A DNA stretch of 64,000 nt, from positions 62,001 through 126,000 of the forward strand of contig JAKQQP010000233.1 in assembly GCA_029564115.1 (NCBI GenBank), given 5' to 3'. Below the pieces are notes generated by a model. The model ran no database searches, was not told the origin of the DNA, and saw only the letters and a program-made list of their open reading frames with translations. Below, piece by piece: positions 1 through 64,000 of this stretch. A program made the position numbers and the translations under genes. Within the stretch, counting starts at the first letter, position 1; every line of letters begins with the position of its first letter. Origin of the DNA: Candidatus Rifleibacteriota bacterium (GTDB lineage: Bacteria; Riflebacteria; Ozemobacteria; Ozemobacterales; Ozemobacteraceae).

Positions 1-291
1 GCTATTACTACAGTAGTTGCCGGCATAGCAATCTTACTGGCGGTCATTTTAATGCTCGAAGTCACCCAAACGGCAGGAACACGCAATCTGGTATTTGAAG
101 CAGTCTCAGCGCTCGGAACTGTCGGACTTTCTTTTGGAGCCACGGCAAAACTCGATATTATCGGCAAAATTGTGATCATGCTGACAATGTTCGCAGGCAG
201 AATCGGGCCAGTGACTCTTTTTGCGCTGCTCAGTCGTGAACGCCATTCCAATGCGGCTAATTATCTCGATGCCCGCATCAGTTTAACCTGA
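1..291 (+). CDS. ktrB: TrkH/KtrB-type potassium transporter, C-terminal end (partial)
   Basis: Only the last 96 residues are in the window; the frame is open from base 1. The segment is hydrophobic, with membrane helices and the pattern [13 protein letters not shown] followed by [16 protein letters not shown], which is characteristic of the last repeat of TrkH/KtrB potassium channel subunits. The protein would form the membrane pore for K+ uptake, driven by Na+ or H+. The KtrA gating subunit gene starts 11 bases after the stop, so the two form the usual ktrB-ktrA operon. Assignment to KtrB rather than TrkH rests on the pairing with a single-domain (219-residue) KtrA. Confidence 0.85.
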
Positions 292-302
292 GGAAGTAAC
301 CA

Positions 303-962
303 ATGAATCAACAGATTCTCATAATCGGTCTTGGACAATTCGGTATGTCTCTGGCGGCAACATTGAGCGGCAAAGGCGCCGAAGTAATTGCGGTCGATAT
401 CAGAAAAAATCTGGTTGAAAAAGCTTCAAGCTTTGTAACAGAAGCGCTGGTGCTCGATGCGACCGACGAAGCCGAACTTGCTCGTCTTGAACCGGGCAAA
501 AGAGACGCAACCGTCTGCGCCATCGGAGACGACTCAAAAGAAGCCTCGATCATCTGCACGGCTCTGTTGAGGCAGATGGGTTCCAAATGTGTGGTTGCCC
601 GTGCCAACAACCCGATGCATCAGAGAATCCTGCAGCTGGTTGGCGCACATCAGATAGTCAACCCGGAGCAGGAATTCGGCAAACGATTTGCCAACCGTCT
701 TATTTATCGACAATTGATAGCAGATATGCCTTTGGGCGATGGGCTTCATCTTTCTGAAATCACTGTTACCAGCAAAATGGTCGGCAAAACCTTGATCGAA
801 CTGGCTCTGCCCAAAAAATACGGCATTATGGTGGTAGCTGTCAGGCGAGGTATGCCCAGCAGCGTTTTTCAGCCAATACCTGACGAACCACTGCGCGAGA
901 ATGACAATCTCGTTCTGGTATCAAAAGAAGAAGCAATCAAAAAGCTGATGGAAAGCAAATAG
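303..962 (+). CDS. ktrA: KtrA/TrkA-type potassium uptake regulatory subunit
   Basis: Cytoplasmic gating protein of the Ktr potassium uptake system, 219 residues. An N-terminal Rossmann fold carries the nucleotide-binding glycine motif GLGQFG at residues 9-14 and an acidic residue at the end of the second strand (AVDI), as in RCK domains binding ATP/ADP or NAD(H). A C-terminal RCK_C/TrkA-C domain covers about residues 140-219. In this family an octameric ring sits on the KtrB dimer and opens it on ATP binding. The ATG at 303 follows an AGGAAG ribosome site. It directly follows ktrB and precedes a membrane sensor-like gene. Confidence 0.9.
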   Translation: MNQQILIIGLGQFGMSLAATLSGKGAEVIAVDIRKNLVEKASSFVTEALVLDATDEAELARLEPGKRDATVCAIGDDSKEASIICTALLRQMGSKCVVARANNPMHQRILQLVGAHQIVNPEQEFGKRFANRLIYRQLIADMPLGDGLHLSEITVTSKMVGKTLIELALPKKYGIMVVAVRRGMPSSVFQPIPDEPLRENDNLVLVSKEEAIKKLMESK

Positions 963-963
963 T

Positions 964-1638
964 ATGAGAGTCGCAAAAGCATTCAGTCTGGGCGCATGGT
1001 TGATAGTCTCGATAAATCTGCTCATGGCTTTCGGCGCAATTGGAGTGTTTTCTCGTATGACCCCTGCAATAGCCGATATAATCAACAAAAACGGGCGATC
1101 GCTCATAGCCTGCGAAGAAATGCTCACAGCCCTGGTTATGTCGGGGCAAAAAGAAGAAAGTACGACAAAGCACCGGCAAAAATTTATCGAAGCTCTGAAT
1201 CGGGCAATAAGTAACGTTACCGAGCCAGAAGAACCGGCCTCCATCGACAACATAAAATCTCATTTCGAAGCGGCATTCACCGGCGACAAAAATGCACTGA
1301 AAGCGGTTACAGACTCTATTCTGCAACTGTCGGCCATTAACCGCAATGCTATGACCGAAGCCGATAAAAAAGCCCAGCAATTGGGTCGTGGCGGAGCCTG
1401 GGGCATAGTTTTCATGGCAGTATTTTCGTTTATTGCCGGCATAATATTTATTCAGCAATTAGACAGAAAGCTGCTCAAATCACTCGAAGAAATAAAGTCT
1501 GTTCTGATCGAACATCAGGCCGGAGAAATCCGTCGGCGCTGCGCCGGAGCCAATCTGCCCAGCGACATCAGAAGAATTTTCAGTATCATAAACACTCTAC
1601 TGGATCGCACCAGCCACGACTTCAGCAATGACAGATAA
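964..1638 (+). CDS. Two-TM sensor-like membrane protein (MCP four-helix-bundle and HAMP-like)
   Basis: A 224-residue protein with an N-terminal membrane helix (about 8-28), a helical periplasmic segment of about 125 residues, a second helix (about 142-162, GGAWGIVFMAVFSFIAGIIF) and a HAMP-like cytoplasmic tail ending in DRTSHDF. The layout is that of the sensory half of a methyl-accepting protein or histidine kinase without an output domain. It begins one base after the ktrA stop, so it is probably co-transcribed with the potassium transporter. The function is unknown; a role in monitoring membrane or osmotic state is a guess from context. Its 3' end overlaps the convergent acetyltransferase gene by 17 bases. 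Confidence 0.55.
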   Translation: MRVAKAFSLGAWLIVSINLLMAFGAIGVFSRMTPAIADIINKNGRSLIACEEMLTALVMSGQKEESTTKHRQKFIEALNRAISNVTEPEEPASIDNIKSHFEAAFTGDKNALKAVTDSILQLSAINRNAMTEADKKAQQLGRGGAWGIVFMAVFSFIAGIIFIQQLDRKLLKSLEEIKSVLIEHQAGEIRRRCAGANLPSDIRRIFSIINTLLDRTSHDFSNDR

Positions 1639-2143
1639 TTTTGCCGTAGATCCAGGCATCATAAAAAACTTCGCCGACTTTTAAATACCCGGCAAGACGA
1701 CCCTCACGCAAAAAACCGGCTTTTTCTGCCACCCGGGCGCTTGGCAGATTATCTACGACCATACAGGCAAATAGACGTCTGATATGCGGCAGATTGTCGC
1801 GAACGTATTTTTCGGCAAGTTTCACCGCCTCAAGCGCATAACCGTGTCCATGCAGGTCTTTATCGATGAAATAACCTATTTCGGCACAATATGGCCTGCT
1901 GCTTTCGGGCATGATGCCAACCGCACCAATCAAACGCTCGCCAAGCATAATTGAAAAGTTCCAGTTTTTTCCGGCCCGCCACTGTTTAACATTGTTGCGT
2001 AAAAATCGTTTTTCAGCCTCGATCGAAGCGATATTCACCGGAAAGAAACTAAATTGACCCTGCGTAAGAATCTGGTAAAATCCACGAGCATCTTTGATCA
2101 TTTGCGGCCTGATGGTTACCGCACTTTCTGAATTTAGCGCCAT
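1622..2143 (-). CDS. GNAT N-acetyltransferase (RimJ/RimL type)
   Basis: A 173-residue acetyltransferase related to the RimJ/RimL enzymes that acetylate protein N-termini or small amines using acetyl-CoA. Visible features are the N-terminal beta strand (AVTIRPQMIKDARGFYQ), the central strand GERLIGAVGIMP, the motif-A region GYFIDKDLHGHGYALEAVKL (acetyl-CoA pyrophosphate loop, here H-G-H-G-Y-A) and the closing element LPSARVAEKAGFLREGRL. The ATG at 2143 lies 9 bases from an AGAGG site; a TTG six bases upstream is the alternative. The substrate cannot be told from sequence. It lies convergent to the sensor-like gene before it. Confidence 0.85.
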   Translation of the reverse strand: MALNSESAVTIRPQMIKDARGFYQILTQGQFSFFPVNIASIEAEKRFLRNNVKQWRAGKNWNFSIMLGERLIGAVGIMPESSRPYCAEIGYFIDKDLHGHGYALEAVKLAEKYVRDNLPHIRRLFACMVVDNLPSARVAEKAGFLREGRLAGYLKVGEVFYDAWIYGKIICHC

Positions 2144-2181
2144 AAACAAACGCCTCTCTAATAATTTGATTTTATTCAGGC

Positions 2182-2207
2182 AAAAAACAGCCCCCTTGCG
2201 GGGGCTG
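2182..2207 (-). terminator. Rho-independent terminator of nifJ
   Basis: On the minus strand, CAGCCCCC pairs perfectly with GGGGGCTG around a GCAA tetraloop (2188-2207) and is followed by TTTTTT (2182-2187). It lies 30 bases past the nifJ stop. It should end the nifJ transcript before the acetyltransferase gene. Confidence 0.92.
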
Positions 2208-2237
2208 CTTTTGCTTTACCGACAGAAAGAGAACAGA

Positions 2238-5200
2238 TCAGCCTACTTTGATTTCGGCCAGCTGTTTGTAAATGCTGTATCTCATTTTGACATCTTTCTG
2301 AGCCTGTTCTACAAACTTCTGAGCTACTTCGGGGTTAGACTTCTTCAGCATTCTGAAGCGGTTTTCACCGTAAATATAGTCAGCCAGCGGCAGAGTCGGT
2401 TCTTTTGAGTCAAGAGTCAGCGGGTTCTTGCCCTGAGCGAGGTTATCGGGGTTGAAGCGGAAGAGCGGCCAGTGACCAGCGTCAACGGCTTTCTTCTGTT
2501 CCATGAGACCTTCAGACATGTCGATACCGTGGGCGATACAATGGCTGTAAGCGATTACGATAGCGGGGCCATTGTAGGCTTCGGCTTCGAGCAGAGTCTT
2601 GAGAGCATGGGCCGGGTTGGCACCGAGGCTGATCTTGGCCACATAGATATTGCCATAGGTCATGGCGATCATGCCGAGATCTTTTTTGGGCATCGGTTTG
2701 CCGCCGGCAGCAAACTTAGCGACTGCGCCGAGCGGAGTGGCCTTACTCATCTGACCACCGGTATTTGAATACACTTCGGTATCCATTACCAGAACTTTAA
2801 CGTTTTTGCCTGAGGCAAGGACGTGGTCGAGTCCACCGTAACCGATGTCATATGCCCAACCGTCGCCGCCGATGATCCAGACTGAGCGTTTAACCAGATA
2901 CTGAGCCATATTGAACAGGCGCACACAAACTTCGTCTGTGCAGTCTTTAAGAGCATTTTTGAGCTCTTCAACATTGGCACGCTGGGTTTCGATTTCTTCC
3001 TGGGTTTTCTGGGCATTGCCAAGAATCTTGTCGGCAATGGCTTTGAGGTTTCCTGAGCATTTGCAGCCACAATTAGCAGCTTTATTGAGCAGCTCTACGG
3101 CTTCTTCCATCATCTTGTCAGAAGCGAGGCGCATACCCATACCGAATTCGGCGTTGTCTTCGAACAGGCTGTTGGCCCAGGCGGGACCACGACCGTCGGC
3201 GCGGGTAGTGTAAGGAGTAGTGGGCAGATTGCCGCCGTAGATTGAAGAACAACCGGTGGCGTTGGCAACCATAAGACGATCACCGCAGATCTGAGTGATG
3301 AGCTTGATGTAAGCAGTTTCACCGCAGCCGGCACAAGCACCTGAGAATTCCATCATCGGCTTCACATACTGAGTGCCCTTGATGGTGCTGATGTTGATGA
3401 GTGAGCGATCCGGATCAGGAATAGTGTTGAGGAAATAATCCCAGTTTTCGGCTTCGCTGTGGCGCATTTCGTCATCTTTATGAACGAGGTTGATGGCTCT
3501 GGTTTCGAGCTTCTTGCCTTCGGCATCTTTCTGGAAAGCCGGGCAGATGCTGATACAGGCACCGCAACCAGTGCAGTCTTCGGGGGCGACCTGAACGGTG
3601 AACGCCAGATCTTCTTTGAAGCCTTTGGCTTTGCATGACTTGAAGGTCTTGGGAGCATTCTGAGCGAACTTGGGCTCATAAACCTTGGTTCTGATGGCGG
3701 CGTGCGGGCACACCAGAGAACACATACCGCACTGGATACAGGTTTCTTTGTCCCAGAGGGGCATTTTGATGCCGACGTTGCGTTTTTCATACTGGCTGGT
3801 GCCGGTCGGGAAAGTGCCGTCGTTAGGCATCTGACCAACGGTGATGTCGTCGCCTTTGCCGGCGAGAATCGGTTCGAGAACGTCGTTAACAAGTTTCGGA
3901 GCGCTCTTGAGAACCATGGCCGGTTTGAGTTTATCTTTTGCGGTCGGCTGAGCCGGGATCTGAACTTCGAAAAGATTTTCGATAGCCATATCGATGGCCT
4001 TCTGATTCATCTTGACGACTTCTTCGCCTTTTTTGCCGTAGGTCTTTTTCACGGCGTCTTTCAGATAGCGCATGTATTCTTCGCGGGGCATGATCTTCGA
4101 AATTTCGAAGAAACATGTCTGCATGAAAATATTGATGCGGTTGCCAAGACCGATTGATTCAGCAAGCTTGATGGCGTTGATGACGTAGAATTTGGCTTTC
4201 TTTTCGATCAGGCGCTTCTGGGTTTCGACTGGAAGTTTATCCCAGACTTCTTCTTTGCTGTATTCGGTTTCGAGCAGGAAGGTGCCGCCACTCTTGAGGT
4301 TCTTGAGCATGTCGTATTTTTCGACGAAGCTGAAGTTGTGGCAGGCAACGAAGTTGGCATGAGAGATGAGATAGGGGCAGCGCAGGGGTTTTTCGCCGAA
4401 TCTCAGGTGCGAAATGGTCATGCTGCCTGATTTCTTTGAGTCATATACGAAATAACCCTGAGCGTTGTTTTTGGTTTTATCACCGATAACCTTGATGGCA
4501 TCTTTGTTGGCGCCAACAGTACCGTCAGAACCCAGACCATAGAACATGCCGGCAAAGGTCTTCGGATCGCCGGTTTCTACTGATTCGCCGAGGTCGAGGC
4601 TGGTTTTGGTGACGTCATCGACGATACCAACGGTGAAATGGTTTTTGGGTTTGTCGGCTTTGAGGTTATCAAATACGGCGAGAACCTGGTTCGGAGTGAA
4701 ATCTTTTGAACCGAGGCCATACCGACCACCAACGATTTTGGGCCATTTGGTGAACGGAGCGGTTTCGGCTTCGAGAGCTTCGCCGATGCTGTTTCTTACA
4801 TCGATATAAAGAGGTTCACCAGCTGAGCCGGGTTCTTTGGTGCGATCGAGAACCGCAATAGATTTGGTGGTTTTCGGGAAAGCTTTTACCAGGTGAGCTG
4901 CGCTGAAGGGGCGATACAGGCGGGCTTTAACGAGACCTACTTTTTCGCCTTTGGCCATCAGATATTCAACGACTTCGTGAACGGTTTCGGCGCCACTGCC
5001 CATAGCAACGATAACGCGTTCAGCGTTCGGGTCGCCAACGTAATCAAACAGGCTGTATTCGCGGCCGGTAAGTTTGGCGAATTTCTGCATGGCTTTGAGA
5101 ACGATTTCGGGGGTCTTGTCGTAGAAGGGGTTAACAGTTTCGCGACCCTGGAAATACACATCGGGGTTCTGAGCAGTGCCGCGCATGGTCGGGCGATCGG

Positions 5201-5831
5201 GGTTGAGGCCACGGGCGCGATGTTCGAGAACCAGTTTGTCATCGATCATGGCTTTGATGTTTTCATCAGCGATCAGTTCGATTTTGTTGACTTCGTGAGA
5301 AGTTCTGAAACCATCAAAGAAGTGAATGAAAGGCACGCGGCTTTCAAGAGTGGCTGCCTGAGCTATCAGGGCCATGTCGTGTGCTTCCTGTACTGAGTTG
5401 GAAGCGAGCAGAGCGAAGCCCGTCTGACGGGTAGACATTACGTCGCTGTGATCGCCGAAAATTGAGAGGGCAGCGCAGGCGAGTGAGCGGGCCGAAACAT
5501 GAAAAACCGTAGAAGTGAGTTCACCGGCGATTTTGTACATGTTCGGAATCATGAGCAGAAGGCCCTGAGAAGCAGTAAAAGTAGTAGTGAGAGCACCGGT
5601 GGTCAAAGAGCCGTGAACAGCACCGGCAGCGCCACCTTCAGACTGCATTTCACAAACTGTCGGGACTGTACCCCAGACATTTTTCTGGCCAGCGGCTGTC
5701 CATGCGTCAGCATGTTCACCCATGTTGCTGGAGGGTGTAATCGGGTAGATCGCGATTACTTCATTGGTTTTGTGCGCAATCAGCGCGGTAGCTTCGTTCC
5801 CATCCATCATTGCGTATGTCTTGTTAGTCAC
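2238..5831 (-). CDS. nifJ: Pyruvate:ferredoxin (flavodoxin) oxidoreductase
   Basis: Homodimeric PFOR of 1197 residues, the usual length. It oxidatively decarboxylates pyruvate with CoA to acetyl-CoA and CO2 and reduces ferredoxin or flavodoxin in the cytoplasm. Seen in order: pyruvate-binding domain I (YPITPSSNMGEHADAW near 25-40), the central domains, two [4Fe-4S] cluster motifs CIQCGMCSLVCPHA (about 695-710) and CTGCGACISICPA (about 752-765), the proximal cluster ligand region GACAGCGET, and the thiamine diphosphate site GDGWAYDIGYGG followed by DTEVYSNTGGQMSKATP (about 985-1030). The chosen start is GTG at 5831, seven bases after AGGAG; the extended ORF upstream has no such site. It is transcribed alone between a promoter and a terminator. 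Confidence 0.97.
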   Translation of the reverse strand: MTNKTYAMMDGNEATALIAHKTNEVIAIYPITPSSNMGEHADAWTAAGQKNVWGTVPTVCEMQSEGGAAGAVHGSLTTGALTTTFTASQGLLLMIPNMYKIAGELTSTVFHVSARSLACAALSIFGDHSDVMSTRQTGFALLASNSVQEAHDMALIAQAATLESRVPFIHFFDGFRTSHEVNKIELIADENIKAMIDDKLVLEHRARGLNPDRPTMRGTAQNPDVYFQGRETVNPFYDKTPEIVLKAMQKFAKLTGREYSLFDYVGDPNAERVIVAMGSGAETVHEVVEYLMAKGEKVGLVKARLYRPFSAAHLVKAFPKTTKSIAVLDRTKEPGSAGEPLYIDVRNSIGEALEAETAPFTKWPKIVGGRYGLGSKDFTPNQVLAVFDNLKADKPKNHFTVGIVDDVTKTSLDLGESVETGDPKTFAGMFYGLGSDGTVGANKDAIKVIGDKTKNNAQGYFVYDSKKSGSMTISHLRFGEKPLRCPYLISHANFVACHNFSFVEKYDMLKNLKSGGTFLLETEYSKEEVWDKLPVETQKRLIEKKAKFYVINAIKLAESIGLGNRINIFMQTCFFEISKIMPREEYMRYLKDAVKKTYGKKGEEVVKMNQKAIDMAIENLFEVQIPAQPTAKDKLKPAMVLKSAPKLVNDVLEPILAGKGDDITVGQMPNDGTFPTGTSQYEKRNVGIKMPLWDKETCIQCGMCSLVCPHAAIRTKVYEPKFAQNAPKTFKSCKAKGFKEDLAFTVQVAPEDCTGCGACISICPAFQKDAEGKKLETRAINLVHKDDEMRHSEAENWDYFLNTIPDPDRSLINISTIKGTQYVKPMMEFSGACAGCGETAYIKLITQICGDRLMVANATGCSSIYGGNLPTTPYTTRADGRGPAWANSLFEDNAEFGMGMRLASDKMMEEAVELLNKAANCGCKCSGNLKAIADKILGNAQKTQEEIETQRANVEELKNALKDCTDEVCVRLFNMAQYLVKRSVWIIGGDGWAYDIGYGGLDHVLASGKNVKVLVMDTEVYSNTGGQMSKATPLGAVAKFAAGGKPMPKKDLGMIAMTYGNIYVAKISLGANPAHALKTLLEAEAYNGPAIVIAYSHCIAHGIDMSEGLMEQKKAVDAGHWPLFRFNPDNLAQGKNPLTLDSKEPTLPLADYIYGENRFRMLKKSNPEVAQKFVEQAQKDVKMRYSIYKQLAEIKVG

Positions 5832-5898
5832 AATCGCACTCCTGCCTGAATGTATATTGGCACCTTGTAAAAAACTCAAGGCACCTGAAGGCAAGGTG

Positions 5899-5928
5899 AT
5901 ATTAAGCCAAAATGCCAAGGCAAGTCAA
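5899..5928 (-). promoter_or_regulatory. Sigma-70-type promoter of nifJ
   Basis: On the minus strand, TTGACT (5923-5928) and TAATAT (5899-5904) are separated by 18 bases. The predicted start point near 5892 gives a leader of about 60 bases to the GTG. The promoter is flanked by copies of CTTGCCTT that could be operator half-sites, which is speculative. Confidence 0.72.
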
Positions 5929-6062
5929 GAAAAGCTGCCATGCTTTGTGAATTTTTTTTCAATCTTTTGCACTGCAACAAAAATCCGTCGAAGCATTTTT
6001 TTGATCTTTCAACCCTGGCTGTAGTATCATTTCTCTATTGTCTCACCTGGGGGGGATATCTT

Positions 6063-7559
6063 ATGCCATTGCTGGTCTTGCTTCTGATGCTGCTGACGTC
6101 GCCCGTAACTGCAGGCGAAACACCATGTCAACCTTTTGAGCCGGTTGATGCCGGCCGCGAATACAGCCGTGACGACATTGAGAGAAGCCGCGAAGGCATG
6201 TTTCCGAATGACCCGTTTTTCAGCAAACAATGGCACCTCGAAAATCTGGGGCAGCCCGACGATAAAGAACAAATCGGAATTCCCGGTTGCGATATTTCGA
6301 TGCGTGCAGCCTGGCCCCTCTGGAATCCGAAAGAAGATGTCATTCTAGCGATCCTCGATTCAGGGATAGACCTCAACCACGAAGACATCGATCCATCGTT
6401 TCTCTGGGTCAACCCTGGCGAAACCGGGATCGACGCGAATGGCAGCGACAAACGCAGCAATGGTATCGATGACGATGGAAACGGCTACATCGACGATGTT
6501 CACGGTTATAATTTCGTTCACAAGAACGGCGTTGTTCAAGATGACCAGTATCATGGCACCCATTGCGGCTCGATCATCTGCGCCAGTGCCAACAATGGTA
6601 TTGGTCTTACCGGTATGAATACGGGTCTCAAGATCATGGTCGTTAAAATTTTCGGTCTGGGCAACACCCTTTATGGCGAAGGTGTTGCCGAAGCAGTTAA
6701 ATACGCTGTCGACAACGGCGCCAGGGTTCTTTCGAACAGCTACGGAACGCCTTCATTCACCCAGGCAATGCAGAATGCGGTCGAATACACGCACAGCAAA
6801 GGAGCTTTGTTTGTCTGTGCCAGCGGTAATTCGCGCAAAAATCTCGACAACCCCGAAGAACTCGACTACCCGGCCTGCTATGGGCAGCCAAACCAGCTGG
6901 TTGTCGGCGCAACTGACAACAAAGACCTTTCGACATTTGCCAATTACGGTTCGATGGTAGAAATCGCCGCACCTGGCCAGAATATTTTCTCACTGATGCC
7001 CAAGAACAAATACCGCTCTTTCTCTGGCACTTCTCAGGCCTGCCCCCAGGTTGCCGCAGCAGCCACCATGGTCTGGGCCCAGAACCCGCACTGGAATTAC
7101 CAGCAGGTCAAAGACGCCCTCATCGCCGGAGCTGATGAAGTTTCGGGCCTGAGCCGCTACGTAAAAACCGGCAGACGACTCAATCTCGCCAACGCCCTGC
7201 AGAACAAAACCGGCCGCAGGCTTCCCACCTACGATACAAGCCGCTGGCAGATCGAAAACAGAATTATCGAATCTTCACACCCTTACCCCAACAACAAAGA
7301 AGAAAAATTTCTGGTGAAAGTCCCGGGGGCCACGCGCTTCAGACTGCATTTTACTCAGATAGAGATCAATCATCATGGCGACTCTCTGACAATCGCAGTA
7401 CCGGGTTCGACTCAACCCCTCGAAATCATCAACGGTGTTTTTGGCGAGTGCTGGTCAGAGTTTATTGAAGGCAACAGGGTTGAACTCAAAATGAACGCCA
7501 ACGAATACGTTAACGGCTTCGGCTTCAAAATCGACAAAATCCAGTTTACAACCCTCTGA
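6063..7559 (+). CDS. Secreted subtilisin-like serine protease (S8 family)
   Basis: A 498-residue exported protease with a signal peptide (MPLLVLLLMLLTSPVTAG). The catalytic triad is visible: Asp99 in AILDSGIDLNHEDI, His164 in YHGTHCGS and Ser324 in FSGTSQACP, with oxyanion-hole Asn256 in CASGNS. Between Asp and His lies a Gly/Asp-rich stretch (SNGIDDDGNGYIDDVHGYNF) typical of calcium-stabilised bacterial subtilases. About 125 C-terminal residues after the catalytic domain form a probable beta-sandwich domain. The ATG at 6063 follows a GGGGGG site and places the signal peptide at the N-terminus; an in-frame ATG at 5940 would add 41 residues without a good ribosome site. It is divergent from nifJ. 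Substrate unknown. Confidence 0.93.
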   Translation: MPLLVLLLMLLTSPVTAGETPCQPFEPVDAGREYSRDDIERSREGMFPNDPFFSKQWHLENLGQPDDKEQIGIPGCDISMRAAWPLWNPKEDVILAILDSGIDLNHEDIDPSFLWVNPGETGIDANGSDKRSNGIDDDGNGYIDDVHGYNFVHKNGVVQDDQYHGTHCGSIICASANNGIGLTGMNTGLKIMVVKIFGLGNTLYGEGVAEAVKYAVDNGARVLSNSYGTPSFTQAMQNAVEYTHSKGALFVCASGNSRKNLDNPEELDYPACYGQPNQLVVGATDNKDLSTFANYGSMVEIAAPGQNIFSLMPKNKYRSFSGTSQACPQVAAAATMVWAQNPHWNYQQVKDALIAGADEVSGLSRYVKTGRRLNLANALQNKTGRRLPTYDTSRWQIENRIIESSHPYPNNKEEKFLVKVPGATRFRLHFTQIEINHHGDSLTIAVPGSTQPLEIINGVFGECWSEFIEGNRVELKMNANEYVNGFGFKIDKIQFTTL

Positions 7560-7585
7560 CACGCCCAGACACAAATGACTTCCTC

Positions 7586-8101
7586 TCAACGACGGGCAAG
7601 TTCTTCTTCGTAGAGGGCGAGATCGGTCTGAGAAAAACAACAGAAAGTTACTTCGATTCCCGCTTTTTCGCTGGCCAGAAACTGCCTGACTGTCGTAACG
7701 GCAATTTTTACGGCCTGATCGATCGGGTAGCCATAAACACCAGTGCTGATTGAGGGAAAAGCGACGCTGCGCAAACCATTTTCAGCGACAAGCTGCAGCG
7801 AGCGCCGGTAGCAGGAAGCGAGTAAAACCGGTTCTTGGCCGTTTCCACCATGCCATACGGGGCCGACCGTGTGAATAACATGTCTGGCCGGCAAATTGAA
7901 GCCAGGAGTTATTTTTGCATCGCCGGTATCGCAACCACCCAAAGTTCGGCAAAATTCAAGCAGACGAGGCCCTGCCACCCGGTGAATTGCACCATCCACG
8001 CCACCGCCGCCGAGAAGAGTGTGGTTAGCGGCGTTCACTACTGCATCGGTATCAAGAGTGGTTATATCAGCCAGCACAGCTTTCATCGAAGATTTTTTCA
8101 C
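7586..8101 (-). CDS. Macro-domain protein (ADP-ribose/O-acetyl-ADP-ribose hydrolase-like)
   Basis: A 171-residue single macro domain of the MacroD/YmdB type, which binds ADP-ribose and commonly removes O-acetyl groups from O-acetyl-ADP-ribose or mono-ADP-ribose from proteins. The signatures are DAVVNAANHTLLGGGGVDGA (binding loop 1 with the catalytic Asn-Gly region), HTVGPVW and FPSISTGVYGYP (loop 2). The GTG at 8101 lies eight bases after GAGGG; another GTG at 8116 is possible. It begins 20 bases after the stop of the EVE-domain gene, so the two are almost certainly co-transcribed, a pairing that suggests processing of ADP-ribose or modified nucleotides. Confidence 0.9.
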   Translation of the reverse strand: MKKSSMKAVLADITTLDTDAVVNAANHTLLGGGGVDGAIHRVAGPRLLEFCRTLGGCDTGDAKITPGFNLPARHVIHTVGPVWHGGNGQEPVLLASCYRRSLQLVAENGLRSVAFPSISTGVYGYPIDQAVKIAVTTVRQFLASEKAGIEVTFCCFSQTDLALYEEELARR

Positions 8102-8121
8102 GAAGCAGTCCCTCACTTACT

Positions 8122-8592
8122 TCAGTTTTTTGAATCGATGCCGCCAAGTTTGCAGATACGTTCAAAATGGGCTTTTGACAAGGGCTGAACCGATAAACGA
8201 CTGCCCGTTCTGGCAACCATGATACCATCGAGTTCGGTATCGGCTTTTATGGCGGCGAGAGGTAAAACTTCGGCAAAGCTGGCGACATAAGCAACATCGA
8301 CCATAAACCAGAGAGGTTTTTCCCTGGTGCTGCGTTCATCGTAGTAATGGCTGCTTTTATCGAAAGCCGAACTATCTGGATATGCCTCTTTGGCTATTTT
8401 GCCAACTCCAGCAGCGCCTGAAGGCTTGGCATTCGAGTGGTAAAAAATTACCGGATCACCGACTTTCATCTCATCACGCATAAAGTTGCGAGCCTGGTAG
8501 TTGCGAACGCCTTCCCAGGCGGTTTTACCATCGCGCTTCAAATCGTCGATCGAATATACCGACGGCTCGCTCTTCATCAACCAGTATTTCAT
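8122..8592 (-). CDS. EVE-domain protein
   Basis: A 156-residue protein that is entirely one EVE domain (PUA-like fold; thymocyte nuclear protein 1 family), a reader of modified bases in DNA or RNA. Features seen are the opening MKYWLMKSEPSVYSIDDL, the conserved WEGVRNYQARNFMRDEM, GDPVIFYHSNAKPSG and the C-terminal RLSVQPLSKAHFERI. The ATG at 8592 follows GGAGGA at seven bases; a TTG three bases upstream is unlikely to be used. It is the first gene of a two-gene unit with the macro-domain gene. EVE proteins are often found near restriction or modification systems, but none is visible here. Confidence 0.92.
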   Translation of the reverse strand: MKYWLMKSEPSVYSIDDLKRDGKTAWEGVRNYQARNFMRDEMKVGDPVIFYHSNAKPSGAAGVGKIAKEAYPDSSAFDKSSHYYDERSTREKPLWFMVDVAYVASFAEVLPLAAIKADTELDGIMVARTGSRLSVQPLSKAHFERICKLGGIDSKN

Positions 8593-8741
8593 CAAGCTTC
8601 CTCCAACAGTTTTTCTTCAAACAATACATTAACAGCAATTTTCCACTGTTCATCCGCACGCTCATCAGGCCAGGTCGTGACGGCAAAACTTGCCGCTCAT
8701 TTTACCTGAAGAATGCCGCCCCGACACCTTTAAATATGAAG

Positions 8742-10700
8742 CTATTTGCGCCGCCGCCTGAAGATATTGCCAAGGTCTTTGAGCAGATCTTTGGGGTCGG
8801 TCTTTTTAGTGGCTGGAGCTGGCTCGGCGCTGGCCGGATCTTTGCTGCCGGGGTTGAGAATATCCTGAAGGAGCTTCTGCCCCTGACGTTTCAGACCAAG
8901 TTCAAGAAGTTTTTCGGGTTTGAAACCCGGGAATACCGGTGCCAGCAGTGTGCCTTCGACTCGACTCGGAATACTGGCAGTTTTGCCGTCAAGAGATATC
9001 TGCTGCAAAACCCGGCTTTTCGCTACGGCCACCGGGGCGAATCTGATCTCGAGATTACCTTTTAAGCTGGTGTCGAGACCGACATCACCGCGATAATCAG
9101 CCCGGCCGGCTGAACTGAGAAAGATCATATCATTGGTTGTCATAATGCCCTGTTTGATGACGAAAGTGGCACTGGCTTCGCTGATATCACCAGAAGAATA
9201 CTCTTTAAGATTAACCAGTGACAGAAAAGGTGTGACAACCGGCGGTGTGTTGTATCTGCCATTCTGCATCTGCAGACTACCGGTGCCGTTCCAGGATGCG
9301 AGGGTTTCGATATCACCATCGGCTTTGAAAGTTCCGCCGACAGGCCCGGTAATTACCTGTTTCTGTGTGGTATTGCTGTCGAGAAAAGATTCGGCACGTA
9401 AACCGCTGCCCTTTGCACTTACCTGCAGCTGAACCGGAGTTTTACCGGCAAAAACCTTGCCACTGCCGCTGAGCGAGCCGTCAAAAAGCTTTGCCTGGGC
9501 ACTGTTTATTGTAAACACATTGTCGCTGTAACTGAAGCTGGTGCTGACGTCGATAAACGGGAACAGATACGAACTTCGATTCGTCGAAGAAACCGGCAGA
9601 TCGAAGTCGAAACGCGGAACCGATGCCGACCCTGTCAAAGACAGCTTTTTTGGCGCACTTTTGGCCTGCAGCTTTATCGTGACTTTGTTCATGTCGATTT
9701 TGCGGCTGGGTATTGTTAGAGCAGCGTCGGAAATGCCAATGTCTGCAGAAATTGAGCCATCAGCCATTTTCCCGGTCATCGCCAGCTGTGCCGAAATCTT
9801 CTTTATTTCGGGGCTGGCATTGTAGACAAGCGAGTCAATGTTCTTCAGATCGGCGTTGAACGAGAATTGCAGTGGCTTATCGGCAGCGCCGGAAAATTTG
9901 AGTTCTGCGCTGGTCTGGCCGCCCGCCAGGCGCAAACTGTCGATATGACCGGGCGCAAGAGCTCCGATCACTGCGATCAGAGTTTCGACAGAAGCTGGCT
10001 TGATTGCTGCCGCGCCAGATGTCTGCAAGGGTTTGAGCGCCTGTATCTTTATCTCGGCGTTGAATGGCAGTTCTGCCGTCGTATCGGTTTTATTGGCGCC
10101 AGCCAGTGACAGACTGCCGGCAAAATCGATATCCAGCTGGCTGCCAGATTCAGAGCGTGCAACGGTCGCAGCCGGCAGCTGCATAAGCACCGTTTTGCCG
10201 CTCTTCTTTGCGGCGATCCGCAGTTCGAGTTTACTGATAGAAAGCTTATCAAATGGCAGATTTTCGATTCTCAATTCAGAGGCAGCCGATGCCGACCCGG
10301 GAACGTTGCCCAATACGGGCTTTCCGGTGGTATCGAGGGTAATAGATGCTTTCATCGACCTTACCCTGATCTCTTTCATTACCAGGTTGCCGCCGAACAG
10401 GCTCATCATGTCGCAGGTGGCAGAAAGCTCTTTTATCTCAGCCGAAGGCAGTTCAGATTGCGCCCCGGCACCTACTTTGACACCGGACAAAATAACGGTT
10501 GCGTAGCTTAATTTGTAATCTTCGACTGCAACCGGCACTCCGAGCAGTTCAGAAATTTTCTGTTCGAACTGTTCTTTGATACCTGAGGCCGGTTTTTCTT
10601 CGCCCAGCGCCAGGTTACAACAAATCAGCAAGGTGCAGAACAGCAATGCCTTAAAAGAAAGGCTCAGACCTGTATGATAAGGGCTAAAATGTCTTTTCAT
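8742..10700 (-). CDS. AsmA-family protein (inner membrane/periplasmic)
   Basis: A 652-residue exported protein with an N-terminal hydrophobic signal or anchor (about 13-33, LSFKALLFCTLLICCNLALG) followed by long beta-rich repeats. The C-terminal region (FDGSLSGSGKVFAGKTPVQL, GPVGGTFKADGDIETLASW, NGTGSLQMQNGRY, DIGLDTSLKGNLEIRFAP-like strands) has the character of the AsmA-like C-terminal domain found in AsmA/TamB-type bridge proteins. Members help transport phospholipids to the outer membrane or modulate its biogenesis. It ends in a basic tail (FRRRRK). A GAGG site precedes the ATG. It appears to be a single gene. Family assignment is from the repeat style and is less certain than the general localisation. 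Confidence 0.7.
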   Translation of the reverse strand: MKRHFSPYHTGLSLSFKALLFCTLLICCNLALGEEKPASGIKEQFEQKISELLGVPVAVEDYKLSYATVILSGVKVGAGAQSELPSAEIKELSATCDMMSLFGGNLVMKEIRVRSMKASITLDTTGKPVLGNVPGSASAASELRIENLPFDKLSISKLELRIAAKKSGKTVLMQLPAATVARSESGSQLDIDFAGSLSLAGANKTDTTAELPFNAEIKIQALKPLQTSGAAAIKPASVETLIAVIGALAPGHIDSLRLAGGQTSAELKFSGAADKPLQFSFNADLKNIDSLVYNASPEIKKISAQLAMTGKMADGSISADIGISDAALTIPSRKIDMNKVTIKLQAKSAPKKLSLTGSASVPRFDFDLPVSSTNRSSYLFPFIDVSTSFSYSDNVFTINSAQAKLFDGSLSGSGKVFAGKTPVQLQVSAKGSGLRAESFLDSNTTQKQVITGPVGGTFKADGDIETLASWNGTGSLQMQNGRYNTPPVVTPFLSLVNLKEYSSGDISEASATFVIKQGIMTTNDMIFLSSAGRADYRGDVGLDTSLKGNLEIRFAPVAVAKSRVLQQISLDGKTASIPSRVEGTLLAPVFPGFKPEKLLELGLKRQGQKLLQDILNPGSKDPASAEPAPATKKTDPKDLLKDLGNIFRRRRK

Positions 10701-10753
10701 ATTGTTCGCCTCGCACTTTCATGATTGCAACATCAGCAAGCGGCCATGGTCAT

Positions 10754-10915
10754 TATACAAAAGCCTGTTGAATGCTTCTCACCGGTTCGGCGGCGCAGCC
10801 TATCAGACGGGTTACTTTTTCTTCAGCGATTCGCTTTCGCTCACAAGCTTACGAAAAAGTAATCCCGTCTTCTCTCTGCGCCTGGTCACGGAAATTTTCA
10901 ATAAGCTTTTGTATA
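10754..10915. repeat. 162-bp imperfect palindrome, MITE-like or large hairpin
   Basis: The outer arms TATACAAAAGC (10754-10764) and GCTTTTGTATA (10905-10915) are perfect inverted copies. Inner arms at 10805-10821 (AGACGGGTTACTTTTTC) and 10853-10870 match with one extra base, and the sequence between also pairs partly, so the whole block folds on itself around 10822-10852. The ends can be read as TIRs TACAAAAGC flanked by TA dinucleotides, as for Tc1/mariner/IS630-type non-autonomous elements. It carries no credible gene. It lies between the AsmA-like gene and a decayed insertion sequence. A structural RNA is the alternative. Confidence 0.6.
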
Positions 10916-10970
10916 GCAAAGTTTCAATCTCACACGATACTCATAATAAATATATTTAAATACGCCGCAT

Positions 10971-11367
10971 GATCTAAGTCCAAATATTCTTGAACAGAAT
11001 TTTCACGTTGAATCCCCAAATCAAGTCTGGGTTTCAGATATAACTTTTTTGTGGTCCAGCGAGGTATGGGCTTACATGGCCACAATAATCGATCTTTTTA
11101 ACCGTGAAGTCGTTGGCATGGCTATAAAAGATCGTATGGATCGCAGCCTGATAATTGAGGCTTTGAAAGCCGCCGTCTGGAGCAAAAACTGCAGCGGGTC
11201 TGATTTTTCATTCTGATCGTGGCAGCCAGTATTGCAGCGATGAATTCCGTTCACTGCCGGCTTTTTATGGCATGAAAAGCAGTATGAGCCGGAAAGGCAA
11301 TTGCTGAGACAATGCGGTCGCTGGGAGCTTTTTCGCTTCAGCCAGCAAAGCAAGAATAGCCGCTTAA
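10971..11367 (+). pseudogene. Decayed IS3-family transposase (OrfB C-terminal part)
   Basis: Translating 10971-11214 gives SPNILEQNFHVESPNQVW, then SDITFLW and WAYMATIIDLFNREVVGMAI, the catalytic-core style of IS3-family OrfB. The frame then breaks near 11205-11210 and continues in another frame with [13 protein letters not shown] and [12 protein letters not shown], hits an in-frame TGA at 11305 where Trp is expected, and goes on DNAVAGSFF to a TAA at 11365. The DDE glutamate normally in this last motif (ESFF) is Gly. One frameshift, one stop and a lost catalytic residue show it is dead. The N-terminal part of OrfB and OrfA are missing. Confidence 0.88.
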
Positions 11368-11372
11368 AAAAA

Positions 11373-11397
11373 TGTCCATTTTTAGTTGACCATTCCA
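11373..11397. repeat. Probable right terminal inverted repeat of the IS3 remnant
   Basis: Five bases after the pseudogene's TAA is TGTCCATTTTTAGTTGACC followed by ATTCCA. Its reverse complement begins TGGAATGGTCAAC, resembling the ends of IS3-family elements (TGG...GGACA). I see no matching left end upstream, consistent with deletion of the 5' part of the element, possibly where the palindromic block now lies. Confidence 0.55.
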
Positions 11398-11431
11398 GAA
11401 AATAAGGGACGCCTGGCTTTATAACAAGAGC

Positions 11432-11917
11432 TCAGTGATCAGTTCCCTTTCCGTGGTCTTGCTTTGCCTGGTAGTGGCGATAACGCCCCTTTGTGAAGCT
11501 GACGATCTCACCCTGCTTTTCGAGGTTTTTTAAAGCAGCCTGCACTTTTACATCACCATGTCTGCGGAACTTGCCGCTGATTTTGCTCAAGGTTCTGGCA
11601 GTGCCACAGTATTCAAGAATTTCTTCGGCCAGAAGATCGAGCATGTCGGGCAGTTCTTTTATCGGTATAACGAGAGTTTTGCCGGGATTAGCGGGTGAAA
11701 AGTTCTCGCCCGGCTCAAACTTCAGACTGGCCTCATTTCGGGCCAGAAAAGCACGAATTCTGACACGCAGGGTTCCGCCAGTCCCTGAGGAACCGTAACC
11801 ATGAATAACCTCGAAACGGCTGCGATCGCCACGCCGTACCCTGGTGTTATAAAAACCGATCAGGGTTTCGAGAGCCTCGATCTGGGTGAAGCCGTGCAAA
11901 TCGAGTTCAGCGCTCAT
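11432..11917 (-). CDS. Smr-domain protein with C-terminal helical/winged-helix extension
   Basis: A 161-residue protein. Residues 1-80 form a small MutS-related (Smr) domain with LDLHGFTQIEALETL and the HGxG-type loop VIHGYGSSGTGGTLRVRI. Smr domains are DNA or RNA endonucleases or nucleic-acid binding modules. The remaining residues (LLAEEILEYCGTARTLSKIS, then VQAALKNLEKQGEIVSFTKG) look like a winged helix, suggesting a second nucleic-acid contact. It overlaps the upstream unknown gene by 11 bases, so the two are translated together. The Smr assignment is firm; the biological role is not known. Confidence 0.82.
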   Translation of the reverse strand: MSAELDLHGFTQIEALETLIGFYNTRVRRGDRSRFEVIHGYGSSGTGGTLRVRIRAFLARNEASLKFEPGENFSPANPGKTLVIPIKELPDMLDLLAEEILEYCGTARTLSKISGKFRRHGDVKVQAALKNLEKQGEIVSFTKGRYRHYQAKQDHGKGTDH

Positions 11918-12668
11918 TGTCTTTTAAAACGACGTCGAACTCTTCGACCCAGCCATGCGCACCTTCGTCGATCCAGCGTATTTTTTCGTTTCTGATCAGT
12001 TGAACTTTTGCCGGCGCCATCAGTTCCGGGTATGTTTCTTCGACGTTTCGGTTGCGGGGTTCGCCTCTGCTGCCCGGCACGCACAGCCAGTCAGTATAGA
12101 CTTTTTTCGTCTGCAGGCGCTCGAGCACGTTAGCCAGCCAGGTACCATAGGTTTTGCCCCCGGCCCAGTTTCGAGACCAGATATATGAAACTTTTATGCC
12201 GTGCGCCAGCAGAATTTTCGAAACAAACGCCTCATTTTCACAGAGGCAGTAAATCAGGGTAATTATTTTACCTGAGCCCCAGAGCCGCAATTTATATTCG
12301 AAACATTTGCCGTGATAATCGTAATTTTCGCAAATCAAATTCGGTTTTGGCAGCGCCGGCAGTTCTCTAAAGGCCACCACTTCAAAATAGCCATGAATAC
12401 CACATTCTTCCGGCGACATATCGAATCCGGACGCAAATTCCTGATAGAAGTTTACGTCAGTATGAACAAATAAATCAGGTTCGATATCAGGGTCATAATC
12501 TTCTGTCGAGCTGGTGTTTTCGGGCTGAATCTCACCAGTCCTCTCAGACCAGAGCCTGCGGCCCGAACCAAAATAGTCAAGATTGCTCAAATCGGGGCCA
12601 GAAGATGGGTAGTAGCAAATGCAACGGTATTTCTTCAGCTCATTTGCAAAATATTCTTCGCCTGTCAT
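11907..12668 (-). CDS. Uncharacterised 253-residue protein paired with the Smr gene
   Basis: I do not recognise the family. The protein is soluble, with an N-terminal CICYYPSSGPDLSNLDYFG stretch, aromatic- and Trp-rich segments (SYIWSRNWAGGKTYGTWLAN, TDWLCVPGSRGEPRNRN) and an acidic C-terminus. It contains a cluster of Cys residues (ICENYDYHGKC, YCLCENEAF) that might bind metal. The ATG at 12668 follows GGAGG at seven bases, better than the upstream in-frame codon at 12692. Its 3' end overlaps the Smr-domain gene by 11 bases, so the partner is probably functionally linked, perhaps in nucleic-acid handling. Confidence 0.6.
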   Translation of the reverse strand: MTGEEYFANELKKYRCICYYPSSGPDLSNLDYFGSGRRLWSERTGEIQPENTSSTEDYDPDIEPDLFVHTDVNFYQEFASGFDMSPEECGIHGYFEVVAFRELPALPKPNLICENYDYHGKCFEYKLRLWGSGKIITLIYCLCENEAFVSKILLAHGIKVSYIWSRNWAGGKTYGTWLANVLERLQTKKVYTDWLCVPGSRGEPRNRNVEETYPELMAPAKVQLIRNEKIRWIDEGAHGWVEEFDVVLKDNER

Positions 12669-12853
12669 GGCAAAACCTCCTCGACACTGCAACCAGCTCG
12701 AAAGCGATCATAACAAAAAAAGGCCACAAAAGTAAAATCTGAAAGATTCAGACTGATGAAAATCATGAATAGCACCAGTGAACTATTTGGCGATAACTTC
12801 AAGAACGGCTTAAACCAGAAAGCAACCTGATTTTATAAAATCGGACAACCAGG

Positions 12854-13555
12854 TCAGGTGCGGTTCAGATTGCGCTGGTGGTTGAAGAATATCGATGGCA
12901 GCTCGTCGATTTCGAGGTCAGTCAGAGCCTGTTCCAGAAAATCGAGTTCAGCCAGCGGAGAATCATCTTCACCTGGTTGAAAGTGAGGCATTCCGCAAAA
13001 AGCTGAAATGGGCACCACCCTCGGAACAAATGCCTTTGCCGGCAAAGCCTCACGTGCTCCGGCCACGGCCAGAAAAAGAACCTGCAGAAATCTGACCGCA
13101 CGCAGGCGGCTTACGAGAGATTCAGAGAGCTCGTCAGCAAAATCAGGAACGACAAGAAGCAGCTTTTCGCCCTCTTCAACCAGATGCTCGACGAGAAGGA
13201 AATTTTCTTCAGGAGTCCCATTGAGGAAAATGGGGGCCAACCCGCATTTTCCGGCAAGATTGAACCAGCAGAAATCATCACCGGAATCGGCTACAACGAC
13301 CCGCACCGGGCGTTTAAAAACCCTCAGTGCCGTTAACCAGGTCAGTAACCCAAAATTGCGGGTGATAAAAATTCGACCGTCACGAGTGAGCTCTGTCTCG
13401 CCCCAGACCCGAAAATACGGAAAAAAAACACTGCCGACAAATCGAGCCAGAGCCCGACAGACTTTCCACGCCAGCCCACCTGGAGTCGGCAGCATTGAAA
13501 GTTTGTCAGAACGCGACAGGTCAGTTTTCTGGCCGAGGGCCGGGGATGCGGTCAT
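12854..13555 (-). CDS. Uncharacterised protein, possibly a diverged acyltransferase-like fold
   Basis: A 233-residue protein with a hydrophobic N-terminal part (KVCRALARFVGSVFFPYFRV) and the segment GRIFITRNFGLLTWLTALRV followed by RPVRVVVADSGDDF. This order resembles PlsC/lysophospholipid acyltransferases (membrane segment, then an H-x4-D motif, then a strand), but the catalytic His-Asp motif is not present, so any relation would be to an inactive or very divergent member. It overlaps the upstream gene by 35 bases. The ATG at 13555 has no clear ribosome site and translation may be coupled; an internal Met at 13495 is possible. Function unknown. Confidence 0.5.
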   Translation of the reverse strand: MTASPALGQKTDLSRSDKLSMLPTPGGLAWKVCRALARFVGSVFFPYFRVWGETELTRDGRIFITRNFGLLTWLTALRVFKRPVRVVVADSGDDFCWFNLAGKCGLAPIFLNGTPEENFLLVEHLVEEGEKLLLVVPDFADELSESLVSRLRAVRFLQVLFLAVAGAREALPAKAFVPRVVPISAFCGMPHFQPGEDDSPLAELDFLEQALTDLEIDELPSIFFNHQRNLNRT

Positions 13556-14165
13556 AGATGCGATTAATGTTGTAGCGTTGCAGGACTTCTGTCATCACTA
13601 TGGTTTTGAGGAGATCTTCGCGGCTGAGAGTAAAACGACCGGCAGCAGGCCGATCATGCGCAGAACCATAACCATGATGGCCGGCACTTGTTTCAGTCAG
13701 AGAAACGCCGACGTCAGCGACAGAATCTTCATAGTTTGTCAGACCAGACAAAGAAGGCAATTCGTCATAATTGACTTCAGCCTTTGGCGTATCATCTCTG
13801 TTGCCGCGACTAGTCAAACCTGGCATATTATCATAATTCACCGATGTGCTCTCGTCAGACGGTCTTCTCGCTTCCGGCAGCGACAGACCATCAGCCCGCC
13901 CTTGAGGTTGAATACCAGCAGTATCAGAAGCAAAACGCGATTTTTTATCATGGCTTGCCGCAACGTTTTTTCTTTTCTTTTTACCGGGGCGATACGCCGC
14001 GTTTCCTGAACTGGAAGTGCCGAGGGATGCGGAACTGCTTTTAAAAAAATCATCGAGAGAAGTCACTTCCGGAAAATCAATATTGATATCTTCTTCCTGT
14101 TTTTTCTTCTGGATTTCAGACCAGACAGAATAGACCAGAGCCAGAATGACAATTACAATTTCCAC
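13521..14165 (-). CDS. Membrane-anchored low-complexity protein of unknown function
   Basis: A 214-residue protein with one N-terminal membrane helix (EIVIVILALVYSVWSEI), then a basic/acidic stretch and a long Ser/Gly/Asp-rich disordered linker (about 45-165), and a short ordered C-terminal helix region (SREDLLKTIVMTEVLQRYNI). The pattern of anchor, linker and short conserved tail suggests a scaffold or adaptor at the cytoplasmic membrane. The start is GTG at 14165, 19 bases after the floA stop, so it belongs to the floA/nfeD transcription unit. No family recognised. YqfB-like partners in flotillin operons are small membrane proteins of unknown role, a possible but unproven parallel. Confidence 0.6.
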   Translation of the reverse strand: MEIVIVILALVYSVWSEIQKKKQEEDINIDFPEVTSLDDFFKSSSASLGTSSSGNAAYRPGKKKRKNVAASHDKKSRFASDTAGIQPQGRADGLSLPEARRPSDESTSVNYDNMPGLTSRGNRDDTPKAEVNYDELPSLSGLTNYEDSVADVGVSLTETSAGHHGYGSAHDRPAAGRFTLSREDLLKTIVMTEVLQRYNINRIYDRIPGPRPEN

Positions 14166-14184
14166 TTAATCGGTCTCCCGCGCT

Positions 14185-15171
14185 TCAGCGCTTCTGGTTA
14201 GGTTTAGGAGGTTCGGCCATATGTGAGAATGATTTGCGCATTTCGGTATCAGAACTGATGTTTTTGAGTGTGTAATAGTCGAGAATACCCATATTGCCGT
14301 CACGAAGAGCATCGGCAATTGCCTGAGGAATAGAGGCCTCGGCTTCAACCAGGCGGGCTTTCATTTCCTGTTCGAAAGCTTTCATTTCCTGTTCTTTGGC
14401 TTCAGCCATAGCACGGCGTTCAGCAGCCTTTGCCTGGGCAATTTTCATGTCAGCTTCGGACTGGTCGATCTGAAGCTTGGCGCCAATGTTTTCACCAACA
14501 TCCACGTCAGCGATGTCAATAGAAAGAATCTCGAAAGCGGTGTTGGCGTCAAGACCTTTATCCTGGATAGTTTTTGAGATACGATCGGGGTTTTCAAGTA
14601 TTTCTTCGTGGCTGGAAGCCGAGCCGATGGTGGTAACGATACCTTCGCCAACCCTGGCCAGAATGGTTTCTTCAGTTGCACCACCGACCAGTTTGTTGAT
14701 GTCGGCTTTAACGGTTACACGAGCAATGGCTTTTACCTGAATGCCGTTTTTGGCCATTGCAGCTACCAGAGGCGTTTGAATGACTTTGGGTTTAACACAG
14801 AGTTTTACGGCATCGAGAACGTCACGGCCGGCAAGATCGATTGCCGTGGCCTGTTTAAAGGAAAGATTGATCCCGGCTTTCTGGGCTGCGATCAGTGCTG
14901 AAGCGACCTTCGAGACGTTGCCTCCGGCCAGAAAATGCGATTCAAGGGCTTGCAGCGGGATATCTATACCGCCCTTCTTGACCATAATTGCAGGGTTGAT
15001 AATGGCGTGCGGTGAAACCCTTCTGAAACGCATACCGATAAAATCAATCGGATTCACACTCACATCTGAAGCGATAGCGCTTATCCAAAGCCCCACCGGG
15101 ACAAAATATGTGAAAACGAAGAAAATAAAAATTCCGAAAAATGCGCCAATCAGGATGAACCCTTCAGACAT
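14185..15171 (-). CDS. floA: Flotillin-like protein FloA
   Basis: A 328-residue member of the bacterial flotillin A (YqfA) family, which organises functional membrane microdomains. An N-terminal membrane hairpin (about 6-30) precedes an SPFH/PHB-like domain ([55 protein letters not shown]), followed by an Ala/Glu-rich coiled coil (about 235-290, [19 protein letters not shown]) and the C-terminal motif [18 protein letters not shown] typical of FloA. The ATG follows GGAGGGG. It lies downstream of two nfeD genes; the nfeD-floA association is known from Bacillus (yqeZ-yqfA-yqfB). A TTGACT box overlaps the end of the upstream nfeD gene and might give a local promoter. Confidence 0.95.
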
Positions 15172-15242
15172 TACAGCCCCTCCATTAAATAATTCAGACT
15201 CTTTGATTCAATAGATAATATCAGTTATAACAACAGTTAAAG

Positions 15243-15917
15243 TCAAGCTGATTCGTTATCTGGCAAATCAGGCAACTCAGAAACGATAACTCTGCCGGCA
15301 ACAGCTTTAACCACCTTGATTTTAGCACCTTTTTCAACAAATTCACCGTCGGTAATTACATCGATGCGCTCGCCTTCGATGCGTGCAATACCCGATGGGC
15401 GCAACATGGTCGTTGCCACACCTTCCTTGCCGACATAACGATTCAGATCTTCGACGGCGACAAAGCCTTCGGCTGTCGAGGATTCTGCCGAGAGAACAAA
15501 ATTTTTGCCCATTCTGGTCTTCGGGAAAACAAAGAAAAACCAGAGCAGCATCAGAATGACTCCAACTACGCCGGCAAAGGTCGCAAAGACCGCCATGCCG
15601 CTGCTCAACTTCATGTAAGCAGCAACGATACCGCCACCAAGAAGAAGGATGCCGATTATACCGGTGATCCCAAAGCCTGGAATAATTGCAATTTCGAGAA
15701 ACAAAAACAAAAAACCGCCCAGCATCAAAACAATCACCATCATTCCCCAGGCGGGCTTTTCAGCCTGCTTGCCAAGAGAGACACTACCAGAAGCTTTCTC
15801 TTCGCTGGATATTCCGGGAGCTTTTTCCGGGAGCAGATTGTCAGTCTGGGCTGCAAGAATGACGGGGGCCATAAACACGGCCAGAACAAGGCAAATAATC
15901 GGAAAAATCAGTCGCAT
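15243..15917 (-). CDS. NfeD-like membrane protein (short form)
   Basis: A 224-residue protein with a signal peptide (MRLIFPIICLVLAVFMAPVI), a run of membrane helices (about 56-130) containing the motif LFLEIAIIPGFGITGIIGIL typical of NfeD, and a C-terminal OB-fold domain (LNRYVGKEGVATTMLRPSGI, RIEGERIDVITDGEFVEKGA, KVVKAVAGRVIVSEL). Short NfeD proteins bind flotillin/stomatin partners and lack the protease domain. The gene is 71 bases upstream of floA and downstream of a long nfeD. The ATG follows AGAGGA. Partnership with FloA in membrane organisation is inferred from gene order. Confidence 0.88.
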   Translation of the reverse strand: MRLIFPIICLVLAVFMAPVILAAQTDNLLPEKAPGISSEEKASGSVSLGKQAEKPAWGMMVIVLMLGGFLFLFLEIAIIPGFGITGIIGILLLGGGIVAAYMKLSSGMAVFATFAGVVGVILMLLWFFFVFPKTRMGKNFVLSAESSTAEGFVAVEDLNRYVGKEGVATTMLRPSGIARIEGERIDVITDGEFVEKGAKIKVVKAVAGRVIVSELPDLPDNESA

Positions 15918-16024
15918 AGTGATTCCTCTTGCTAAGCAATTAAAGTGTATCTAGTTACTCTAACACACGATCCGATAACGGTCAGCAAAAATAAGCGACC
16001 AGGGGAATCTGCTGAGAGGAAAAT

Positions 16025-17356
16025 TCAGACGTTGAGCTGCCTGACAATAATTTTAGTGCCTTCAACTTTTCTGACGACCACCCGCGCGCCCTTTTCGATG
16101 AAGTCGCCATCTGAAACCGCATCATAGCGTTCATCACCGATCTGAACTTTTCCGGAGGGGCGGCATGGCGAAGTAGCAATGCCTTCGAGATTCAAAAGAT
16201 GGTCGAATACAGAGTTGTCTGCGGCAATAAAACCCTGGTCAGTCGCCATTTCTTCTTTGAGAACGAAGCGGTCGAATACGCGAAACTTCGGCCCCCACCA
16301 GTATACAAGCCCCGACATGATCACCGAGTAGGTGATGATACTGGCAATCGCAGTAAGTGCGGAGTAGATACCGCCAAACACGAGTATGACACTGAAACAG
16401 ACGGCAATGATGCCAGCGACTCCGGTAACACCAAAGCCGGGTATGACGAAAGCTTCGACAAGCAAAAGAACGAGACCGACCACAAAAAGAATCAGAGCTT
16501 CCAGCCCGGCCATATAAGCAAACAGGTGCCCGCCGAAGAACAGACCGAGACAGGTAAGCCCAAGCCAGCCAAGAATACCGAAGCCAGCCACAAAAAATTC
16601 GAGAACCAGGCACCAGAAACCGATTGTGAACAGCAGAACGCTGATCTGCGGATTGGTAAGATAGCGGGCGATCCATTCGGCAGAAGTGGGTTCTATTCTT
16701 TCTACCGTAGCGCCTTCGAGGTTAAGAATGCGCAAGACCGATGAGACCGAAGCGACAATGTGGTCGCAATAACCGTGTTTCAACGCGACCTCTGAAGTGA
16801 GGGTAAGAATCTCACCTTTCTTGCTGAGGCCCTCGATCGTGTCGTGATTTTTGTCGACCATGGCTTCAGCAATGGCGGGCGGGCGTTTTCTGGCTTCAGC
16901 AGAAGCTCTAAATTCGGCACGGAAAGCTGAAACAAACTTTTCTTCGGCAGCCTGAATACCGCTGCCCATAAGTATTATCGGGGTTGCGGCACCCATTTCC
17001 GAGCCGGGTTCCATAAAAATTCGGTGGCAGGAAATGGCAATCAAGGCGGCGGCAGACAGCGCTCTACCCTTAACATAAGCAATAGTAGAAACTTTTGAGC
17101 GCAATAATGCGTCTTTAATTTCCTGGGCTGATTCTACCAGCCCGCCGTTTGAGTTGATTTCGAGAATCACCGCCGAAGCGTTTTCGAGCTCAGCACGGCG
17201 CAGTTGCCTTTGAATAAAAAATGACAACCCCTTGTCGATTTCTTTGTGAACTTCTACCAGAAAGACTGTGCCGGTAGCATTTTGCGCCATGGCGGGGTTC
17301 ACGTTAAGACTGCCGAATGTCAGACAAAAAAGGAAAACTAAACCCACCCAGCGCAC
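16025..17356 (-). CDS. NfeD-like protein with ClpP-class serine protease domain (long form)
   Basis: A 443-residue protein if started at the GTG at 17356 (MRWVGLVFLFCLTFGSLNVN, a signal peptide). Order: signal peptide; ClpP-class protease domain with EINSNGGLVESAQEI and the nucleophile region GRALSAAALIAISCHRIF (Ser101) and a candidate Lys140 in AEEKFVSAF, the Ser-Lys dyad arrangement of archaeal 1510-N proteases; four to five membrane helices including VEAFVIPGFGVTGVAGII; C-terminal OB fold (IATSPCRPSGKVQIGDERYD). Members cleave hydrophobic stomatin/flotillin tails. The start is uncertain: the frame stays open upstream through rpsU to an ATG at 17470, and the GTG lies inside the rpsU terminator hairpin without a clear ribosome site. 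Confidence 0.87.
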   Translation of the reverse strand: MRWVGLVFLFCLTFGSLNVNPAMAQNATGTVFLVEVHKEIDKGLSFFIQRQLRRAELENASAVILEINSNGGLVESAQEIKDALLRSKVSTIAYVKGRALSAAALIAISCHRIFMEPGSEMGAATPIILMGSGIQAAEEKFVSAFRAEFRASAEARKRPPAIAEAMVDKNHDTIEGLSKKGEILTLTSEVALKHGYCDHIVASVSSVLRILNLEGATVERIEPTSAEWIARYLTNPQISVLLFTIGFWCLVLEFFVAGFGILGWLGLTCLGLFFGGHLFAYMAGLEALILFVVGLVLLLVEAFVIPGFGVTGVAGIIAVCFSVILVFGGIYSALTAIASIITYSVIMSGLVYWWGPKFRVFDRFVLKEEMATDQGFIAADNSVFDHLLNLEGIATSPCRPSGKVQIGDERYDAVSDGDFIEKGARVVVRKVEGTKIIVRQLNV

Positions 17357-17371
17357 AAGGCGTTGGGTGGG
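17335..17371 (-). terminator. Terminator/attenuator hairpin between rpsU and the long nfeD gene
   Basis: On the minus strand CCCACCCA (17364-17371) pairs perfectly with TGGGTGGG (17343-17350), with extra inner pairs (CGC/GCG-type), followed by TTTAGTTTT. It starts 29 bases past the rpsU stop, so it looks like the rpsU terminator. It also overlaps the predicted signal-peptide coding start of the NfeD protease, so read-through or coupled translation would be needed to express that gene. Confidence 0.7.
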
Positions 17372-17399
17372 CTGATTAACAGCGATTTTCGCTACCGAA

Positions 17400-17582
17400 C
17401 TAGCGGCGGCGTCTCTGTTTGCGTCTTGCTTCAGCGGCTTTGCGCTTCTGCTTTTCACTTGGTTTTTCATAGGCCCTGCGGCGTTTGATTTCCTTCACGA
17501 TACCAGCTTCCTGGCACTTTTTCTGGAAACGCTTCAATGCCTTTTCCAGTGGTTCATCCTTCATAACTCTTACTTCTGCCAT
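17400..17582 (-). CDS. rpsU: 30S ribosomal protein S21
   Basis: A 60-residue, strongly basic small-subunit protein. The sequence MAEVRVMKDEPLEKALKRF followed by KKCQEAGIVKEIKRRRAYEK and a basic tail (RRKQRRRR) is typical S21. S21 sits near the 16S rRNA anti-Shine-Dalgarno end and helps initiation. The ATG follows AGGGGGG at eight bases, one of the strongest ribosome sites in the window. It lies between a HIT-family gene and the nfeD/floA cluster and is followed by a terminator-like hairpin. Confidence 0.96.
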   Translation of the reverse strand: MAEVRVMKDEPLEKALKRFQKKCQEAGIVKEIKRRRAYEKPSEKQKRKAAEARRKQRRRR

Positions 17583-17641
17583 TCAATTCACCCCCCTTCT
17601 GATTTCGTATCAGAGAGGTTTCCCTCGTATATTCAGATTAT

Positions 17642-17983
17642 TCAGCCCGGAGGCCAGGTCAGGCGGCGTTTGCCGAGAACATGGAAGTGAATATGCGGCA
17701 CAGTCTGCCCGGCATCATCACCGCAATTGGCCACAACACGAAAGCCTTCTTCAAGACCATGCTCGTCTGCCAACCTGGTGATTACCGCAAAGATCTGCGA
17801 CAACATTTTCCCATCTGCGGCGGCCGGGTCAGTCAGCTTTGCGACATGACCTGCGGGGATCACCAGCAGATGCACAGGAGCCTGCGGATTGATATCTTTG
17901 AAAGCAACCACAGAGTCGTCACGATATACGATTTCTGCAGGTATTTTGCCGGCAACGATTTTACAAAACAGGCACTGTTCCAT
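17642..17983 (-). CDS. HIT-family nucleotide hydrolase (HinT-like)
   Basis: A 113-residue protein that is one HIT domain, the HinT/PKCI-1 type that hydrolyses AMP-lysine, AMP-NH2 and related purine phosphoramidates. Seen: CLFCKIVAGKIPAEIVYRDD, FKDINPQAPVHLLVIP and the histidine triad VPHIHFHVLG with the catalytic middle His. Start chosen at the ATG at 17983 because family members begin just before CLFCKI; no strong ribosome site is visible. An upstream in-frame codon would add 14 residues. It is 59 bases upstream of rpsU on the same strand. Confidence 0.94.
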   Translation of the reverse strand: MEQCLFCKIVAGKIPAEIVYRDDSVVAFKDINPQAPVHLLVIPAGHVAKLTDPAAADGKMLSQIFAVITRLADEHGLEEGFRVVANCGDDAGQTVPHIHFHVLGKRRLTWPPG

Positions 17984-18028
17984 AGTGTGGTGAATTGTAC
18001 AACAGCTGGCGACGCTTGTCAACAAAAA

Positions 18029-18685
18029 TCAGTTTTCAGAATCACGCAAAACGACTTCACCGTACATTCCGGGGTTGTATTTGCCCTTGTTGGTCGAAAT
18101 CGGTGAGCGCAGAAATCTGATTGCTCTTACACCTGCGTCGTGCGCTTCGCTGATATCGGTATCGGAATCGCCATAAAACACGGAAATATTATGCTTTTTA
18201 ATAAAAACGGCCTTGCTGGTGCGGCCAGAAAAAATGGCTTTTGGCTGGTTTTCGAGCTTGAATTCACGATGCAGATGGGCAGTCAGGATTTCGCCCTTAA
18301 CTTCCGGGCGGGCGGTGACAAAATAGATTTTATCGCCGCGGCTTTTGTGCATTTCAATAATCTCGCGGGCAGATTCTTTGGGCATGCTGAAACGGTCGAA
18401 ATCGCAGCTCATGTCTTCCCAGAACTGATCTGAACTCAGGGGGCGGGGGCCGTATTTATTGGTGCCATTGGGCCCATCGACGTTGCTGAAAGCGTAATAG
18501 AAGCCGGGCGAAGAAAACAGAACCGTATCGTCGACGTCGAAGCCCACAGCTATCGATTCAGCGGGCAAAGACTCAGCAATTTCTGCAACGGTCACGGTCA
18601 GATAGGTAAAAGTTTTGGCAGAAACAGGCGCGGCCGCCAGCAGTAAAACAATGATCAAACCCAAAAACCAGCGTTTGCAATTCAT
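18029..18685 (-). CDS. aphA: Class B nonspecific acid phosphatase (AphA-like)
   Basis: A 218-residue periplasmic phosphatase of the HAD superfamily. A signal peptide (MNCKRWFLGLIIVLLLAAAP) precedes the catalytic motif GFDVDDTVLFSSPGF, with nucleophile Asp50 and acid Asp52 as in E. coli AphA. Later motifs are YFVTARPE (motif II Thr) and YGDSDTDISEA (motif IV metal-binding Asp residues). The enzyme dephosphorylates nucleotides and organic phosphomonoesters and can transfer phosphate. The ATG follows AAGGAGA. It stands divergent from the nitroreductase gene; no Pho box recognised. Confidence 0.93.
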   Translation of the reverse strand: MNCKRWFLGLIIVLLLAAAPVSAKTFTYLTVTVAEIAESLPAESIAVGFDVDDTVLFSSPGFYYAFSNVDGPNGTNKYGPRPLSSDQFWEDMSCDFDRFSMPKESAREIIEMHKSRGDKIYFVTARPEVKGEILTAHLHREFKLENQPKAIFSGRTSKAVFIKKHNISVFYGDSDTDISEAHDAGVRAIRFLRSPISTNKGKYNPGMYGEVVLRDSEN

Positions 18686-18878
18686 GTAATCTTCTCCTTA
18701 AAAATAACAATGATCAACCCGTTCAGTAAAAAACGAAACCGCCACATTTTCAACACATTTTTTAAACTCGGTTTTTATTACCCATAAAGACAGCACCTGC
18801 AATATTGCAACGATTGTACATATACATGAAGAGTGCAACTGTGATAGACTTGCAGCAAAACAGACGGAGAAAGACGCG

Positions 18879-19673
18879 ATGAACAACTCTGAGATTTTTA
18901 TCGACCCTTCCAAGTGCCTTAAAGACGGTATATGCATCAACATCTGCCCTTGTCAGATCTTCAAACCTGGAACTTCTGGCATACCATCAGTAGATGCCGG
19001 GCTGATAAAAACATGTATCAAGTGTGGTCATTGCGTTTCAGCATGCCCCGGCGATGCTATCACGGTTAAGGCGCTGGCAAAGTCTGATTTCAAAACCGGG
19101 CTTGCCGAACTGCCAAACTTTGAAGTTTTTGCCAATCTGGTGATGAGCCGCCGTTCCGTGCGCGTTTTTAAAGACAAACCGGTCGAACTGGATCTGTTAT
19201 CGAACCTGATCGATATGACCAGATACTGCCCCACTGCGAAAAATACTCAGGCGCTCTCCTGGCTGCTGGTTAACGGTAGCGACAAGGTCAGAAAAATTTC
19301 GGCCCAGGTAATCGAAACATTCAGGTCAATAGATCGCATGAAACCTCTTGTTGAGGCATTTGACCGTGGCGAAGACCCGGTCTGCCGCAATGCGCCGCAA
19401 CTCGCCATAGTTTACGGCCCCGAAAAATATCAATGGGGCACTCTCGATGCGGCTATTGCAGTAGCCAATCTCGAACTCGCCGCCAAAGCCAGTGGCATTG
19501 GTACATGCTGGGGCGGATTTATCACTTCCGCAGCCGGAAGCGACAAAGAAATCGGCAGACAACTGGGCCTGGACGACTCCGAGAAAATTTTTGCAGCGCT
19601 GATGATCGGTTATCCCAGGTATCAGTTCCGCAAAGTTCCGCCACGCAATCAGTTGCGACTGAAAGTTCTCTGA
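18879..19673 (+). CDS. Nitroreductase-family protein with N-terminal 2[4Fe-4S] ferredoxin domain
   Basis: A 264-residue fusion. Residues 1-65 are a two-cluster ferredoxin domain with Cys13/19/23/25 and the cleaner second motif CIKCGHCVSACPGDAI (Cys46/49/52/56). Residues about 80-264 are an FMN-dependent nitroreductase fold: the RRSVRVFKDKPVE opening, the YCPTAKNTQALSWLLVNG region and GIGTCWGGFI near the flavin. Such enzymes pass electrons from ferredoxin to FMN to reduce nitro, quinone or other substrates and are common in anaerobes. The first cluster motif has non-standard spacing (C-x5-C-x3-C-P). The cmoM gene follows after eight bases, so the two may be one operon. Confidence 0.92.
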   Translation: MNNSEIFIDPSKCLKDGICINICPCQIFKPGTSGIPSVDAGLIKTCIKCGHCVSACPGDAITVKALAKSDFKTGLAELPNFEVFANLVMSRRSVRVFKDKPVELDLLSNLIDMTRYCPTAKNTQALSWLLVNGSDKVRKISAQVIETFRSIDRMKPLVEAFDRGEDPVCRNAPQLAIVYGPEKYQWGTLDAAIAVANLELAAKASGIGTCWGGFITSAAGSDKEIGRQLGLDDSEKIFAALMIGYPRYQFRKVPPRNQLRLKVL

Positions 19674-19681
19674 CCCGGTCG

Positions 19682-20473
19682 ATGGACAAAAATTTCGACA
19701 AACTTGCCGACCGCCTCAAAGGACATATTTACGACTCCGGCAAGGGCAGAGTCAGACTGGCGTTGTTGCAACACGACATGCTCACCGGCCTGAAAGAGCT
19801 GGCTGCAGACAAGCCACTCGAAATACTCGATGCCGGCGGCGGCATGGGGCAGATTGCCCGCTGGCTCGCAGCGATGGGACACCGGGTAACACTTTGCGAC
19901 ATATCTATCGAAATGCTGCAGGCTGCCTCTGCAGCAAATCAAGAAGCCGGCCTGGAACAGAACATCGAGCTGCTGCACTCTCCATTACAGGAGCTGCCCG
20001 CCCTGCTGCCCGGGCGCCGCTTCGATCTGATACTGCTGCACGGAGTGATCGAGTGGATGGAAACACCAGCGGATGCTCTGCGACAACTCGTGCCAATGCT
20101 CAAAGCAGGCGGGGCCGTTTCCCTGCTCTATTTCAACCGCAGCAAACTGATTCTCAAATGGGGCATCAACGGCCAGTTGCAAAAGGCAACATCCGGCAAA
20201 GGCGGCAGGTCAAGAACCCTCACCCCCTCCAACCCTCTTTGCGAGACAGACCTGTTGCCCGTTTTCGCAGAGTGCGGCTTAGACCCTTCCTCGAAGGCTG
20301 GAATACGCATATTTTACGGTTTTTTTACCGGCATGGTCAAAAATCGGCCTGCCTGCCAAACCACCATAGACCTTGAGATCCAGTATTGTCATACAGAACC
20401 GTTCGCCTCGCTAGGTGAGCACACACACTTCATACTGAGAAAAATAGCCGATGCAACAGACACGCGATCTTGA
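19682..20473 (+). CDS. cmoM: tRNA 5-carboxymethoxyuridine methyltransferase CmoM-like
   Basis: A 263-residue SAM-dependent methyltransferase. The opening MDKNFDKLADRLKGHIYDSG, SAM motif I ILDAGGGMGQIARWLA, motif II TLCDIS, LLHGVIEWMETPADALRQL, and the C-terminal LEIQYCHTEPFASLGEHTHF match the pattern of E. coli CmoM (formerly SmtA). CmoM methylates cmo5U34 of certain tRNAs to the methyl ester. The start ATG at 19682 is chosen because the family begins here; the open frame extends upstream but has no family similarity. It overlaps the MATE gene by 23 bases. CmoA/CmoB, which make the substrate, are not in the window. Confidence 0.85.
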   Translation: MDKNFDKLADRLKGHIYDSGKGRVRLALLQHDMLTGLKELAADKPLEILDAGGGMGQIARWLAAMGHRVTLCDISIEMLQAASAANQEAGLEQNIELLHSPLQELPALLPGRRFDLILLHGVIEWMETPADALRQLVPMLKAGGAVSLLYFNRSKLILKWGINGQLQKATSGKGGRSRTLTPSNPLCETDLLPVFAECGLDPSSKAGIRIFYGFFTGMVKNRPACQTTIDLEIQYCHTEPFASLGEHTHFILRKIADATDTRS

Positions 20474-21860
20474 ACGCCTCCCGATCAGCAAACTGCTGAT
20501 CAAATTCACGGTTCCGGCAATGACGGGCACCGTAATCACTTCGCTCTACAATATCGTCGACCGTATTTTCCTTGGCAGATACGTTGGCGAGCTGGGCATA
20601 GCTGCAACCACAGTCGCTATGCCCTTGATGATGATCGTAATGGCCGTCGGCATGTTGATCGGCTTCGGCACCAACTCGCAGATTTCGATCATGCTCGGCG
20701 AAAAGCGCCACGAAGAGGCCGAAGAACTGCTCGGCCAGGGCATGCACCTCTTTGTCACAACTTCCGTGGCATTCACCATTCTTTCACTGCTCTTCATGGA
20801 GCCTTTGCTGACACTGTTCGGAGCGACCGAAAATGTCTTGCCCTACGCTCACACCTATACATCCATAGTCGTGATCGGCACTCTGACCCACCAGATATCT
20901 TTTGGTGCCAACAGCTTCATCAGGGGCGAAGGCAACCCGAGAATCGCCATGGCAACCATGTTGATCGGCGGTATTCTGAACGTAATTCTTGATTATGTTT
21001 TTATCGGCCTGTTTGGCTGGGGAATGGCGGGCGCGGCCTGGGCAACCGTTATCGGCTATACAGTCTCGGCAATGTGGGTGCTGCATTATTTTATAAGCGG
21101 GCGCAGTGTGGTTAAGCTCAGGCTCAAGAATTTCAGAGTCAGACGTGACCTGCTCAGAAGCGTTCTGATAATGGGTTCACCCAACTTTATCATGAATATC
21201 ATAGCCAGCGTGCAGATGTCGCTGTTCAACAATCAGCTGGCACGATTTGGCGGCGATACAGCAATTTCTGTAATGGGCGTAATCATGAGTTTCAACATGA
21301 TCTGGATAATGCCTGTAATCGGCATTTCGCAGGGCATGCAGCCCATAGTCGGCTACAATTTTGGAGCACGGCGTTTCGACAGGGTAAAGAAAACCCTTTT
21401 TCTGGCCAATATTGCGGCAACAGTGATGAGTGTCGTTTTTTTCATTTTTATCCAGCTTTTCCCGGAATACATATTCAGGCTTTTTATCAGTAACTCAGAT
21501 TCTGATATCATCCCGGTCGGCGTCTCGGCAATCAGACGATTTATGATTCTTCTACCCTGTGTTGGTGCCATGGTACTTACCGGCAACTATTTTCAGTTTA
21601 CCGGCCGACCCAAAGTGAGTCTGGCACTGACAATAATACGGCAGGTTGGCTTTTTGATACCGTCTTTGCTTATACTGCCCGAATATCTTGGTCTTAATGG
21701 CATCTGGTATGCAATGCCGACCTCTGACGGCGGGGCATTGCTGCTGACATTCTTTTTCTTCATGCGCGAGCTTAAACAGCTAAATCAGCGCATACAGAAA
21801 CACTCAGAAAAACACACCCCAGACGACATAACCCAGAATGAGCAGGGATGCCAGGCATAA
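20451..21860 (+). CDS. MATE-family multidrug/toxin efflux transporter
   Basis: A 469-residue polytopic membrane protein with about 12 helices in two homologous halves. MATE features include LIKFTVPAMTGTVITSLYNI at the first helix, DRIFLGRYVGELGIAATT, the NSFIRGEGNPRIAM segment in the first half, and GISQGMQPIVGYNFGARRFD in the second half. It exports cationic drugs or metabolites in exchange for Na+ or H+. The ATG is inside the end of cmoM (23-base overlap). Its 3' end overlaps the convergent zinc-ribbon gene by 57 bases. Confidence 0.93.
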   Translation: MQQTRDLERLPISKLLIKFTVPAMTGTVITSLYNIVDRIFLGRYVGELGIAATTVAMPLMMIVMAVGMLIGFGTNSQISIMLGEKRHEEAEELLGQGMHLFVTTSVAFTILSLLFMEPLLTLFGATENVLPYAHTYTSIVVIGTLTHQISFGANSFIRGEGNPRIAMATMLIGGILNVILDYVFIGLFGWGMAGAAWATVIGYTVSAMWVLHYFISGRSVVKLRLKNFRVRRDLLRSVLIMGSPNFIMNIIASVQMSLFNNQLARFGGDTAISVMGVIMSFNMIWIMPVIGISQGMQPIVGYNFGARRFDRVKKTLFLANIAATVMSVVFFIFIQLFPEYIFRLFISNSDSDIIPVGVSAIRRFMILLPCVGAMVLTGNYFQFTGRPKVSLALTIIRQVGFLIPSLLILPEYLGLNGIWYAMPTSDGGALLLTFFFFMRELKQLNQRIQKHSEKHTPDDITQNEQGCQA

Positions 21861-22613
21861 AAAACCGTAGTGAACCTTGTTACTGCGTAGAGCAGCGTTT
21901 TTCAGACCGGCCATGCCAATGAGGGCGTTGCACACGAGAGCCAGCCCAACAGCGAACGGCAGCTGAAAAAACACCAGTTCGCGCCCAGGATGAGCTGCCA
22001 AATGGACCACCATGGCAATCAGTGCGCCGGCACCAAGAACAGCCAGGCCACGCTTCAATGAAGCAACGCTGTTGTTCCAGAGTATATCGTTTATCTCAGG
22101 GCTTTTTTCAGCAAATTCAACGGCACGTGCCACCAGCTCTGCCGGAAATTTTGCCTTCATCAGCTTCTGAATGGCTTTTGCCTTCTCGGCCCGGCGACTG
22201 GATTCGTTTAATTCATCCATATAGCCGGCAACAAGCTGCAAAAGCATTTCCATGCCATTGCGACCAAGAGCGTCTTCAAGAATTTTTCTTTCACTGACCG
22301 GACGGCCACTTAACCTGTGATCGAGGCGGGCAGACATCTGTGCCTGTTTTTTTTCGGCTGAAGCCAGCGCCGGTGCTGCCAACGACGGGCCAGAAACTGG
22401 CGGTGGCGATTGAACTTCGGGGAGTTCAGAGACTACTCCTTCTGATGCCCTTTTGCGGCCAGCCTGATCGAGAATTCGATAAACCGGTTCATTGTTCACA
22501 TAGGCCGAATTTTTCTGGTGTGAACCACATATAGGGCACTGAATCATAGGCTCGGCATATCCATGCGGCAGCTCAAAAGAAGCAGCACACTGCCCGCATA
22601 TGATCTCAGACAT
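21804..22613 (-). CDS. Zinc-ribbon protein with C-terminal membrane helices, unknown function
   Basis: A 269-residue protein. The N-terminus has a two-CxxC zinc ribbon (IICGQCAASFELPHGYAEP, then MIQCPICGSHQ), followed by a Pro/Ser-rich linker, a helical region (about 105-190) and two or three membrane helices at the C-terminus (GLAVLGAGALIAMVVHLAAH, LPFAVGLALVCNALIGMAGL, GFLCLASLLILGYVVWGVFF). The ATG at 22613 follows AGAGG. It overlaps the MATE gene tail-to-tail by 57 bases, so its last 19 codons are antisense to that gene. Not recognised beyond this architecture. Confidence 0.65.
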   Translation of the reverse strand: MSEIICGQCAASFELPHGYAEPMIQCPICGSHQKNSAYVNNEPVYRILDQAGRKRASEGVVSELPEVQSPPPVSGPSLAAPALASAEKKQAQMSARLDHRLSGRPVSERKILEDALGRNGMEMLLQLVAGYMDELNESSRRAEKAKAIQKLMKAKFPAELVARAVEFAEKSPEINDILWNNSVASLKRGLAVLGAGALIAMVVHLAAHPGRELVFFQLPFAVGLALVCNALIGMAGLKNAALRSNKVHYGFLCLASLLILGYVVWGVFF

Positions 22614-22750
22614 ATTTTTATTAACCTCTGTAAATCTTCTCGTGACCACAGTATAACTTTTTACGTTCAGCAAAACAACAAAAGCTGACAAAGCTCCTGC
22701 TTTTTATGGCTGGCCTGCAAAGGAAATGCGTGGTATCTTCATTTCTGACT

Positions 22751-23563
22751 ATGGCTAAGAAAATCAGAGTAGACGAACTGGCAGTTTTGCGCAATCTGGC
22801 AGACGACATCGATCAAGCCAGACGGCTGATCATGGCCGGCGAAATTCGCGCCGGCGACCGGGTTTTTGATAAAGCCGGCGAAAAAATTGCACCCGAAACT
22901 CCCCTTGAACTGAAAAACCGCAACTGCCGCTGGGTTTCGCGGGGCGGGCTCAAACTAGAAAAGGCCCTGCAGGAATTCAACATAAGCCCCGCTGGCTGGC
23001 GTTGCCTCGACATCGGAGCCTCCACCGGCGGTTTCACCGATGTTCTTTTGAGCAACGGCGCCGCGCATGTTATAGCCCTGGATGTTGGTTATGGCCTGCT
23101 CGACGCCAGACTGCAAAACGACACCCGCGTCGAAGTCCGCGACCGCACAAACTTCAGACTGCTTGCCGACAATGAACTGGGCGAGCCTTTCGACCTTATT
23201 GTCACTGATGTATCATTCATTTCTCTGACTATGATACTGCCCAAAGCCGCACGCATGCTCAAACCAGATGGACTGATAATCGCGCTGGTCAAACCTCAGT
23301 TCGAGGCCAGTCGTGAACAGGTACCCGCCGGAGGAGTGATCATCGACCCCGAAGTACAAACCGGCATAATCAACAGACTGCAACAGGAACTGGCAGAACA
23401 TTCTCTGTATCTGCACGCTCTGGCAGCGGTTCCCCTTGTCAGCCTCAAAAAAAACATTGAGTTTACATCGCTCTGGAGAGCCCGCCAGGCACCCGACACG
23501 GCTTTAAACATCTCTCAGATTGTCATTCAGGCCCACAACAGAACTTCAGCGGCCGGGCAATAA
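22751..23563 (+). CDS. tlyA: TlyA-family rRNA (cytidine-2'-O)-methyltransferase/hemolysin
   Basis: A 270-residue TlyA protein. An N-terminal S4 RNA-binding domain (KKIRVDELAVLRNLADDIDQ, MAGEIRAGDRV) is followed by the linker RWVSRGGLKLEKAL and an FtsJ-type Rossmann methyltransferase (CLDIGASTGGFTDVLLSNGA, ALDVGYG, DLIVTDVSFISL, ALVKPQFEA). Family members 2'-O-methylate C1409 of 16S and sometimes C1920 of 23S rRNA; a hemolysin activity has also been ascribed. Start at 22751 is chosen because the S4 domain begins there; an in-frame ATG 45 bases upstream is possible. The 3' end overlaps the convergent kinase gene by 18 bases. Confidence 0.95.
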   Translation: MAKKIRVDELAVLRNLADDIDQARRLIMAGEIRAGDRVFDKAGEKIAPETPLELKNRNCRWVSRGGLKLEKALQEFNISPAGWRCLDIGASTGGFTDVLLSNGAAHVIALDVGYGLLDARLQNDTRVEVRDRTNFRLLADNELGEPFDLIVTDVSFISLTMILPKAARMLKPDGLIIALVKPQFEASREQVPAGGVIIDPEVQTGIINRLQQELAEHSLYLHALAAVPLVSLKKNIEFTSLWRARQAPDTALNISQIVIQAHNRTSAAGQ

Positions 23564-24727
23564 AAGTTTGACGATCGTGCCACTGCCGATTTCAGAATTT
23601 ATCAATAAAAAGCCATTGTTGGTGTGCATAATACCCTGAACTACCGACAACCCTAGCCCATTACGGTCTGCAGGGTTGGAAGCGGTTGTAAAGAATGGGT
23701 CACAGGCCTTTTCCAGAACGGATTTGTCCATACCTATGCCATTATCGGTGATTGCAATCTCGACGTAAGTGCCATCTGCATCTATCGTTTCAAACTCATC
23801 GGCGAATGCCCGCCCTGAAACCTGGCCAGCAGTGATATTTATCTGACCACCCTCTTCGGGAATGGCTTCAATGGAATTCATAAGAACATTGGAAATCGCC
23901 TGTACAATATCGCTGCGCCTGACAAGAATTTCGGGGCAGTTTCTCGCAACGCCACAGGTCAAAGTGACATTCGCAGGCAAAATAGCTTCAAAAGCAAGCT
24001 CTACTTCTTCAAACACCTTTTGCAGACCTGTCAACAAAGGTTCTTCAGAGGAGTCAACCAGAAAATTAGCCAATTGATCGACTATCACACGCGTCTTCGT
24101 AGCTGCCTCGACAATTTGCCGCGTATAACGCCTGGTTTCAGATTTTTCTTCGGCAGCAAGTTCAATAAGCTCGGTATAACCAAGTATTGTCTGCAACATG
24201 TTGTTGAAGTGATGAGAAACACCAGCAGCAATACGTCTGGCAACTTTCGCCCGCTCTGCAACTCCAAGCTGCAACTCCCGCTTTTTCCGCAGACTGGCTT
24301 CCTCCATAAGGGCATCGTTGCGTTTTTGTAGCTGTTGTTGCAGACGAAACCGGTGAGCATGCGCATCGACACGATGCACAAGTTCCTCACGATTGAATGG
24401 CTTGCTGATAAAATCGGCGCCACCGGCCTTGAAACCCTCGATAATATCGTTCTGATCATTACGCGCCGTCAAAAAAATAACCGGCACATTTCGGCAGCAG
24501 GGCATATTTTTCAGACGCCTACAAGTATCAAAACCGTCCATCTCAGGCATGACGACATCAAGAAGGATAACGTCAGGAACAAACCTGTCTACACAGATCA
24601 AAGCCTCAGCCCCGCTTCGTGAAAGCGTCAGTGAAAAATTACGCAACGACAGCGCCGAAGCCGCAACCTTGAGGTTCTCAGGATTATCATCGACAATCAG
24701 AACTCTGTATTTATCATTGTCAGCCAT
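23546..24727 (-). CDS. Response regulator fused to histidine kinase
   Basis: A 393-residue cytoplasmic hybrid. Residues 1-125 are a receiver domain with acidic pair Asp13/Asp14, phosphoacceptor Asp57 (VILLDVVMPEMDG) and Lys109 (ISKPF). A coiled coil (about 126-160) leads to a dimerisation/phosphoacceptor region VARRIAAGVSHHFNNMLQTI with the likely phosphorylated His172, then an HATPase domain with the N box (NVLMNSIEAIPEEGG), G1 (ITDNGIGMD) and G2 (GLGLSVVQGIMH). Receiver at the N-terminus and kinase at the C-terminus suggest control of kinase activity by phosphorylation from another kinase. It starts three bases after the GAF-PAS gene and probably works with it. Confidence 0.93.
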   Translation of the reverse strand: MADNDKYRVLIVDDNPENLKVAASALSLRNFSLTLSRSGAEALICVDRFVPDVILLDVVMPEMDGFDTCRRLKNMPCCRNVPVIFLTARNDQNDIIEGFKAGGADFISKPFNREELVHRVDAHAHRFRLQQQLQKRNDALMEEASLRKKRELQLGVAERAKVARRIAAGVSHHFNNMLQTILGYTELIELAAEEKSETRRYTRQIVEAATKTRVIVDQLANFLVDSSEEPLLTGLQKVFEEVELAFEAILPANVTLTCGVARNCPEILVRRSDIVQAISNVLMNSIEAIPEEGGQINITAGQVSGRAFADEFETIDADGTYVEIAITDNGIGMDKSVLEKACDPFFTTASNPADRNGLGLSVVQGIMHTNNGFLLINSEIGSGTIVKLLLPGR

Positions 24728-24730
24728 ATA

Positions 24731-25618
24731 CTAGCTGTTTTCATCGTTGTCGTCACAATATTGCCCGGTGTTTCTGATCATGAGAACAATTTTTTCGATC
24801 TGGTGGCAGATATTTTTTTCGGTGAAGATCACAAAAGCCGGTTTACCAGTCGCAACAGAGCGATCGAGCTGACCGTCTATAACTTTTCTGATTTCTGATT
24901 CGAGATTGCTCAGCTCAGGAAAAACATCGATAAAGGTTGAGCCAATGACATCGTTTTTGCGGTTTTTAACACGCAGATACTCGATTGCACTGCGGTTGAG
25001 CTGAAGAATAACACCCTCTCTATTCTGCACCACAACAAGGTCTGAAGCGTTTTCCATAACGTGGTAGGCACCGGCCTGGGCTTCCATGACCCGCTCCATC
25101 AGCCTGGCATTCATAATGGCAATTGCGGCGACCAAAGAAAAATTCTTGAGAATAGTCTGATCGGCCTCATCAAAATCACCATTTTGTTTGTTAACGACCT
25201 GAAACACCCCGATAAGTTCATTATTTATCAGAAGGGGGTGCGTAATCAGATTGCGGGTCTTTTTGCCGCTTTGTTCGTCAAAATGACGATTAAACTTCAA
25301 TTCAGGGTGAATACCGCCCAAATCACCATAAGCATCGCTGATATGAATACATTTTTTTTCAACCGCAGTATGACCGGCAATTGAAGTATTGTCGATCGGC
25401 ACAGTGATCTCTTTGATACCGTCGCTGTGTATGCTCTGCGAAGTCAGGCATTTGTCAAATGGATCCAGAAGATAAAGCGTGGCACCTTCGGCTTCAAGAA
25501 GAGTAGAAACATTGTCTACCAAAGCATCTAGCAGCTCTGAAACATCAAAAGTCGTGAGGAGCTTCTCACTCATAAGGATAATGTTTTCGAGACTCCGCAA
25601 TTTTTTCAGCTGATTCAT
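24731..25618 (-). CDS. GAF-PAS sensory protein
   Basis: A 295-residue soluble protein without a catalytic domain. An N-terminal helix leads into a GAF domain (about 15-165: LLTTFDVSELLDALVDNVST, EGATLYLLDP, LITHPLLINNELIGVFQVVN) followed by a PAS domain (about 175-290: AYHVMENASDLVVVQNREGV, LQLNRSAIEYLRVKNRKNDV). It lies three bases upstream of the receiver-kinase gene, so it is likely the input module supplying a signal to that kinase in trans. No ligand-specific residues recognised. Confidence 0.85.
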   Translation of the reverse strand: MNQLKKLRSLENIILMSEKLLTTFDVSELLDALVDNVSTLLEAEGATLYLLDPFDKCLTSQSIHSDGIKEITVPIDNTSIAGHTAVEKKCIHISDAYGDLGGIHPELKFNRHFDEQSGKKTRNLITHPLLINNELIGVFQVVNKQNGDFDEADQTILKNFSLVAAIAIMNARLMERVMEAQAGAYHVMENASDLVVVQNREGVILQLNRSAIEYLRVKNRKNDVIGSTFIDVFPELSNLESEIRKVIDGQLDRSVATGKPAFVIFTEKNICHQIEKIVLMIRNTGQYCDDNDENS

Positions 25619-25794
25619 GCTACTGGCCCCCGGTTATTTTATCAGAGCTGGGTATAATTCATGATATTACCCCAATGCCACCCCTTCAGCAACTTCAAAA
25701 AAAATCGGCCGACACACATTTTTTATAAAAAACACGTCGATTTCGCGACAGATGCATTTTATAATCAAGATGATCGACCAACCGGAGAGAATTT

Positions 25795-26565
25795 ATGCAG
25801 TTAAACCGTTGCAGCCTGATTCTGATTCTGATTCTGATTCCGTTGCAGATAACGATGGTTACCGCAACAGACAAAATTACATCGCCTGCCTCAATCGACG
25901 CGGCTGCAATAATAAAAACCGTTGAAACACAGTATCAGGGCCGCAGCTCTCACGGCACCGTCAGCATGACCATTAAAACCAGGCGATGGACGCGCACCAT
26001 TGTCATGGAAAGCTGGTCAGAAGGCCGAGACAAATTTCTTACCCGAATAATTTCACCGGCAAAAGAAAAAGGTACATGCACCCTTAAAGTTGCAAACGAT
26101 ATCTGGAACTATCTGCCAAACATCGACAGGCTGATAAAAATACCGGCAAGCCTTATGGGCGAAAGCTGGATGGGAAGTCATCTTACCAACGACGACCTGG
26201 TAAAAGACAATAAAATAGATGAGCTTTATCAGCTCGAGGTCACCGGGCAAAATGATGTCAGCATTGAAATTACAGGTGTCCCTCTGCCCGATGCAGCAGT
26301 TGTCTGGGGGAAAATCGTTTACAGAGTCGATACTGAAAAAATGATTCCGCTGACAGTCGATTTTTTTGATGAAGAAGGCGCAAAAGTTAGAACGATGACC
26401 TTCTCAGACGTAAAAAATCTCGGCGATCGCTGGCTTCCCATGCTGTTTCGAGTCGTTCCGACAGATAAACCGGAAGAATATACCGAGATGCATTACCAGA
26501 ATTTAAACTTTTCATTTGAGCCACCTCGCGATTTCTTTTCGCTGAAAACCCTCAGAAATAGATGA
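25795..26565 (+). CDS. LolA-like outer-membrane lipoprotein-sorting/lipid carrier protein
   Basis: A 256-residue exported protein with a signal peptide ending near ITMVTA. The mature part matches the COG2834 style (LolA/LolB-like half barrel): TRRWTRTIVMESWSEGRDKF, KEKGTCTLKVANDIWNYLP, LIKIPASLMGESWMGSHLTN, and ADAVVWGKI-type strands. Such proteins carry lipoproteins or lipids across the periplasm. A -10-like TATAAT (25760-25765) with a poor -35 lies upstream, and GGAGAG precedes the ATG. It overlaps the first permease by four bases and is the first gene of a five-gene export operon. Confidence 0.82.
   Translation: MQLNRCSLILILILIPLQITMVTATDKITSPASIDAAAIIKTVETQYQGRSSHGTVSMTIKTRRWTRTIVMESWSEGRDKFLTRIISPAKEKGTCTLKVANDIWNYLPNIDRLIKIPASLMGESWMGSHLTNDDLVKDNKIDELYQLEVTGQNDVSIEITGVPLPDAAVVWGKIVYRVDTEKMIPLTVDFFDEEGAKVRTMTFSDVKNLGDRWLPMLFRVVPTDKPEEYTEMHYQNLNFSFEPPRDFFSLKTLRNR
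25816..25839 (+). repeat. Four tandem CTGATT hexamers inside the signal peptide
   Basis: Four exact CTGATT units encode alternating Leu-Ile in the signal-peptide core of the LolA-like protein. Loss or gain of a unit keeps the reading frame and would change the hydrophobic core by two residues per step. Confidence 0.85.
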
Positions 26566-27794
26566 TAATACTGAAAATAGCCTGGCGCAATCTGTGGAGA
26601 AACCGCAGAAGAACGTATCTGACGATGGCCGCCATGTTTTTTGCCTGTACCATGCTGGTTTTTTCACTGGGCTACTACGATGGAATGCTGTGGAACATGA
26701 TCAACAATGCCACAAACAGAGAAGACGGCCACATATGCCTGGCCCGACCAGGATATCTCGACGTTCCCGCCATTGAAAATACCGTCACTGAGAACGAAGT
26801 GATGCAGGTTGTTGCAAGCGCTGCAATTTCTTATCGAGGTCTGTGCCCGAGACTGAACGCCTTTGCTCTGGTCAGTTGCGGCACTGCCGGTGAAAACAGA
26901 ACTCAGCCAGCAAAAATTATGGGAGTCAATTTTGCCGCCGAACTGCGCAGCAGCAAGCTGGCGGCAGATATTGTCGCCGGCAGCTTCCTGCAGGGAAATC
27001 AGGGAGAAATACTGCTGGGGCAGGCTTTGGCCAGAAAAATCAATGCCGCAACGGGTGACGAAATAGTTTTTTTCAGTAACGCCGCCGATGGTTCACTTGC
27101 CTCGGCACTGTTCAGGGTAACCGGCATTTTTTCATCCGGTGACAGTCTCAGAGACTCTGGTCTGGCAATCGTAAACATTGAAGAGCTGCAAAACTTGATG
27201 GTTCTGGAAAACCAGCTGCACAGCCTGCGGGTATTTTTATCTGACCCTGTGCAGGCCGATGTTACGGCAGCTCGAATTGCCGAAAACAGCGAATATATTG
27301 AAGTCAGACCCTGGAAAGCCATGTTTCCACAACTGGCAGATCTGCTTAACATGTGGCTGGCAGTTCAAATATTCACCGCGGCAATTTACTATGCAGCACT
27401 GGCACTCATAACATTCAACACAATGTATATGGCTTTTCTCGAAAGAAAACGCGAGTTTGCGGTGATGCAGGCCATAGGCATGACTCGCAAACGTCTTGCT
27501 GCCATGATTCTGGCAGAAAGCATGCTGCTTGCTCTCCTGTCAGGAATTCTTGGGGCAGTTACCGGAACCCTTATAAACACTGTCTTATATTATCACCCAA
27601 TAGACCTCACCGGCTGGATCAGCAACATAGCCTGGGGCGGAACACAGCTCAAAGCGGAAATATTCTGCGTACCATCGGCTCTTTCAACGGGAATACCTTT
27701 GTTTACAATGCTGCTTCTGGGGTTTCTGGTCGCCTTGTTGCCAACCATAAGGCTTTTCAGACTCAATCCGGTCGAAGCATTGCGGGAGACTTAA
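26562..27794 (+). CDS. FtsX/LolCE-type ABC transporter permease 1
   Basis: A 410-residue permease of the MacB/LolC/LolE type. A first helix (about 20-40) follows the typical amphipathic start MIILKIAWRNLWRNRRRTY; a large periplasmic domain (about 45-265) follows, then three helices in the C-terminal FtsX domain (MWLAVQIFTAAIYYAALALI, MILAESMLLALLSGILGAVT, FTMLLLGFLVALLPTIRLFR) with ERKREFAVMQAIGMTRKRL between. It ends RLNPVEALRET as FtsX-family proteins do. It overlaps the LolA-like gene by four bases and is one base from the second permease. Together they likely extract a lipid or lipoprotein from the inner membrane. Confidence 0.92.
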   Translation: MIILKIAWRNLWRNRRRTYLTMAAMFFACTMLVFSLGYYDGMLWNMINNATNREDGHICLARPGYLDVPAIENTVTENEVMQVVASAAISYRGLCPRLNAFALVSCGTAGENRTQPAKIMGVNFAAELRSSKLAADIVAGSFLQGNQGEILLGQALARKINAATGDEIVFFSNAADGSLASALFRVTGIFSSGDSLRDSGLAIVNIEELQNLMVLENQLHSLRVFLSDPVQADVTAARIAENSEYIEVRPWKAMFPQLADLLNMWLAVQIFTAAIYYAALALITFNTMYMAFLERKREFAVMQAIGMTRKRLAAMILAESMLLALLSGILGAVTGTLINTVLYYHPIDLTGWISNIAWGGTQLKAEIFCVPSALSTGIPLFTMLLLGFLVALLPTIRLFRLNPVEALRET

Positions 27795-27795
27795 A

Positions 27796-29028
27796 ATGCT
27801 GTGGCTGAAACTCGGCTGGCGAAATCTGCTGCGAAATCCGGCACGAAGCCTGGTACAACTGCTGGTTATTGCCGGCAGCCTGGCATTCGTCATCTGGGTG
27901 CAGAACATTTCAGCCGGAACCTACGCACGCATGATCAACGACGCAGTGCGCACCGGAAGCGGCCATCTGAGCCTGCACCACCCTGAATACATTTCGGAAA
28001 GACTTGATAAAATGTATTTCAGCCTTTCTGAGGCTCAAAAAACCATAACTGGAATTACAGAAATAGCAAGCGCTCTGCCGCGAGTTCAAATTGCCGGTCT
28101 GGCACGCAGCAGCAGGGAAAGTTCTGCTGCAATGCTTGTTGGCATCGACTTTGTTCTCGAAGCCAAATCAAACCCTCTGCTCAGCGCCAGAAGACTGCTG
28201 CATGGTAAACTGCCGCAAAACGAACCAGATCAGGCTTTTATCGGCTATAAACTTGCCGAAAGACTTCAGCTTAAAACGGGCAGCAAGTTCGTGACGATGT
28301 TTCAAGAATTTTCGGGAGATATCGCTTCAAAATTATTCAGAGTCGGGGGCATCTTCAAAAGCGGTGTTTCACAAATTGACAGCAACACAGTTTTTGTCAA
28401 CCACCAGACTATTGCCGCGAGTCTCGGCAACATCGACGCCGTGCACGAACTGGCCCTGCTGATCAAAGACATAGACAGGATAAGACCACTGCAGCAACAA
28501 CTGCAAAGCCGCTGCCCGGCAGATGCGGGCTTCAGGATCTTCAACTGGGAAGAAACCTCAAAACAGCTTGCGGACACGATAAAAATAGATCATGCCCAGT
28601 TCAAATTCATGATTTTTCTGCTGTTTGTCCTGGTTGCACTAGGCACAGTCAATCTTCTGCTGATGAGCATCCTGGAAAGATCCCGGGAATTTGGCCTGCT
28701 TCAGGCAATCGGTCTGGAAAAGAAAAAAATCGGGCTTCTGATTGCGGCTGAAGCTCTTGTTCTGGGGACGGTCGGCAGTGTCATCGGCCTGGCTGCGGGC
28801 AGCATTGCCAGCTATTACAGCTGGAAATACGGCATAGACATGAGTGCTCTGTTCAAAGAACAGGAAGTCGCGGGGCTTTTGTTTGAACCGATTATTTTCA
28901 GTGCCTGGAGCTGGAACTGGATGTTTGGTCTTAGCGGCGGAATGATAATTCTGGTATTCGCCGCTTCTATTTACCCGGCTCAAAAGGCCCTGGAAGTCAA
29001 CCCAGCCGATGCAATGCGTTCTCATTGA
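27796..29028 (+). CDS. FtsX/LolCE-type ABC transporter permease 2
   Basis: A second permease, also 410 residues, with the same layout: MLWLKLGWRNLLRNPARSL, one helix, a large periplasmic domain, then three helices with LERSREFGLLQAIGLEKKKI and the end YPAQKALEVNPADAMRSH. The two permeases are clearly paralogous in order and ends but divergent in the periplasmic domain, as in the LolC/LolE heterodimer. The next gene is the ATPase, 11 bases downstream. Confidence 0.92.
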   Translation: MLWLKLGWRNLLRNPARSLVQLLVIAGSLAFVIWVQNISAGTYARMINDAVRTGSGHLSLHHPEYISERLDKMYFSLSEAQKTITGITEIASALPRVQIAGLARSSRESSAAMLVGIDFVLEAKSNPLLSARRLLHGKLPQNEPDQAFIGYKLAERLQLKTGSKFVTMFQEFSGDIASKLFRVGGIFKSGVSQIDSNTVFVNHQTIAASLGNIDAVHELALLIKDIDRIRPLQQQLQSRCPADAGFRIFNWEETSKQLADTIKIDHAQFKFMIFLLFVLVALGTVNLLLMSILERSREFGLLQAIGLEKKKIGLLIAAEALVLGTVGSVIGLAAGSIASYYSWKYGIDMSALFKEQEVAGLLFEPIIFSAWSWNWMFGLSGGMIILVFAASIYPAQKALEVNPADAMRSH

Positions 29029-29039
29029 AGGGAAAAATT

Positions 29040-29738
29040 ATGAGCAGTGTCGAAATGAAAAATGTTTCCAGAATTTACCGCTCCGGCGGACTCGAAATAA
29101 AGGCAATCGATTCTCTCGACCTAAAAATCGAAGCTGGCGAATTTACCGTCATTGCCGGCCCTTCTGGAAGCGGCAAATCGACACTACTGAACCTGGCTGG
29201 TGGCCTTGACCGACCATCAGACGGCGAAGTTTTTCTCGATGGCGGGCTGCTCAACGACAAGAGCGACGACCAGCTCACCAGACAGCGCCTGTTTAAAGTC
29301 GGCTTCATTTTTCAGGCGTATAACCTGATACCGGTTCTCACCGCCTGGGAAAACATTCAATTCATTCTGCAGATGCAGGGAATACAAGAATCTGAGCATG
29401 AAAAACGCATCAGACCACTTCTAGAGGAACTCGGGCTGAATGGCCTCGAACACAGAAAACCTGCAGAATTGAGCGGTGGGCAGCAACAGCGGGTTGCCGT
29501 TGCCAGGGCTGTAATTGGCCAGCCATCAATAATTCTCGCCGATGAACCAACCGCCAACCTCGATTCAGAAACGGCAGTCAGTCTGCTAAGCCTTATGCGT
29601 CGCCTCAATCAGGAACAAAAAGTAACCTTTCTGTTCAGCTCTCATGACCCAATGGTTATAGACAAGGCCTGTCGGGTCATCAGGCTTCACGATGGTCGAA
29701 TAGCAGAAGACCTGAAAAAAACGACCGGACTGACATGA
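29040..29738 (+). CDS. LolD-like ABC transporter ATP-binding protein
   Basis: A 232-residue ATPase of the LolD/MacB/FtsE class that energises the two FtsX-type permeases. Motifs: Walker A GPSGSGKST (about 40-48), Q loop FIFQAYNLIPVLTAWEN, signature LSGGQQQRVAVARA, Walker B IILADEPTANLDSET and the H loop FLFSSHDP. The ATG at 29040 follows GAAGGGA at six bases; the TTG at 29025 is within the frame but not needed. It overlaps the beta-barrel gene downstream by four bases. Confidence 0.95.
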   Translation: MSSVEMKNVSRIYRSGGLEIKAIDSLDLKIEAGEFTVIAGPSGSGKSTLLNLAGGLDRPSDGEVFLDGGLLNDKSDDQLTRQRLFKVGFIFQAYNLIPVLTAWENIQFILQMQGIQESEHEKRIRPLLEELGLNGLEHRKPAELSGGQQQRVAVARAVIGQPSIILADEPTANLDSETAVSLLSLMRRLNQEQKVTFLFSSHDPMVIDKACRVIRLHDGRIAEDLKKTTGLT

Positions 29739-30973
29739 CAAATAGAACCAGACAGAGCTTTGCCGCATTTTTATGGCTGCTGTGCATCCTGCCTGCGGCA
29801 TTGCCTGCCGTCGAGATGACCCTTGCCTCAAGACAGATTTACACAGGAACCCGCCTGCCATCAGCTTTTGTCGAGAACAGCCAGCTTGAGAAACGCGATC
29901 ATCTTCTGCAGTCTTTGAATCGCTTCAGTTTCAGAACAGACCTCAGAGAACAGACTTTTCGTTTTGAATACGAATTGTCTACAAGCCTTTTCAGCAATAC
30001 ATCACAGATGGGGGGTGGTAGCTGGGCCGCCTCTGAAAGAGTCAGACCAATGAAGAAGTTCAAGACAGATACAGTTTTTCTGAACAGTTCAAAAACCCTC
30101 GTCAATGGTCAGATAGAAAGACTCGAAATGGCTTTCAGCTTTTCAAAATACGACGTTCAAATGGGCCGGCAGCCGATCAGCCTCGGAACCAGCCATTACG
30201 TATCAGTTTGTGATGTTCTGGCGCCTTTTCACCCCGGTTATCTCGATGGATCATTCAAGCCCGGCGTAGATGCCATCAGAATCAGAACGCAGGCTGGCCT
30301 TAGCGGCGAAATTGAACTGATATTCGTCGCAGCGGCAAAAAAAGCCGACAATACCATTATTGCCAGATTTCGCGACACCTACTCTGGCTTCGACATAGAA
30401 TCGGCGACCGGCCGATTCAGGCAAAGAAACTTTGCTTCGATCAGCTTCGAAGGCGAAAAGAGACGTTATAACATCTGGGGAGAAATGGCCCTGTTCGAAA
30501 GGCTGAGCGATGAACCCCATTTTGGCGGGTTCTCGCGACGATTCGCCGGATCATGGATAATTGGCGCAGAACGCAGCAGTGGGAACAAATGGCGGCATGG
30601 CATGGCCATCATGCACCAGGATTTTGGCGCCCGAGAAGTTTCACAGCTCAGCGAAGTCGCGGCAACACTTCCCTTCAGGCAGGGCTGGGCCTTCATGTCA
30701 GGCTCTGACTATCTGGTCGCCAACAGCAGTCGCGAAATGAACCCTCTGACCAGCCTGAACCTGAACATTATCGGTAATCTCAAAGACAGATCGAGCTTTA
30801 TTCAACCGGTTATCGATATCAGCACCGGCAACGAATCCGATTTGAGCATCTTTGGCTGGCTGAATACCGGCAAAAAACCAGACAATATCAACGGAGTATT
30901 GAAGCAGAATTCAGAGTTCGGCAGCCATGCCGTTGGCATCGGGCTTATATACAGACGCTACTTCGGCAACTGA
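29735..30973 (+). CDS. Predicted outer-membrane beta-barrel protein of the export cassette
   Basis: A 412-residue exported protein with a signal peptide (about 1-26) and alternating amphipathic strands throughout (FRFEYELSTSLFSN, MAFSFSKYDVQMGRQPISLG, GAERSSGNKWRHGMAIMHQD, SSFIQPVIDISTGNESDLSI) ending in an aromatic-rich segment GIGLIYRRYFGN. Strand pattern and QPISLG-like turns resemble beta-barrel porins and alginate-export type proteins. It is the last gene of the cassette (four-base overlap with the ATPase). The sequence CTTCGGCAA/TTGCCGAAG at 30961-30985 forms a hairpin over the stop codon and may end the transcript. Function in outer-membrane insertion or export is inferred from context. 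Confidence 0.72.
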   Translation: MTNRTRQSFAAFLWLLCILPAALPAVEMTLASRQIYTGTRLPSAFVENSQLEKRDHLLQSLNRFSFRTDLREQTFRFEYELSTSLFSNTSQMGGGSWAASERVRPMKKFKTDTVFLNSSKTLVNGQIERLEMAFSFSKYDVQMGRQPISLGTSHYVSVCDVLAPFHPGYLDGSFKPGVDAIRIRTQAGLSGEIELIFVAAAKKADNTIIARFRDTYSGFDIESATGRFRQRNFASISFEGEKRRYNIWGEMALFERLSDEPHFGGFSRRFAGSWIIGAERSSGNKWRHGMAIMHQDFGAREVSQLSEVAATLPFRQGWAFMSGSDYLVANSSREMNPLTSLNLNIIGNLKDRSSFIQPVIDISTGNESDLSIFGWLNTGKKPDNINGVLKQNSEFGSHAVGIGLIYRRYFGN

Positions 30974-31024
30974 GAATTGCCGAAGCAGCGCCTGTATCTG
31001 CAAAAGATAAAATTGCGTCAAGCT

Positions 31025-33106
31025 CTAGAACATGAACTTGAAGAGATTGAAAAATTCCATGCGCATTTTCTTCATGAAATCGCGATTCCAGCTCTGGACT
31101 TCTTCGAGAGAAATCTCACGGCAACGGGCGAAATCTTTGTCGAGCATCTGTTTAAAAACGCGGGCAACTCTGAAGTCTTCAAAGGCAATCACGTCTTCTG
31201 AGTCACTGCTGTGGCTGCGGGAATTAACGTTATATGCGCCGAGAGTAACCGCAAAACTGTCAAACAGACTGACTTTTGAATGAAGTGTCTGGGCACCCTG
31301 CCACTCAAAAATTCTGGCACCGGCACGTAGAACTTTTTCGTAAGATTCTCGACCAGCCCAGCCCCCGCTGGGGTGATTGTTCGATTCTATAGAATTGGTA
31401 ATGATCTTCACCTCGACACCACGCAGCACTGCGTCTTCGATAGCGGTAACCAGTCTGTCTGTAGGGATAAAATATGCTGACTGAAAAACTACTTGCTGGC
31501 GAGACCTGTTCAAGTAGATTTCGAAAAGATCGAGAATGTTGTCGTCTTTATCGCTGATCGGTGAGGTGGTTACGAACCTGGCGTCAGCACTTTCAACTAC
31601 GGGCGGAACAGCGAAGTAAACCGGAATTGGCCCACGAATGAGTTTGTCAACGTTCTTAAGCCCTTTAAAGGCGGTAACGTCGCCTTTGGCTTTTTTGTAT
31701 TTGCTCAGTTCACCTGTTTCATTCCATTTTTTCAGGGTCAGGTCTTCCCAGTTGCGTTCAAAAAGTTCGAGAATTTCGCGCACTACCGGGCCCTGTACTT
31801 CGACGTCGGTGTCACGCCAGCCGTATTCGGTTATTTCACCCTTGGCATATTCATCGCCGATATTCATGCCGCCAACGATAGCGATGGTCTCATCGATGAC
31901 AAACAGCTTCTGATGAGATCTGAAATTGGCTTTAACGACATTTTTAAGAATTGGGTTGTTGATAAGAACTTTGACGCCGGCATTGCGCAAACGCTGAATG
32001 ACGCCATCTTTTTTGCCAAACGAGAAAAAGTCATCGAGAATAAGGCGAACGTCGACACCACTCTGTGCTCGTTCGCACATGATATCAGTGAGGGTGTGCC
32101 CGGTCTCGTCATCCTGGAAAAGGAGAGTCTGCACATAGAGGCTCGACTGGGCGCGACGGGCATACTCAAAACGGTAATGAAAACTTGTTCTGCCGTTGGC
32201 CAGCAACCTGACACGATTGAGCGGCACCAGTCGCGATCTGGTCAAAGCATCGGCAGAGCCAGCCTGGTAAGTGTCAAGAACGGCAGCATCGAAAGCAACG
32301 AGAGCTCTCTCTAATTCATTCGCTTTGACCCGGCGTTGAACATTTTTAACTGTATAAGAACCCAGACTGAAAAGCTTAACCGGAATCGCCAGCCATGAGG
32401 TTGTAGAATATCTGCCCCAGGTGCTGGTTGCAGCCTGCTGCACCTGTCTGAATTCTTCACGTTTTTTTGCGACGACGGACTTCTGCTGCAACATTTTGAT
32501 ACGTGCCATTGCCTGACGTCTGCTTTCAGGATTACGGGTAGTTCTGGCGTGGTTCAACAGAATGGTCTGCGCCTGAGCAAAACTGCCCGTGCAGTCGAAA
32601 ACAAAATCAGCAAGCTTGAAGGTTGCCTCTTCTACAAGCGCCTGGTCCGGGCAGCTGGCAATAAAATCTTCGAGCTGCTTTTTGATGGCGGCAAATTTAG
32701 AATTGCGGTCGGGAGTGCTGAGAGCAAGAATTATTGCATCAAATTTTTTCTGATGTTCACTCTTTACCGGCCTGACTCTTGCGACACGAACCCTGTCGGG
32801 CTTGCTGGTATCAGTATCGCCGCGAACATCAGTCAGAACAGGCTCTGCAGATTCTTCAGAGTTAAAAGAAGCGGTAACTCCGATTGAATTGTAATAATCT
32901 TTACAGGCAACCTGCAAGTCAGCGGCCAGCTGCCTTATTGTCTGCTGATCCGCTCTATTGTCAACCGCCTCACGGTAACTTTTATAAACAGCCTGATAAC
33001 GGTCGAACAAAGCTTTGGCATCTTGCGCTGCAACACTAAGAATGCCAGCAAAGGCAAACACAAGCAAAAAGGCCAGTGCTTTAAATCTGTTTGTCTTTTC
33101 AGTCAT
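31025..33106 (-). CDS. Phospholipase D-like (cardiolipin synthase-type) protein with long N-terminal extension
   Basis: A 693-residue exported or membrane-associated protein. A signal peptide (about 9-27) is followed by about 290 residues of helical region, then two HKD motifs of the PLD superfamily: FRSHQKLFVIDETIAIVGGM with NIGDEY, and LHSKVSLFDSFAVTLGAYN with VNSRS. Both motifs are H-x-K-x4-D complete, so the active site should be functional. ClsC-type enzymes condense phosphatidylglycerol or use phosphatidylethanolamine to make cardiolipin. The N-terminal region (YNSIGVTASF, PDQALVEEATFKLADFVFDC) has tetratricopeptide-like helices and is unusual for the family. It stands alone, convergent with the beta-barrel gene. 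Confidence 0.85.
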   Translation of the reverse strand: MTEKTNRFKALAFLLVFAFAGILSVAAQDAKALFDRYQAVYKSYREAVDNRADQQTIRQLAADLQVACKDYYNSIGVTASFNSEESAEPVLTDVRGDTDTSKPDRVRVARVRPVKSEHQKKFDAIILALSTPDRNSKFAAIKKQLEDFIASCPDQALVEEATFKLADFVFDCTGSFAQAQTILLNHARTTRNPESRRQAMARIKMLQQKSVVAKKREEFRQVQQAATSTWGRYSTTSWLAIPVKLFSLGSYTVKNVQRRVKANELERALVAFDAAVLDTYQAGSADALTRSRLVPLNRVRLLANGRTSFHYRFEYARRAQSSLYVQTLLFQDDETGHTLTDIMCERAQSGVDVRLILDDFFSFGKKDGVIQRLRNAGVKVLINNPILKNVVKANFRSHQKLFVIDETIAIVGGMNIGDEYAKGEITEYGWRDTDVEVQGPVVREILELFERNWEDLTLKKWNETGELSKYKKAKGDVTAFKGLKNVDKLIRGPIPVYFAVPPVVESADARFVTTSPISDKDDNILDLFEIYLNRSRQQVVFQSAYFIPTDRLVTAIEDAVLRGVEVKIITNSIESNNHPSGGWAGRESYEKVLRAGARIFEWQGAQTLHSKVSLFDSFAVTLGAYNVNSRSHSSDSEDVIAFEDFRVARVFKQMLDKDFARCREISLEEVQSWNRDFMKKMRMEFFNLFKFMF

Positions 33107-33152
33107 AAATACCCCGCTGAAACCATAGATTTTTTTAATTATACCCTAATAT

Positions 33153-33198
33153 CAAAAATGCGCCAGAGGGAGGGGCGAGGCCACTCAGCCGGCGCATT
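33153..33198 (-). terminator. Terminator of the TAXI/GGDEF transcription unit
   Basis: On the minus strand AATGCGCC (33191-33198) pairs with GGCGCATT (33157-33164), and the stem runs into TTTTTGAT. The loop is about 26 bases and pyrimidine-rich. It lies 23 bases after the TAXI gene stop. Confidence 0.7.
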
Positions 33199-33220
33199 CA
33201 CACACAAAGGGATGACCGTC

Positions 33221-34201
33221 TTATTTTTTGTTTTTTTTGATCGAAAAAAACCTTCGGGCACCTTCGTGAAGCATCTCTTCTTCGAGCCCGGCCCTGCCTT
33301 CTTCGAATACCGGCCGCCCACCTGCTTGTCCGTGATCAGAAAACAGTGTCGGGTTACCATAAATCAGTCGCAGCATTGTCATAACTTCTTCGCGTGGCAG
33401 ACTTTCAACGCCGGCGAGCAATGCTCTGAACCCAATCGTTTGAACCGGCTCCTGCTGGCCCTTATACGATTCTTTGACTATGGTTTCGTTCGAAAAATAA
33501 GGGTAATCAGTAACCAGTTTTTCGCGAACGGCGGTTGGAATATTCACGAGCCTGACCGGTATTTTTGCTGCCAGTCGTGTTATACCATCAGCAGGAACGG
33601 CGCCAGCGTAATAAACTGCATCAACATAGCCATCGACCAGCGATTCGGTAGCACGGGTAAAACGCTCGTAGACAAAGGCGTAATCTTCGGGAGCCAGACC
33701 GGCGGCAGTTAATACAAGACGTACACTCGCTGCGCTACCGCTCTCTTTTTCACCAACTGCAATTTTTTTGCCTTTCAGATCTGTGATATCTCTGATTTCT
33801 GAATCTGACCGAACGACGATCTGTATCACCTCAGAATAAAGAGATGCCAGAACCCGCAGTTCGCGAAAACGACTGCCCGAAAAGTGGTGAGCACCATTGA
33901 ATGCCATCCAGGCAACATCGCTTTGCACGAGAGCAAGATCTATCTGACCACGTCTGAGATATTCGATGTTTGCCAGAGAACCCGCGGTTGGCTCGGCTAG
34001 AACGACCAGCCCTTTCATTCTGCTGCTCAACAGACGTGCAATCGAGTTTCCGACCGGGTAGTAAGTCCCGTTGATGCTTGCAGTGCCCATCGAATAGAAT
34101 TTTTTGATCAATCTCGCCTGGTAATCTTCTGCAGCAAGGCTACAGGACGCAGAACCCAGAAGCATCAGAACCGTCACCAAAATCATGTTTTTCAGATTCA
34201 T
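33221..34201 (-). CDS. TAXI-family solute-binding protein (TRAP-type receptor)
   Basis: A 326-residue exported binding protein with a signal peptide (MNLKNMILVTVLMLLGSASC, then SLAAED). The segments FYSMGTASINGTYYPVGNSI, RLLSSRMKGLVVLAEPTAGS, IEYLRRGQIDLALVQSDVAW and DLKGKKIAVGEKESGSA are hallmarks of TAXI (TRAP-associated extracytoplasmic immunogenic) receptors, which bind carboxylates such as glutamate. No TRAP permease (DctM/QM type) is encoded beside it. Instead it overlaps the upstream GGDEF-like sensor gene by four bases (ATGA), so it is likely a ligand-sensing partner rather than a transport component. The Cys at the signal-peptide end might act as a lipobox, but the context is weak. 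Confidence 0.92.
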   Translation of the reverse strand: MNLKNMILVTVLMLLGSASCSLAAEDYQARLIKKFYSMGTASINGTYYPVGNSIARLLSSRMKGLVVLAEPTAGSLANIEYLRRGQIDLALVQSDVAWMAFNGAHHFSGSRFRELRVLASLYSEVIQIVVRSDSEIRDITDLKGKKIAVGEKESGSAASVRLVLTAAGLAPEDYAFVYERFTRATESLVDGYVDAVYYAGAVPADGITRLAAKIPVRLVNIPTAVREKLVTDYPYFSNETIVKESYKGQQEPVQTIGFRALLAGVESLPREEVMTMLRLIYGNPTLFSDHGQAGGRPVFEEGRAGLEEEMLHEGARRFFSIKKNKK

Positions 34202-36270
34202 TGTTCCGGATCCTTTCTCTGCCAGGTTGTGGTCACATTGCCGGTTTTGCGGCTGGTTTCCAGAGCCTCGTTAACACGTTCAACAAACTGGTAATGACGT
34301 TCAACAGAGTTTTCATACTGACAAATGCCAATACTGACCGTCACGTTGAATTCGAATTCATCGCGTTTTATCTGGAAAGCGGCGATCCGTTCGCGCAATC
34401 TTTCGGCAAAAATAAGCGACTGTTCGGCGCTTGTATGGGCAAGAATCGCCGCCATTTCATCGTTACCTGTACGGGCGGTAATGTCAGTGGCCCGCACCGA
34501 ATCACGCAAAATTCTGGCAATTTCAAACAGCGTCACTTCTGCAGCGGTAGCCCCGTATTTTTCGGGTAACCGGGCAAAACCATCGACGGCAAAAACCACC
34601 AGAGTCAATGGAAAGGCGAAGCGACGGGCTCTTTTAATTTCATCCTCGAGCCTGATCTCAAAAAACTTCTTTACATAGAGTTCTGTCTGGCCGTCGATAA
34701 TTGACAGCTCATGCAAGCGGGCATTATCTATGGACATCGCCATCTGGTTGGCTATGGCCAGAAGCAGATCGAGATCTTCAGAGGTAAAAGCCCGGCTGTT
34801 CGAACGATCAGCAAGATTGATGACCCCCATGGTATTACCATGCACGGTCAATGGCACAGAGATCAAGGTCTCCGGGGGGCGGGTGCCGGTGCTGCTGTCG
34901 TAATTTTTGAACCGCTCGTCGGAGCGGCAGTCCATACAAAGAATTGCGTCACCTGTTCTGGCCACTTCACCGGCGATACCTTCGCCGACTTTCAGAGCAA
35001 ATCTTTGCTGCGGTCTGCTGTCGGCTTCGTCGCCAGACACATCCGCCTTGCCGGTTTCTGTGTTAACGGCAGCTTTGAAGCTTTCAACGCGCAACAGGCT
35101 GCGATCTTCATTCAGAAGCATGATCGAGCCACGTCGAGCCTGAAATATCTCTACCAGATGTTCTAGACAACCATCGAGCGCCTGCTGATAGGTGGCAGAA
35201 GTATTGATCAGCTGAGTTACCCTGTATAAAGCACTCAATTCAGTAACTTTTTTTCTGATGCGCCGGCTCATGTTGTTGAAACAGCCTGCAAGAAAACCAA
35301 GCTCATCACTGCGATCGATATTAACCGTCACCTCGAGGTTTCCCTCGCTGAGCTCGTTGGCTTTTTTTGCAATCTCTATTACCGGGCTGGTCATCCTGAC
35401 GCTGAACCAGGTTGCCAGCATAAAAGCCACGATTGACAGCAGAATGACAAATTTAAAAGTTTTCTCACCAATAGAACGCGCCACGGCGTAAACCTCGCCA
35501 GCATTCTGAAAAACGAAAATTCTCAGGCCATAATGTAGAATTGGCAAAGAAATGGCAATCTGTGGGGGCATGCCATTACGCCTGGGCAGAAGATCGTAAG
35601 CCCCGCAAGGCTTTTCCATGAGATCCGAAATGAGTTCTTTCGGGAAATCGGGCTGTTCCAGTATATTTTCACCATTCTGAGTCACCAGAAAATAACGAAA
35701 GTTAGTGCCAAAAGTTATGCCTTCAAGCGATTTACGCAGCTTCAAAAATGATATGGTTGAAATTACCGAAGCCCCTTGAGGAGAATCGGGGACAAGAGCT
35801 TTTACGTGAAAAGCTTCGGGCGAAAACATTATATTCTGCGGCGATACGGCCAGAAGCTGTTCCGGCACCGAGAGAGCCGTGATTGAAGATTGCTCTGGCT
35901 TTGAATGAGCAAGCAAAGTACCGTCAGAAGCAACAAGAACCAGGCGGTCAACATATTCATAAGCCTGATCGAGCTGCTGCAGAGATTTTATTGCGCCTTC
36001 CGCGGCTGGCTCATTCAGGCGGGCATCGGCCGCCACATAACGGGTAAGTTCATCGTAAACGCTGACGTATTGGTCTACTTCATATTTTACTTGCTGAAAA
36101 GCCTGGATATTGCCTTCTATCAGAATGTCGCGGGCAATTTCGCCGAGTATATTGAATGAATAAAGGCCCAGCGAAAGTAATGGAAAAATCGCCAGCATAA
36201 AAATGCCAAGCCAGGCTCTGACTTTTATGCTTCTGAAAAAACCGGGTTGTGCGCCTGTGTTTTCACTCAT
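34198..36270 (-). CDS. Membrane sensor with HAMP, GAF and degenerate GGDEF domain
   Basis: A 690-residue protein. Order: an N-terminal helix (about 20-40), a periplasmic sensor domain (Cache-like, about 45-280), a second helix (about 285-305), HAMP (MTSPVIEIAKKANELSEGNL), GAF (about 365-510, with RRGSIMLLNEDRSLLRVESF and LISVPLTVHGNTMGVINLAD) and a C-terminal GGDEF fold (LYVKKFFEIRLEDEIKRARR, FAVDGF, ending VSIGICQYE). The signature is GNDEM at 601-605: the second Gly is Asn and Phe is Met, so diguanylate cyclase activity is doubtful. The inhibitory-site motif RATD (592-595) is kept. ATG at 36270 follows AGGAAA. The TAXI gene follows with a four-base overlap, suggesting the periplasmic domain reads the TAXI protein. 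Confidence 0.85.
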   Translation of the reverse strand: MSENTGAQPGFFRSIKVRAWLGIFMLAIFPLLSLGLYSFNILGEIARDILIEGNIQAFQQVKYEVDQYVSVYDELTRYVAADARLNEPAAEGAIKSLQQLDQAYEYVDRLVLVASDGTLLAHSKPEQSSITALSVPEQLLAVSPQNIMFSPEAFHVKALVPDSPQGASVISTISFLKLRKSLEGITFGTNFRYFLVTQNGENILEQPDFPKELISDLMEKPCGAYDLLPRRNGMPPQIAISLPILHYGLRIFVFQNAGEVYAVARSIGEKTFKFVILLSIVAFMLATWFSVRMTSPVIEIAKKANELSEGNLEVTVNIDRSDELGFLAGCFNNMSRRIRKKVTELSALYRVTQLINTSATYQQALDGCLEHLVEIFQARRGSIMLLNEDRSLLRVESFKAAVNTETGKADVSGDEADSRPQQRFALKVGEGIAGEVARTGDAILCMDCRSDERFKNYDSSTGTRPPETLISVPLTVHGNTMGVINLADRSNSRAFTSEDLDLLLAIANQMAMSIDNARLHELSIIDGQTELYVKKFFEIRLEDEIKRARRFAFPLTLVVFAVDGFARLPEKYGATAAEVTLFEIARILRDSVRATDITARTGNDEMAAILAHTSAEQSLIFAERLRERIAAFQIKRDEFEFNVTVSIGICQYENSVERHYQFVERVNEALETSRKTGNVTTTWQRKDPEQ

Positions 36271-36380
36271 CTTGGTTTCCTGAGATATAGATTCTTCCAC
36301 TGCAGTTTAATAAAAAAGCAGACTGCAAGTAAAGCTTTATCGTGTTGGTTGAACTGCCGCCATCATTCGTCGTGCCAGGT

Positions 36381-39300
36381 TCACCCCGACGCCCGGTCTG
36401 CTCCCGTCAACTGGAAAACTTTCAGCGGCAATGTCTTACCCTTCAATTCAATTTCGCCATACTCTCTCGCCAGAAATTCTCCCGGCAGAATTTCATAAAC
36501 ATTCTGCGAAATAAGACAACGCCCGAATCTGAGCTTTTCAGCCTGCCCGGCAATACGAGCGGCGGTATTCACGGCGTCGCCAATAATGGTGAAATCTCGT
36601 TTTTCACCGACTCCTAGAAAGCCGGTAATCACTTCGCCGCAATTCATACCGATTGCCACCGGAAAAGTCAGATTGCCGAGTTTTTCTGCATTCAGAATTT
36701 CGCTGGCAGCACGACAGGCAGCGGTGACGGCAACTTTTCGATCTACCTCGGAATTAAAGACGGCGAGAATCTTATCGCCAATTATTTTGTCGATATCACC
36801 ACCATGCTGCATTAACAGGCGAGACACACTCGTTACATGTGATTTAAGGTCCCCCATCAACTGCCCGACCGGCATTCCGCCGGCCCAGGTCGTAAAGTCA
36901 GGAATACCAATATAAACAATCACATATTCTGCCTTGTCACTGGTCTCAGTGCGTTCATGCAACGAAACTTTCAGAGCGGCCTTCGACAGCATTCTGCCCA
37001 TCAGCATCTTTTCTTCAAGACCCTTCATCATCGAATCAAATGAAGAGCAAAGAACGCCGAGTTCGTCAGATCTTTCTATCTGCAGCCGGAAAGCGTAATT
37101 TTCCCGGCCCGCCTGCCGCATACCCTCCATTAGCCCAGCCACCGGCACAAGTATGTCTGCCGCAACATTACGGGCAATAAGAAGAATTAGAAGCAGAGAT
37201 ATCAACAAAAGTGCATTGAATAGCGTTCTATTGTGCTCTATTGCACTGCGGATCGGCTTTTCTGGAGCCATGGCAATCAACATCGATGTAATTTGAGCGA
37301 CACCGGGTCGTCCTTCTACAAGCCAATCCTGGTCATCGTAATTTATCTTGCGGGCAATGGGAAGGTTGGATGAAGAAATCATCGCTGCAATCGAAGTTAT
37401 GGAATGCCTGAATTTCGAGTCTAATCCGGAAAATACGTTTCCATAGCGATGCGCCTCGACAGGCAAAATTTTGTAGGCACCACGATAGTTGCGTGCAACT
37501 CTGTTTAAAAAACCGTCATAATCGAGCAAAACCATCCAGACAATGATAAATTCAGGGTCCCGGATCGATGGAACTGGATAAATGACTATTCCGACGGTTC
37601 CAGAAAGAACATCGAGTAGAATCGGCAGTCCTAGACCATGCGAGAGCTTAATGAACGAATCATCGCCGAACATGGATCTTACAGTCTGCAAAGCCGTTTC
37701 TACCATAATAGATCCCGCCATTTCTTTCGCGCCATCGTCTTCCATGCTTAGTCTTTCGCTGCGGCGCCGAATTATGCTTCTGGCAATCTGGCCGAGCATG
37801 TTGCCAAACTGCGTCGCTTCTTCCCTGCCAGCGCCCGAGCTGGCAAAATTCCAGCCGCCCTTTCCTGCCATGGCAATATCTCTGGGAAGAAAATTGAAAA
37901 CATTCCGGTCGAGCCTTTCAGCCTTCGTGTGCCACGAATCGGTCATTTTTTTGAGCTCAACCTTCAGTTGCTCAACTTCTGCCGACCCCGAGGCATTGTT
38001 GAGTAAAGAAACCATCTGTGCTAGTTCAGGCGAGAAAGTCCAGTCTTTGACCATTTTCCAGCCAACCGGCGTAGAAAAACTGTCGCGCAACTCGAACAAA
38101 TCGATAAAACGCTGCAGATCATTTTTTTCCTGAGATATCCTGGCGTTGTAATCTTCAAGCAAATAAAGTTCAGAAACAAAGAACACTGTTATCAGCGGAG
38201 TTACGGCGGCTACGAGCAAGGTGAGCCAGAGCTTGGCCGCTATCGACCGGTTAATTGGCGATCTGCCAGTCACGACTCTGAACCAGGCAAAAAACAGGAC
38301 CAGACCTGCAAGAACAGCTCCAGGCAAAAGTGCCCGTCGCAGAACGGTTTTTTTTGCATTTGTCGGCGCCGCGACAATCAAAGTTTTTGCAACGCCCTCG
38401 ACAATGAACTTGTCCTCGTTGATCACGTAGTTCACGGGCGTAGAAATACTGTCAGAAGCAGCACTGGCGAAAAAATCTTTCAGGTCGGCCGGCAGGGAAT
38501 CTGGCGAAGCCAGCTTGTCATGACCGGATCTTATGACAACAAATCTGCCAGCATCGGAATAACCGTCGGCAAGTAACTGCGGCGAACCCTTCAGCTGGTC
38601 AATTTGTGCGGTAAACATAACCAGGCCAACACGTTCACCATCGCGTAAAATATAGTCACAAAACAGATACTCGGCATTGCCATCGATGCTGACTTCTGCA
38701 GTTCGATTCATGAACTCGTAAAGAAACACTGAATTGTCGAACTTATCGCCAAAAACATGGCGGGCAAAATTTTCAGGCAGACCTCCGTAACGGGCCTTCC
38801 AGCCGGGAACATCAACATACCTGCGCATAATAGCTAGTTTAGTTAAATCTGGCAGTGATGACTGAGCAAAACCCTTGTTATAAATGACGTCAGCACGCAA
38901 AGACTCCTGGTTTTCGGCATTGAATGGCGGGTAGAAAAACACCAGACTGCGCGAAGGCCGACCAGCGTCTTCACGTATCGTCAACAGAGTCTTCTCGAAC
39001 TTTTCCGGCAAACTGGCATCGTTAAGATTTCCAGCCCCGACAACACCCTCAAACATAAGCTGTAACCGCCGGCACTGGTTCTCAAAAGCGATTTTTTCAA
39101 CCTTTTCGCACTTCAACTGTTCGATCAGGCGTATATTTTCAGCGGTAAGAATAGCAGTCTGGCTTTTCAACTGAGCCTCATGCAGAATATCGTTGCCCCA
39201 GACAAAACTACCTATGACGAGAGCGATAAAAACTGCTCCAAAAACAAACGCTCCGGCAGTATTCAGCCCACCGTTCTGCCCCGCCTCAATTTTAAGCTGG

Positions 39301-42300
39301 TCCTTTTCAGAACTGGCAGCGGACTCCTCGGCATTTTCTGCAGCACTCTTTTCTTTGTCGGCATTCTCGCTACCAGCAGCAGAAAATTCGGGAATATTGC
39401 CCAGTTCCTCGAGCATAAAAGCAGAATCGCCTGTTCTGGCAAACCTCAAACCACGATTACGCAGTTTTAAAGCTATTCCTTCGTCAACGATGAGGGGAAA
39501 CGCCGGGTTGTTGCGGGAATAGCTCTCGAGAAGCGCCGCCTTTTTCAGCGGTTCACCGATGATGGCGTAGTCGAGCCTGGTATCGAGACTGCCGATGCTT
39601 CCCGAGAACATGGTTCCCTGGGCAAGCCCAACACCAATCTGGTATCTGAACAGCTTATTTTTGCCACGGCGGCGGTTGATCTGCATCAGTTTGACAATCA
39701 TCAGCGAAGCGGCGTTAAAAGCTCGCTCAGAAGCAGAGGCTTCGGCTTCTGGCTCTTCGGGAAACACCGCTTCGATAGCATCACCGATAAATTTATAGAT
39801 TCTGCCGCCATGCTCAGAAATAATTCTGGTCATTTCTGCAAAATGCTCGTTCAAAAGCTCGGTGACAACATGTGGAGGGTACTGCTCACACATGCCGGTA
39901 AAATTTCTTATATCCGAAACCATCGCCACTCCCTCGAAAGACGAGGTGTCAGAAATTTCTCCGCCAACTTCCAGTTTTGCTATGGCTTCAACAGCATGGT
40001 CGGAAATGAGCGTCGCCAGTTTCTCTCTTTCGCGCAGCCCTCGAGCCATATTGGTAAATTCACCGCATAGTTGCCCCAACTCGTCAGGAGTATCGCTGAT
40101 AATTTCAATGTCGAGCTTTCCTGATGAGACTTTTCTTAGTGCTGCCTCGAGACCGACGATCGGGTCAAGGAAAAGACGGTTGGAAAGATAGCCACACCAG
40201 ATAACGACCACCAGCGCCAGACAAAGTATCAGACCCAGAATAAGCAAACGGTAGCCGACCGCCTGCTCGAGATCGAAGTGCTGGGTGCCTCCGGCGATGA
40301 TTGTGTTGTAATACTTTTTGGAAGGCAGAGCGACCAGTGAAAAGTTATCGTATTTGGCAATCGCATAACTGCCACGAAAAGAAGCCAGCTCCGCCAAAGA
40401 TCTGCTTTTGTCATGAAAACCTGCACCGGTATGCCGATTCGGCTTGAAAAGAGGTGAAAGCCCCTGCGGAGTCACTCTGTAAGCAGTGAACGAGAAGCCT
40501 GGGTTATTCAAGCCAAAATAGTCGACCGTATGCCTGAAGGTTTTTTCATCCAGGGCCTGGTCATCCCAGACAATAAAGATAACGAAACGTTCCAGGCCGT
40601 CGATCTTTATCAATTCATGCATCTGAGTGGCGGTAACGCCACCGACCTGCCTGGTTATGGCAAATGATCGCCTTCTATCTATTTCGGATATAAGATCGTT
40701 GCCACTCATTGAATTATAAGCTTCGACAGCAGTTCTCTGAGCGCCTGTCGGCTTGAATTCACGAAGTTTTTCAGCCGGATTGTTTGCCTGCATTTTATTA
40801 CGCAGAATGCTTACAAGAGGGAACTTGAACGCTTCAAAAGTCGGATCTGCCTCTGCTTTGGAATGCCCGCCATAAAAACGAACCCCTTCACCGACTTCAT
40901 CCATAATAGCAAAGCTCAAAAGTGGAAGCGGCTGTGGACGATCCTTAAACAGGCTGAACACACGCTCTCTGGCTTGTTCACTCATGCCGCCACGCGCTTT
41001 GAGAATTTCGTGCAGCTCTTTATCGACAACAACCTCGGCAAAAGCGGCCCTGTATTCATCGAGAATCTGGGCTTTGCGGGCATCAAACTGCCTGATACAG
41101 AACTGAAGCTGCGACACAGCTTCAAAATGATTTGAGCGACGATATTGCATGACATAGCCATAGGCCGAAATAAGCAACATGCTCACCGGCAGCGTCGCAG
41201 CCAGAAAATATGTCAGGGTAAAACGCCATTTCAGGCTTACATTTGGCCATAGACCAAGAATCAACCCGCGCAACAGCAATAAAACAAGCGCTCCGCCGGC
41301 AAAAACATTAACAAGAAAAAGCCAGAGAGGAGTTTCAGGCTTCGGCACAGCCGGCAAAAGCAAAACAGAAAGATGCGATGCCCGCCTTCCCAGAAATGAA
41401 AAAGCGATATAGTTACCCAGTTCAGTGATTGGCGGCATGCCGTCCTGAAGCCATTTTTTTATATCTTCTTCAGAAAGAGAAACTTTGCTCTCTATCCAGT
41501 CTCTGAAAATTATTGATTTCTGAAGAGGCGACTGAAATACCGTACCGCCAAAGCCTGCAAACAATGGGATAAAAGCACCGTAACCAATGCGCTGTTCCTT
41601 GAGATCCTTTAATGCCAGCAATTTTCCGGATGCATTAACTGAGTCTTCACTGCGGGTAAGCAAAAAAAAGCCGAAGGTCCCATGCCCCTCTGCTTCAAAA
41701 TAATCCCACAGAAAAAAATGCGGAAAAAACTTATAAAAAGCGAATGTCGGGCGGCCACGCTGAGTTTTGGCCATAATCTCAGATTTGGCTTCATTACCAA
41801 GCAGACCGGTCAGAATCGCTTCATTCTGTCTGACATTATTCGCAGAGATAGTCTCGTTGCGGTTAACACGAACCAGGTATTCAAACGAACGAATTAAAGC
41901 TCTTCTAACGAGTATTCCCTGAGTATGAGCATGGAGAAGGTCAGCTGCACCGGTTTCAGGTATTCTGAAGACAAAAAGCTCATATTCAGGAAACGGGTAA
42001 CTGAAAATCCTGTCGGATCTTTTCTTGAGATTGTCTACCAGCTGATCGGGCTTGAGACCGTTGGCAGCAAGCGATTTGAACGTTTCTACAAAAGCTCCGG
42101 CATGCCGCGAAAACTGATAAGTAAAATCGGCTCCGGCGGCAAGAGCTTCTACTTCCTGCTGCCCAAGCTCTTTTTGTTCCTGCTTCCGCCAGTGGTGGTC
42201 AATCCCCGTCAGAAAACTGTAAGCCAGGTTTAAGGCTATAAGCGGCAGAAAGCACAACAATACGGGCAAATACATGCCCGTACTTCGGTTTGAACGAACT

Positions 42301-42314
42301 GGTGTGCCGCTCAC
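36381..42314 (-). CDS. Giant adenylate cyclase with two sensor-HAMP-cyclase halves
   Basis: A 1977-residue membrane protein made of two homologous halves. Half 1: helix near 14-36, periplasmic region, helices near 330-350 and 366-388, a second periplasmic region, helix 688-708, HAMP 709-765, class III cyclase domain about 790-965. Half 2: helices near 1020-1040, 1328-1346 and 1362-1384, helix 1698-1714, HAMP 1715-1770, cyclase about 1793-1972. Domain 1 keeps metal ligands Asp801 and Asp845, Lys841 and Asp915, but the Asn/Arg transition-state positions are Lys924 and Leu928. Domain 2 keeps Lys1843, Asp1847, Asp1907, Asn1916 and Arg1920, but the first metal Asp is Gly1803. The Lys/Asp purine pair indicates ATP. 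GTG start at 42314 overlaps the upstream gene (GTGA). Confidence 0.95.
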   Translation of the reverse strand: MSGTPVRSNRSTGMYLPVLLCFLPLIALNLAYSFLTGIDHHWRKQEQKELGQQEVEALAAGADFTYQFSRHAGAFVETFKSLAANGLKPDQLVDNLKKRSDRIFSYPFPEYELFVFRIPETGAADLLHAHTQGILVRRALIRSFEYLVRVNRNETISANNVRQNEAILTGLLGNEAKSEIMAKTQRGRPTFAFYKFFPHFFLWDYFEAEGHGTFGFFLLTRSEDSVNASGKLLALKDLKEQRIGYGAFIPLFAGFGGTVFQSPLQKSIIFRDWIESKVSLSEEDIKKWLQDGMPPITELGNYIAFSFLGRRASHLSVLLLPAVPKPETPLWLFLVNVFAGGALVLLLLRGLILGLWPNVSLKWRFTLTYFLAATLPVSMLLISAYGYVMQYRRSNHFEAVSQLQFCIRQFDARKAQILDEYRAAFAEVVVDKELHEILKARGGMSEQARERVFSLFKDRPQPLPLLSFAIMDEVGEGVRFYGGHSKAEADPTFEAFKFPLVSILRNKMQANNPAEKLREFKPTGAQRTAVEAYNSMSGNDLISEIDRRRSFAITRQVGGVTATQMHELIKIDGLERFVIFIVWDDQALDEKTFRHTVDYFGLNNPGFSFTAYRVTPQGLSPLFKPNRHTGAGFHDKSRSLAELASFRGSYAIAKYDNFSLVALPSKKYYNTIIAGGTQHFDLEQAVGYRLLILGLILCLALVVVIWCGYLSNRLFLDPIVGLEAALRKVSSGKLDIEIISDTPDELGQLCGEFTNMARGLREREKLATLISDHAVEAIAKLEVGGEISDTSSFEGVAMVSDIRNFTGMCEQYPPHVVTELLNEHFAEMTRIISEHGGRIYKFIGDAIEAVFPEEPEAEASASERAFNAASLMIVKLMQINRRRGKNKLFRYQIGVGLAQGTMFSGSIGSLDTRLDYAIIGEPLKKAALLESYSRNNPAFPLIVDEGIALKLRNRGLRFARTGDSAFMLEELGNIPEFSAAGSENADKEKSAAENAEESAASSEKDQLKIEAGQNGGLNTAGAFVFGAVFIALVIGSFVWGNDILHEAQLKSQTAILTAENIRLIEQLKCEKVEKIAFENQCRRLQLMFEGVVGAGNLNDASLPEKFEKTLLTIREDAGRPSRSLVFFYPPFNAENQESLRADVIYNKGFAQSSLPDLTKLAIMRRYVDVPGWKARYGGLPENFARHVFGDKFDNSVFLYEFMNRTAEVSIDGNAEYLFCDYILRDGERVGLVMFTAQIDQLKGSPQLLADGYSDAGRFVVIRSGHDKLASPDSLPADLKDFFASAASDSISTPVNYVINEDKFIVEGVAKTLIVAAPTNAKKTVLRRALLPGAVLAGLVLFFAWFRVVTGRSPINRSIAAKLWLTLLVAAVTPLITVFFVSELYLLEDYNARISQEKNDLQRFIDLFELRDSFSTPVGWKMVKDWTFSPELAQMVSLLNNASGSAEVEQLKVELKKMTDSWHTKAERLDRNVFNFLPRDIAMAGKGGWNFASSGAGREEATQFGNMLGQIARSIIRRRSERLSMEDDGAKEMAGSIMVETALQTVRSMFGDDSFIKLSHGLGLPILLDVLSGTVGIVIYPVPSIRDPEFIIVWMVLLDYDGFLNRVARNYRGAYKILPVEAHRYGNVFSGLDSKFRHSITSIAAMISSSNLPIARKINYDDQDWLVEGRPGVAQITSMLIAMAPEKPIRSAIEHNRTLFNALLLISLLLILLIARNVAADILVPVAGLMEGMRQAGRENYAFRLQIERSDELGVLCSSFDSMMKGLEEKMLMGRMLSKAALKVSLHERTETSDKAEYVIVYIGIPDFTTWAGGMPVGQLMGDLKSHVTSVSRLLMQHGGDIDKIIGDKILAVFNSEVDRKVAVTAACRAASEILNAEKLGNLTFPVAIGMNCGEVITGFLGVGEKRDFTIIGDAVNTAARIAGQAEKLRFGRCLISQNVYEILPGEFLAREYGEIELKGKTLPLKVFQLTGADRASG

Positions 42315-42790
42315 TCGCCCCCCCCGGACTTTTTATTTCTGTCTGCATTACTGATCAAAAAATAAGTATCGATAAAAGAGGCAATATACAAATAAAAAGC
42401 CGCGTCCAGCCATTGATTGTTTTTCAGGTCGGCTTCAAGCTTCATGAGATTGTTCGTTCTGCCAGTTCGCATGGCTTTTGTTACTTCCTGCTGTATTTCA
42501 GGTACGATTTCGCCAGCATAAACCAGAAGACATGCAATGATAATTACACAAAAAACCAGACCGCGCATACGATAACCAAGCTTCCAGGCGCCAAGTCCCG
42601 GGCACAGCAGATTTAAAAACATAACTCTGGCCATCCCCGGCCGCGACGATGCCGCCTTCCTCTGGGAGTCTGCCGGCTTGTTTTTGGCCAGATCGGATCT
42701 GCAAAATGGGCAAACCAAAGCTTCCGGCTTGATCATTTCTGCGCACCAGGGGCATTTAACCCGCAACTCAGTATGCCTGTCGTCACTCAT
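42311..42790 (-). CDS. Zinc-ribbon membrane protein co-transcribed with the cyclase
   Basis: A 159-residue protein with an N-terminal double-CxxC zinc ribbon (VKCPWCAEMIKPEALVCPFC), a short polar linker and two or three membrane helices (ARVMFLNLLCPGLGAWKLGY, GLVFCVIIIACLLVYAGEIV, AAFYLYIASFIDTYFLI). It ends four bases inside the GTG start of the cyclase gene, so translation of the two is coupled. A role in assembling, anchoring or regulating the cyclase is inferred from this overlap only. Similar ribbon-plus-helices proteins elsewhere are uncharacterised. Confidence 0.7.
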   Translation of the reverse strand: MSDDRHTELRVKCPWCAEMIKPEALVCPFCRSDLAKNKPADSQRKAASSRPGMARVMFLNLLCPGLGAWKLGYRMRGLVFCVIIIACLLVYAGEIVPEIQQEVTKAMRTGRTNNLMKLEADLKNNQWLDAAFYLYIASFIDTYFLISNADRNKKSGGGE

Positions 42791-42935
42791 AATATCTTAA
42801 AAGCCGCCTCGACGGCAACAACGCCCAGTAATAAAATCTGTCCGCAATAGTCATTTATACTTTCACTATGGTGGCTAATCAATTTACCAGAAAACTTCAA
42901 TTGCTCAAACAATTATGACAGCCACGCCGCAAATT

Positions 42936-42980
42936 ATATAGAAAACAGGCGGGCAATTACTGTCCGCCTGTTTTCTATAT
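42936..42980 (-). terminator. Strong, probably bidirectional hairpin terminator
   Basis: A perfect 17-base-pair stem: ATATAGAAAACAGGCGG (42936-42952) with CCGCCTGTTTTCTATAT (42964-42980) around an 11-base loop. The GC-rich core is followed by TTTTCTATAT on both strands. It ends transcription of the TTG-start gene at 43014-43406, 33 bases past its stop, and shields the downstream signalling genes. Confidence 0.85.
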
Positions 42981-43013
42981 GATTCCTTCCCTTGTCCAGG
43001 GCCTTGCGCAACT

Positions 43014-43406
43014 TTAGTTCAATCCAAGGTCTCCAAAGATTTTATAAACATGGCCATCTCTGGCGACCTGCAGCTCTTTGCCGGGAAATTCGTTCGGCAA
43101 TTCCTGCTGAAGCAGTTCGATAACTTCGTCTTCAATTTTTTCGACCAGGTCTGCCGGGACCTTTCGCAAAGTGGCTAGTTTCACCCTGAATACGTAGCCC
43201 GGGCCGTATTGCGAACCTATGCCCACAGAAAATGAAACCCCCAGATCGAACAGGCCGTCGGCATCGGGAGTAACCCCTTCGCCCCGAGCTGGACGATTAG
43301 GCCGCAGAGGAAACAAATCACCATATTTTTCTTCAAGAACCTCATCGATGTGATTGAACATTTTCTGCAGCTTGTCTTCCCATTTTTCAAGTAACGGATT
43401 TTTCAA
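43014..43406 (-). CDS. Conserved-looking soluble protein of unknown function
   Basis: A 130-residue protein starting at TTG (43406), seven bases after GGAGG in the divergent intergenic region. Helical N-terminus (KWEDKLQKMFNHIDEVLEEK), a central beta region (LFDLGVSFSVGIGSQYGPGY, VFRVKLATLRKVP) and a C-terminal helix plus strand (DLVEKIEDEVIELLQQELPN, LQVARDGHVYKIFGDLGL). No membrane segment or known motif. It is transcribed alone, divergent from mntP. I do not recognise the family. Confidence 0.65.
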   Translation of the reverse strand: MKNPLLEKWEDKLQKMFNHIDEVLEEKYGDLFPLRPNRPARGEGVTPDADGLFDLGVSFSVGIGSQYGPGYVFRVKLATLRKVPADLVEKIEDEVIELLQQELPNEFPGKELQVARDGHVYKIFGDLGLN

Positions 43407-43429
43407 GACGTTACCTCCAAAGGTTTTGT

Positions 43430-43458
43430 TTGGTTGTTTTATTCTGTCATGTTATTAT
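43430..43458 (+). promoter_or_regulatory. Sigma-70-type promoter of mntP
   Basis: TTGGTT (43430-43435) and TATTAT (43453-43458) with a 17-base spacer. A start point near 43465 leaves a leader of only about 28 bases, too short for a manganese riboswitch. An overlapping divergent promoter for the gene at 43406 is likely. Confidence 0.55.
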
Positions 43459-43492
43459 CAGGGCATAATACCACACAGAACTGCCAGACTCC

Positions 43493-44056
43493 ATGACATT
43501 GAACGATTTTATTTTCAGCCTCAGTATAGCTTTCGCACTCGGCTGCGACGCATTCGCCGTCGGCATGGCGGTTGGCACCCGTGGGCCGTGCCGAAGGGCC
43601 TGTTTTCGCCTGTGGTTTCATTTTGGCCTGTTCCAGTTTCTGATGCCGGTAATCGGCTGGCTGGTCGGAAGCTCCATCTACGAATATATCAAAGAAATAG
43701 ACCACTGGATCGCATTTGCCCTGATGTTCATCATCGCTGCCAGAATGCTCAAAGAAAGCCTGAGTGACGAAGAAGACGAAAGCACCGACTCGAACCGCCC
43801 TGACCCGACGCGTGGCTGGTCACTGGTAGGGCTTTCGGTCGCCACCAGCATCGATGCATTGGGCGTCGGGTTTGGTATGGGCATCGCCAGAATGGCTCTG
43901 TTTAAACCGGCTGTCGTAATCGGAGTCACAGCTGCGATAATGACCTATACAGGCATTGCCATGGGCAGACGGCTTTCAGTCACTTTTGGCAAAAGAGTTG
44001 AAACATTTGGTGCCCTGGTGCTGTTCGCCATAGCGTTTAAACTTCTCAGCATCTAA
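43493..44056 (+). CDS. mntP: Manganese efflux pump MntP
   Basis: A 187-residue inner-membrane protein with six helices in two inverted repeats. Both family motifs with essential Asp residues are present: ALGCDAFAVGMAVGTRGP in the first half and LSVATSIDALGVGFGMGIAR in the second. The middle loop is acidic (SDEEDESTDS). It exports Mn2+ to prevent toxicity. The ATG at 43493 has only a weak ribosome site. No yybP-ykoY leader is present, so control here may be by a transcription factor instead. It is followed by a convergent transporter gene after 21 bases. Confidence 0.95.
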   Translation: MTLNDFIFSLSIAFALGCDAFAVGMAVGTRGPCRRACFRLWFHFGLFQFLMPVIGWLVGSSIYEYIKEIDHWIAFALMFIIAARMLKESLSDEEDESTDSNRPDPTRGWSLVGLSVATSIDALGVGFGMGIARMALFKPAVVIGVTAAIMTYTGIAMGRRLSVTFGKRVETFGALVLFAIAFKLLSI

Positions 44057-44077
44057 TTTCTGCCGGCAGGCAACAGA

Positions 44078-45244
44078 TCAGTATATGACTATATAGAGAT
44101 AGTGTGCTGCAATCCCGGCAACCAGCCCCCCGACAGTGTGTGAAGCAAGCGCCCTGGATGTCAGTTCTCGGCATTTCAGAGCGTCGAGCATAGCGGTATG
44201 GGTGCTTAGATAGCCGCTCCAGCACATGCCCATCGCCGTAAATACGGCTATTTCGTTCCCACCCACAACGCCGTGGGCCAGAAATGTGCTGATAAGTGAA
44301 AGTGCCGCGCCTACGGCTCCCAGACTCGTTATCGGAAAAGCGATCAATTCTGGGCTGTTGAAGCCAAAAAGAAGTCTGAACAGCCAATCAAGCTTGCCGG
44401 CAATCCATGGCATAACCGGCACACCTTCGTAAGCCAGTCCCTGATAGCCCACAGAAGCATCGGAAGGCCCGAAAGTAAAAAGCATAACCATCGAGCTGAT
44501 GATCAACACCCCTGGAATAATTGCCAGACCAAGATCCACCCCTTGTTTTCCGCCGTCGAGAATTGCATTGAGAAAACGCAAAAACACTGGCCCCTGGGAT
44601 TTGAAAGAAATATCACCAACAACGGGCTCATCTGCAACGACAACCGGGGAGGCAGTATCTTCATTGAACACCGGCTTCACCAGATGCTGCATCATTCTCG
44701 TCGAAACTATCGCTCCGGCAATTGCGCCAAAAAGACCGATCACAGCGGCGCTCGCAAAGCCTTTCCCGATCATGAAGGTTATGACGATCAAACCCATTCC
44801 GAAAGCAGTTCCGAAATTGGTTAAAGAAACCAGCTCATACTTTTTAAAATAACCACTGAAGTTGCGGTCATGCGCCAGACCGATAATAGCAGGGTTGTCA
44901 GAGAAAAACGTCATCAGTCCGCCCAGGGCTGCGACTCCGGGAAGATTGAAAAGTGGTCTCATAAGAGGCGCCAGCAGCATTTCGAGCAGCCTGATCACAC
45001 CAAACTCGATCAACAGTTTGCCAAAAGCTCCTGCCAGAACTGTTATGCCCATGATATAAAAAACGGTATTCATCAAAAGATCATGAGCAGTCTTCATTAT
45101 GGTGTTGAGCATGTTGGACACGCCCATTTTCGAACCGGCAAAACCAAAAATAATGCCAAAAACCAACAGAAAAACAAGACCTTCAATTTTGCGCCAGGCA
45201 AGTTTGCGACGGGCGCGAACTATCTTTCTCTGAATACGGTTCAT
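44078..45244 (-). CDS. Nucleoside-recognition (Gate) domain membrane protein
   Basis: A 388-residue polytopic membrane protein with about nine helices. A basic cytoplasmic start (MNRIQRKIVRARRKLAWRKI) is followed by a Gate domain with the pattern LLEMLLAPLMRPLFNLPGVA then ALGGLMTFFSDNPAIIGLAH, and a second half with KQGVDLGLAIIPGVLIISSM and TSLGAVGAALSLISTFLAHG. It resembles the SpmA/SpmB and YjiH-type Gate proteins, whose substrates are mostly unknown. It is a single gene between convergent mntP and a divergent or unrelated upstream region. Confidence 0.82.
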   Translation of the reverse strand: MNRIQRKIVRARRKLAWRKIEGLVFLLVFGIIFGFAGSKMGVSNMLNTIMKTAHDLLMNTVFYIMGITVLAGAFGKLLIEFGVIRLLEMLLAPLMRPLFNLPGVAALGGLMTFFSDNPAIIGLAHDRNFSGYFKKYELVSLTNFGTAFGMGLIVITFMIGKGFASAAVIGLFGAIAGAIVSTRMMQHLVKPVFNEDTASPVVVADEPVVGDISFKSQGPVFLRFLNAILDGGKQGVDLGLAIIPGVLIISSMVMLFTFGPSDASVGYQGLAYEGVPVMPWIAGKLDWLFRLLFGFNSPELIAFPITSLGAVGAALSLISTFLAHGVVGGNEIAVFTAMGMCWSGYLSTHTAMLDALKCRELTSRALASHTVGGLVAGIAAHYLYIVIY

Positions 45245-45328
45245 GTTGCTTCAAACCTTTCTGCAAAACTATAGTATAAATGTTCTATGACTGGTTAAAA
45301 CGACGTAACGCGTGAAGTGACACCGATA

Positions 45329-46219
45329 TTACGGGCGCCCCGGCACCCCCATTACATGAAGAAAGTTCAAAAAACGCATCTCGAACTCGATCGGCGACCT
45401 GTTATGAGCACAAACATGCCACGCATCTTTTACAACCCAGGTCTGCGCCTGTGGTAAGCGTCGTTTCAATGATTCAAAAGCGCTCAGATCAGCACGTCGA
45501 TCTTTCTCGTCATGAATCAGAAAAACCGGTCGATTGCTGATTCCACGAGTTTTTTGTTCGGGATTGTTAGCGAGAAAATCAATGCCGGTCAATATTCTGA
45601 CAACTTTAAAAGCTATGTCCGTCAAAAAAGTGTCAGGAATACGGAGGTTGATCCAGGCGTCTCTTGCAGCAATTTTTCGCAGACTTTCAAAACTGGACTC
45701 GAGAATGAACGCTTTTATTTCGGGCAGATTTTCTGCGCCATTTATCAGAGAAGCGGCCCCCATCGATCTTCCATAGGCCGCAATGGGCGTAGATGAAGCA
45801 ATAAGCCCCTTTTCCCGGGCAACATCGAGAACTGCACGCAGATCTTGCCATTCATGCAGGCCAATTGTGGTAAAAGTACCGCCGCTGCGGCCATGCGCCC
45901 TGAAATCTGGCAGAAGAATACTATAGCCGGCACGTCGCAGAAACCCGACCATGTCATCCATGCGCATCAGGTTAACACCATGCCCGTGACAAAGCAGAAC
46001 AAGGCCGGCGTCAGGAACGCCCTGGTAGAAAACGGCATGAATGTCTATGCCATCTTCAGTGCGAGCCGACAATTCGATAAAGTCGCTGTCGGTCAACCGA
46101 CCCGCCGTTGCCAGAATCGGGCGATTGATCATTTCGTTAACGACATAGGCAAGAAGGCAGACCAGGGCTGTAACAAGCAGCCCCGCCACCCAGATCATTC
46201 TTTTTAACAGTCTGCGCAT
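45329..46219 (-). CDS. Membrane-anchored alpha/beta hydrolase
   Basis: A 296-residue hydrolase with an N-terminal helix (about 8-28). The fold markers are LCHGHGVNLMRMDDMVGFL (oxyanion region), RRAGYSILLPDFRAHGRSGG, nucleophile elbow AAYGRSMGAASLI with Ser in G-R-S-M-G, the catalytic Asp in LIHDEKDRRAD and His in VKDAWHVCAHN. It belongs to the serine aminopeptidase/YqkD-like group. Substrate unknown. The ATG is 11 bases past the M18 aminopeptidase stop, so the two form an operon. Confidence 0.88.
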   Translation of the reverse strand: MRRLLKRMIWVAGLLVTALVCLLAYVVNEMINRPILATAGRLTDSDFIELSARTEDGIDIHAVFYQGVPDAGLVLLCHGHGVNLMRMDDMVGFLRRAGYSILLPDFRAHGRSGGTFTTIGLHEWQDLRAVLDVAREKGLIASSTPIAAYGRSMGAASLINGAENLPEIKAFILESSFESLRKIAARDAWINLRIPDTFLTDIAFKVVRILTGIDFLANNPEQKTRGISNRPVFLIHDEKDRRADLSAFESLKRRLPQAQTWVVKDAWHVCAHNRSPIEFEMRFLNFLHVMGVPGRP

Positions 46220-46230
46220 AGTTCACTCAA

Positions 46231-47532
46231 TCAATGCGAGAAAAATTCCAGCAGAGCCCGGTTCATGTCGAGGTTGTCGTCAACCCCGCAAAGCTCGCGA
46301 ATTGAATGCATTGCCAGCATTGGCAAGCCGACATCGACCGACGCAATCCCGACATGTGTAGAAGAAATCGGGCCTATTGTCGAACCACCTCGCATGTCTG
46401 ACCTGTTCACGAACCGCTGGGTTTTAACGCCAGCCCGCTCGCAGATCTGCATAAATGCCGCTCCAGAAACTGCATCTGAAGTATAACTTCTGCTGGCACT
46501 CAATTTTACAGCCACTCCCGAATTAAGAGTCGGCCTTGAGGTCGGGTCAGCTTTGCCTCCCATATTTGGGTGCACTGCATGCGCCCCATCAGCCGAAATA
46601 ATGAAAGAGTGCGCGAGAGCCCGCAGATATTCGCTTCTGCCACCATCAAAGCCAAGCACGATGCGTTCAAGAAGCTCGGCAAGAATCTGCGAATCAGCAC
46701 CCTGACGTGTGGCACTGCCGACCTCTTCATGGTCGAAGCATGCCACGACACAGGTCGCGGAGGGCTTTTTCAGCTCGCAAAGAGAGTTGATACCGGCCAG
46801 AACTGAAGCAAGGTTGTCGATTCTGGCTGACGAAATAAATTCCTGGCGGGCCCCGACAAGACTTCCTTTTTCGAATTCATAAAGAAAAAGATCAAAATCG
46901 ATGATTGCGCCAGGTTCGATCTTCAGCTCATCAGCAAGCAGTTTTATGAGATATCCTTTTTCTTCGAGCTTCTGGTTTATCTGCCCGATAAGCGGAAGCA
47001 GATCGGTCTGCTTGTTTGGCACAAAGCCGTTATTGGCTTCAGGATTCATATGAATGGCAATATTCGGTATTATGCAAACGGGTCTGGCAATGTTAACAAG
47101 CCTAACCACAGGTTTTAAAGGGTCTTTGCCCCGGCAGACGACGCGGCCAGCGATGGCAAGCGGTCGGTCAAACCAGGTGCTCAAAATCGGGCCACCGTAA
47201 ACTTCGGTATTGAACTTGAGATATTTTTCTTCGGCAATCATTTCAGGGGCGGGCTTTATGCGGAAACACGGCGAATCGGTGTGGGCACCGACAATGCGAA
47301 AGCCAGCCGACGCCAAAGACTTGCTGCCGGCAACAAAAGCCAGCAGAGCCGAATCGTTTCTTACGATAAAATAACGGCCACCCGCCTTGATTTTCCAGTC
47401 ATCACCCTCTTCAAGCTGCTGAAATTTGCAGCTTTCGAGCATTCCTCTGACAACAGCCACAGCATGAAAAGCTGTCGGGCTTTTGTAGCAGAAGTCGATC
47501 AACTGTTGCGCCAAGCGAAGTGCGTCAGACAT
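46231..47532 (-). CDS. apeB: M18-family aminopeptidase (aspartyl aminopeptidase type)
   Basis: A 433-residue metallopeptidase of the M18 family, which removes N-terminal, often acidic, residues from peptides in the cytoplasm using two metal ions. Motifs: VGAHTDSPCFRIKP with the metal-binding His and Asp, RIDNLASVLAGINSL, the catalytic-Glu region ACFDHEEVGSATRQGADSQI, SADGAHAVHPN and the C-terminal RGGSTIGPISSTHVGI with a metal-binding His. The ATG at 47532 follows GAGGTG at six bases; an upstream in-frame codon at 47571 is less likely. Confidence 0.95.
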   Translation of the reverse strand: MSDALRLAQQLIDFCYKSPTAFHAVAVVRGMLESCKFQQLEEGDDWKIKAGGRYFIVRNDSALLAFVAGSKSLASAGFRIVGAHTDSPCFRIKPAPEMIAEEKYLKFNTEVYGGPILSTWFDRPLAIAGRVVCRGKDPLKPVVRLVNIARPVCIIPNIAIHMNPEANNGFVPNKQTDLLPLIGQINQKLEEKGYLIKLLADELKIEPGAIIDFDLFLYEFEKGSLVGARQEFISSARIDNLASVLAGINSLCELKKPSATCVVACFDHEEVGSATRQGADSQILAELLERIVLGFDGGRSEYLRALAHSFIISADGAHAVHPNMGGKADPTSRPTLNSGVAVKLSASRSYTSDAVSGAAFMQICERAGVKTQRFVNRSDMRGGSTIGPISSTHVGIASVDVGLPMLAMHSIRELCGVDDNLDMNRALLEFFSH

Positions 47533-47689
47533 TATTAACACCTCATAAATAATTTTTTCAGATTGTAACATATCATCCCCAATTCCGCCCGCTAAATCGG
47601 CATATCTGAACGTTCTGCCGTTTTCTTAAGAAACGCGCAACGCCGTGCCGATAATTAGATCAGACAAAGGCAAACAAGGACGGGCAGAC

Positions 47690-48103
47690 ATGAATATCAA
47701 CAGGTATCAAACAACGAACCTAATTCCCGGGTCTTACAGTAAGGTTAACGACAGCGGTTCAAAAACCGAAGACTCTGAAAAGCTGCAGAGGACCACTCTG
47801 ATAGACTGGCTCAAACAAGACCAGAAAAATGAAAAAACCGACGCTTTCACGCTTGAACGGCCGGCAGAAGGAACCTTGAACCTGGAGCCAATCGAACGCT
47901 ACCGTTACATGCAAAATCAGGGGCGTAAATATAGCGGCCTCAACAACAGTTACAATGACCCGCAGAAAGCGTTGGAAAAAGCGAATGAGATAATCAACAG
48001 CGCTATACTGCCACCAGGCCAGGACAATCCGGATATGGCTGAACTGACTCAGGCCCTGCAGATACGCCAGTTGATGCAGGGAAAACTTGATCTGGCCGCA
48101 TAA
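47690..48103 (+). CDS. Small hydrophilic protein of unknown function
   Basis: A 137-residue polar protein, rich in Asn, Gln, Lys and Glu, without membrane or signal segments. Two parts are visible: a disordered N-terminal half (MNINRYQTTNLIPGSYSKVN) and a helical C-terminal half (DPQKALEKANEIINSAILPP, MAELTQALQIRQLMQGKLDL). Its style is reminiscent of flagellar or secretion accessory proteins (for example rod-binding or chaperone-like), but no family can be named. The ATG at 47690 follows AAGGA. The prfC promoter begins only 16 bases after its stop. Confidence 0.5.
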   Translation: MNINRYQTTNLIPGSYSKVNDSGSKTEDSEKLQRTTLIDWLKQDQKNEKTDAFTLERPAEGTLNLEPIERYRYMQNQGRKYSGLNNSYNDPQKALEKANEIINSAILPPGQDNPDMAELTQALQIRQLMQGKLDLAA

Positions 48104-48118
48104 TCGCCTCACAAGCAA

Positions 48119-48147
48119 TTGACCGTGGCCTCGTTTTGCTGTATAGT
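48119..48147 (+). promoter_or_regulatory. Sigma-70 promoter of prfC
   Basis: TTGACC (48119-48124) and TATAGT (48142-48147) separated by exactly 17 bases. A start near 48154 would give a 26-base leader with GAGGA before the prfC ATG at 48180. Confidence 0.8.
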
Positions 48148-48179
48148 TTCTTCTTTATTTTATTGGTTTTGAGGAATCT

Positions 48180-49766
48180 ATGCACAAATATAACAAGACA
48201 GAAATCGACCGGCGCCGCTGCTTCGGTATAATCAGCCACCCCGATGCCGGTAAGACCACCCTCACCGAAAAACTCCTTCTTTTTGGCGGCGCCATTCAGA
48301 TGGCTGGGGCAATCAAGGCCCGCAAATCAGACCGGCATGCCACCAGCGACTGGATGAAAATCGAGCAGGAACGCGGCATTTCGGTTACCACGTCGGTAAT
48401 GAAGTTCGACTATCGCGATTACGAAATAAACCTTCTCGACACACCCGGTCACCAGGATTTCTCTGAAGATACATACAGAGTTTTAACAGCAGTAGACAGC
48501 GCTTTGATGGTCATCGACAGTGTCAAAGGCGTAGAAACCCAGACAGAAAAACTGATGTCGATCTGCAGAATGCGCAACACCCCGATCATTACCCTGATCA
48601 ACAAACTCGACCGCGAAGGTCGCATGCCTCTCGATCTGCTGCAGGAAATCGAAGACAAGCTGCAGATCGAATGCACTCCCCTGTCATGGCCAATCGGTAT
48701 GGGCAAAACCTTCAAAGGTGTCTACAACCTTTATCGCAAACAGATAGTTCTTTTCAGGCCGGGCGAAGCCCGTCGACCGCAGGATATCATCACTATCAAA
48801 GACCTGTCTGACCCCAAACTCGATGAAGTTCTCGGGTTTCAGGCCCAGGAACTAAGAGACGACCTTGAACTGCTGAGTGGGGCCGCCGCACCATTCGACC
48901 TTGAACATTATCTGCGCGGTAATCAAACCCCTGTATTCTTCGGCAGCGCCTTGAACAACTTCGGCATTCAGGAACTCCTCGACGCTTTTGTCGAGTTGTC
49001 TCCTGCGCCGACGCCAAGACAGGCTGAAACCCGCATTGTTTCACCCTACGAACCTGATTTCTCAGGTTTCGCCTTCAAAATTCAAGCCAACATGGACCCC
49101 GCCCACCGCGACCGCATTGCCTTCGTTCGCATCTGTTCAGGCAAATTCACCCGTGGCATGAAAGTTATGCACCACCGACTCGGCAAAGAAATAACCCTGG
49201 CCAATGCGACAATCTTCATGGCCCAGGATCGCCAGAATGTCGAAGAAGCCTACCCCGGCGACATCATTGGTATTCACAATCGCGGCACCATCAAAATTGG
49301 TGATACATTTTCTATAAAAGAACCCCTTAAATTCACCGGTATTCCTAATTTTGCCCCAGAAATCTTCAAAAGAGTAATTTTAAAGAACCCGCTAAAAACC
49401 AAACAGCTGCAAAAAGGCCTGCTGCAGCTATCTGAAGAGGGAGCAGTTCAGGTTTTTCGACCGCTGTTCGGAAATGAATACATCCTTGGCGCAGTTGGGG
49501 TTCTGCAGTTCGACGTCACCATGTCGCGCCTGAAAGAAGAATATGCTGTCGATGCAATTTACGAAACAGTCGAATATTCAATTGCCCGCTGGATAAGCAG
49601 CGACAATGAAGCCAGACTGGAAGAATTCAAAAAACGCTACAAAACAAGCCTGGCCTATGACACTGCCGAAGCCCTTACCTTCATGGCACCAGATAAATGG
49701 CGATTGAACTACGTCATGAAAGAATGGCCAGAAATCAAATTTTTCGAAACCCGCGAACACGAATAA
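48180..49766 (+). CDS. prfC: Peptide chain release factor 3
   Basis: A 528-residue translational GTPase of the usual RF3 length. G1 [15 protein letters not shown], the switch region [21 protein letters not shown]3 [15 protein letters not shown]4 NKLDREGR, and the RF3-specific C-terminal [19 protein letters not shown] with [22 protein letters not shown]3 recycles RF1/RF2 from the ribosome after peptide release. It has its own promoter and a strong terminator and appears to be a single gene. Confidence 0.98.
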
Positions 49767-49777
49767 ACAGAAAAAAA

Positions 49778-49825
49778 CAAAAAGACACAGAGTCGACGCA
49801 CTGACGACGGTTCTGTGTCTTTTTG
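49778..49825 (+). terminator. Rho-independent terminator of prfC
   Basis: CAAAAAGACACAGA (49778-49791) pairs with TCTGTGTCTTTTTG (49812-49825) around a 20-base loop that can itself pair partly. The T-run follows the stem on the plus strand. It lies 12 bases after the prfC stop. Confidence 0.88.
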
Positions 49826-49888
49826 CACTTGCCTGATCTTTCATATCTGCCGATATAGTAATTAGAATCTTGAATTGAGGAGGCCAGA

Positions 49889-50032
49889 ATGAAACGAGAT
49901 AAAAGTTCCAAACCCGCCCTTCAGCCCGAATGCAAAAACTGCAGCAGATTCGCTATACTTAAAACACCCTGCGATGCTTCTTACTGCATCTTCAGAGAAA
50001 AAAGAGACAAACCCGACTGGATAATTCTTTAA
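49889..50032 (+). CDS. 47-residue Cys-rich microprotein
   Basis: An ATG at 49889 preceded by a strong GAGGAGG site opens a 47-codon frame to TAA at 50030. The product has four Cys in two pairs, ECKNCSRF (Cys15/Cys18) and TPCDASYC (Cys28/Cys33), with basic flanks and an ending KPDWIIL. This looks like a single small zinc-binding knuckle. It sits 63 bases after the prfC terminator and should have its own promoter, which I cannot assign. The strong ribosome site and paired Cys argue that it is real. Confidence 0.6.
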   Translation: MKRDKSSKPALQPECKNCSRFAILKTPCDASYCIFREKRDKPDWIIL

Positions 50033-50404
50033 TTTCAGCTTTCACAGGCGGTTATAGATGCGGCAGGGGCTAATTAAGGCCGCAGCCGCCCAGACTTCAA
50101 AATGAATGTGATTTTTTTCACTTTTCGGGATTTAAAGAGAAAAAAAATCTGAGATTATTTATCTCAGTGATTTACCTCAACCAGTCTTTAGACTGCACTG
50201 CTCTCTTTTTATCTGATACGGCCCCTCACTTTGTCCCGGGCTGAGAAAGCTCAACAATAAGGTACAAAGTTCGGCGTCTCTCTAACTTCAGTATAACAAA
50301 AAAAATTACTGTACACCAGGCGCTTTTTTAATCTGAAAAAAATACCTCGGCGCGAACCGTTAACGGTGTGTTAGAATACTCGGAAAAAAGCGTGAGGTTA
50401 TTCA
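50033..50404. other. Intergenic region with small hairpins
   Basis: There is no coding frame in these 372 bases. Visible structures are CTGAGAT/ATCTCAG (50149-50167), CAGTCT/AGACTG with a two-base loop (50182-50195) and a perfect palindrome ACCGTTAACGGT (50356-50367) just upstream of a -10-like TAGAAT (50372-50377) that could drive the alpha/beta hydrolase gene. The palindrome is a candidate operator. AT-rich stretches lie in between. I recognise no riboswitch or known RNA family. Confidence 0.45.
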
Positions 50405-51259
50405 ATGAGCGAACTCGAGCAGACCACCGCTCTCGAAATACGGGAAACCCGCATTTCTTTTTCAGAAGTGGGCAAAGGCGAGCCTTTACTGATGTTACAC
50501 GGCAACCCGGGCAGCCGCAAAGATTTCGCCGAAATTATCAACCAGAACCAGTCAGACAACCTTCCATGCCGGCTCATAATGCCAGATCGCCCGGGGCACA
50601 ACGGCAGCGAAGAACTGCTGAACGAAACCGCTGACCCATGGCTCGATATTGAAGTTTACGCCGAACTCATAGATCGCCGCTGCAATGGCAGTGCCTGGCT
50701 ATTTGGCTATTCGATGGGCTGCCATATCGCGGCACGTCTCGCGATGCGTTTCCCGAACAAGATAAAGGGCATTATAATGGCCGCCCCATTTCTCGTCCCC
50801 GACAAAAAATCCGAAAAACCGTCTTCTGTCCCCGAACTGGCAAAAGGTGCCATCCTGGGCACTCTGCTCGGGATAGCTCTCCCGGTTCTCTCACAAAAGC
50901 GCATGCAACAGCACCTCGAAAATGTTTTTGCCCCCAAAGCTCCTTCACAAGAGTATATAGACACATGGCTACCACGTTACACCAGATTTGAGGCGCTTAT
51001 AGCCATGATGCAGGACAAAAACGCCATGCTCAAAACCATGAGCGAGGTCAAAGCAGGCATCAAAGAAATCGACTGCCCGGTATTTGCCATCATTGGCGAC
51101 AAAGATGCCATCTGTTCAGCAGACGCGCAACGGAGCTTCATTAGCGAGGCCCTGCCATCAGCCACAATTCGTTTACTCGAAGACGCCGGCCATGCCATAC
51201 CGCTGACGCACCCGGCAGAATGCCTCGATATAATTCGCCAGGCACTGCACATTTCATGA
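50405..51259 (+). CDS. Alpha/beta hydrolase
   Basis: A 284-residue soluble hydrolase. Motifs: EPLLMLHGNPGSRKDFAEII (oxyanion region), IMPDRPGHNGSEELL, the nucleophile elbow AWLFGYSMGCHIAARLAMRF with Ser in G-Y-S-M-G, Asp in IIGDKDAICSAD, His in LEDAGHAIPLTHPAE. It resembles haloperoxidase/esterase-type enzymes. The ATG follows GTGAGG. nqrB starts 24 bases downstream on the same strand, so it may be part of the nqr transcript, in the place where nqrA would be expected. Substrate unknown. Confidence 0.88.
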   Translation: MSELEQTTALEIRETRISFSEVGKGEPLLMLHGNPGSRKDFAEIINQNQSDNLPCRLIMPDRPGHNGSEELLNETADPWLDIEVYAELIDRRCNGSAWLFGYSMGCHIAARLAMRFPNKIKGIIMAAPFLVPDKKSEKPSSVPELAKGAILGTLLGIALPVLSQKRMQQHLENVFAPKAPSQEYIDTWLPRYTRFEALIAMMQDKNAMLKTMSEVKAGIKEIDCPVFAIIGDKDAICSADAQRSFISEALPSATIRLLEDAGHAIPLTHPAECLDIIRQALHIS

Positions 51260-51283
51260 TATCCGTTCCAAAATAGAGGTCAT

Positions 51284-52351
51284 ATGGCAACTTTTCTCAA
51301 ACAGTACGTTCAATATCAGAAACCTCAGATCAACATGCTGATCGCGCTTTCTCTGCCTCTGATCGGTGCCGTCTATAATTTTGGCTGGCGATCGGCAGTG
51401 TTTGTAGTTTTTTCGATGCTTTGCTGCTGGCTTGCAGAGTATCTCTTCACCCGTCGCGAAGGGAAACCAGCCTCGGCAGCCTCTCTGGTAACCGGAGCCC
51501 TGCTGGGCCTGATCTGCCCGCCCAACGTTCCATTCTGGCAGATCGCCGTCGGCAGCTTCTTCTGTATAATATTCGCCAAAATGGCTTTCGGTGGATTTGG
51601 CAAAAATATTTTCAACCCCGCCATGGTCGGTCGCTGCTTTTTATACATCAGCTTCCCGGCAGCGATGGCCGCCAGCTGGTTCGTACCGTTTCAGGGCAGT
51701 ATCGGCGGTTTTGCCGCTTTTACAACATCGACCCCCGTCGCCACAGTCGATGCCAGCATGTTCAACGTAGACAGCGTCACCAGTGCCACAACCCTCACTT
51801 CTGCCAAAAAACTCAATATTCACAGACGTGAAGCTCTGGCCGCCGGTAACACAGTCGAAGCCCAAAAAGCTCTGCAATCATTCGAAAACATTTCTCTTGG
51901 CCGTCTGATCGTTGGCAACATCAACGGTTGTCTCGGCGAAACCAGTTCAATACTGATTCTGCTGAGCATGGCATATCTTCTCTATCAAAAAGTGCTTTTT
52001 ATCCCGCTGCTGATCGGGCCATTCATCGGCATTTTCATAGCAAAGATGCTGTTACACATGACTGGTCTCGAGCCCCTGCCATTTGTTCATGGTTACCTGG
52101 TAAATCTTTTTGCAGGCGGCACACTTTTTGCCGCAGTTTTCATGATAACTGAACCTATTTCGGCACCAATGAACAATAAAGCACGCTGGGTCTATGCCGT
52201 TCTTATCGGTTTTCTGGCCGGAGTGATTCGAAGCATGTCGGCATTCAACGCCGGTTTCATGTTTGCCATTCTACTTGGCAACACCTTCGGGCCACTCATC
52301 GAAATCGGTATCGTTGAATACGAAAAATGGCAAAAGGAAAAGGCTGTATGA
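51284..52351 (+). CDS. nqrB: Na+-translocating NADH:quinone oxidoreductase subunit B
   Basis: A 355-residue membrane subunit of the Na+-NQR/Rnf family, with about ten helices. Key segments are KMAFGGFGKNIFNPAMVGRC, the flavinylation motif DSVTSAT (FMN-accepting Thr169; Ser replaces the usual Gly), ETSSILILLSMAYLLYQKVL and FAGGTLFAAVFMITEPISAP. It is the core channel and flavin-carrying subunit. GAGG precedes the ATG. Identification as NqrB rather than RnfD depends on the NqrF gene in the same operon. It overlaps nqrC by four bases. Confidence 0.9.
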   Translation: MATFLKQYVQYQKPQINMLIALSLPLIGAVYNFGWRSAVFVVFSMLCCWLAEYLFTRREGKPASAASLVTGALLGLICPPNVPFWQIAVGSFFCIIFAKMAFGGFGKNIFNPAMVGRCFLYISFPAAMAASWFVPFQGSIGGFAAFTTSTPVATVDASMFNVDSVTSATTLTSAKKLNIHRREALAAGNTVEAQKALQSFENISLGRLIVGNINGCLGETSSILILLSMAYLLYQKVLFIPLLIGPFIGIFIAKMLLHMTGLEPLPFVHGYLVNLFAGGTLFAAVFMITEPISAPMNNKARWVYAVLIGFLAGVIRSMSAFNAGFMFAILLGNTFGPLIEIGIVEYEKWQKEKAV

Positions 52352-52977
52352 ACGAAAAAATAAAGACCGTAGTTTTTACCGTTGCCGTAACAGCTGTTTT
52401 TGTTTTTCTGGTCAGCGGCGTCAACGCCCTGCTATCTGACAGAATAGTCGCCAACCGCACTGTCGCACGACAAAAAGTCATTCTGAACCTGTTCGGACTC
52501 GCTAAGACCGATAGTAAGCTTACCAACAGCGAGATTCCTGAATTGTTCAAAACAAAAACTATCAGAATCGCCACCGAAAAACCCGCCAGAGAAATCTATC
52601 GACTGAACAGCAGCGACAGTCAGCTTTATGTTATCGGTTTTTCTGGCCAGGGCTTCTGGGACAACATATCCGGATACCTCGCCATTGATGCTGCTGCTGC
52701 GACCATTTCAGGACTTGAATTTACCAGCCATGGCGAAACCCCGGGGCTGGGCGGTCGCATCAGCGAACCGGAGTTCAAGGCACGCTTCACTAATAAAAAA
52801 TTCGGCGACGCGGCCTCACCAACCAGATTCAGACTGGTAGCCGAAGGCTCTGCTTCCCGCCCCGACGAAATTGACGGTATAACCGGTGCCACCGGCACAT
52901 CCGGTGCCGTCGAGAAAATTTTGAACAGTACTATCGCCAACTTTCTCGAGCTGCACAAAGGAGGCAAACTGCAATGA
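52348..52977 (+). CDS. nqrC: Na+-NQR subunit C (FMN-bound)
   Basis: A 209-residue subunit with one N-terminal helix (about 8-27) and a periplasmic FMN-binding domain. The flavin is attached by a phosphoester bond to Thr in the motif DGITGATGTSGAVEKIL (Thr182). GHGETPGLGGRISEP-like loop (SHGETPGLGGRISEPEFKAR) is also typical. The ATG overlaps the nqrB stop (ATGA). Attachment of FMN needs the ApbE transferase, not found in the window. Confidence 0.92.
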   Translation: MNEKIKTVVFTVAVTAVFVFLVSGVNALLSDRIVANRTVARQKVILNLFGLAKTDSKLTNSEIPELFKTKTIRIATEKPAREIYRLNSSDSQLYVIGFSGQGFWDNISGYLAIDAAAATISGLEFTSHGETPGLGGRISEPEFKARFTNKKFGDAASPTRFRLVAEGSASRPDEIDGITGATGTSGAVEKILNSTIANFLELHKGGKLQ

Positions 52978-53588
52978 GCACAGGTTCAGTGAAGGGCTTT
53001 GACGCCCTGAAACGCATGCTCTGGGATGAAAACCCCGTTATTGGTCAGATTCTCGGGATATGTTCGGCGCTCGCCGTAACCAATCTCGTCAAAAATACAG
53101 CGGTCATGTGTCTGGGTCTGATTTTTACCTTGATGATGTCGTGCTTTACCGTATCGTTGCTACGCAATGTCATACCGCGAAGAGTGCGAATGATTGTGCA
53201 GGTTCTGATAATCGCCGCCTACGTAATTTTTATAAAAATAGTTCTCGACGCATTTTTACCCGAAATCAGCAATGAACTGGGGCCATATGTCGGTCTGATC
53301 ATTACTAACTGTATCGTCATGGGCCGTACTGAAGGTTACGCAATGGCCAACAAACCTTACGATGCCATTCTCGACGGCATCGGCGCCGGAATTGGCTATT
53401 CTCTGGTTTTGCTTCCGATTGCCATGATTCGCGAGCCACTCGGCCTGGGCACTCTTTTTGGGGTTCAGGTTCTCCCATCTGACTGGACAAGATGGAACAT
53501 GATGGTAATCGCTCCCAGCGGCTTCTTTGCCCTGGCAACTTATATCTGGCTGGTAAGAGCGTTCAAAACCGGCAAAGTCAAGAGGTAA
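52974..53588 (+). CDS. nqrD: Na+-NQR subunit D
   Basis: A 204-residue inner-membrane subunit with six helices (NPVIGQILGICSALAVTNLV, GLIFTLMMSCFTVSLLRNVI, VGLIITNCIVMGRTEGYAMA, AILDGIGAGIGYSLVLLPIA). The GYAMANKPYDAILDGIGAGI segment is conserved in NqrD/RnfE. It pairs with NqrE to form the half-channels binding the intramembrane iron centre. It overlaps nqrC by four bases. Confidence 0.94.
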   Translation: MSTGSVKGFDALKRMLWDENPVIGQILGICSALAVTNLVKNTAVMCLGLIFTLMMSCFTVSLLRNVIPRRVRMIVQVLIIAAYVIFIKIVLDAFLPEISNELGPYVGLIITNCIVMGRTEGYAMANKPYDAILDGIGAGIGYSLVLLPIAMIREPLGLGTLFGVQVLPSDWTRWNMMVIAPSGFFALATYIWLVRAFKTGKVKR

Positions 53589-53593
53589 GAAGC

Positions 53594-54193
53594 ATGGACA
53601 TCCAAAGTATCCACCCTCTGGTAATATTTTTTGCAGCCATAACCACTAACAACATCCTTCTCACAAATTTCCTCGGAATGTGCTCCTTCCTCGCCGTGTC
53701 CAAGGACCTGAAAAGTTCGCTTGGCCTCGGTGCCGCCGTAATTTTCGTCTCGACATTTACGGCCCCTCTCAACTGGCTCGTGTTTCACAAACTTCTCGTT
53801 CCGTTTGAACTCGAATACCTGCAGTATATAGCTTTTATCATCGTCATCGCGGCATTTGTTCAGATCATCGAAATGGTGGTGGAACGTGTCAGCACTCTGC
53901 TTTACCTTGCTCTCGGCATATTTCTGCCGCTGATAACGGTCAACTGCGCAATCCTTGGCTGCGCCCTGTTTCTGGTTATTCGCCAGTATACTTTTATGCA
54001 GTCGATAGCCTACGGCCTCGGTGCCGGTACAGGCTGGGCGCTGGCCATCGCCGCGCTGGCCGGCATCAGAACAAGAATGGAAAAGAAGTCAAAAGTAATT
54101 CCCGAACTTGAAGGCCCCGGAATCGCTCTGGTAATCACGGGCATCATCGCAATGGCCTTTATCGGCTTCTCGGGCATCGTAAAAATCAATTGA
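53594..54193 (+). CDS. nqrE: Na+-NQR subunit E
   Basis: A 199-residue inner-membrane subunit homologous to NqrD in inverted topology. Seen: FFAAITTNNILLTNFLGMCS near the start, LPLITVNCAILGCALFLVIR in the middle and SIAYGLGAGTGWALAIAALA. The Cys residues in the NFLGMC and NCAILGC segments are the conserved ligands of the Fe (or [2Fe-2S]) site between NqrD and NqrE. The ATG at 53594 follows AGAGGT five bases after nqrD. Confidence 0.95.
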   Translation: MDIQSIHPLVIFFAAITTNNILLTNFLGMCSFLAVSKDLKSSLGLGAAVIFVSTFTAPLNWLVFHKLLVPFELEYLQYIAFIIVIAAFVQIIEMVVERVSTLLYLALGIFLPLITVNCAILGCALFLVIRQYTFMQSIAYGLGAGTGWALAIAALAGIRTRMEKKSKVIPELEGPGIALVITGIIAMAFIGFSGIVKIN

Positions 54194-54206
54194 GCAGGTA
54201 TAAATC

Positions 54207-55307
54207 ATGTCATCGATTCTAACTGCAATTATCGTCGTCAGCGCCCTGAGTGGCGGACTTACCATACTGCTCCTCATCGCCGAATATTTTTTCGCCAACT
54301 ATGGTGAAGTTAATATTGACGTGAACGCGGGCGAAAAAAATTTCAGACTTGAAGGCGGAGCCAGTCTTTTAACCAGCCTCGCCAGCCAGAAACTGTTTTT
54401 GCCATCGGGCTGCGGTGGCAGAGGCAGCTGCGGAACCTGCAAATGTAAGGTTCTCGAAGGCGGCGGCCCGCTGCTTCCCACAGAAACGCCCTATCTGAAT
54501 GACGAAGAGCGAAACTCCGGTGTTCGACTTTCCTGTCAGGTAAAGGTCAAAAACGACATCAAAATTCAGGTTCCTGAAGAACTGCTCAGCATCAAAGAAT
54601 TCAATACGGTCGTCGAAAAAATCGTCGACTTTACCCATGACATCAAGGGTTTGCGCTTCAAGTTGCCTGAAGGTGAAAAAATCAGGTTCAAAGCCGGGCA
54701 ATTCGCCAATCTGTTCAGCAAACCCTATGACGACGTCAAAGAAGAAACCTCACGCGCTTATTCAATAAGCTCCGCACCAAGTGATGATCGCGCCCTCGAA
54801 CTGGTTATCAGATACGTGCCGAACGGCATGGTCACAACTTATGTATTCAAACATCTCAAAGAAGGTGACAATGTAAGACTGATCGGGCCATTCGGCGACT
54901 TTTATCTGCGCGACACCGACCGCGAAATCGTCTGCATTGCCGGTGGTTCAGGTCTGGCACCGATTCGCAGCATCATTCTCGACATGGTAGAGAAAGGCAT
55001 CAGCAATCGCAAAGCGACGTTCTTTTTCGGTGCCGTAACGGTAAAAGATCTTTACTACGTTGAAGAATTCAAGGCCATCGAAAACGAACATTCCTGGTTC
55101 AAATTTGTACCGGCTCTCTCGCGCGACGACAGCGATCACCCATATGCCAAAGGGCTGATCACCGATGTTGTCGCCAGTCATTATGGTGATATGAAAGACA
55201 TCGAAGCTTACCTGTGCGGAAGCCCAGGCATGATCGATGCCTGCGAAAAAACCCTCACCGGCAAGGGTATGCCTAAAAATCAGATCTTCTACGATAAGTT
55301 TTCGTGA
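54207..55307 (+). CDS. nqrF: Na+-NQR subunit F, NADH dehydrogenase module
   Basis: A 366-residue subunit. An N-terminal helix (about 5-27) is followed by a plant-type [2Fe-2S] ferredoxin domain with Cys69, Cys75, Cys78 (SGCGGRGSCGTCKC) and Cys110, then an FAD-binding domain (RAYSISSAPSDDRALELVIR) and an NADH-binding domain (CIAGGSGLAPIRSIILDM, AYLCGSPGMIDACEKTL). It accepts electrons from NADH and passes them to the membrane subunits. It identifies the operon as Nqr, not Rnf. Start ATG follows AGCAGGT. Confidence 0.97.
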   Translation: MSSILTAIIVVSALSGGLTILLLIAEYFFANYGEVNIDVNAGEKNFRLEGGASLLTSLASQKLFLPSGCGGRGSCGTCKCKVLEGGGPLLPTETPYLNDEERNSGVRLSCQVKVKNDIKIQVPEELLSIKEFNTVVEKIVDFTHDIKGLRFKLPEGEKIRFKAGQFANLFSKPYDDVKEETSRAYSISSAPSDDRALELVIRYVPNGMVTTYVFKHLKEGDNVRLIGPFGDFYLRDTDREIVCIAGGSGLAPIRSIILDMVEKGISNRKATFFFGAVTVKDLYYVEEFKAIENEHSWFKFVPALSRDDSDHPYAKGLITDVVASHYGDMKDIEAYLCGSPGMIDACEKTLTGKGMPKNQIFYDKFS

Positions 55308-55323
55308 GGAAAGGACAGCAAAA

Positions 55324-55776
55324 GTGAAACAGACACCCGAACTGGATCTGGTACAGGCCAGAATGCAGCCTGGCATACTGACACTGAAAGGCTTTCTTGG
55401 CGACGACGATCGCAAACTGGTCGACATTATCCAGGCAGACCAGCAGAGCTTCGCCCGCCTCGGAATCACTGCAGCCGGAATAGCAGAGCGCCTGGAAAAA
55501 CTGGCAATACTGGGTAGTGACCTCATGGAAGAAGAGGTTCTGGTAGAATCTCGCTACCGCATCAAGGTCAGAGATGATCGCGGCAAGATACCAAGCCCGT
55601 GGGGAGACGGTCTGTTTGAAAAGGGTGACGTGGATCTTATCGACAACCAGACCGGCAAAACTCTTAAATGGAACAAACTCACGCTCAGGCTTCTCTCAGC
55701 CCATGGCTTTTGCGGCGGAACCGGCAGTGAATACAGAATTGACCCCGACGAGGCTGTTGCTATTCTCAGTCTATAA
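55324..55776 (+). CDS. Uncharacterised protein, last gene of the nqr operon
   Basis: A 150-residue protein starting at GTG 55324, eight bases after AGGAAAGG and 16 bases after nqrF. The frame is open upstream into nqrF, but the ribosome site marks this start. Content: a helical N-terminal half (KLVDIIQADQQSFARLGITA, AERLEKLAILGSDL) and a beta-rich C-terminal half (RYRIKVRDDRGKIPSPWGDG, GDVDLIDNQTGKTLKWNKLT). No membrane segment. I do not know the family; its place suggests an accessory or assembly role for the complex. Confidence 0.65.
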   Translation: MKQTPELDLVQARMQPGILTLKGFLGDDDRKLVDIIQADQQSFARLGITAAGIAERLEKLAILGSDLMEEEVLVESRYRIKVRDDRGKIPSPWGDGLFEKGDVDLIDNQTGKTLKWNKLTLRLLSAHGFCGGTGSEYRIDPDEAVAILSL

Positions 55777-55781
55777 ATACA

Positions 55782-55831
55782 GACAACAAAAAAAGCGGTG
55801 AGACCTTGGAGTCTCACCGCTTTTTGTTGTC
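55782..55831. terminator. Bidirectional terminator between the nqr operon and endonuclease I gene
   Basis: GCGGTGAGAC (55795-55804) pairs perfectly with GTCTCACCGC (55811-55820) around CTTGGA. The flanks GACAACAAAAA and TTTTTGTTGTC extend the stem and give T-runs on both strands. It starts six bases after the last nqr-operon stop. Confidence 0.93.
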
Positions 55832-55906
55832 TTGAAAATCAGCGATAACCGCACAAACAATTCAGCTCGTTAAAACCCGGCTTCTGTTCACGCAGTATCG
55901 AATGAA

Positions 55907-56809
55907 TCAGAAGTCTGAGATCTGAGATACCAGTTCAGGTCTGTCGACAAACGGGTTGCGATTGTTCTGAAAATTCTGAACGCGATCGTTACGTTTCTTT
56001 TCGAGTTCGTCTACGGGGTCTTCCTGGTGCCAGCGGCGCAGAGTCGCTTCTTCGGCATCATTGATGCGTTTGTTATAACGAATTGAAAAGTAGAACATGG
56101 CGCGGGCTGTATTGCCACGCTGCTCTTTCCTGACTTCGAATACGTCTCTGTCGGTTTTGCTGCCGCCTTGTTCCCAGGTTGTGGCTTTGACGATACCGAA
56201 AGGGTTATTGCCTCTGATACCATTGGCCTTGGAGTCAGCCGGGAAAAGGTGATGCAGGTCACATTTAGCAATACCGACGGCGCCAAGAGACTGGGGCCAG
56301 GTGTGTTCGATATTCATGTTTGTGGCATCGGGTTCGCCTGCTGTTTTAAGTTTTCGGCCAGTGTAAACACATTCGACGATACCGCTGCGGTTGTCGATGT
56401 CACCAAAAACGAGATCCTGAGCACGCTGATAACCCACAGAAACATGGTTGTTAACCAGGTTGAAAAGTTCTTTTTTAAGACCATCGTCACGAAGACTTGC
56501 AACGCGGGCATACATATCGGCGCCCTTGTCAAAATCCGGGACTGCCAGATTGCCCTTGTTATCGAAAGGGTCAGTCAAGTCGCCGGAGATGTGCGAATAC
56601 ATTTTGTTCAAGGAATCACGCAGCTTAAAAACGTTAACCTGGCACTTCGGAGCGGTCTGCTCGATTTCATCCAGGTGAAGCATCATTTCCTGGTAGAGTT
56701 CCTGGGGTGTTTTAGCCGGTCTCTGACGGGCAAACAGATCTTCGCAGTTAGCAAAGACGAAGAAAAACAATACAGCTACGGTGATACTCAATACGTTGTG
56801 GCGCCTCAT
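55907..56809 (-). CDS. Secreted endonuclease I (EndA-type)
   Basis: A 300-residue exported nuclease with a signal peptide (about 1-25, MRRHNVLSITVAVLFFFVFA). The endonuclease I fold is evident from NIEHTWPQSLGAVGIAKCDL then HHLFPADSKANGIRGNNPFG, with the catalytic His and the metal-binding Asn and Glu region of the His-Me superfamily. These enzymes degrade double-stranded DNA non-specifically, often for nutrient use. The ATG at 56809 follows GGGGG at five bases; the open frame continues to 56833. It is transcribed alone and is convergent with the nqr operon. Confidence 0.93.
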   Translation of the reverse strand: MRRHNVLSITVAVLFFFVFANCEDLFARQRPAKTPQELYQEMMLHLDEIEQTAPKCQVNVFKLRDSLNKMYSHISGDLTDPFDNKGNLAVPDFDKGADMYARVASLRDDGLKKELFNLVNNHVSVGYQRAQDLVFGDIDNRSGIVECVYTGRKLKTAGEPDATNMNIEHTWPQSLGAVGIAKCDLHHLFPADSKANGIRGNNPFGIVKATTWEQGGSKTDRDVFEVRKEQRGNTARAMFYFSIRYNKRINDAEEATLRRWHQEDPVDELEKKRNDRVQNFQNNRNPFVDRPELVSQISDF

Positions 56810-57138
56810 GGCAACCCCCTTTTGAATACTCATATACTTATCAGGGCTACTTGGTTACAACAATAAATACCAGCAAACAAACTGAAGTTTGTATTCTGAG
56901 TATGACAGTTTTTTACAAGTACCGCAAGGAGTTTTCTATTAATAGTTTGGGCAAATAGAATGCAGTGCAGCTGTAAACCTTCTATTCATGAGGATTACGA
57001 AATATTTTAAAATAACAAATCATTTTTTCTGCACTGTTCATTATCATTAGGGTTACGCGAGTTATATTCATTGCATGCCGCTTATTTTTAAGGCAGAATG
57101 TATGAAAACAAAACTACAGGAAATGCGGGAAAATCGGC
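56810..57138. other. Divergent intergenic region between endonuclease I and the HEAT-repeat gene
   Basis: These 329 AT-rich bases contain the hairpin ACAAACTGAAGTTTGT (56877-56892), a wider inverted repeat ATACTCA/TGAGTAT (56826-56832 and 56897-56903), a probable plus-strand promoter (57041-57068) and a 14-residue leader frame (57102-57146). No other gene or known RNA is seen. Confidence 0.5.
57041..57068 (+). promoter_or_regulatory. Possible promoter of the HEAT-repeat gene
   Basis: TTATCA (57041-57046), 16 bases, then TATATT (57063-57068). The -35 matches consensus at four of six positions. A start near 57075 would include the short leader frame at 57102. Confidence 0.4.
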
Positions 57139-57146
57139 TTGACTGA
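57102..57146 (+). CDS. Possible 14-residue leader peptide
   Basis: ATG at 57102, after AAGG, opens MKTKLQEMRENRLD and stops with TGA at 57144-57146. The stop overlaps the TTG start of the HEAT-repeat gene (57139) by eight bases. The arrangement would allow coupled re-initiation at the weak TTG. It is short enough to arise by chance. Confidence 0.3.
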   Translation: MKTKLQEMRENRLD

Positions 57147-59466
57147 CCAGGAAAACTTGATAAGCGAACTTTCAGCACCGGTAAAAGCTTTTAGAATATT
57201 TGCCATTGAAAGCGCTATACGTGCCGGTAATTCACCCGAACTTCTCAAAACCCTGGAAGCCCGGACAAAAATCGAAACCGACGACGAATGCCTGATGTTG
57301 CTCAAGCACGCGATCGCTTCAATCAAGACCCGCCTGGAGCCACAAAAAGCAACAACAGCAAATCATCACATTTCACCCGAGCAGTTCGCCAGAAGCAATG
57401 CAACCGAGCAATTCGAAATTTTGCGCAACACCTCAACTGCTGCGCTCAAAAAAGACGGTGGCCTGAAAAGCATCGACTTTCTCTGGAAATCATCTGCAAA
57501 TGCTGTGGTCAAAGCAGAGGTAGTTAAACGCTGTTCGAAATTCTGGCCTGATTCTCTGGCCAGCTATCTTGAAACGGGCCTCGCCGAAACTTCTCCGGTA
57601 TTGCAAAAAGCCTGTCTTGAAGCAATAATCATCCGCTTTCCCAAAATACTGCAGAACAACTTCGACAGACTGGTAATCTCTCCTGACCCGATAATAAGAG
57701 CCACGGCCATACGTGGCCTGGCCCGAAAACACCCCGAGAGCGCCGCCGTGTTCCTTGCAGAATCACTGCGAAAAGGTGATTATTATACTCGACTGGCATC
57801 GCTGCGGGCTATTTCTGTCATGCCATTCGAGCTCAACCGATCCAGCATGATTGAACTCCTCAGCAGAGAAAAAGACCAGAGGCTGCTCGAAGTTGCTGAA
57901 GCGATATTTCTTGCCAACCCAGACCGCGAAGTGCCATTTCGCATCTGTGACGTCATCGCCACCACCTCCCCCGATAAACACCACTTTCTCCTGGAACTCC
58001 AGAAAAAGTGCTGTGTCATGTTGCGCGAAGCCGAATTATGCCCGGACTTTGGCCAATATCTGCTCACCCTGAAAAAATACCCGAACCGCATCAAAGCAAG
58101 ACAGTTCGTACAAAACTGTATCGACACCTACGAAAACGCCGATCAGGCCACAAAACACGAACTGATCGAACTTCTTCACGAAAAAACGCGAATCCCCGAA
58201 GTCGAAGAAGCCATAAGAGCGAAAATAACGGCTGGCGGCCCTTGCGAACTGCTTGAACTTGCAACTAAAAAGCGCCCCGCTCAGACAGAGAGTGCCTCCC
58301 AAAAGACTCAGAAAGATTTTCAGCCTGACACACTCCTGAAAAAACTGATCCGACTTCGTTCTAACGTAGAACCGGATGCCCGGGCACTCATAGAAGAGGC
58401 TTTCAGCGCAGAAAAATCCGGTTCCAATCTTATTCCTGCTGCACTGAGAGCAGCGATTACCTGCAACGATGACCGCTGGTGCCAGAAATCACGCAGTTTT
58501 TTGCGACACAGTCATGAAGATCTGGTTGCCGCCGCCCTCGAATATCTGGCCGTTTTTGACAGCGAAAGCTTCATGCTGCAAACACGAGTATTCATCAATT
58601 CGCCATCGCTGCTCATAAGAACGTCATTGCTGCGAAGCATGTGTCAGCAAAGCCCGGAAACAGCAAGAGAACTTCTGGCATCAATGTTGTCTGACAAAGA
58701 TGCCAGAGTCAGGGAAAAAGCCATCAGTTCACTCATTCATTTCGAGTTTTCCAGCATTCGCAGTCTGCTGCCACCGATGCTCGCCAGAGAAAACAACCCT
58801 GAAACACTCAGCGCCTGTCTGTCGTTTTACATCGCCAACCCACTCATGGAAAGCCTTTCAGACCTGTCTCAGCTTGCAAAAATGCGCCCGGAAATGAAAG
58901 CAATCTTTGAAAACGCTTCAAAAAATATCAAAGAATCTATTGTTGAACTGGGAATGGCCACAGACAGAGAAATAGACGAAAATACTGCCAGAATAGAGCA
59001 ACAACAAGCCGTCTCCGAACAAAACAAAGAAGAAAAGCTCGAAAAAGAACGGCTCGAGAAGCTTGCCACGCAGATCAACTGGAGCCAGGTTTCCCAGACA
59101 CTTAAAGATTTTTCTGATTCGACACCCCAACTGAAATTTATTCTTGGCGGGGTCTTGCTGCTGTTGTCACTTTTTTTCTTTCTCACAAGCTCTGGCGATA
59201 ACGCTCCGGTAAAAACCATCGAAGGCTACACACCGGTCTCAGCAGCCATAACCACATACCTGCTCAAAGTAGAGCAGGTAGATTCAGCCGCCGGCTCTTT
59301 TACCGCCAGCTCATCCGACAACCAGAAAATTCTGGTATTGCCCAGACCGGGCAAGGTCTTCGCAGTCAGGCCAGGGGACAGCATCAGTGTAAGGGCTATG
59401 CCATTCAGAAAGCTCCCAGACCAGACCCTGGTCGTAAAAACAATCGAAGTAATTAATTCGCGCTGA
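57139..59466 (+). CDS. HEAT-repeat protein with C-terminal membrane anchor
   Basis: A 775-residue protein of mostly paired helices. HEAT-like repeats run through about residues 10-600, for example ATAIRGLARKHPESAAVFLA, LSDKDARVREKAISSLIHFE and VLQKACLEAIIIRFPKILQN. A charged coiled coil (about 610-645, EQNKEEKLEKERLEKLATQI) leads to one membrane helix (about 668-690, FILGGVLLLLSLFFFLTS) and a C-terminal beta-rich domain of about 85 residues that would face the periplasm. The start is TTG at 57139, with only a weak ribosome site. It is 56 bases upstream of the ECF sigma gene. A scaffold function for the adjacent pseudopilin system is a guess. Confidence 0.75.
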   Translation: MTDQENLISELSAPVKAFRIFAIESAIRAGNSPELLKTLEARTKIETDDECLMLLKHAIASIKTRLEPQKATTANHHISPEQFARSNATEQFEILRNTSTAALKKDGGLKSIDFLWKSSANAVVKAEVVKRCSKFWPDSLASYLETGLAETSPVLQKACLEAIIIRFPKILQNNFDRLVISPDPIIRATAIRGLARKHPESAAVFLAESLRKGDYYTRLASLRAISVMPFELNRSSMIELLSREKDQRLLEVAEAIFLANPDREVPFRICDVIATTSPDKHHFLLELQKKCCVMLREAELCPDFGQYLLTLKKYPNRIKARQFVQNCIDTYENADQATKHELIELLHEKTRIPEVEEAIRAKITAGGPCELLELATKKRPAQTESASQKTQKDFQPDTLLKKLIRLRSNVEPDARALIEEAFSAEKSGSNLIPAALRAAITCNDDRWCQKSRSFLRHSHEDLVAAALEYLAVFDSESFMLQTRVFINSPSLLIRTSLLRSMCQQSPETARELLASMLSDKDARVREKAISSLIHFEFSSIRSLLPPMLARENNPETLSACLSFYIANPLMESLSDLSQLAKMRPEMKAIFENASKNIKESIVELGMATDREIDENTARIEQQQAVSEQNKEEKLEKERLEKLATQINWSQVSQTLKDFSDSTPQLKFILGGVLLLLSLFFFLTSSGDNAPVKTIEGYTPVSAAITTYLLKVEQVDSAAGSFTASSSDNQKILVLPRPGKVFAVRPGDSISVRAMPFRKLPDQTLVVKTIEVINSR

Positions 59467-59522
59467 TTTTTATGTTATCTTTTCAGACACTCGAACGTAG
59501 TAGTAAGAGAAGGAACTGATCT

Positions 59523-60026
59523 GTGAACAACGAAAAAGAATTCGCCCGACTGATAGAGGAAACCTGGCGCTCACTCGGTTTTTTTCTCAGGTATCTTGGT
59601 CTGCCGGAGTCGGAAATCGAAGACATTGCCCAGGAGGCGTATGTGAAGGCCTTTAAAGCATTCGAAAGCTTTGACACAGGGCGTTCATTCAAATCGTGGC
59701 TCTTTGCAATAGCCAGAAACACGTTCATTGACTGGAAACGCCGCCAGAAGTGCCAGCGCCAGTTTCTCGAGGCGAACTTCATAAAAGATTACTGCGATAC
59801 TTTCGAAGAAGATGCCAACAATCGAACACAGGTCAGAGAAATGCTGCAAAAATTGTCATCTGAAGAACAGATTTTGGTGGAACTCAGATTTTTTCAGGAC
59901 TTGCCCTTCGCTGAAGTTGCAGAACTGACCAACCTCAGCATCGGGGCAGTCAAAATGAGAATGATGCGCATTCTCGATAAATTGAAAACAGGTCTGAAAA
60001 GGGAGTCTTATGAACAGAATCTGTGA
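59523..60026 (+). CDS. ECF-type RNA polymerase sigma factor
   Basis: A 167-residue sigma factor. Region 2: FFLRYLGLPESEIEDIAQEA then YVKAFKAFESFDTGRSFKSW with LFAIARNTFIDWKRRQ; region 4: EMLQKLSSEEQILVELRFFQ then AEVAELTNLSIGAVKMRMMR as the helix-turn-helix. The GTG at 59523 follows AAGGA at eight bases. It overlaps the next gene, which has an anti-sigma-like zinc motif and a membrane helix, by 17 bases, the standard sigma/anti-sigma arrangement. The regulated promoters are unknown; the pseudopilin genes downstream are candidates. Confidence 0.94.
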   Translation: MNNEKEFARLIEETWRSLGFFLRYLGLPESEIEDIAQEAYVKAFKAFESFDTGRSFKSWLFAIARNTFIDWKRRQKCQRQFLEANFIKDYCDTFEEDANNRTQVREMLQKLSSEEQILVELRFFQDLPFAEVAELTNLSIGAVKMRMMRILDKLKTGLKRESYEQNL

Positions 60027-60555
60027 AAATTTCATCGAAGAGCTGACCTCCCGAACAAGCCAGCCATCACAGGCCCTCATGGAACACCTGGCCGGTTGCC
60101 CGTCATGTCGCCAGTCTGCTGAAGCCCTCGGACTGATTAAATCAGCTCGAAAGCCCCTTTCAGGAACTGAGGCCAGTGCAATAGCAGCAACCATCAAAGC
60201 AGTGCAGGCCATTGGATCCGGTTCTTCCGCTAATGTAACTCCGCCGACAGCTGTTTCAACGGTTTCGGTTGTCAAATATTTCATCCTGACAGCAATTCTT
60301 ATTGCTGGAGTCTCTTCGGCCATTATTTACAGCTACGTTGCCGGCAACGCTGACACCACCGAAACAATTCCGCAGTCAGGCACGAATGTAGAAGCCGTTA
60401 CAGACAACAAAACCGAAAAACCGGGCGAAGAACTGACCGAAAACTCCGAACCGGCAAAATCTACGACACAGAAGACTGACTATGAAGTTCTAGCCACGCA
60501 GACAGCTACGCAAATCAAAATAATTTCACCAGACGAAGAAGAAGTTACCCCATGA
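60010..60555 (+). CDS. Probable membrane anti-sigma factor (zinc-finger type)
   Basis: A 181-residue protein. The cytoplasmic N-terminus has the anti-sigma zinc-finger motif H-x3-C-x2-C (HLAGCPSCR, His26, Cys30, Cys33). One membrane helix (about 88-112, VKYFILTAILIAGVSSAIIY) is followed by a Thr/Glu-rich periplasmic tail (about 70 residues). The organisation matches ZAS-type anti-sigma factors that hold their ECF partner until a periplasmic signal releases it. It overlaps the sigma gene by 17 bases and the next gene by four. Confidence 0.8.
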   Translation: MNRICENFIEELTSRTSQPSQALMEHLAGCPSCRQSAEALGLIKSARKPLSGTEASAIAATIKAVQAIGSGSSANVTPPTAVSTVSVVKYFILTAILIAGVSSAIIYSYVAGNADTTETIPQSGTNVEAVTDNKTEKPGEELTENSEPAKSTTQKTDYEVLATQTATQIKIISPDEEEVTP

Positions 60556-62615
60556 CTCGCCCAGAAAAACCAATCAAAACCGGCGCACCGCTTCAGCTGC
60601 CACCTGGCAACAGAAGCGGCGTGGTTTTTTACATCGTGCTCTCAGTGGTAACTCTGATGGGTATATTTATACTTTTCTATCACAGCTTTTCAAAACAACT
60701 GGCGTTCTCTTCTTTTTATCATGTCAACCGCGAAAAGCTGCGCAATCTGACCGAAATAATCATAGATTCAGCATTCAGCAACCTGCAGCATGCGACTAGA
60801 GACCCAAGGCACGAATTAACAAAAAAGTTTGCAGAGCAGATGCGTACCGCAACACTCGGAAACGCCCCGTTCGATTTGACGGCACCTCTTTTTGAAGCGA
60901 ACCGAGCGGCACTGCTTAACGGCGCAACCCTCAAATACAGCCTTTCAGGCAGAATATTCGACAAAAGAACCGAAACACCACAGTCGCAAAAATACTATAT
61001 CGGCGAAGGCCTCGGAACCCTGGAAATCCTGGTCGACGCCTCTCTGGAAACCCCATCAGGACAGGTTCTGGCTCGATGTCAGCGACGCCGCCACTTCGAT
61101 TTCAAATCAGCCTGCCTGGTATCGAACTTCAAAAAACGCGAGAACAGCTACGCCATGACTTTCCCACTGGATTTCGCCCTGCTGGTACGCAACGGTCTGC
61201 GCGAATTTCAAGAGGGCTATCGCGGCCAGAGTCTCAACTGTGGCCAGAAACTGGTAATCCAGGATCAAAGTTCAATCCCCGCTGCTAAACGCGGGCTGGT
61301 ATATTTTGGCCGAGCCAACGAAAACAACGAAGCCAGACGCATCTATCTGAACACCACAGATAAAGCCGACAGTTCAGCACTCTGGCCAGAATTGCCAGTC
61401 GAGCAGTTTACCGTCAACCAGGAAGAATGCCTCAAACTTATTCCGGAACTGAATGTTGAAGGCATCGACCAGGTTACCGGCATTCGAGGCGTTTTTACCT
61501 TCAAACGCTGCCCGGCCGCCAGAACTACCGGCAATCCACCTCCTCACGAGAAAGAGGCGAGGAACATACTTTCCGCGGTTCCAGGCAGCCCTGACAGGGT
61601 TCTCGAGCAACTGCCGGCCGGCATAAGCTTTGCCGGGCCGACAGATAAGAACTATTTTGACACTTTTCTACGTGGCAGCATGAATCAAAGATGGCTTTAT
61701 GTGGTACATTTTGCCCTCGACGCCTCCGCCGCCAGAGCCGGGGGCGAAAATATCCCGGCAGAAGGCAAAACCATGCTCGAAGAAGCCGCCAATTTCGTCT
61801 GTTATTCACCCGAGGCAGACCGCTTCAAAGACGACCAGGCAGCCGACATGCAAAAGCGTCGCGAGCTTTTTAAAAGACTCGAAAAACTGGCGGAACGAAC
61901 CAATCCACCATTACCACTTTATTCTGACATGGTCGAAGACTACCCCCACTACCAGGGTCAGCAGATGAAAAAAGCCGAGGTAACCGAAACCTTCAAAGAA
62001 CCCCCGAAGTTTTTCGGGCGTGATTCTTCGCCCTTGAGTGAGATTACCGTAACCGGAAGCGAGGGTTTCAGGCCTTTCCGTCATTACACACTCTGTGCGG
62101 CCAGATATTTTTACGCCTCAGACCTTGAAAAAAACGGCATATACGACAAAAAAAACGGCATTCTCAATCTGCGCGGCGTTGTCAGTGTCGAACTGGAGCA
62201 CGTAACTCTCAACCCACCGACGGGCCGCGACCACATTATAGTCAGAGGTGCCGGGGCAATACTGGCACCGAATGGTTTCACCATAAACTGCGGCCTGAAG
62301 CGAGAGAACCCCGAAAGGGACCTTTGCATACTTTTTACGCGCAAGGGCAGCATCAGAATCGGCACTTCGGCACGTATCGAAGCAAGTCTGCTGGCATTTA
62401 ACGATTCGAATACCGGCTCCATCGTTCCGTCAAAACCAATGGATATTCTAGGCGCTGTGGGCGTTGACCAGCTTTTCCTCAGCAGGTTTCCGGCAACTCC
62501 GGGCAAAATAGAGTTCGACCCGAAATTGAAAACTGATTCTGACAATGACGAAATTTTCACTCTGACGGTTTCGCCATGGGTCAGATATGAAGATATAACT
62601 TTCAGCAAGGAATAA
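60552..62615 (+). CDS. Large membrane-anchored PilX/GspK-like pseudopilin-associated protein
   Basis: A 687-residue protein with a short basic N-terminus, one membrane helix (about 22-48, SGVVFYIVLSVVTLMGIFIL) and a large extracytoplasmic domain. The helix followed by amphipathic HVNREKLRNLTEIIIDSAFS resembles minor pilins of the PilX/GspK type. The C-terminus is beta-rich (LNLRGVVSVELEHVTLNPPT, GAGAILAPNGFTINCGLKRE, LFTRKGSIRIGTSARIEASL), like a beta-helix. It overlaps the anti-sigma gene by four bases and is one base from the next pseudopilin. It may form the tip of a pseudopilus. The role is inferred. Confidence 0.65.
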   Translation: MTRPEKPIKTGAPLQLPPGNRSGVVFYIVLSVVTLMGIFILFYHSFSKQLAFSSFYHVNREKLRNLTEIIIDSAFSNLQHATRDPRHELTKKFAEQMRTATLGNAPFDLTAPLFEANRAALLNGATLKYSLSGRIFDKRTETPQSQKYYIGEGLGTLEILVDASLETPSGQVLARCQRRRHFDFKSACLVSNFKKRENSYAMTFPLDFALLVRNGLREFQEGYRGQSLNCGQKLVIQDQSSIPAAKRGLVYFGRANENNEARRIYLNTTDKADSSALWPELPVEQFTVNQEECLKLIPELNVEGIDQVTGIRGVFTFKRCPAARTTGNPPPHEKEARNILSAVPGSPDRVLEQLPAGISFAGPTDKNYFDTFLRGSMNQRWLYVVHFALDASAARAGGENIPAEGKTMLEEAANFVCYSPEADRFKDDQAADMQKRRELFKRLEKLAERTNPPLPLYSDMVEDYPHYQGQQMKKAEVTETFKEPPKFFGRDSSPLSEITVTGSEGFRPFRHYTLCAARYFYASDLEKNGIYDKKNGILNLRGVVSVELEHVTLNPPTGRDHIIVRGAGAILAPNGFTINCGLKRENPERDLCILFTRKGSIRIGTSARIEASLLAFNDSNTGSIVPSKPMDILGAVGVDQLFLSRFPATPGKIEFDPKLKTDSDNDEIFTLTVSPWVRYEDITFSKE

Positions 62616-62616
62616 T

Positions 62617-63075
62617 ATGAAAAAACGACGGGGCTTTTCTTTCATTGAAGTGCTGATCGGCATGGTTATCCTGCAGATTGCCCTTCTGTCTTTTTTTCTG
62701 ATCAACCAGTCTTCAAGCTCCCAGAGCATGGATGCCTACTACGAGTTTTTAGCAAACTCTCTTGGCAACGAAGTGATCGAGTTCGTTCAGGGAATGGGCT
62801 ATGAATGGGCAGTCAAATATCTCGACAAACCTGATTTGTTCCCGCTGGGCGAGTGGCACGGCGTTCTTGAAAAGCCAATATTCGCCGCCACATCGTATTT
62901 TCGCGAATGCGACTCTTTTGAGCGGCTGATTAATATGCAAAAAGTCAGCAGTTCGGGCGACGGCATTCTCGTGAATATCGAAATACGCGTAAAAAGCGGT
63001 AATAAAGTAAAATCATGGCTGAGCCGTGGCGAACTGGCATTCTCTACAATTGTCATGGAGAAACCTGCCAGATGA
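62617..63075 (+). CDS. Type IV prepilin-like protein 1
   Basis: A 152-residue prepilin. The type IV cleavage site is in MKKRRGFSFIEVLIGMVILQ: the peptidase would cut after Gly6, with Glu at position 5 of the mature protein. A hydrophobic helix follows (to about residue 30), and the rest is a small globular domain (YLDKPDLFPLGEWHGVLEKP, ILVNIEIRVKSGNKVKSWLS). It resembles GspI/PilV minor pseudopilins. The start of the next prepilin gene overlaps its stop (ATGA). Confidence 0.92.
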   Translation: MKKRRGFSFIEVLIGMVILQIALLSFFLINQSSSSQSMDAYYEFLANSLGNEVIEFVQGMGYEWAVKYLDKPDLFPLGEWHGVLEKPIFAATSYFRECDSFERLINMQKVSSSGDGILVNIEIRVKSGNKVKSWLSRGELAFSTIVMEKPAR

Positions 63076-63785
63076 AGATAACTGCCAACAACAAAGCCTT
63101 CACCCTCATAGAAGTCGTAATGGTCTGCGCCATAATGATGCTGATTCTCATTCCGACTTACCGCATTCTGTCACACGGCGGGAAGTCGGCATTAAAGGGA
63201 GTACAGCGAAACAATGTGGTCATGCAGGGGCAGCAGATACTCAGCCAGTTGAAACTCGATCTGGCACTTTCCTGCTTTATTTTTGTCAATGATAAGAGCC
63301 ACAGCATCAGCGATATTTTCAGCGAAAACTTGTCAGGCAGTGATGTGACCATCTCTTTTAACACCTTCAACGGTGAAGAATACGCCAGAAAGGTCATCCC
63401 GACCAGCAGCGGCCCAGAGAGCTACAGACGTATGAACAGGGTCGAATATGTTCTGAAAAGCAGGCCGGGATCAGCCTTTAAATCGCTGGAACGGATCTTT
63501 TACCCCCATCCTGGAATCGGTGGCAATAAAAACCGCAAAATTCTCAGTGACCGGGTAAACTTTTTTGAAATAAGACCCGAGACTATCTCCTCTGCCGGTT
63601 ATTCTCGCAGCTTTTTCAGAATTTCGCTGCAGCTGTTCGACCAGGAAGAAAAAGTCAGCAACAGCACAGGGCAGCAATTCATCGCCGACTTCATGGAAAC
63701 AGCTAACCCCACTGTTTTAAATTCTATTATCAACAACCCGGGGCTGAATCGCAACTGGTATACCGACCCTCACAACACTGACTGA
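63072..63785 (+). CDS. Type IV prepilin-like protein 2
   Basis: A 237-residue prepilin of the GspJ/PilW type. The N-terminus MKITANNKAFTLIEVVMVCA has the FTLIEV core with Glu5, but the residue before the cut is Ala9 instead of the usual Gly. The globular part is beta-rich (SDVTISFNTFNGEEYARKVI, RMNRVEYVLKSRPGSAFKSL). The ATG at 63072 overlaps the previous stop. Together with the preceding two genes it would make the minor-pseudopilin set of a secretion or pilus machine; no major pilin or assembly ATPase is in the window. Confidence 0.9.
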   Translation: MKITANNKAFTLIEVVMVCAIMMLILIPTYRILSHGGKSALKGVQRNNVVMQGQQILSQLKLDLALSCFIFVNDKSHSISDIFSENLSGSDVTISFNTFNGEEYARKVIPTSSGPESYRRMNRVEYVLKSRPGSAFKSLERIFYPHPGIGGNKNRKILSDRVNFFEIRPETISSAGYSRSFFRISLQLFDQEEKVSNSTGQQFIADFMETANPTVLNSIINNPGLNRNWYTDPHNTD

Positions 63786-63797
63786 GAACCCGGCAAG

Positions 63798-64000
63798 TCA
63801 CCTGGAGATACTGACAGGTTCAACTTTGATCGGAACTTCGAATGGGTTCGAATAATCAGCTCTCACCAACCAGAATTTGCCGGCGGCACAGGCCAGATAA
63901 CGATTTATGTAATATGGACTGGTAAAAACTGTCTTACCGACAACCTCGCCGGCTGCAGCAAACATTATCAGAGTCTGTTGCGTCGGGTCCCCGGCCGGAG
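63798..64000 (-). CDS. 3' end of an unidentified minus-strand gene (partial)
   Basis: A frame open to the window edge ends with TGA at 63798-63800. The last 66 residues include TVFTSPYYINRYLACAAGKF then WLVRADYSNPFEVPIKVEPV and end SISR. The alternating strand pattern suggests a beta-sheet domain, perhaps a propeller blade. The gene faces the pseudopilin operon tail-to-tail with a 12-base gap. It cannot be named from this fragment. Confidence 0.6.
   Translation of the reverse strand, partial: PAGDPTQQTLIMFAAAGEVVGKTVFTSPYYINRYLACAAGKFWLVRADYSNPFEVPIKVEPVSISR

Follow-up and report, generated by a model that had tools for sequence, protein, structure and literature searches.

The window, the 64,000-nucleotide stretch of DNA analysed here, encodes on its minus strand a twin-half receptor adenylate cyclase of 1977 residues (36381..42314; GTG start), of which full-length homologues exist. 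In this enzyme the two cyclase domains of the chain probably pair as a heterodimer, and it is probably the fused form of an A/B system. The first cyclase domain (CHD1, A type) would give two metal-binding Asp, and the second (CHD2, B type) would give Lys and Asp for the adenine and Asn and Arg for the transition state, so that of the two sites in each chain one would work and the other would be degenerate. The conversion of ATP to cAMP would need both domains. Each periplasmic sensor half would signal through its own HAMP domain to opposite sides of the site, turning two inputs into one output. The main surprise was a system of split and fused cyclases on the scale of the phylum: the twin cyclase would be the fused form of a system whose members also occur as pairs of adjacent genes, and its A/B asymmetry would have arisen before the fused and split forms separated. 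The argument was built from the catalytic residues, their conservation, the two halves, the gene pairs and a domain tree, all of which are read from sequence.

Two homologous receptor halves in one chain

Pfam analysis of the whole protein identified two Guanylate_cyc stretches (E 4.5e-27) and two HAMP stretches (E 1.2e-12). The score for PF00211, 95.3 bits over two stretches against a curated cut-off of 21.9, places the protein among the class III cyclases. The original prediction of two full halves, each with a HAMP domain and a class III cyclase domain, was therefore borne out.

All features of the protein lie on the minus strand. In half 1, periplasmic module I (residues ~37-329, 41328..42206) was located by hydropathy and the model between membrane helices at residues ~18-36 and ~330-348. 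Module II (residues ~391-686, 40257..41144) has a Cache/LuxQ-like fold according to a fold comparison that mainly spans residues 387-691. It is flanked by helices at residues ~366-390, seen in the model only and below the hydropathy threshold, and ~690-708. HAMP 1 (residues 713-762, 40029..40178; Pfam) is followed by CHD1 (residues ~790-970, 39405..39947), delimited by residues, alignment and model, and then by a low-confidence linker (residues ~972-1015, 39270..39401; pLDDT below 50 at model residues 183-226).

Half 2 repeats this order. Its module I (residues ~1040-1328, 38331..39197) is homologous to that of half 1 (hhalign 97.5, E 5.2e-12), and its module II (residues ~1382-1698, 37221..38171) shows weak similarity to its counterpart (hhalign 66.2, E 5.5e-5). 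HAMP 2 corresponds to the second Pfam HAMP stretch and has approximate bounds (residues ~1720-1772, 36999..37157); HAMP-bearing kinase models match residues 1702-1774. CHD2 (residues ~1797-1969, 36408..36926) was defined by residues, Pfam and alignment. Hydropathy and the models gave four membrane helices per half, and not the two six-helix membrane bundles of mammalian cyclases. An alignment of the whole halves spans 731 columns (hhalign probability 99.9, E 1.4e-33), which supports a duplication of the entire half architecture.

One probable catalytic site divided between two cyclase domains

In mammalian C1/C2 cyclases the residue roles are split: C1 provides the metal Asp pair, and C2 provides Lys, Asp, Asn and Arg. 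The residues on which a similar division had been predicted here (D801, D845, K924 and L928 in CHD1; G1803, K1843, D1907, N1916 and R1920 in CHD2) were all found at their positions. Read as first metal, Lys, second metal, Asp, Asn and Arg, the catalytic columns are D-K-D-D-K-L in CHD1 and G-K-D-D-N-R in CHD2. CHD1 keeps D801, K841, D845 and D915, with K924 at the Asn position and L928 at the Arg position. CHD2 keeps K1843, D1907, N1916, R1920, K1958 and K1960, with G1803 at the position of the first metal Asp; its second metal position stays acidic (D1847). The base-recognition Lys/Asp pair is present in CHD1 too (K841, D915). The six catalytic columns coincide in the alignment of CHD1 with CHD2, so no Asn/Arg or Asp lies at a shifted site. 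Neither domain carries every catalytic residue, as each would in a homodimeric type, since CHD1 lacks Asn/Arg and CHD2 lacks the first metal Asp; the complete set for one dimer site (two metal Asp, Lys/Asp, Asn and Arg) is present and divided between them.

Conservation was examined in a family defined by a full-length protein search, in which 7985 candidates were scored, 85 matched and the first 71 (P0001-P0071) were taken. Since P0001 is the protein of the window itself, 70 homologues remain, of which 66 measure 1949-2176 aa and four are shorter; the tallies cover the query and these 70 with gaps omitted. On the CHD1 side of the composite site, D801, K841 and D845 were each found in 70/70 and D915 in 71/71; on the CHD2 side, K1843 was found in 69/70 and D1907, N1916, R1920, K1958 and K1960 each in 69/69. 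At the other site, position 924 is Lys in 63/71 and Asn in 3/71, and position 928 holds ten different residues (Lys 36, Arg 12, Glu 6 and Leu 4; n=71), so that L928 of the window protein is atypical of its family. Asn924 and Arg928 occurred together in none of the family alignment rows listed. Position 1803 is Gly in 44, Ser in 13, Thr in 10, Asp in 1 and Asn in 1 (n=69), and position 1847 is Glu in 47, Asp in 20 and Ser in 2 (n=69). The most distant homologues deviate at the lost position 1803, P0068 having Asp and P0070 Asn; with Asp in P0068 the asymmetry is not absolute. Because the composite site is kept in homologues down to 28% identity, the residue pattern is not due to chance. Two relatives (L001 and L002) are 58% and 33% identical to the window protein, and the family matches that bear organism names are from Riflebacteria or Rifleibacterium, plus one 'uncultured bacterium'. 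These relatives suggest that the window belongs to a Riflebacteria-type group.

Degeneracy of one half-site across the family might suggest a pseudo-cyclase that binds nucleotide or merely transmits signals and makes no cAMP, and the family is large and multi-copy, one genome having six consecutive twins. We regard this as highly improbable, since homologues as distant as 28% identity preserve one complete set of site residues while those of the other site vary. A product other than cAMP, as in PycC, is also very unlikely. The Lys/Asp pair marks ATP-specific class III cyclases and is kept in the window's family at K1843 and D1907, and CHD2 matches adenylate cyclases such as CyaB, the top PDB sequence match, far better (E 9.4e-17). 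Outside this family the pair is looser, with Asp replaced by Glu in 20/61 fused second domains and Lys by Arg in 21/60 fused first domains.

A single-chain AlphaFold model closed the C1/C2 interface with a moderate pTM of 0.59, although AlphaFold may impose the known cyclase dimer. CHD1 is thus predicted to pair with CHD2, and the residues, their conservation in 71 distinct rows and the predicted fold support the original proposal that a single chain forms one composite active site, like mammalian C1/C2. CHD1 might instead pair with CHD2 of another chain, the enzyme being a dimer or an array of twins. The existence of split A and B genes, which implies that a covalent link is dispensable, and the occurrence of several twins in a row in one genome (G002) speak for such pairing. 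The model closes the interface within one chain, which speaks against it, though a model of this kind cannot separate the two cases. We consider pairing between chains rather unlikely.

Split and fused A/B cyclases across the phylum

The phylum-level set of G001 comprises 39 genomes, with PF00211 matches ranging from 8 to at least 64 per genome. From 33 of these genomes 152 loci were sampled (20 + 112 + 20), selected for similarity to A-type domains or for the presence of long or adjacent cyclase ORFs, so that all counts describe a non-random sample. Domains with both metal Asp but without Asn and Arg were classed as A, those with Asn and Arg but without both Asp as B, and those with all of them as full. 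The loci held 267 distinct cyclase ORFs: 62 with two domains, 194 with one and 11 set apart. The last eleven are A ORFs extending more than 250 aa beyond the domain, probably fused genes that are interrupted or cut by the locus end.

Complementary loss was found in 59 of the 62 two-domain ORFs, which were (A,B), the others being 1 (full,B) and 2 (partial,B); among the 60 with complete rows, A preceded B in 59 and the remaining one was full then B. The one-domain ORFs comprised 79 A, 76 B, 31 full and 8 partial. The neighbours of the 79 A ORFs were a one-domain B in 66 cases, a partial row in 5, fused ORFs only in 2 and none in 6, the last 8 all lying near a locus end. The B ORFs adjoined a one-domain A in 63 cases, a full domain in 3 and a partial row in 1. 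For a further 6 of the 76 the sole neighbour was a two-domain or probably interrupted two-domain ORF (5 near a locus end and 1, in L139, interior), and the 3 without a cyclase neighbour were all near a locus end. Every locus-interior A or B therefore has a cyclase neighbour. By contrast, 28 of the 31 full one-domain ORFs had none (11 of them near a locus end), and 3 adjoined a B.

In 132 loci, 74 distinct one-domain pairs were adjacent at 400 nt or less: 46 A-B, 21 B-A, 1 full-B, 1 B-full and 5 with a partial row, where one gene within an array may count in two pairs. Their stop-to-stop open frames overlap in 65/74, which suggests that the paired genes may overlap. In three pairs (in L144, L194 and L151) the A-side partner has a complete residue set, a further departure from strict asymmetry. 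Six one-domain A or B ORFs inspected in L055 and L126 (966-1021 aa) each have four hydrophobic segments and resemble one half. Of the 33 genomes, 20 carried fused A-B forms and 21 split pairs; 16 had both and 25 at least one of the two. The other 8 (G003, G029-G031, G035-G038) yielded, under thin sampling, only complete domains or pairs in which one row is partial or odd. Among the loci with the best PF00211 matches (L003-L051), chosen as canonical and hence a biased control, 1/49 domains was not full; that one, in L022, is the A member of a pair.

A 303-domain tree was built with the six catalytic columns omitted. On it, class changes numbered 5 for A (131 rows), 3 for B (110) and 5 for full (62), against shuffled means of 98, 90 and 57. 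All A and B rows but one B (L218) fall into one weakly supported group (70), in which three full rows are embedded. The A rows separate into a mainly fused cluster and a split one. The deep branches of the tree are weakly supported. L218 appears to be a separate case, a full domain adjoining a B-class domain without the second metal Asp. For clade tests a careful 130-row tree was used, on which neither A as one clade (p 0.416) nor B minus L218 as one clade (p 0.425) was rejected. A single clade of all fused domains was rejected, at a lnL 185 worse (p 1.15e-9; 39 against 70 rows). CHD1 falls among A rows and CHD2 among B rows, and these tests identify fused CHD1 as kin of A genes and fused CHD2 as kin of B genes. 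The fused/split state changed at least three times among A rows and at least four times among B rows.

These results bear on the original prediction that fusion preceded divergence. In that order, a single gene for a homodimeric receptor cyclase would have doubled and fused within this lineage before its domains lost different residues, and split pairs elsewhere would be independent or products of fission. Such an order would account for the homology of the halves over 731 columns and for the nearly uniform A-then-B order of the two-domain ORFs (59/60), and we nevertheless judge it unlikely. Split pairs with the same losses are present in 21/33 genomes, the starred sets of the tree hold A rows only near CHD1 and B rows only near CHD2, and a grouping of the fused CHD1 with the fused CHD2 to the exclusion of split and full rows was rejected as above. 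The A/B asymmetry thus predates the fused/split difference, and this part of the prediction was not upheld. The gene pairs may still derive, by later fission, from a fusion at the root; the B-A order in 21/74 pairs, some of which are array steps, is only mildly against this.

Neighbouring genes and known cyclase systems

The genes around the cyclase, also on the minus strand, recur with it. A 159-aa zinc-ribbon-like protein with hydrophobic stretches (42311..42790; Pfam matches all below cut-off) overlaps the cyclase start by 4 nt and was matched in 12 loci (11 places, as L002 = L054), each time immediately upstream of a twin cyclase, either whole or truncated at the locus end. A HAMP-GAF-GGDEF protein (34198..36300), 80 nt downstream of the cyclase, was matched in 8 loci, five of them at more than 50% identity (L052, L119, L130, L148, L157); all these matches lie downstream of twin cyclases, four at ~1.5-1.7 kb. 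A TAXI-family periplasmic solute-binding protein (33221..34201), overlapping the GGDEF gene by 4 nt, was matched in 5 loci, three at more than 50% identity (L052, L111, L119); in both L052 and L119 it comes after the GGDEF gene, which is also its place in the window. We infer a recurring locus of a small membrane protein, one to several twin cyclases, a GGDEF protein and a periplasmic binding protein. Among the 14 neighbouring ORFs scanned, no TRAP transporter gene for the TAXI protein was found. By analogy with LuxP/LuxQ, we would guess that the TAXI protein may present a ligand to the sensor halves. PF00027 was found in 39/39 genomes, and cAMP readers are therefore likely to be present in the group.

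Like the mammalian membrane adenylyl cyclases (AC5, AC8, AC9), the twin cyclase shows complementary loss, with metal Asp in the first domain and Asn/Arg in the second. It differs from them in the make-up of each half, which combines four membrane helices with a HAMP domain and two large periplasmic modules, and in being bacterial with a split gene-pair form beside the fused one. Human soluble adenylyl cyclase (ADCY10), which is regulated by bicarbonate, is without membrane sensor halves, unlike the Riflebacteria-type twin. The split A/B genes resemble soluble guanylate cyclase alpha/beta, a separate-subunit heterodimer with one site that is eukaryotic, makes cGMP and is regulated by NO and haem. 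Homodimeric bacterial class III cyclases (Rv1625c/Cya, CyaB and the complete single-domain proteins of the same genomes) share the catalytic fold but have the full catalytic set in every chain.

The premise of the original prediction, that homodimers are usual among bacterial class III cyclases, agrees with the accessible text of a 2022 perspective (PMC9552081), which places duplication and fusion to a pseudoheterodimer most likely early in eukaryotes, and with that of PMC4886424, where prokaryotic members are typically homodimers. The generalisation needs qualifying, as two consecutive class III-like cyclase domains in one bacterial chain, as here, are known from clade A PycC (PaPycC, 6YII), which in the accessible text of PMC11224242 belongs to the pyrimidine cyclase family of anti-phage systems and is not described as a membrane receptor. 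Neither a TIR nor a cNMP-binding domain, as in the PycC partner effectors PycTIR and PycTM, was listed in the 14 neighbouring ORFs (29735-52974). The accessible text of PMC9433096 and PMC1183210 contains nothing comparable to a twin one-site cyclase, and that of PMC2447327 lacks the relevant terms; within the openly accessible literature searched, we recognised no description of a bacterial two-half one-site cyclase.

More speculatively, cAMP signalling in the phylum could depend largely on receptor cyclases that are obligate heterodimers. Their A and B subunits would have arisen once, stayed coupled as neighbours, switched between fused and split forms several times and perhaps swapped partners in arrays, and the pseudo-site (the Lys/Asp pair, Lys924 and Glu/Asp1847) would bind a regulatory nucleotide. 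Asymmetry would then have come before fusion, the opposite of the usual animal account. We offer this wider picture tentatively.

The predicted one-site arrangement thus extends to bacteria, and 16/33 sampled genomes carry both split and fused forms. With relatives that carry both halves fused or as neighbouring genes, these enzymes provide a natural example of how one-site cyclases arise, and the order of steps (duplicate, specialise, fuse) becomes testable with living intermediates. They raise the question of why one of two active sites would be abandoned, and in these bacterial enzymes the signals of two distinct external sensors may converge on a single output.

Genes flanking the twin cyclase

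Directly adjoining the gene for the twin cyclase, a two-half receptor adenylate cyclase, lies a gene on the reverse strand (34198-36300) for a HAMP-GAF-GGDEF protein, whose signature is degenerate (TGNDEM at residue 611). The signature also varied in the two syntenic copies covering the motif, being DTNKF-like in locus L052 and GDEEF in locus L119. Because it is degenerate in the window and differs between these two loci, some copies of this gene may encode a diguanylate cyclase that lacks activity. The GGDEF gene is followed by a gene on the same strand (33221-34201) for a TAXI-family solute-binding protein, with a 4-nt overlap, and this order was common to the window, L052, and L119. No transporter gene matching the kind of the TAXI protein was identified among the 14 neighbouring ORFs scanned (29735-52974).

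On the other side, an unnamed 159-residue protein (42311-42790, reverse strand) carries two CxxC motifs resembling a zinc ribbon, together with hydrophobic segments. It had no Pfam match above the cut-off and no NCBIfam match. Matches to it were found at 12 loci (11 places), each directly upstream of twin cyclases.

Abundance of class III cyclases

All 39 genomes of the phylum-level set (G001-G039) were rich in class III cyclases, with 8 to at least 64 PF00211 matches each. Loci L052 and L053 (G002:C314:9000-48999) carried an array of six consecutive twin cyclase genes on a single strand.

Departures from the two-domain asymmetry

In the window's twin cyclase, one domain has both metal Asp residues without Asn and Arg (A type) and the other has Asn and Arg without both Asp (B type). 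At L109 and L139, an A-type ORF longer than a single half was closely followed by a short ORF whose domain was B-type or partial, and these look like interrupted twin genes. Adjacent one-domain ORFs at L151 (10380-16541), L144, and L194 comprised an A-side member with the complete residue set and a B-type partner; such pairs are possible intermediates. P0068, a distant full-length relative, has Asp at the position of the first metal residue (1803), but Ser at that of the second (1847). At L218 (2439-8030, genome G037), a full cyclase adjoined a B-class cyclase that had lost the second metal Asp, not the first, and was placed apart from the remaining B domains on the tree. L218 perhaps represents an independent start of the asymmetry.
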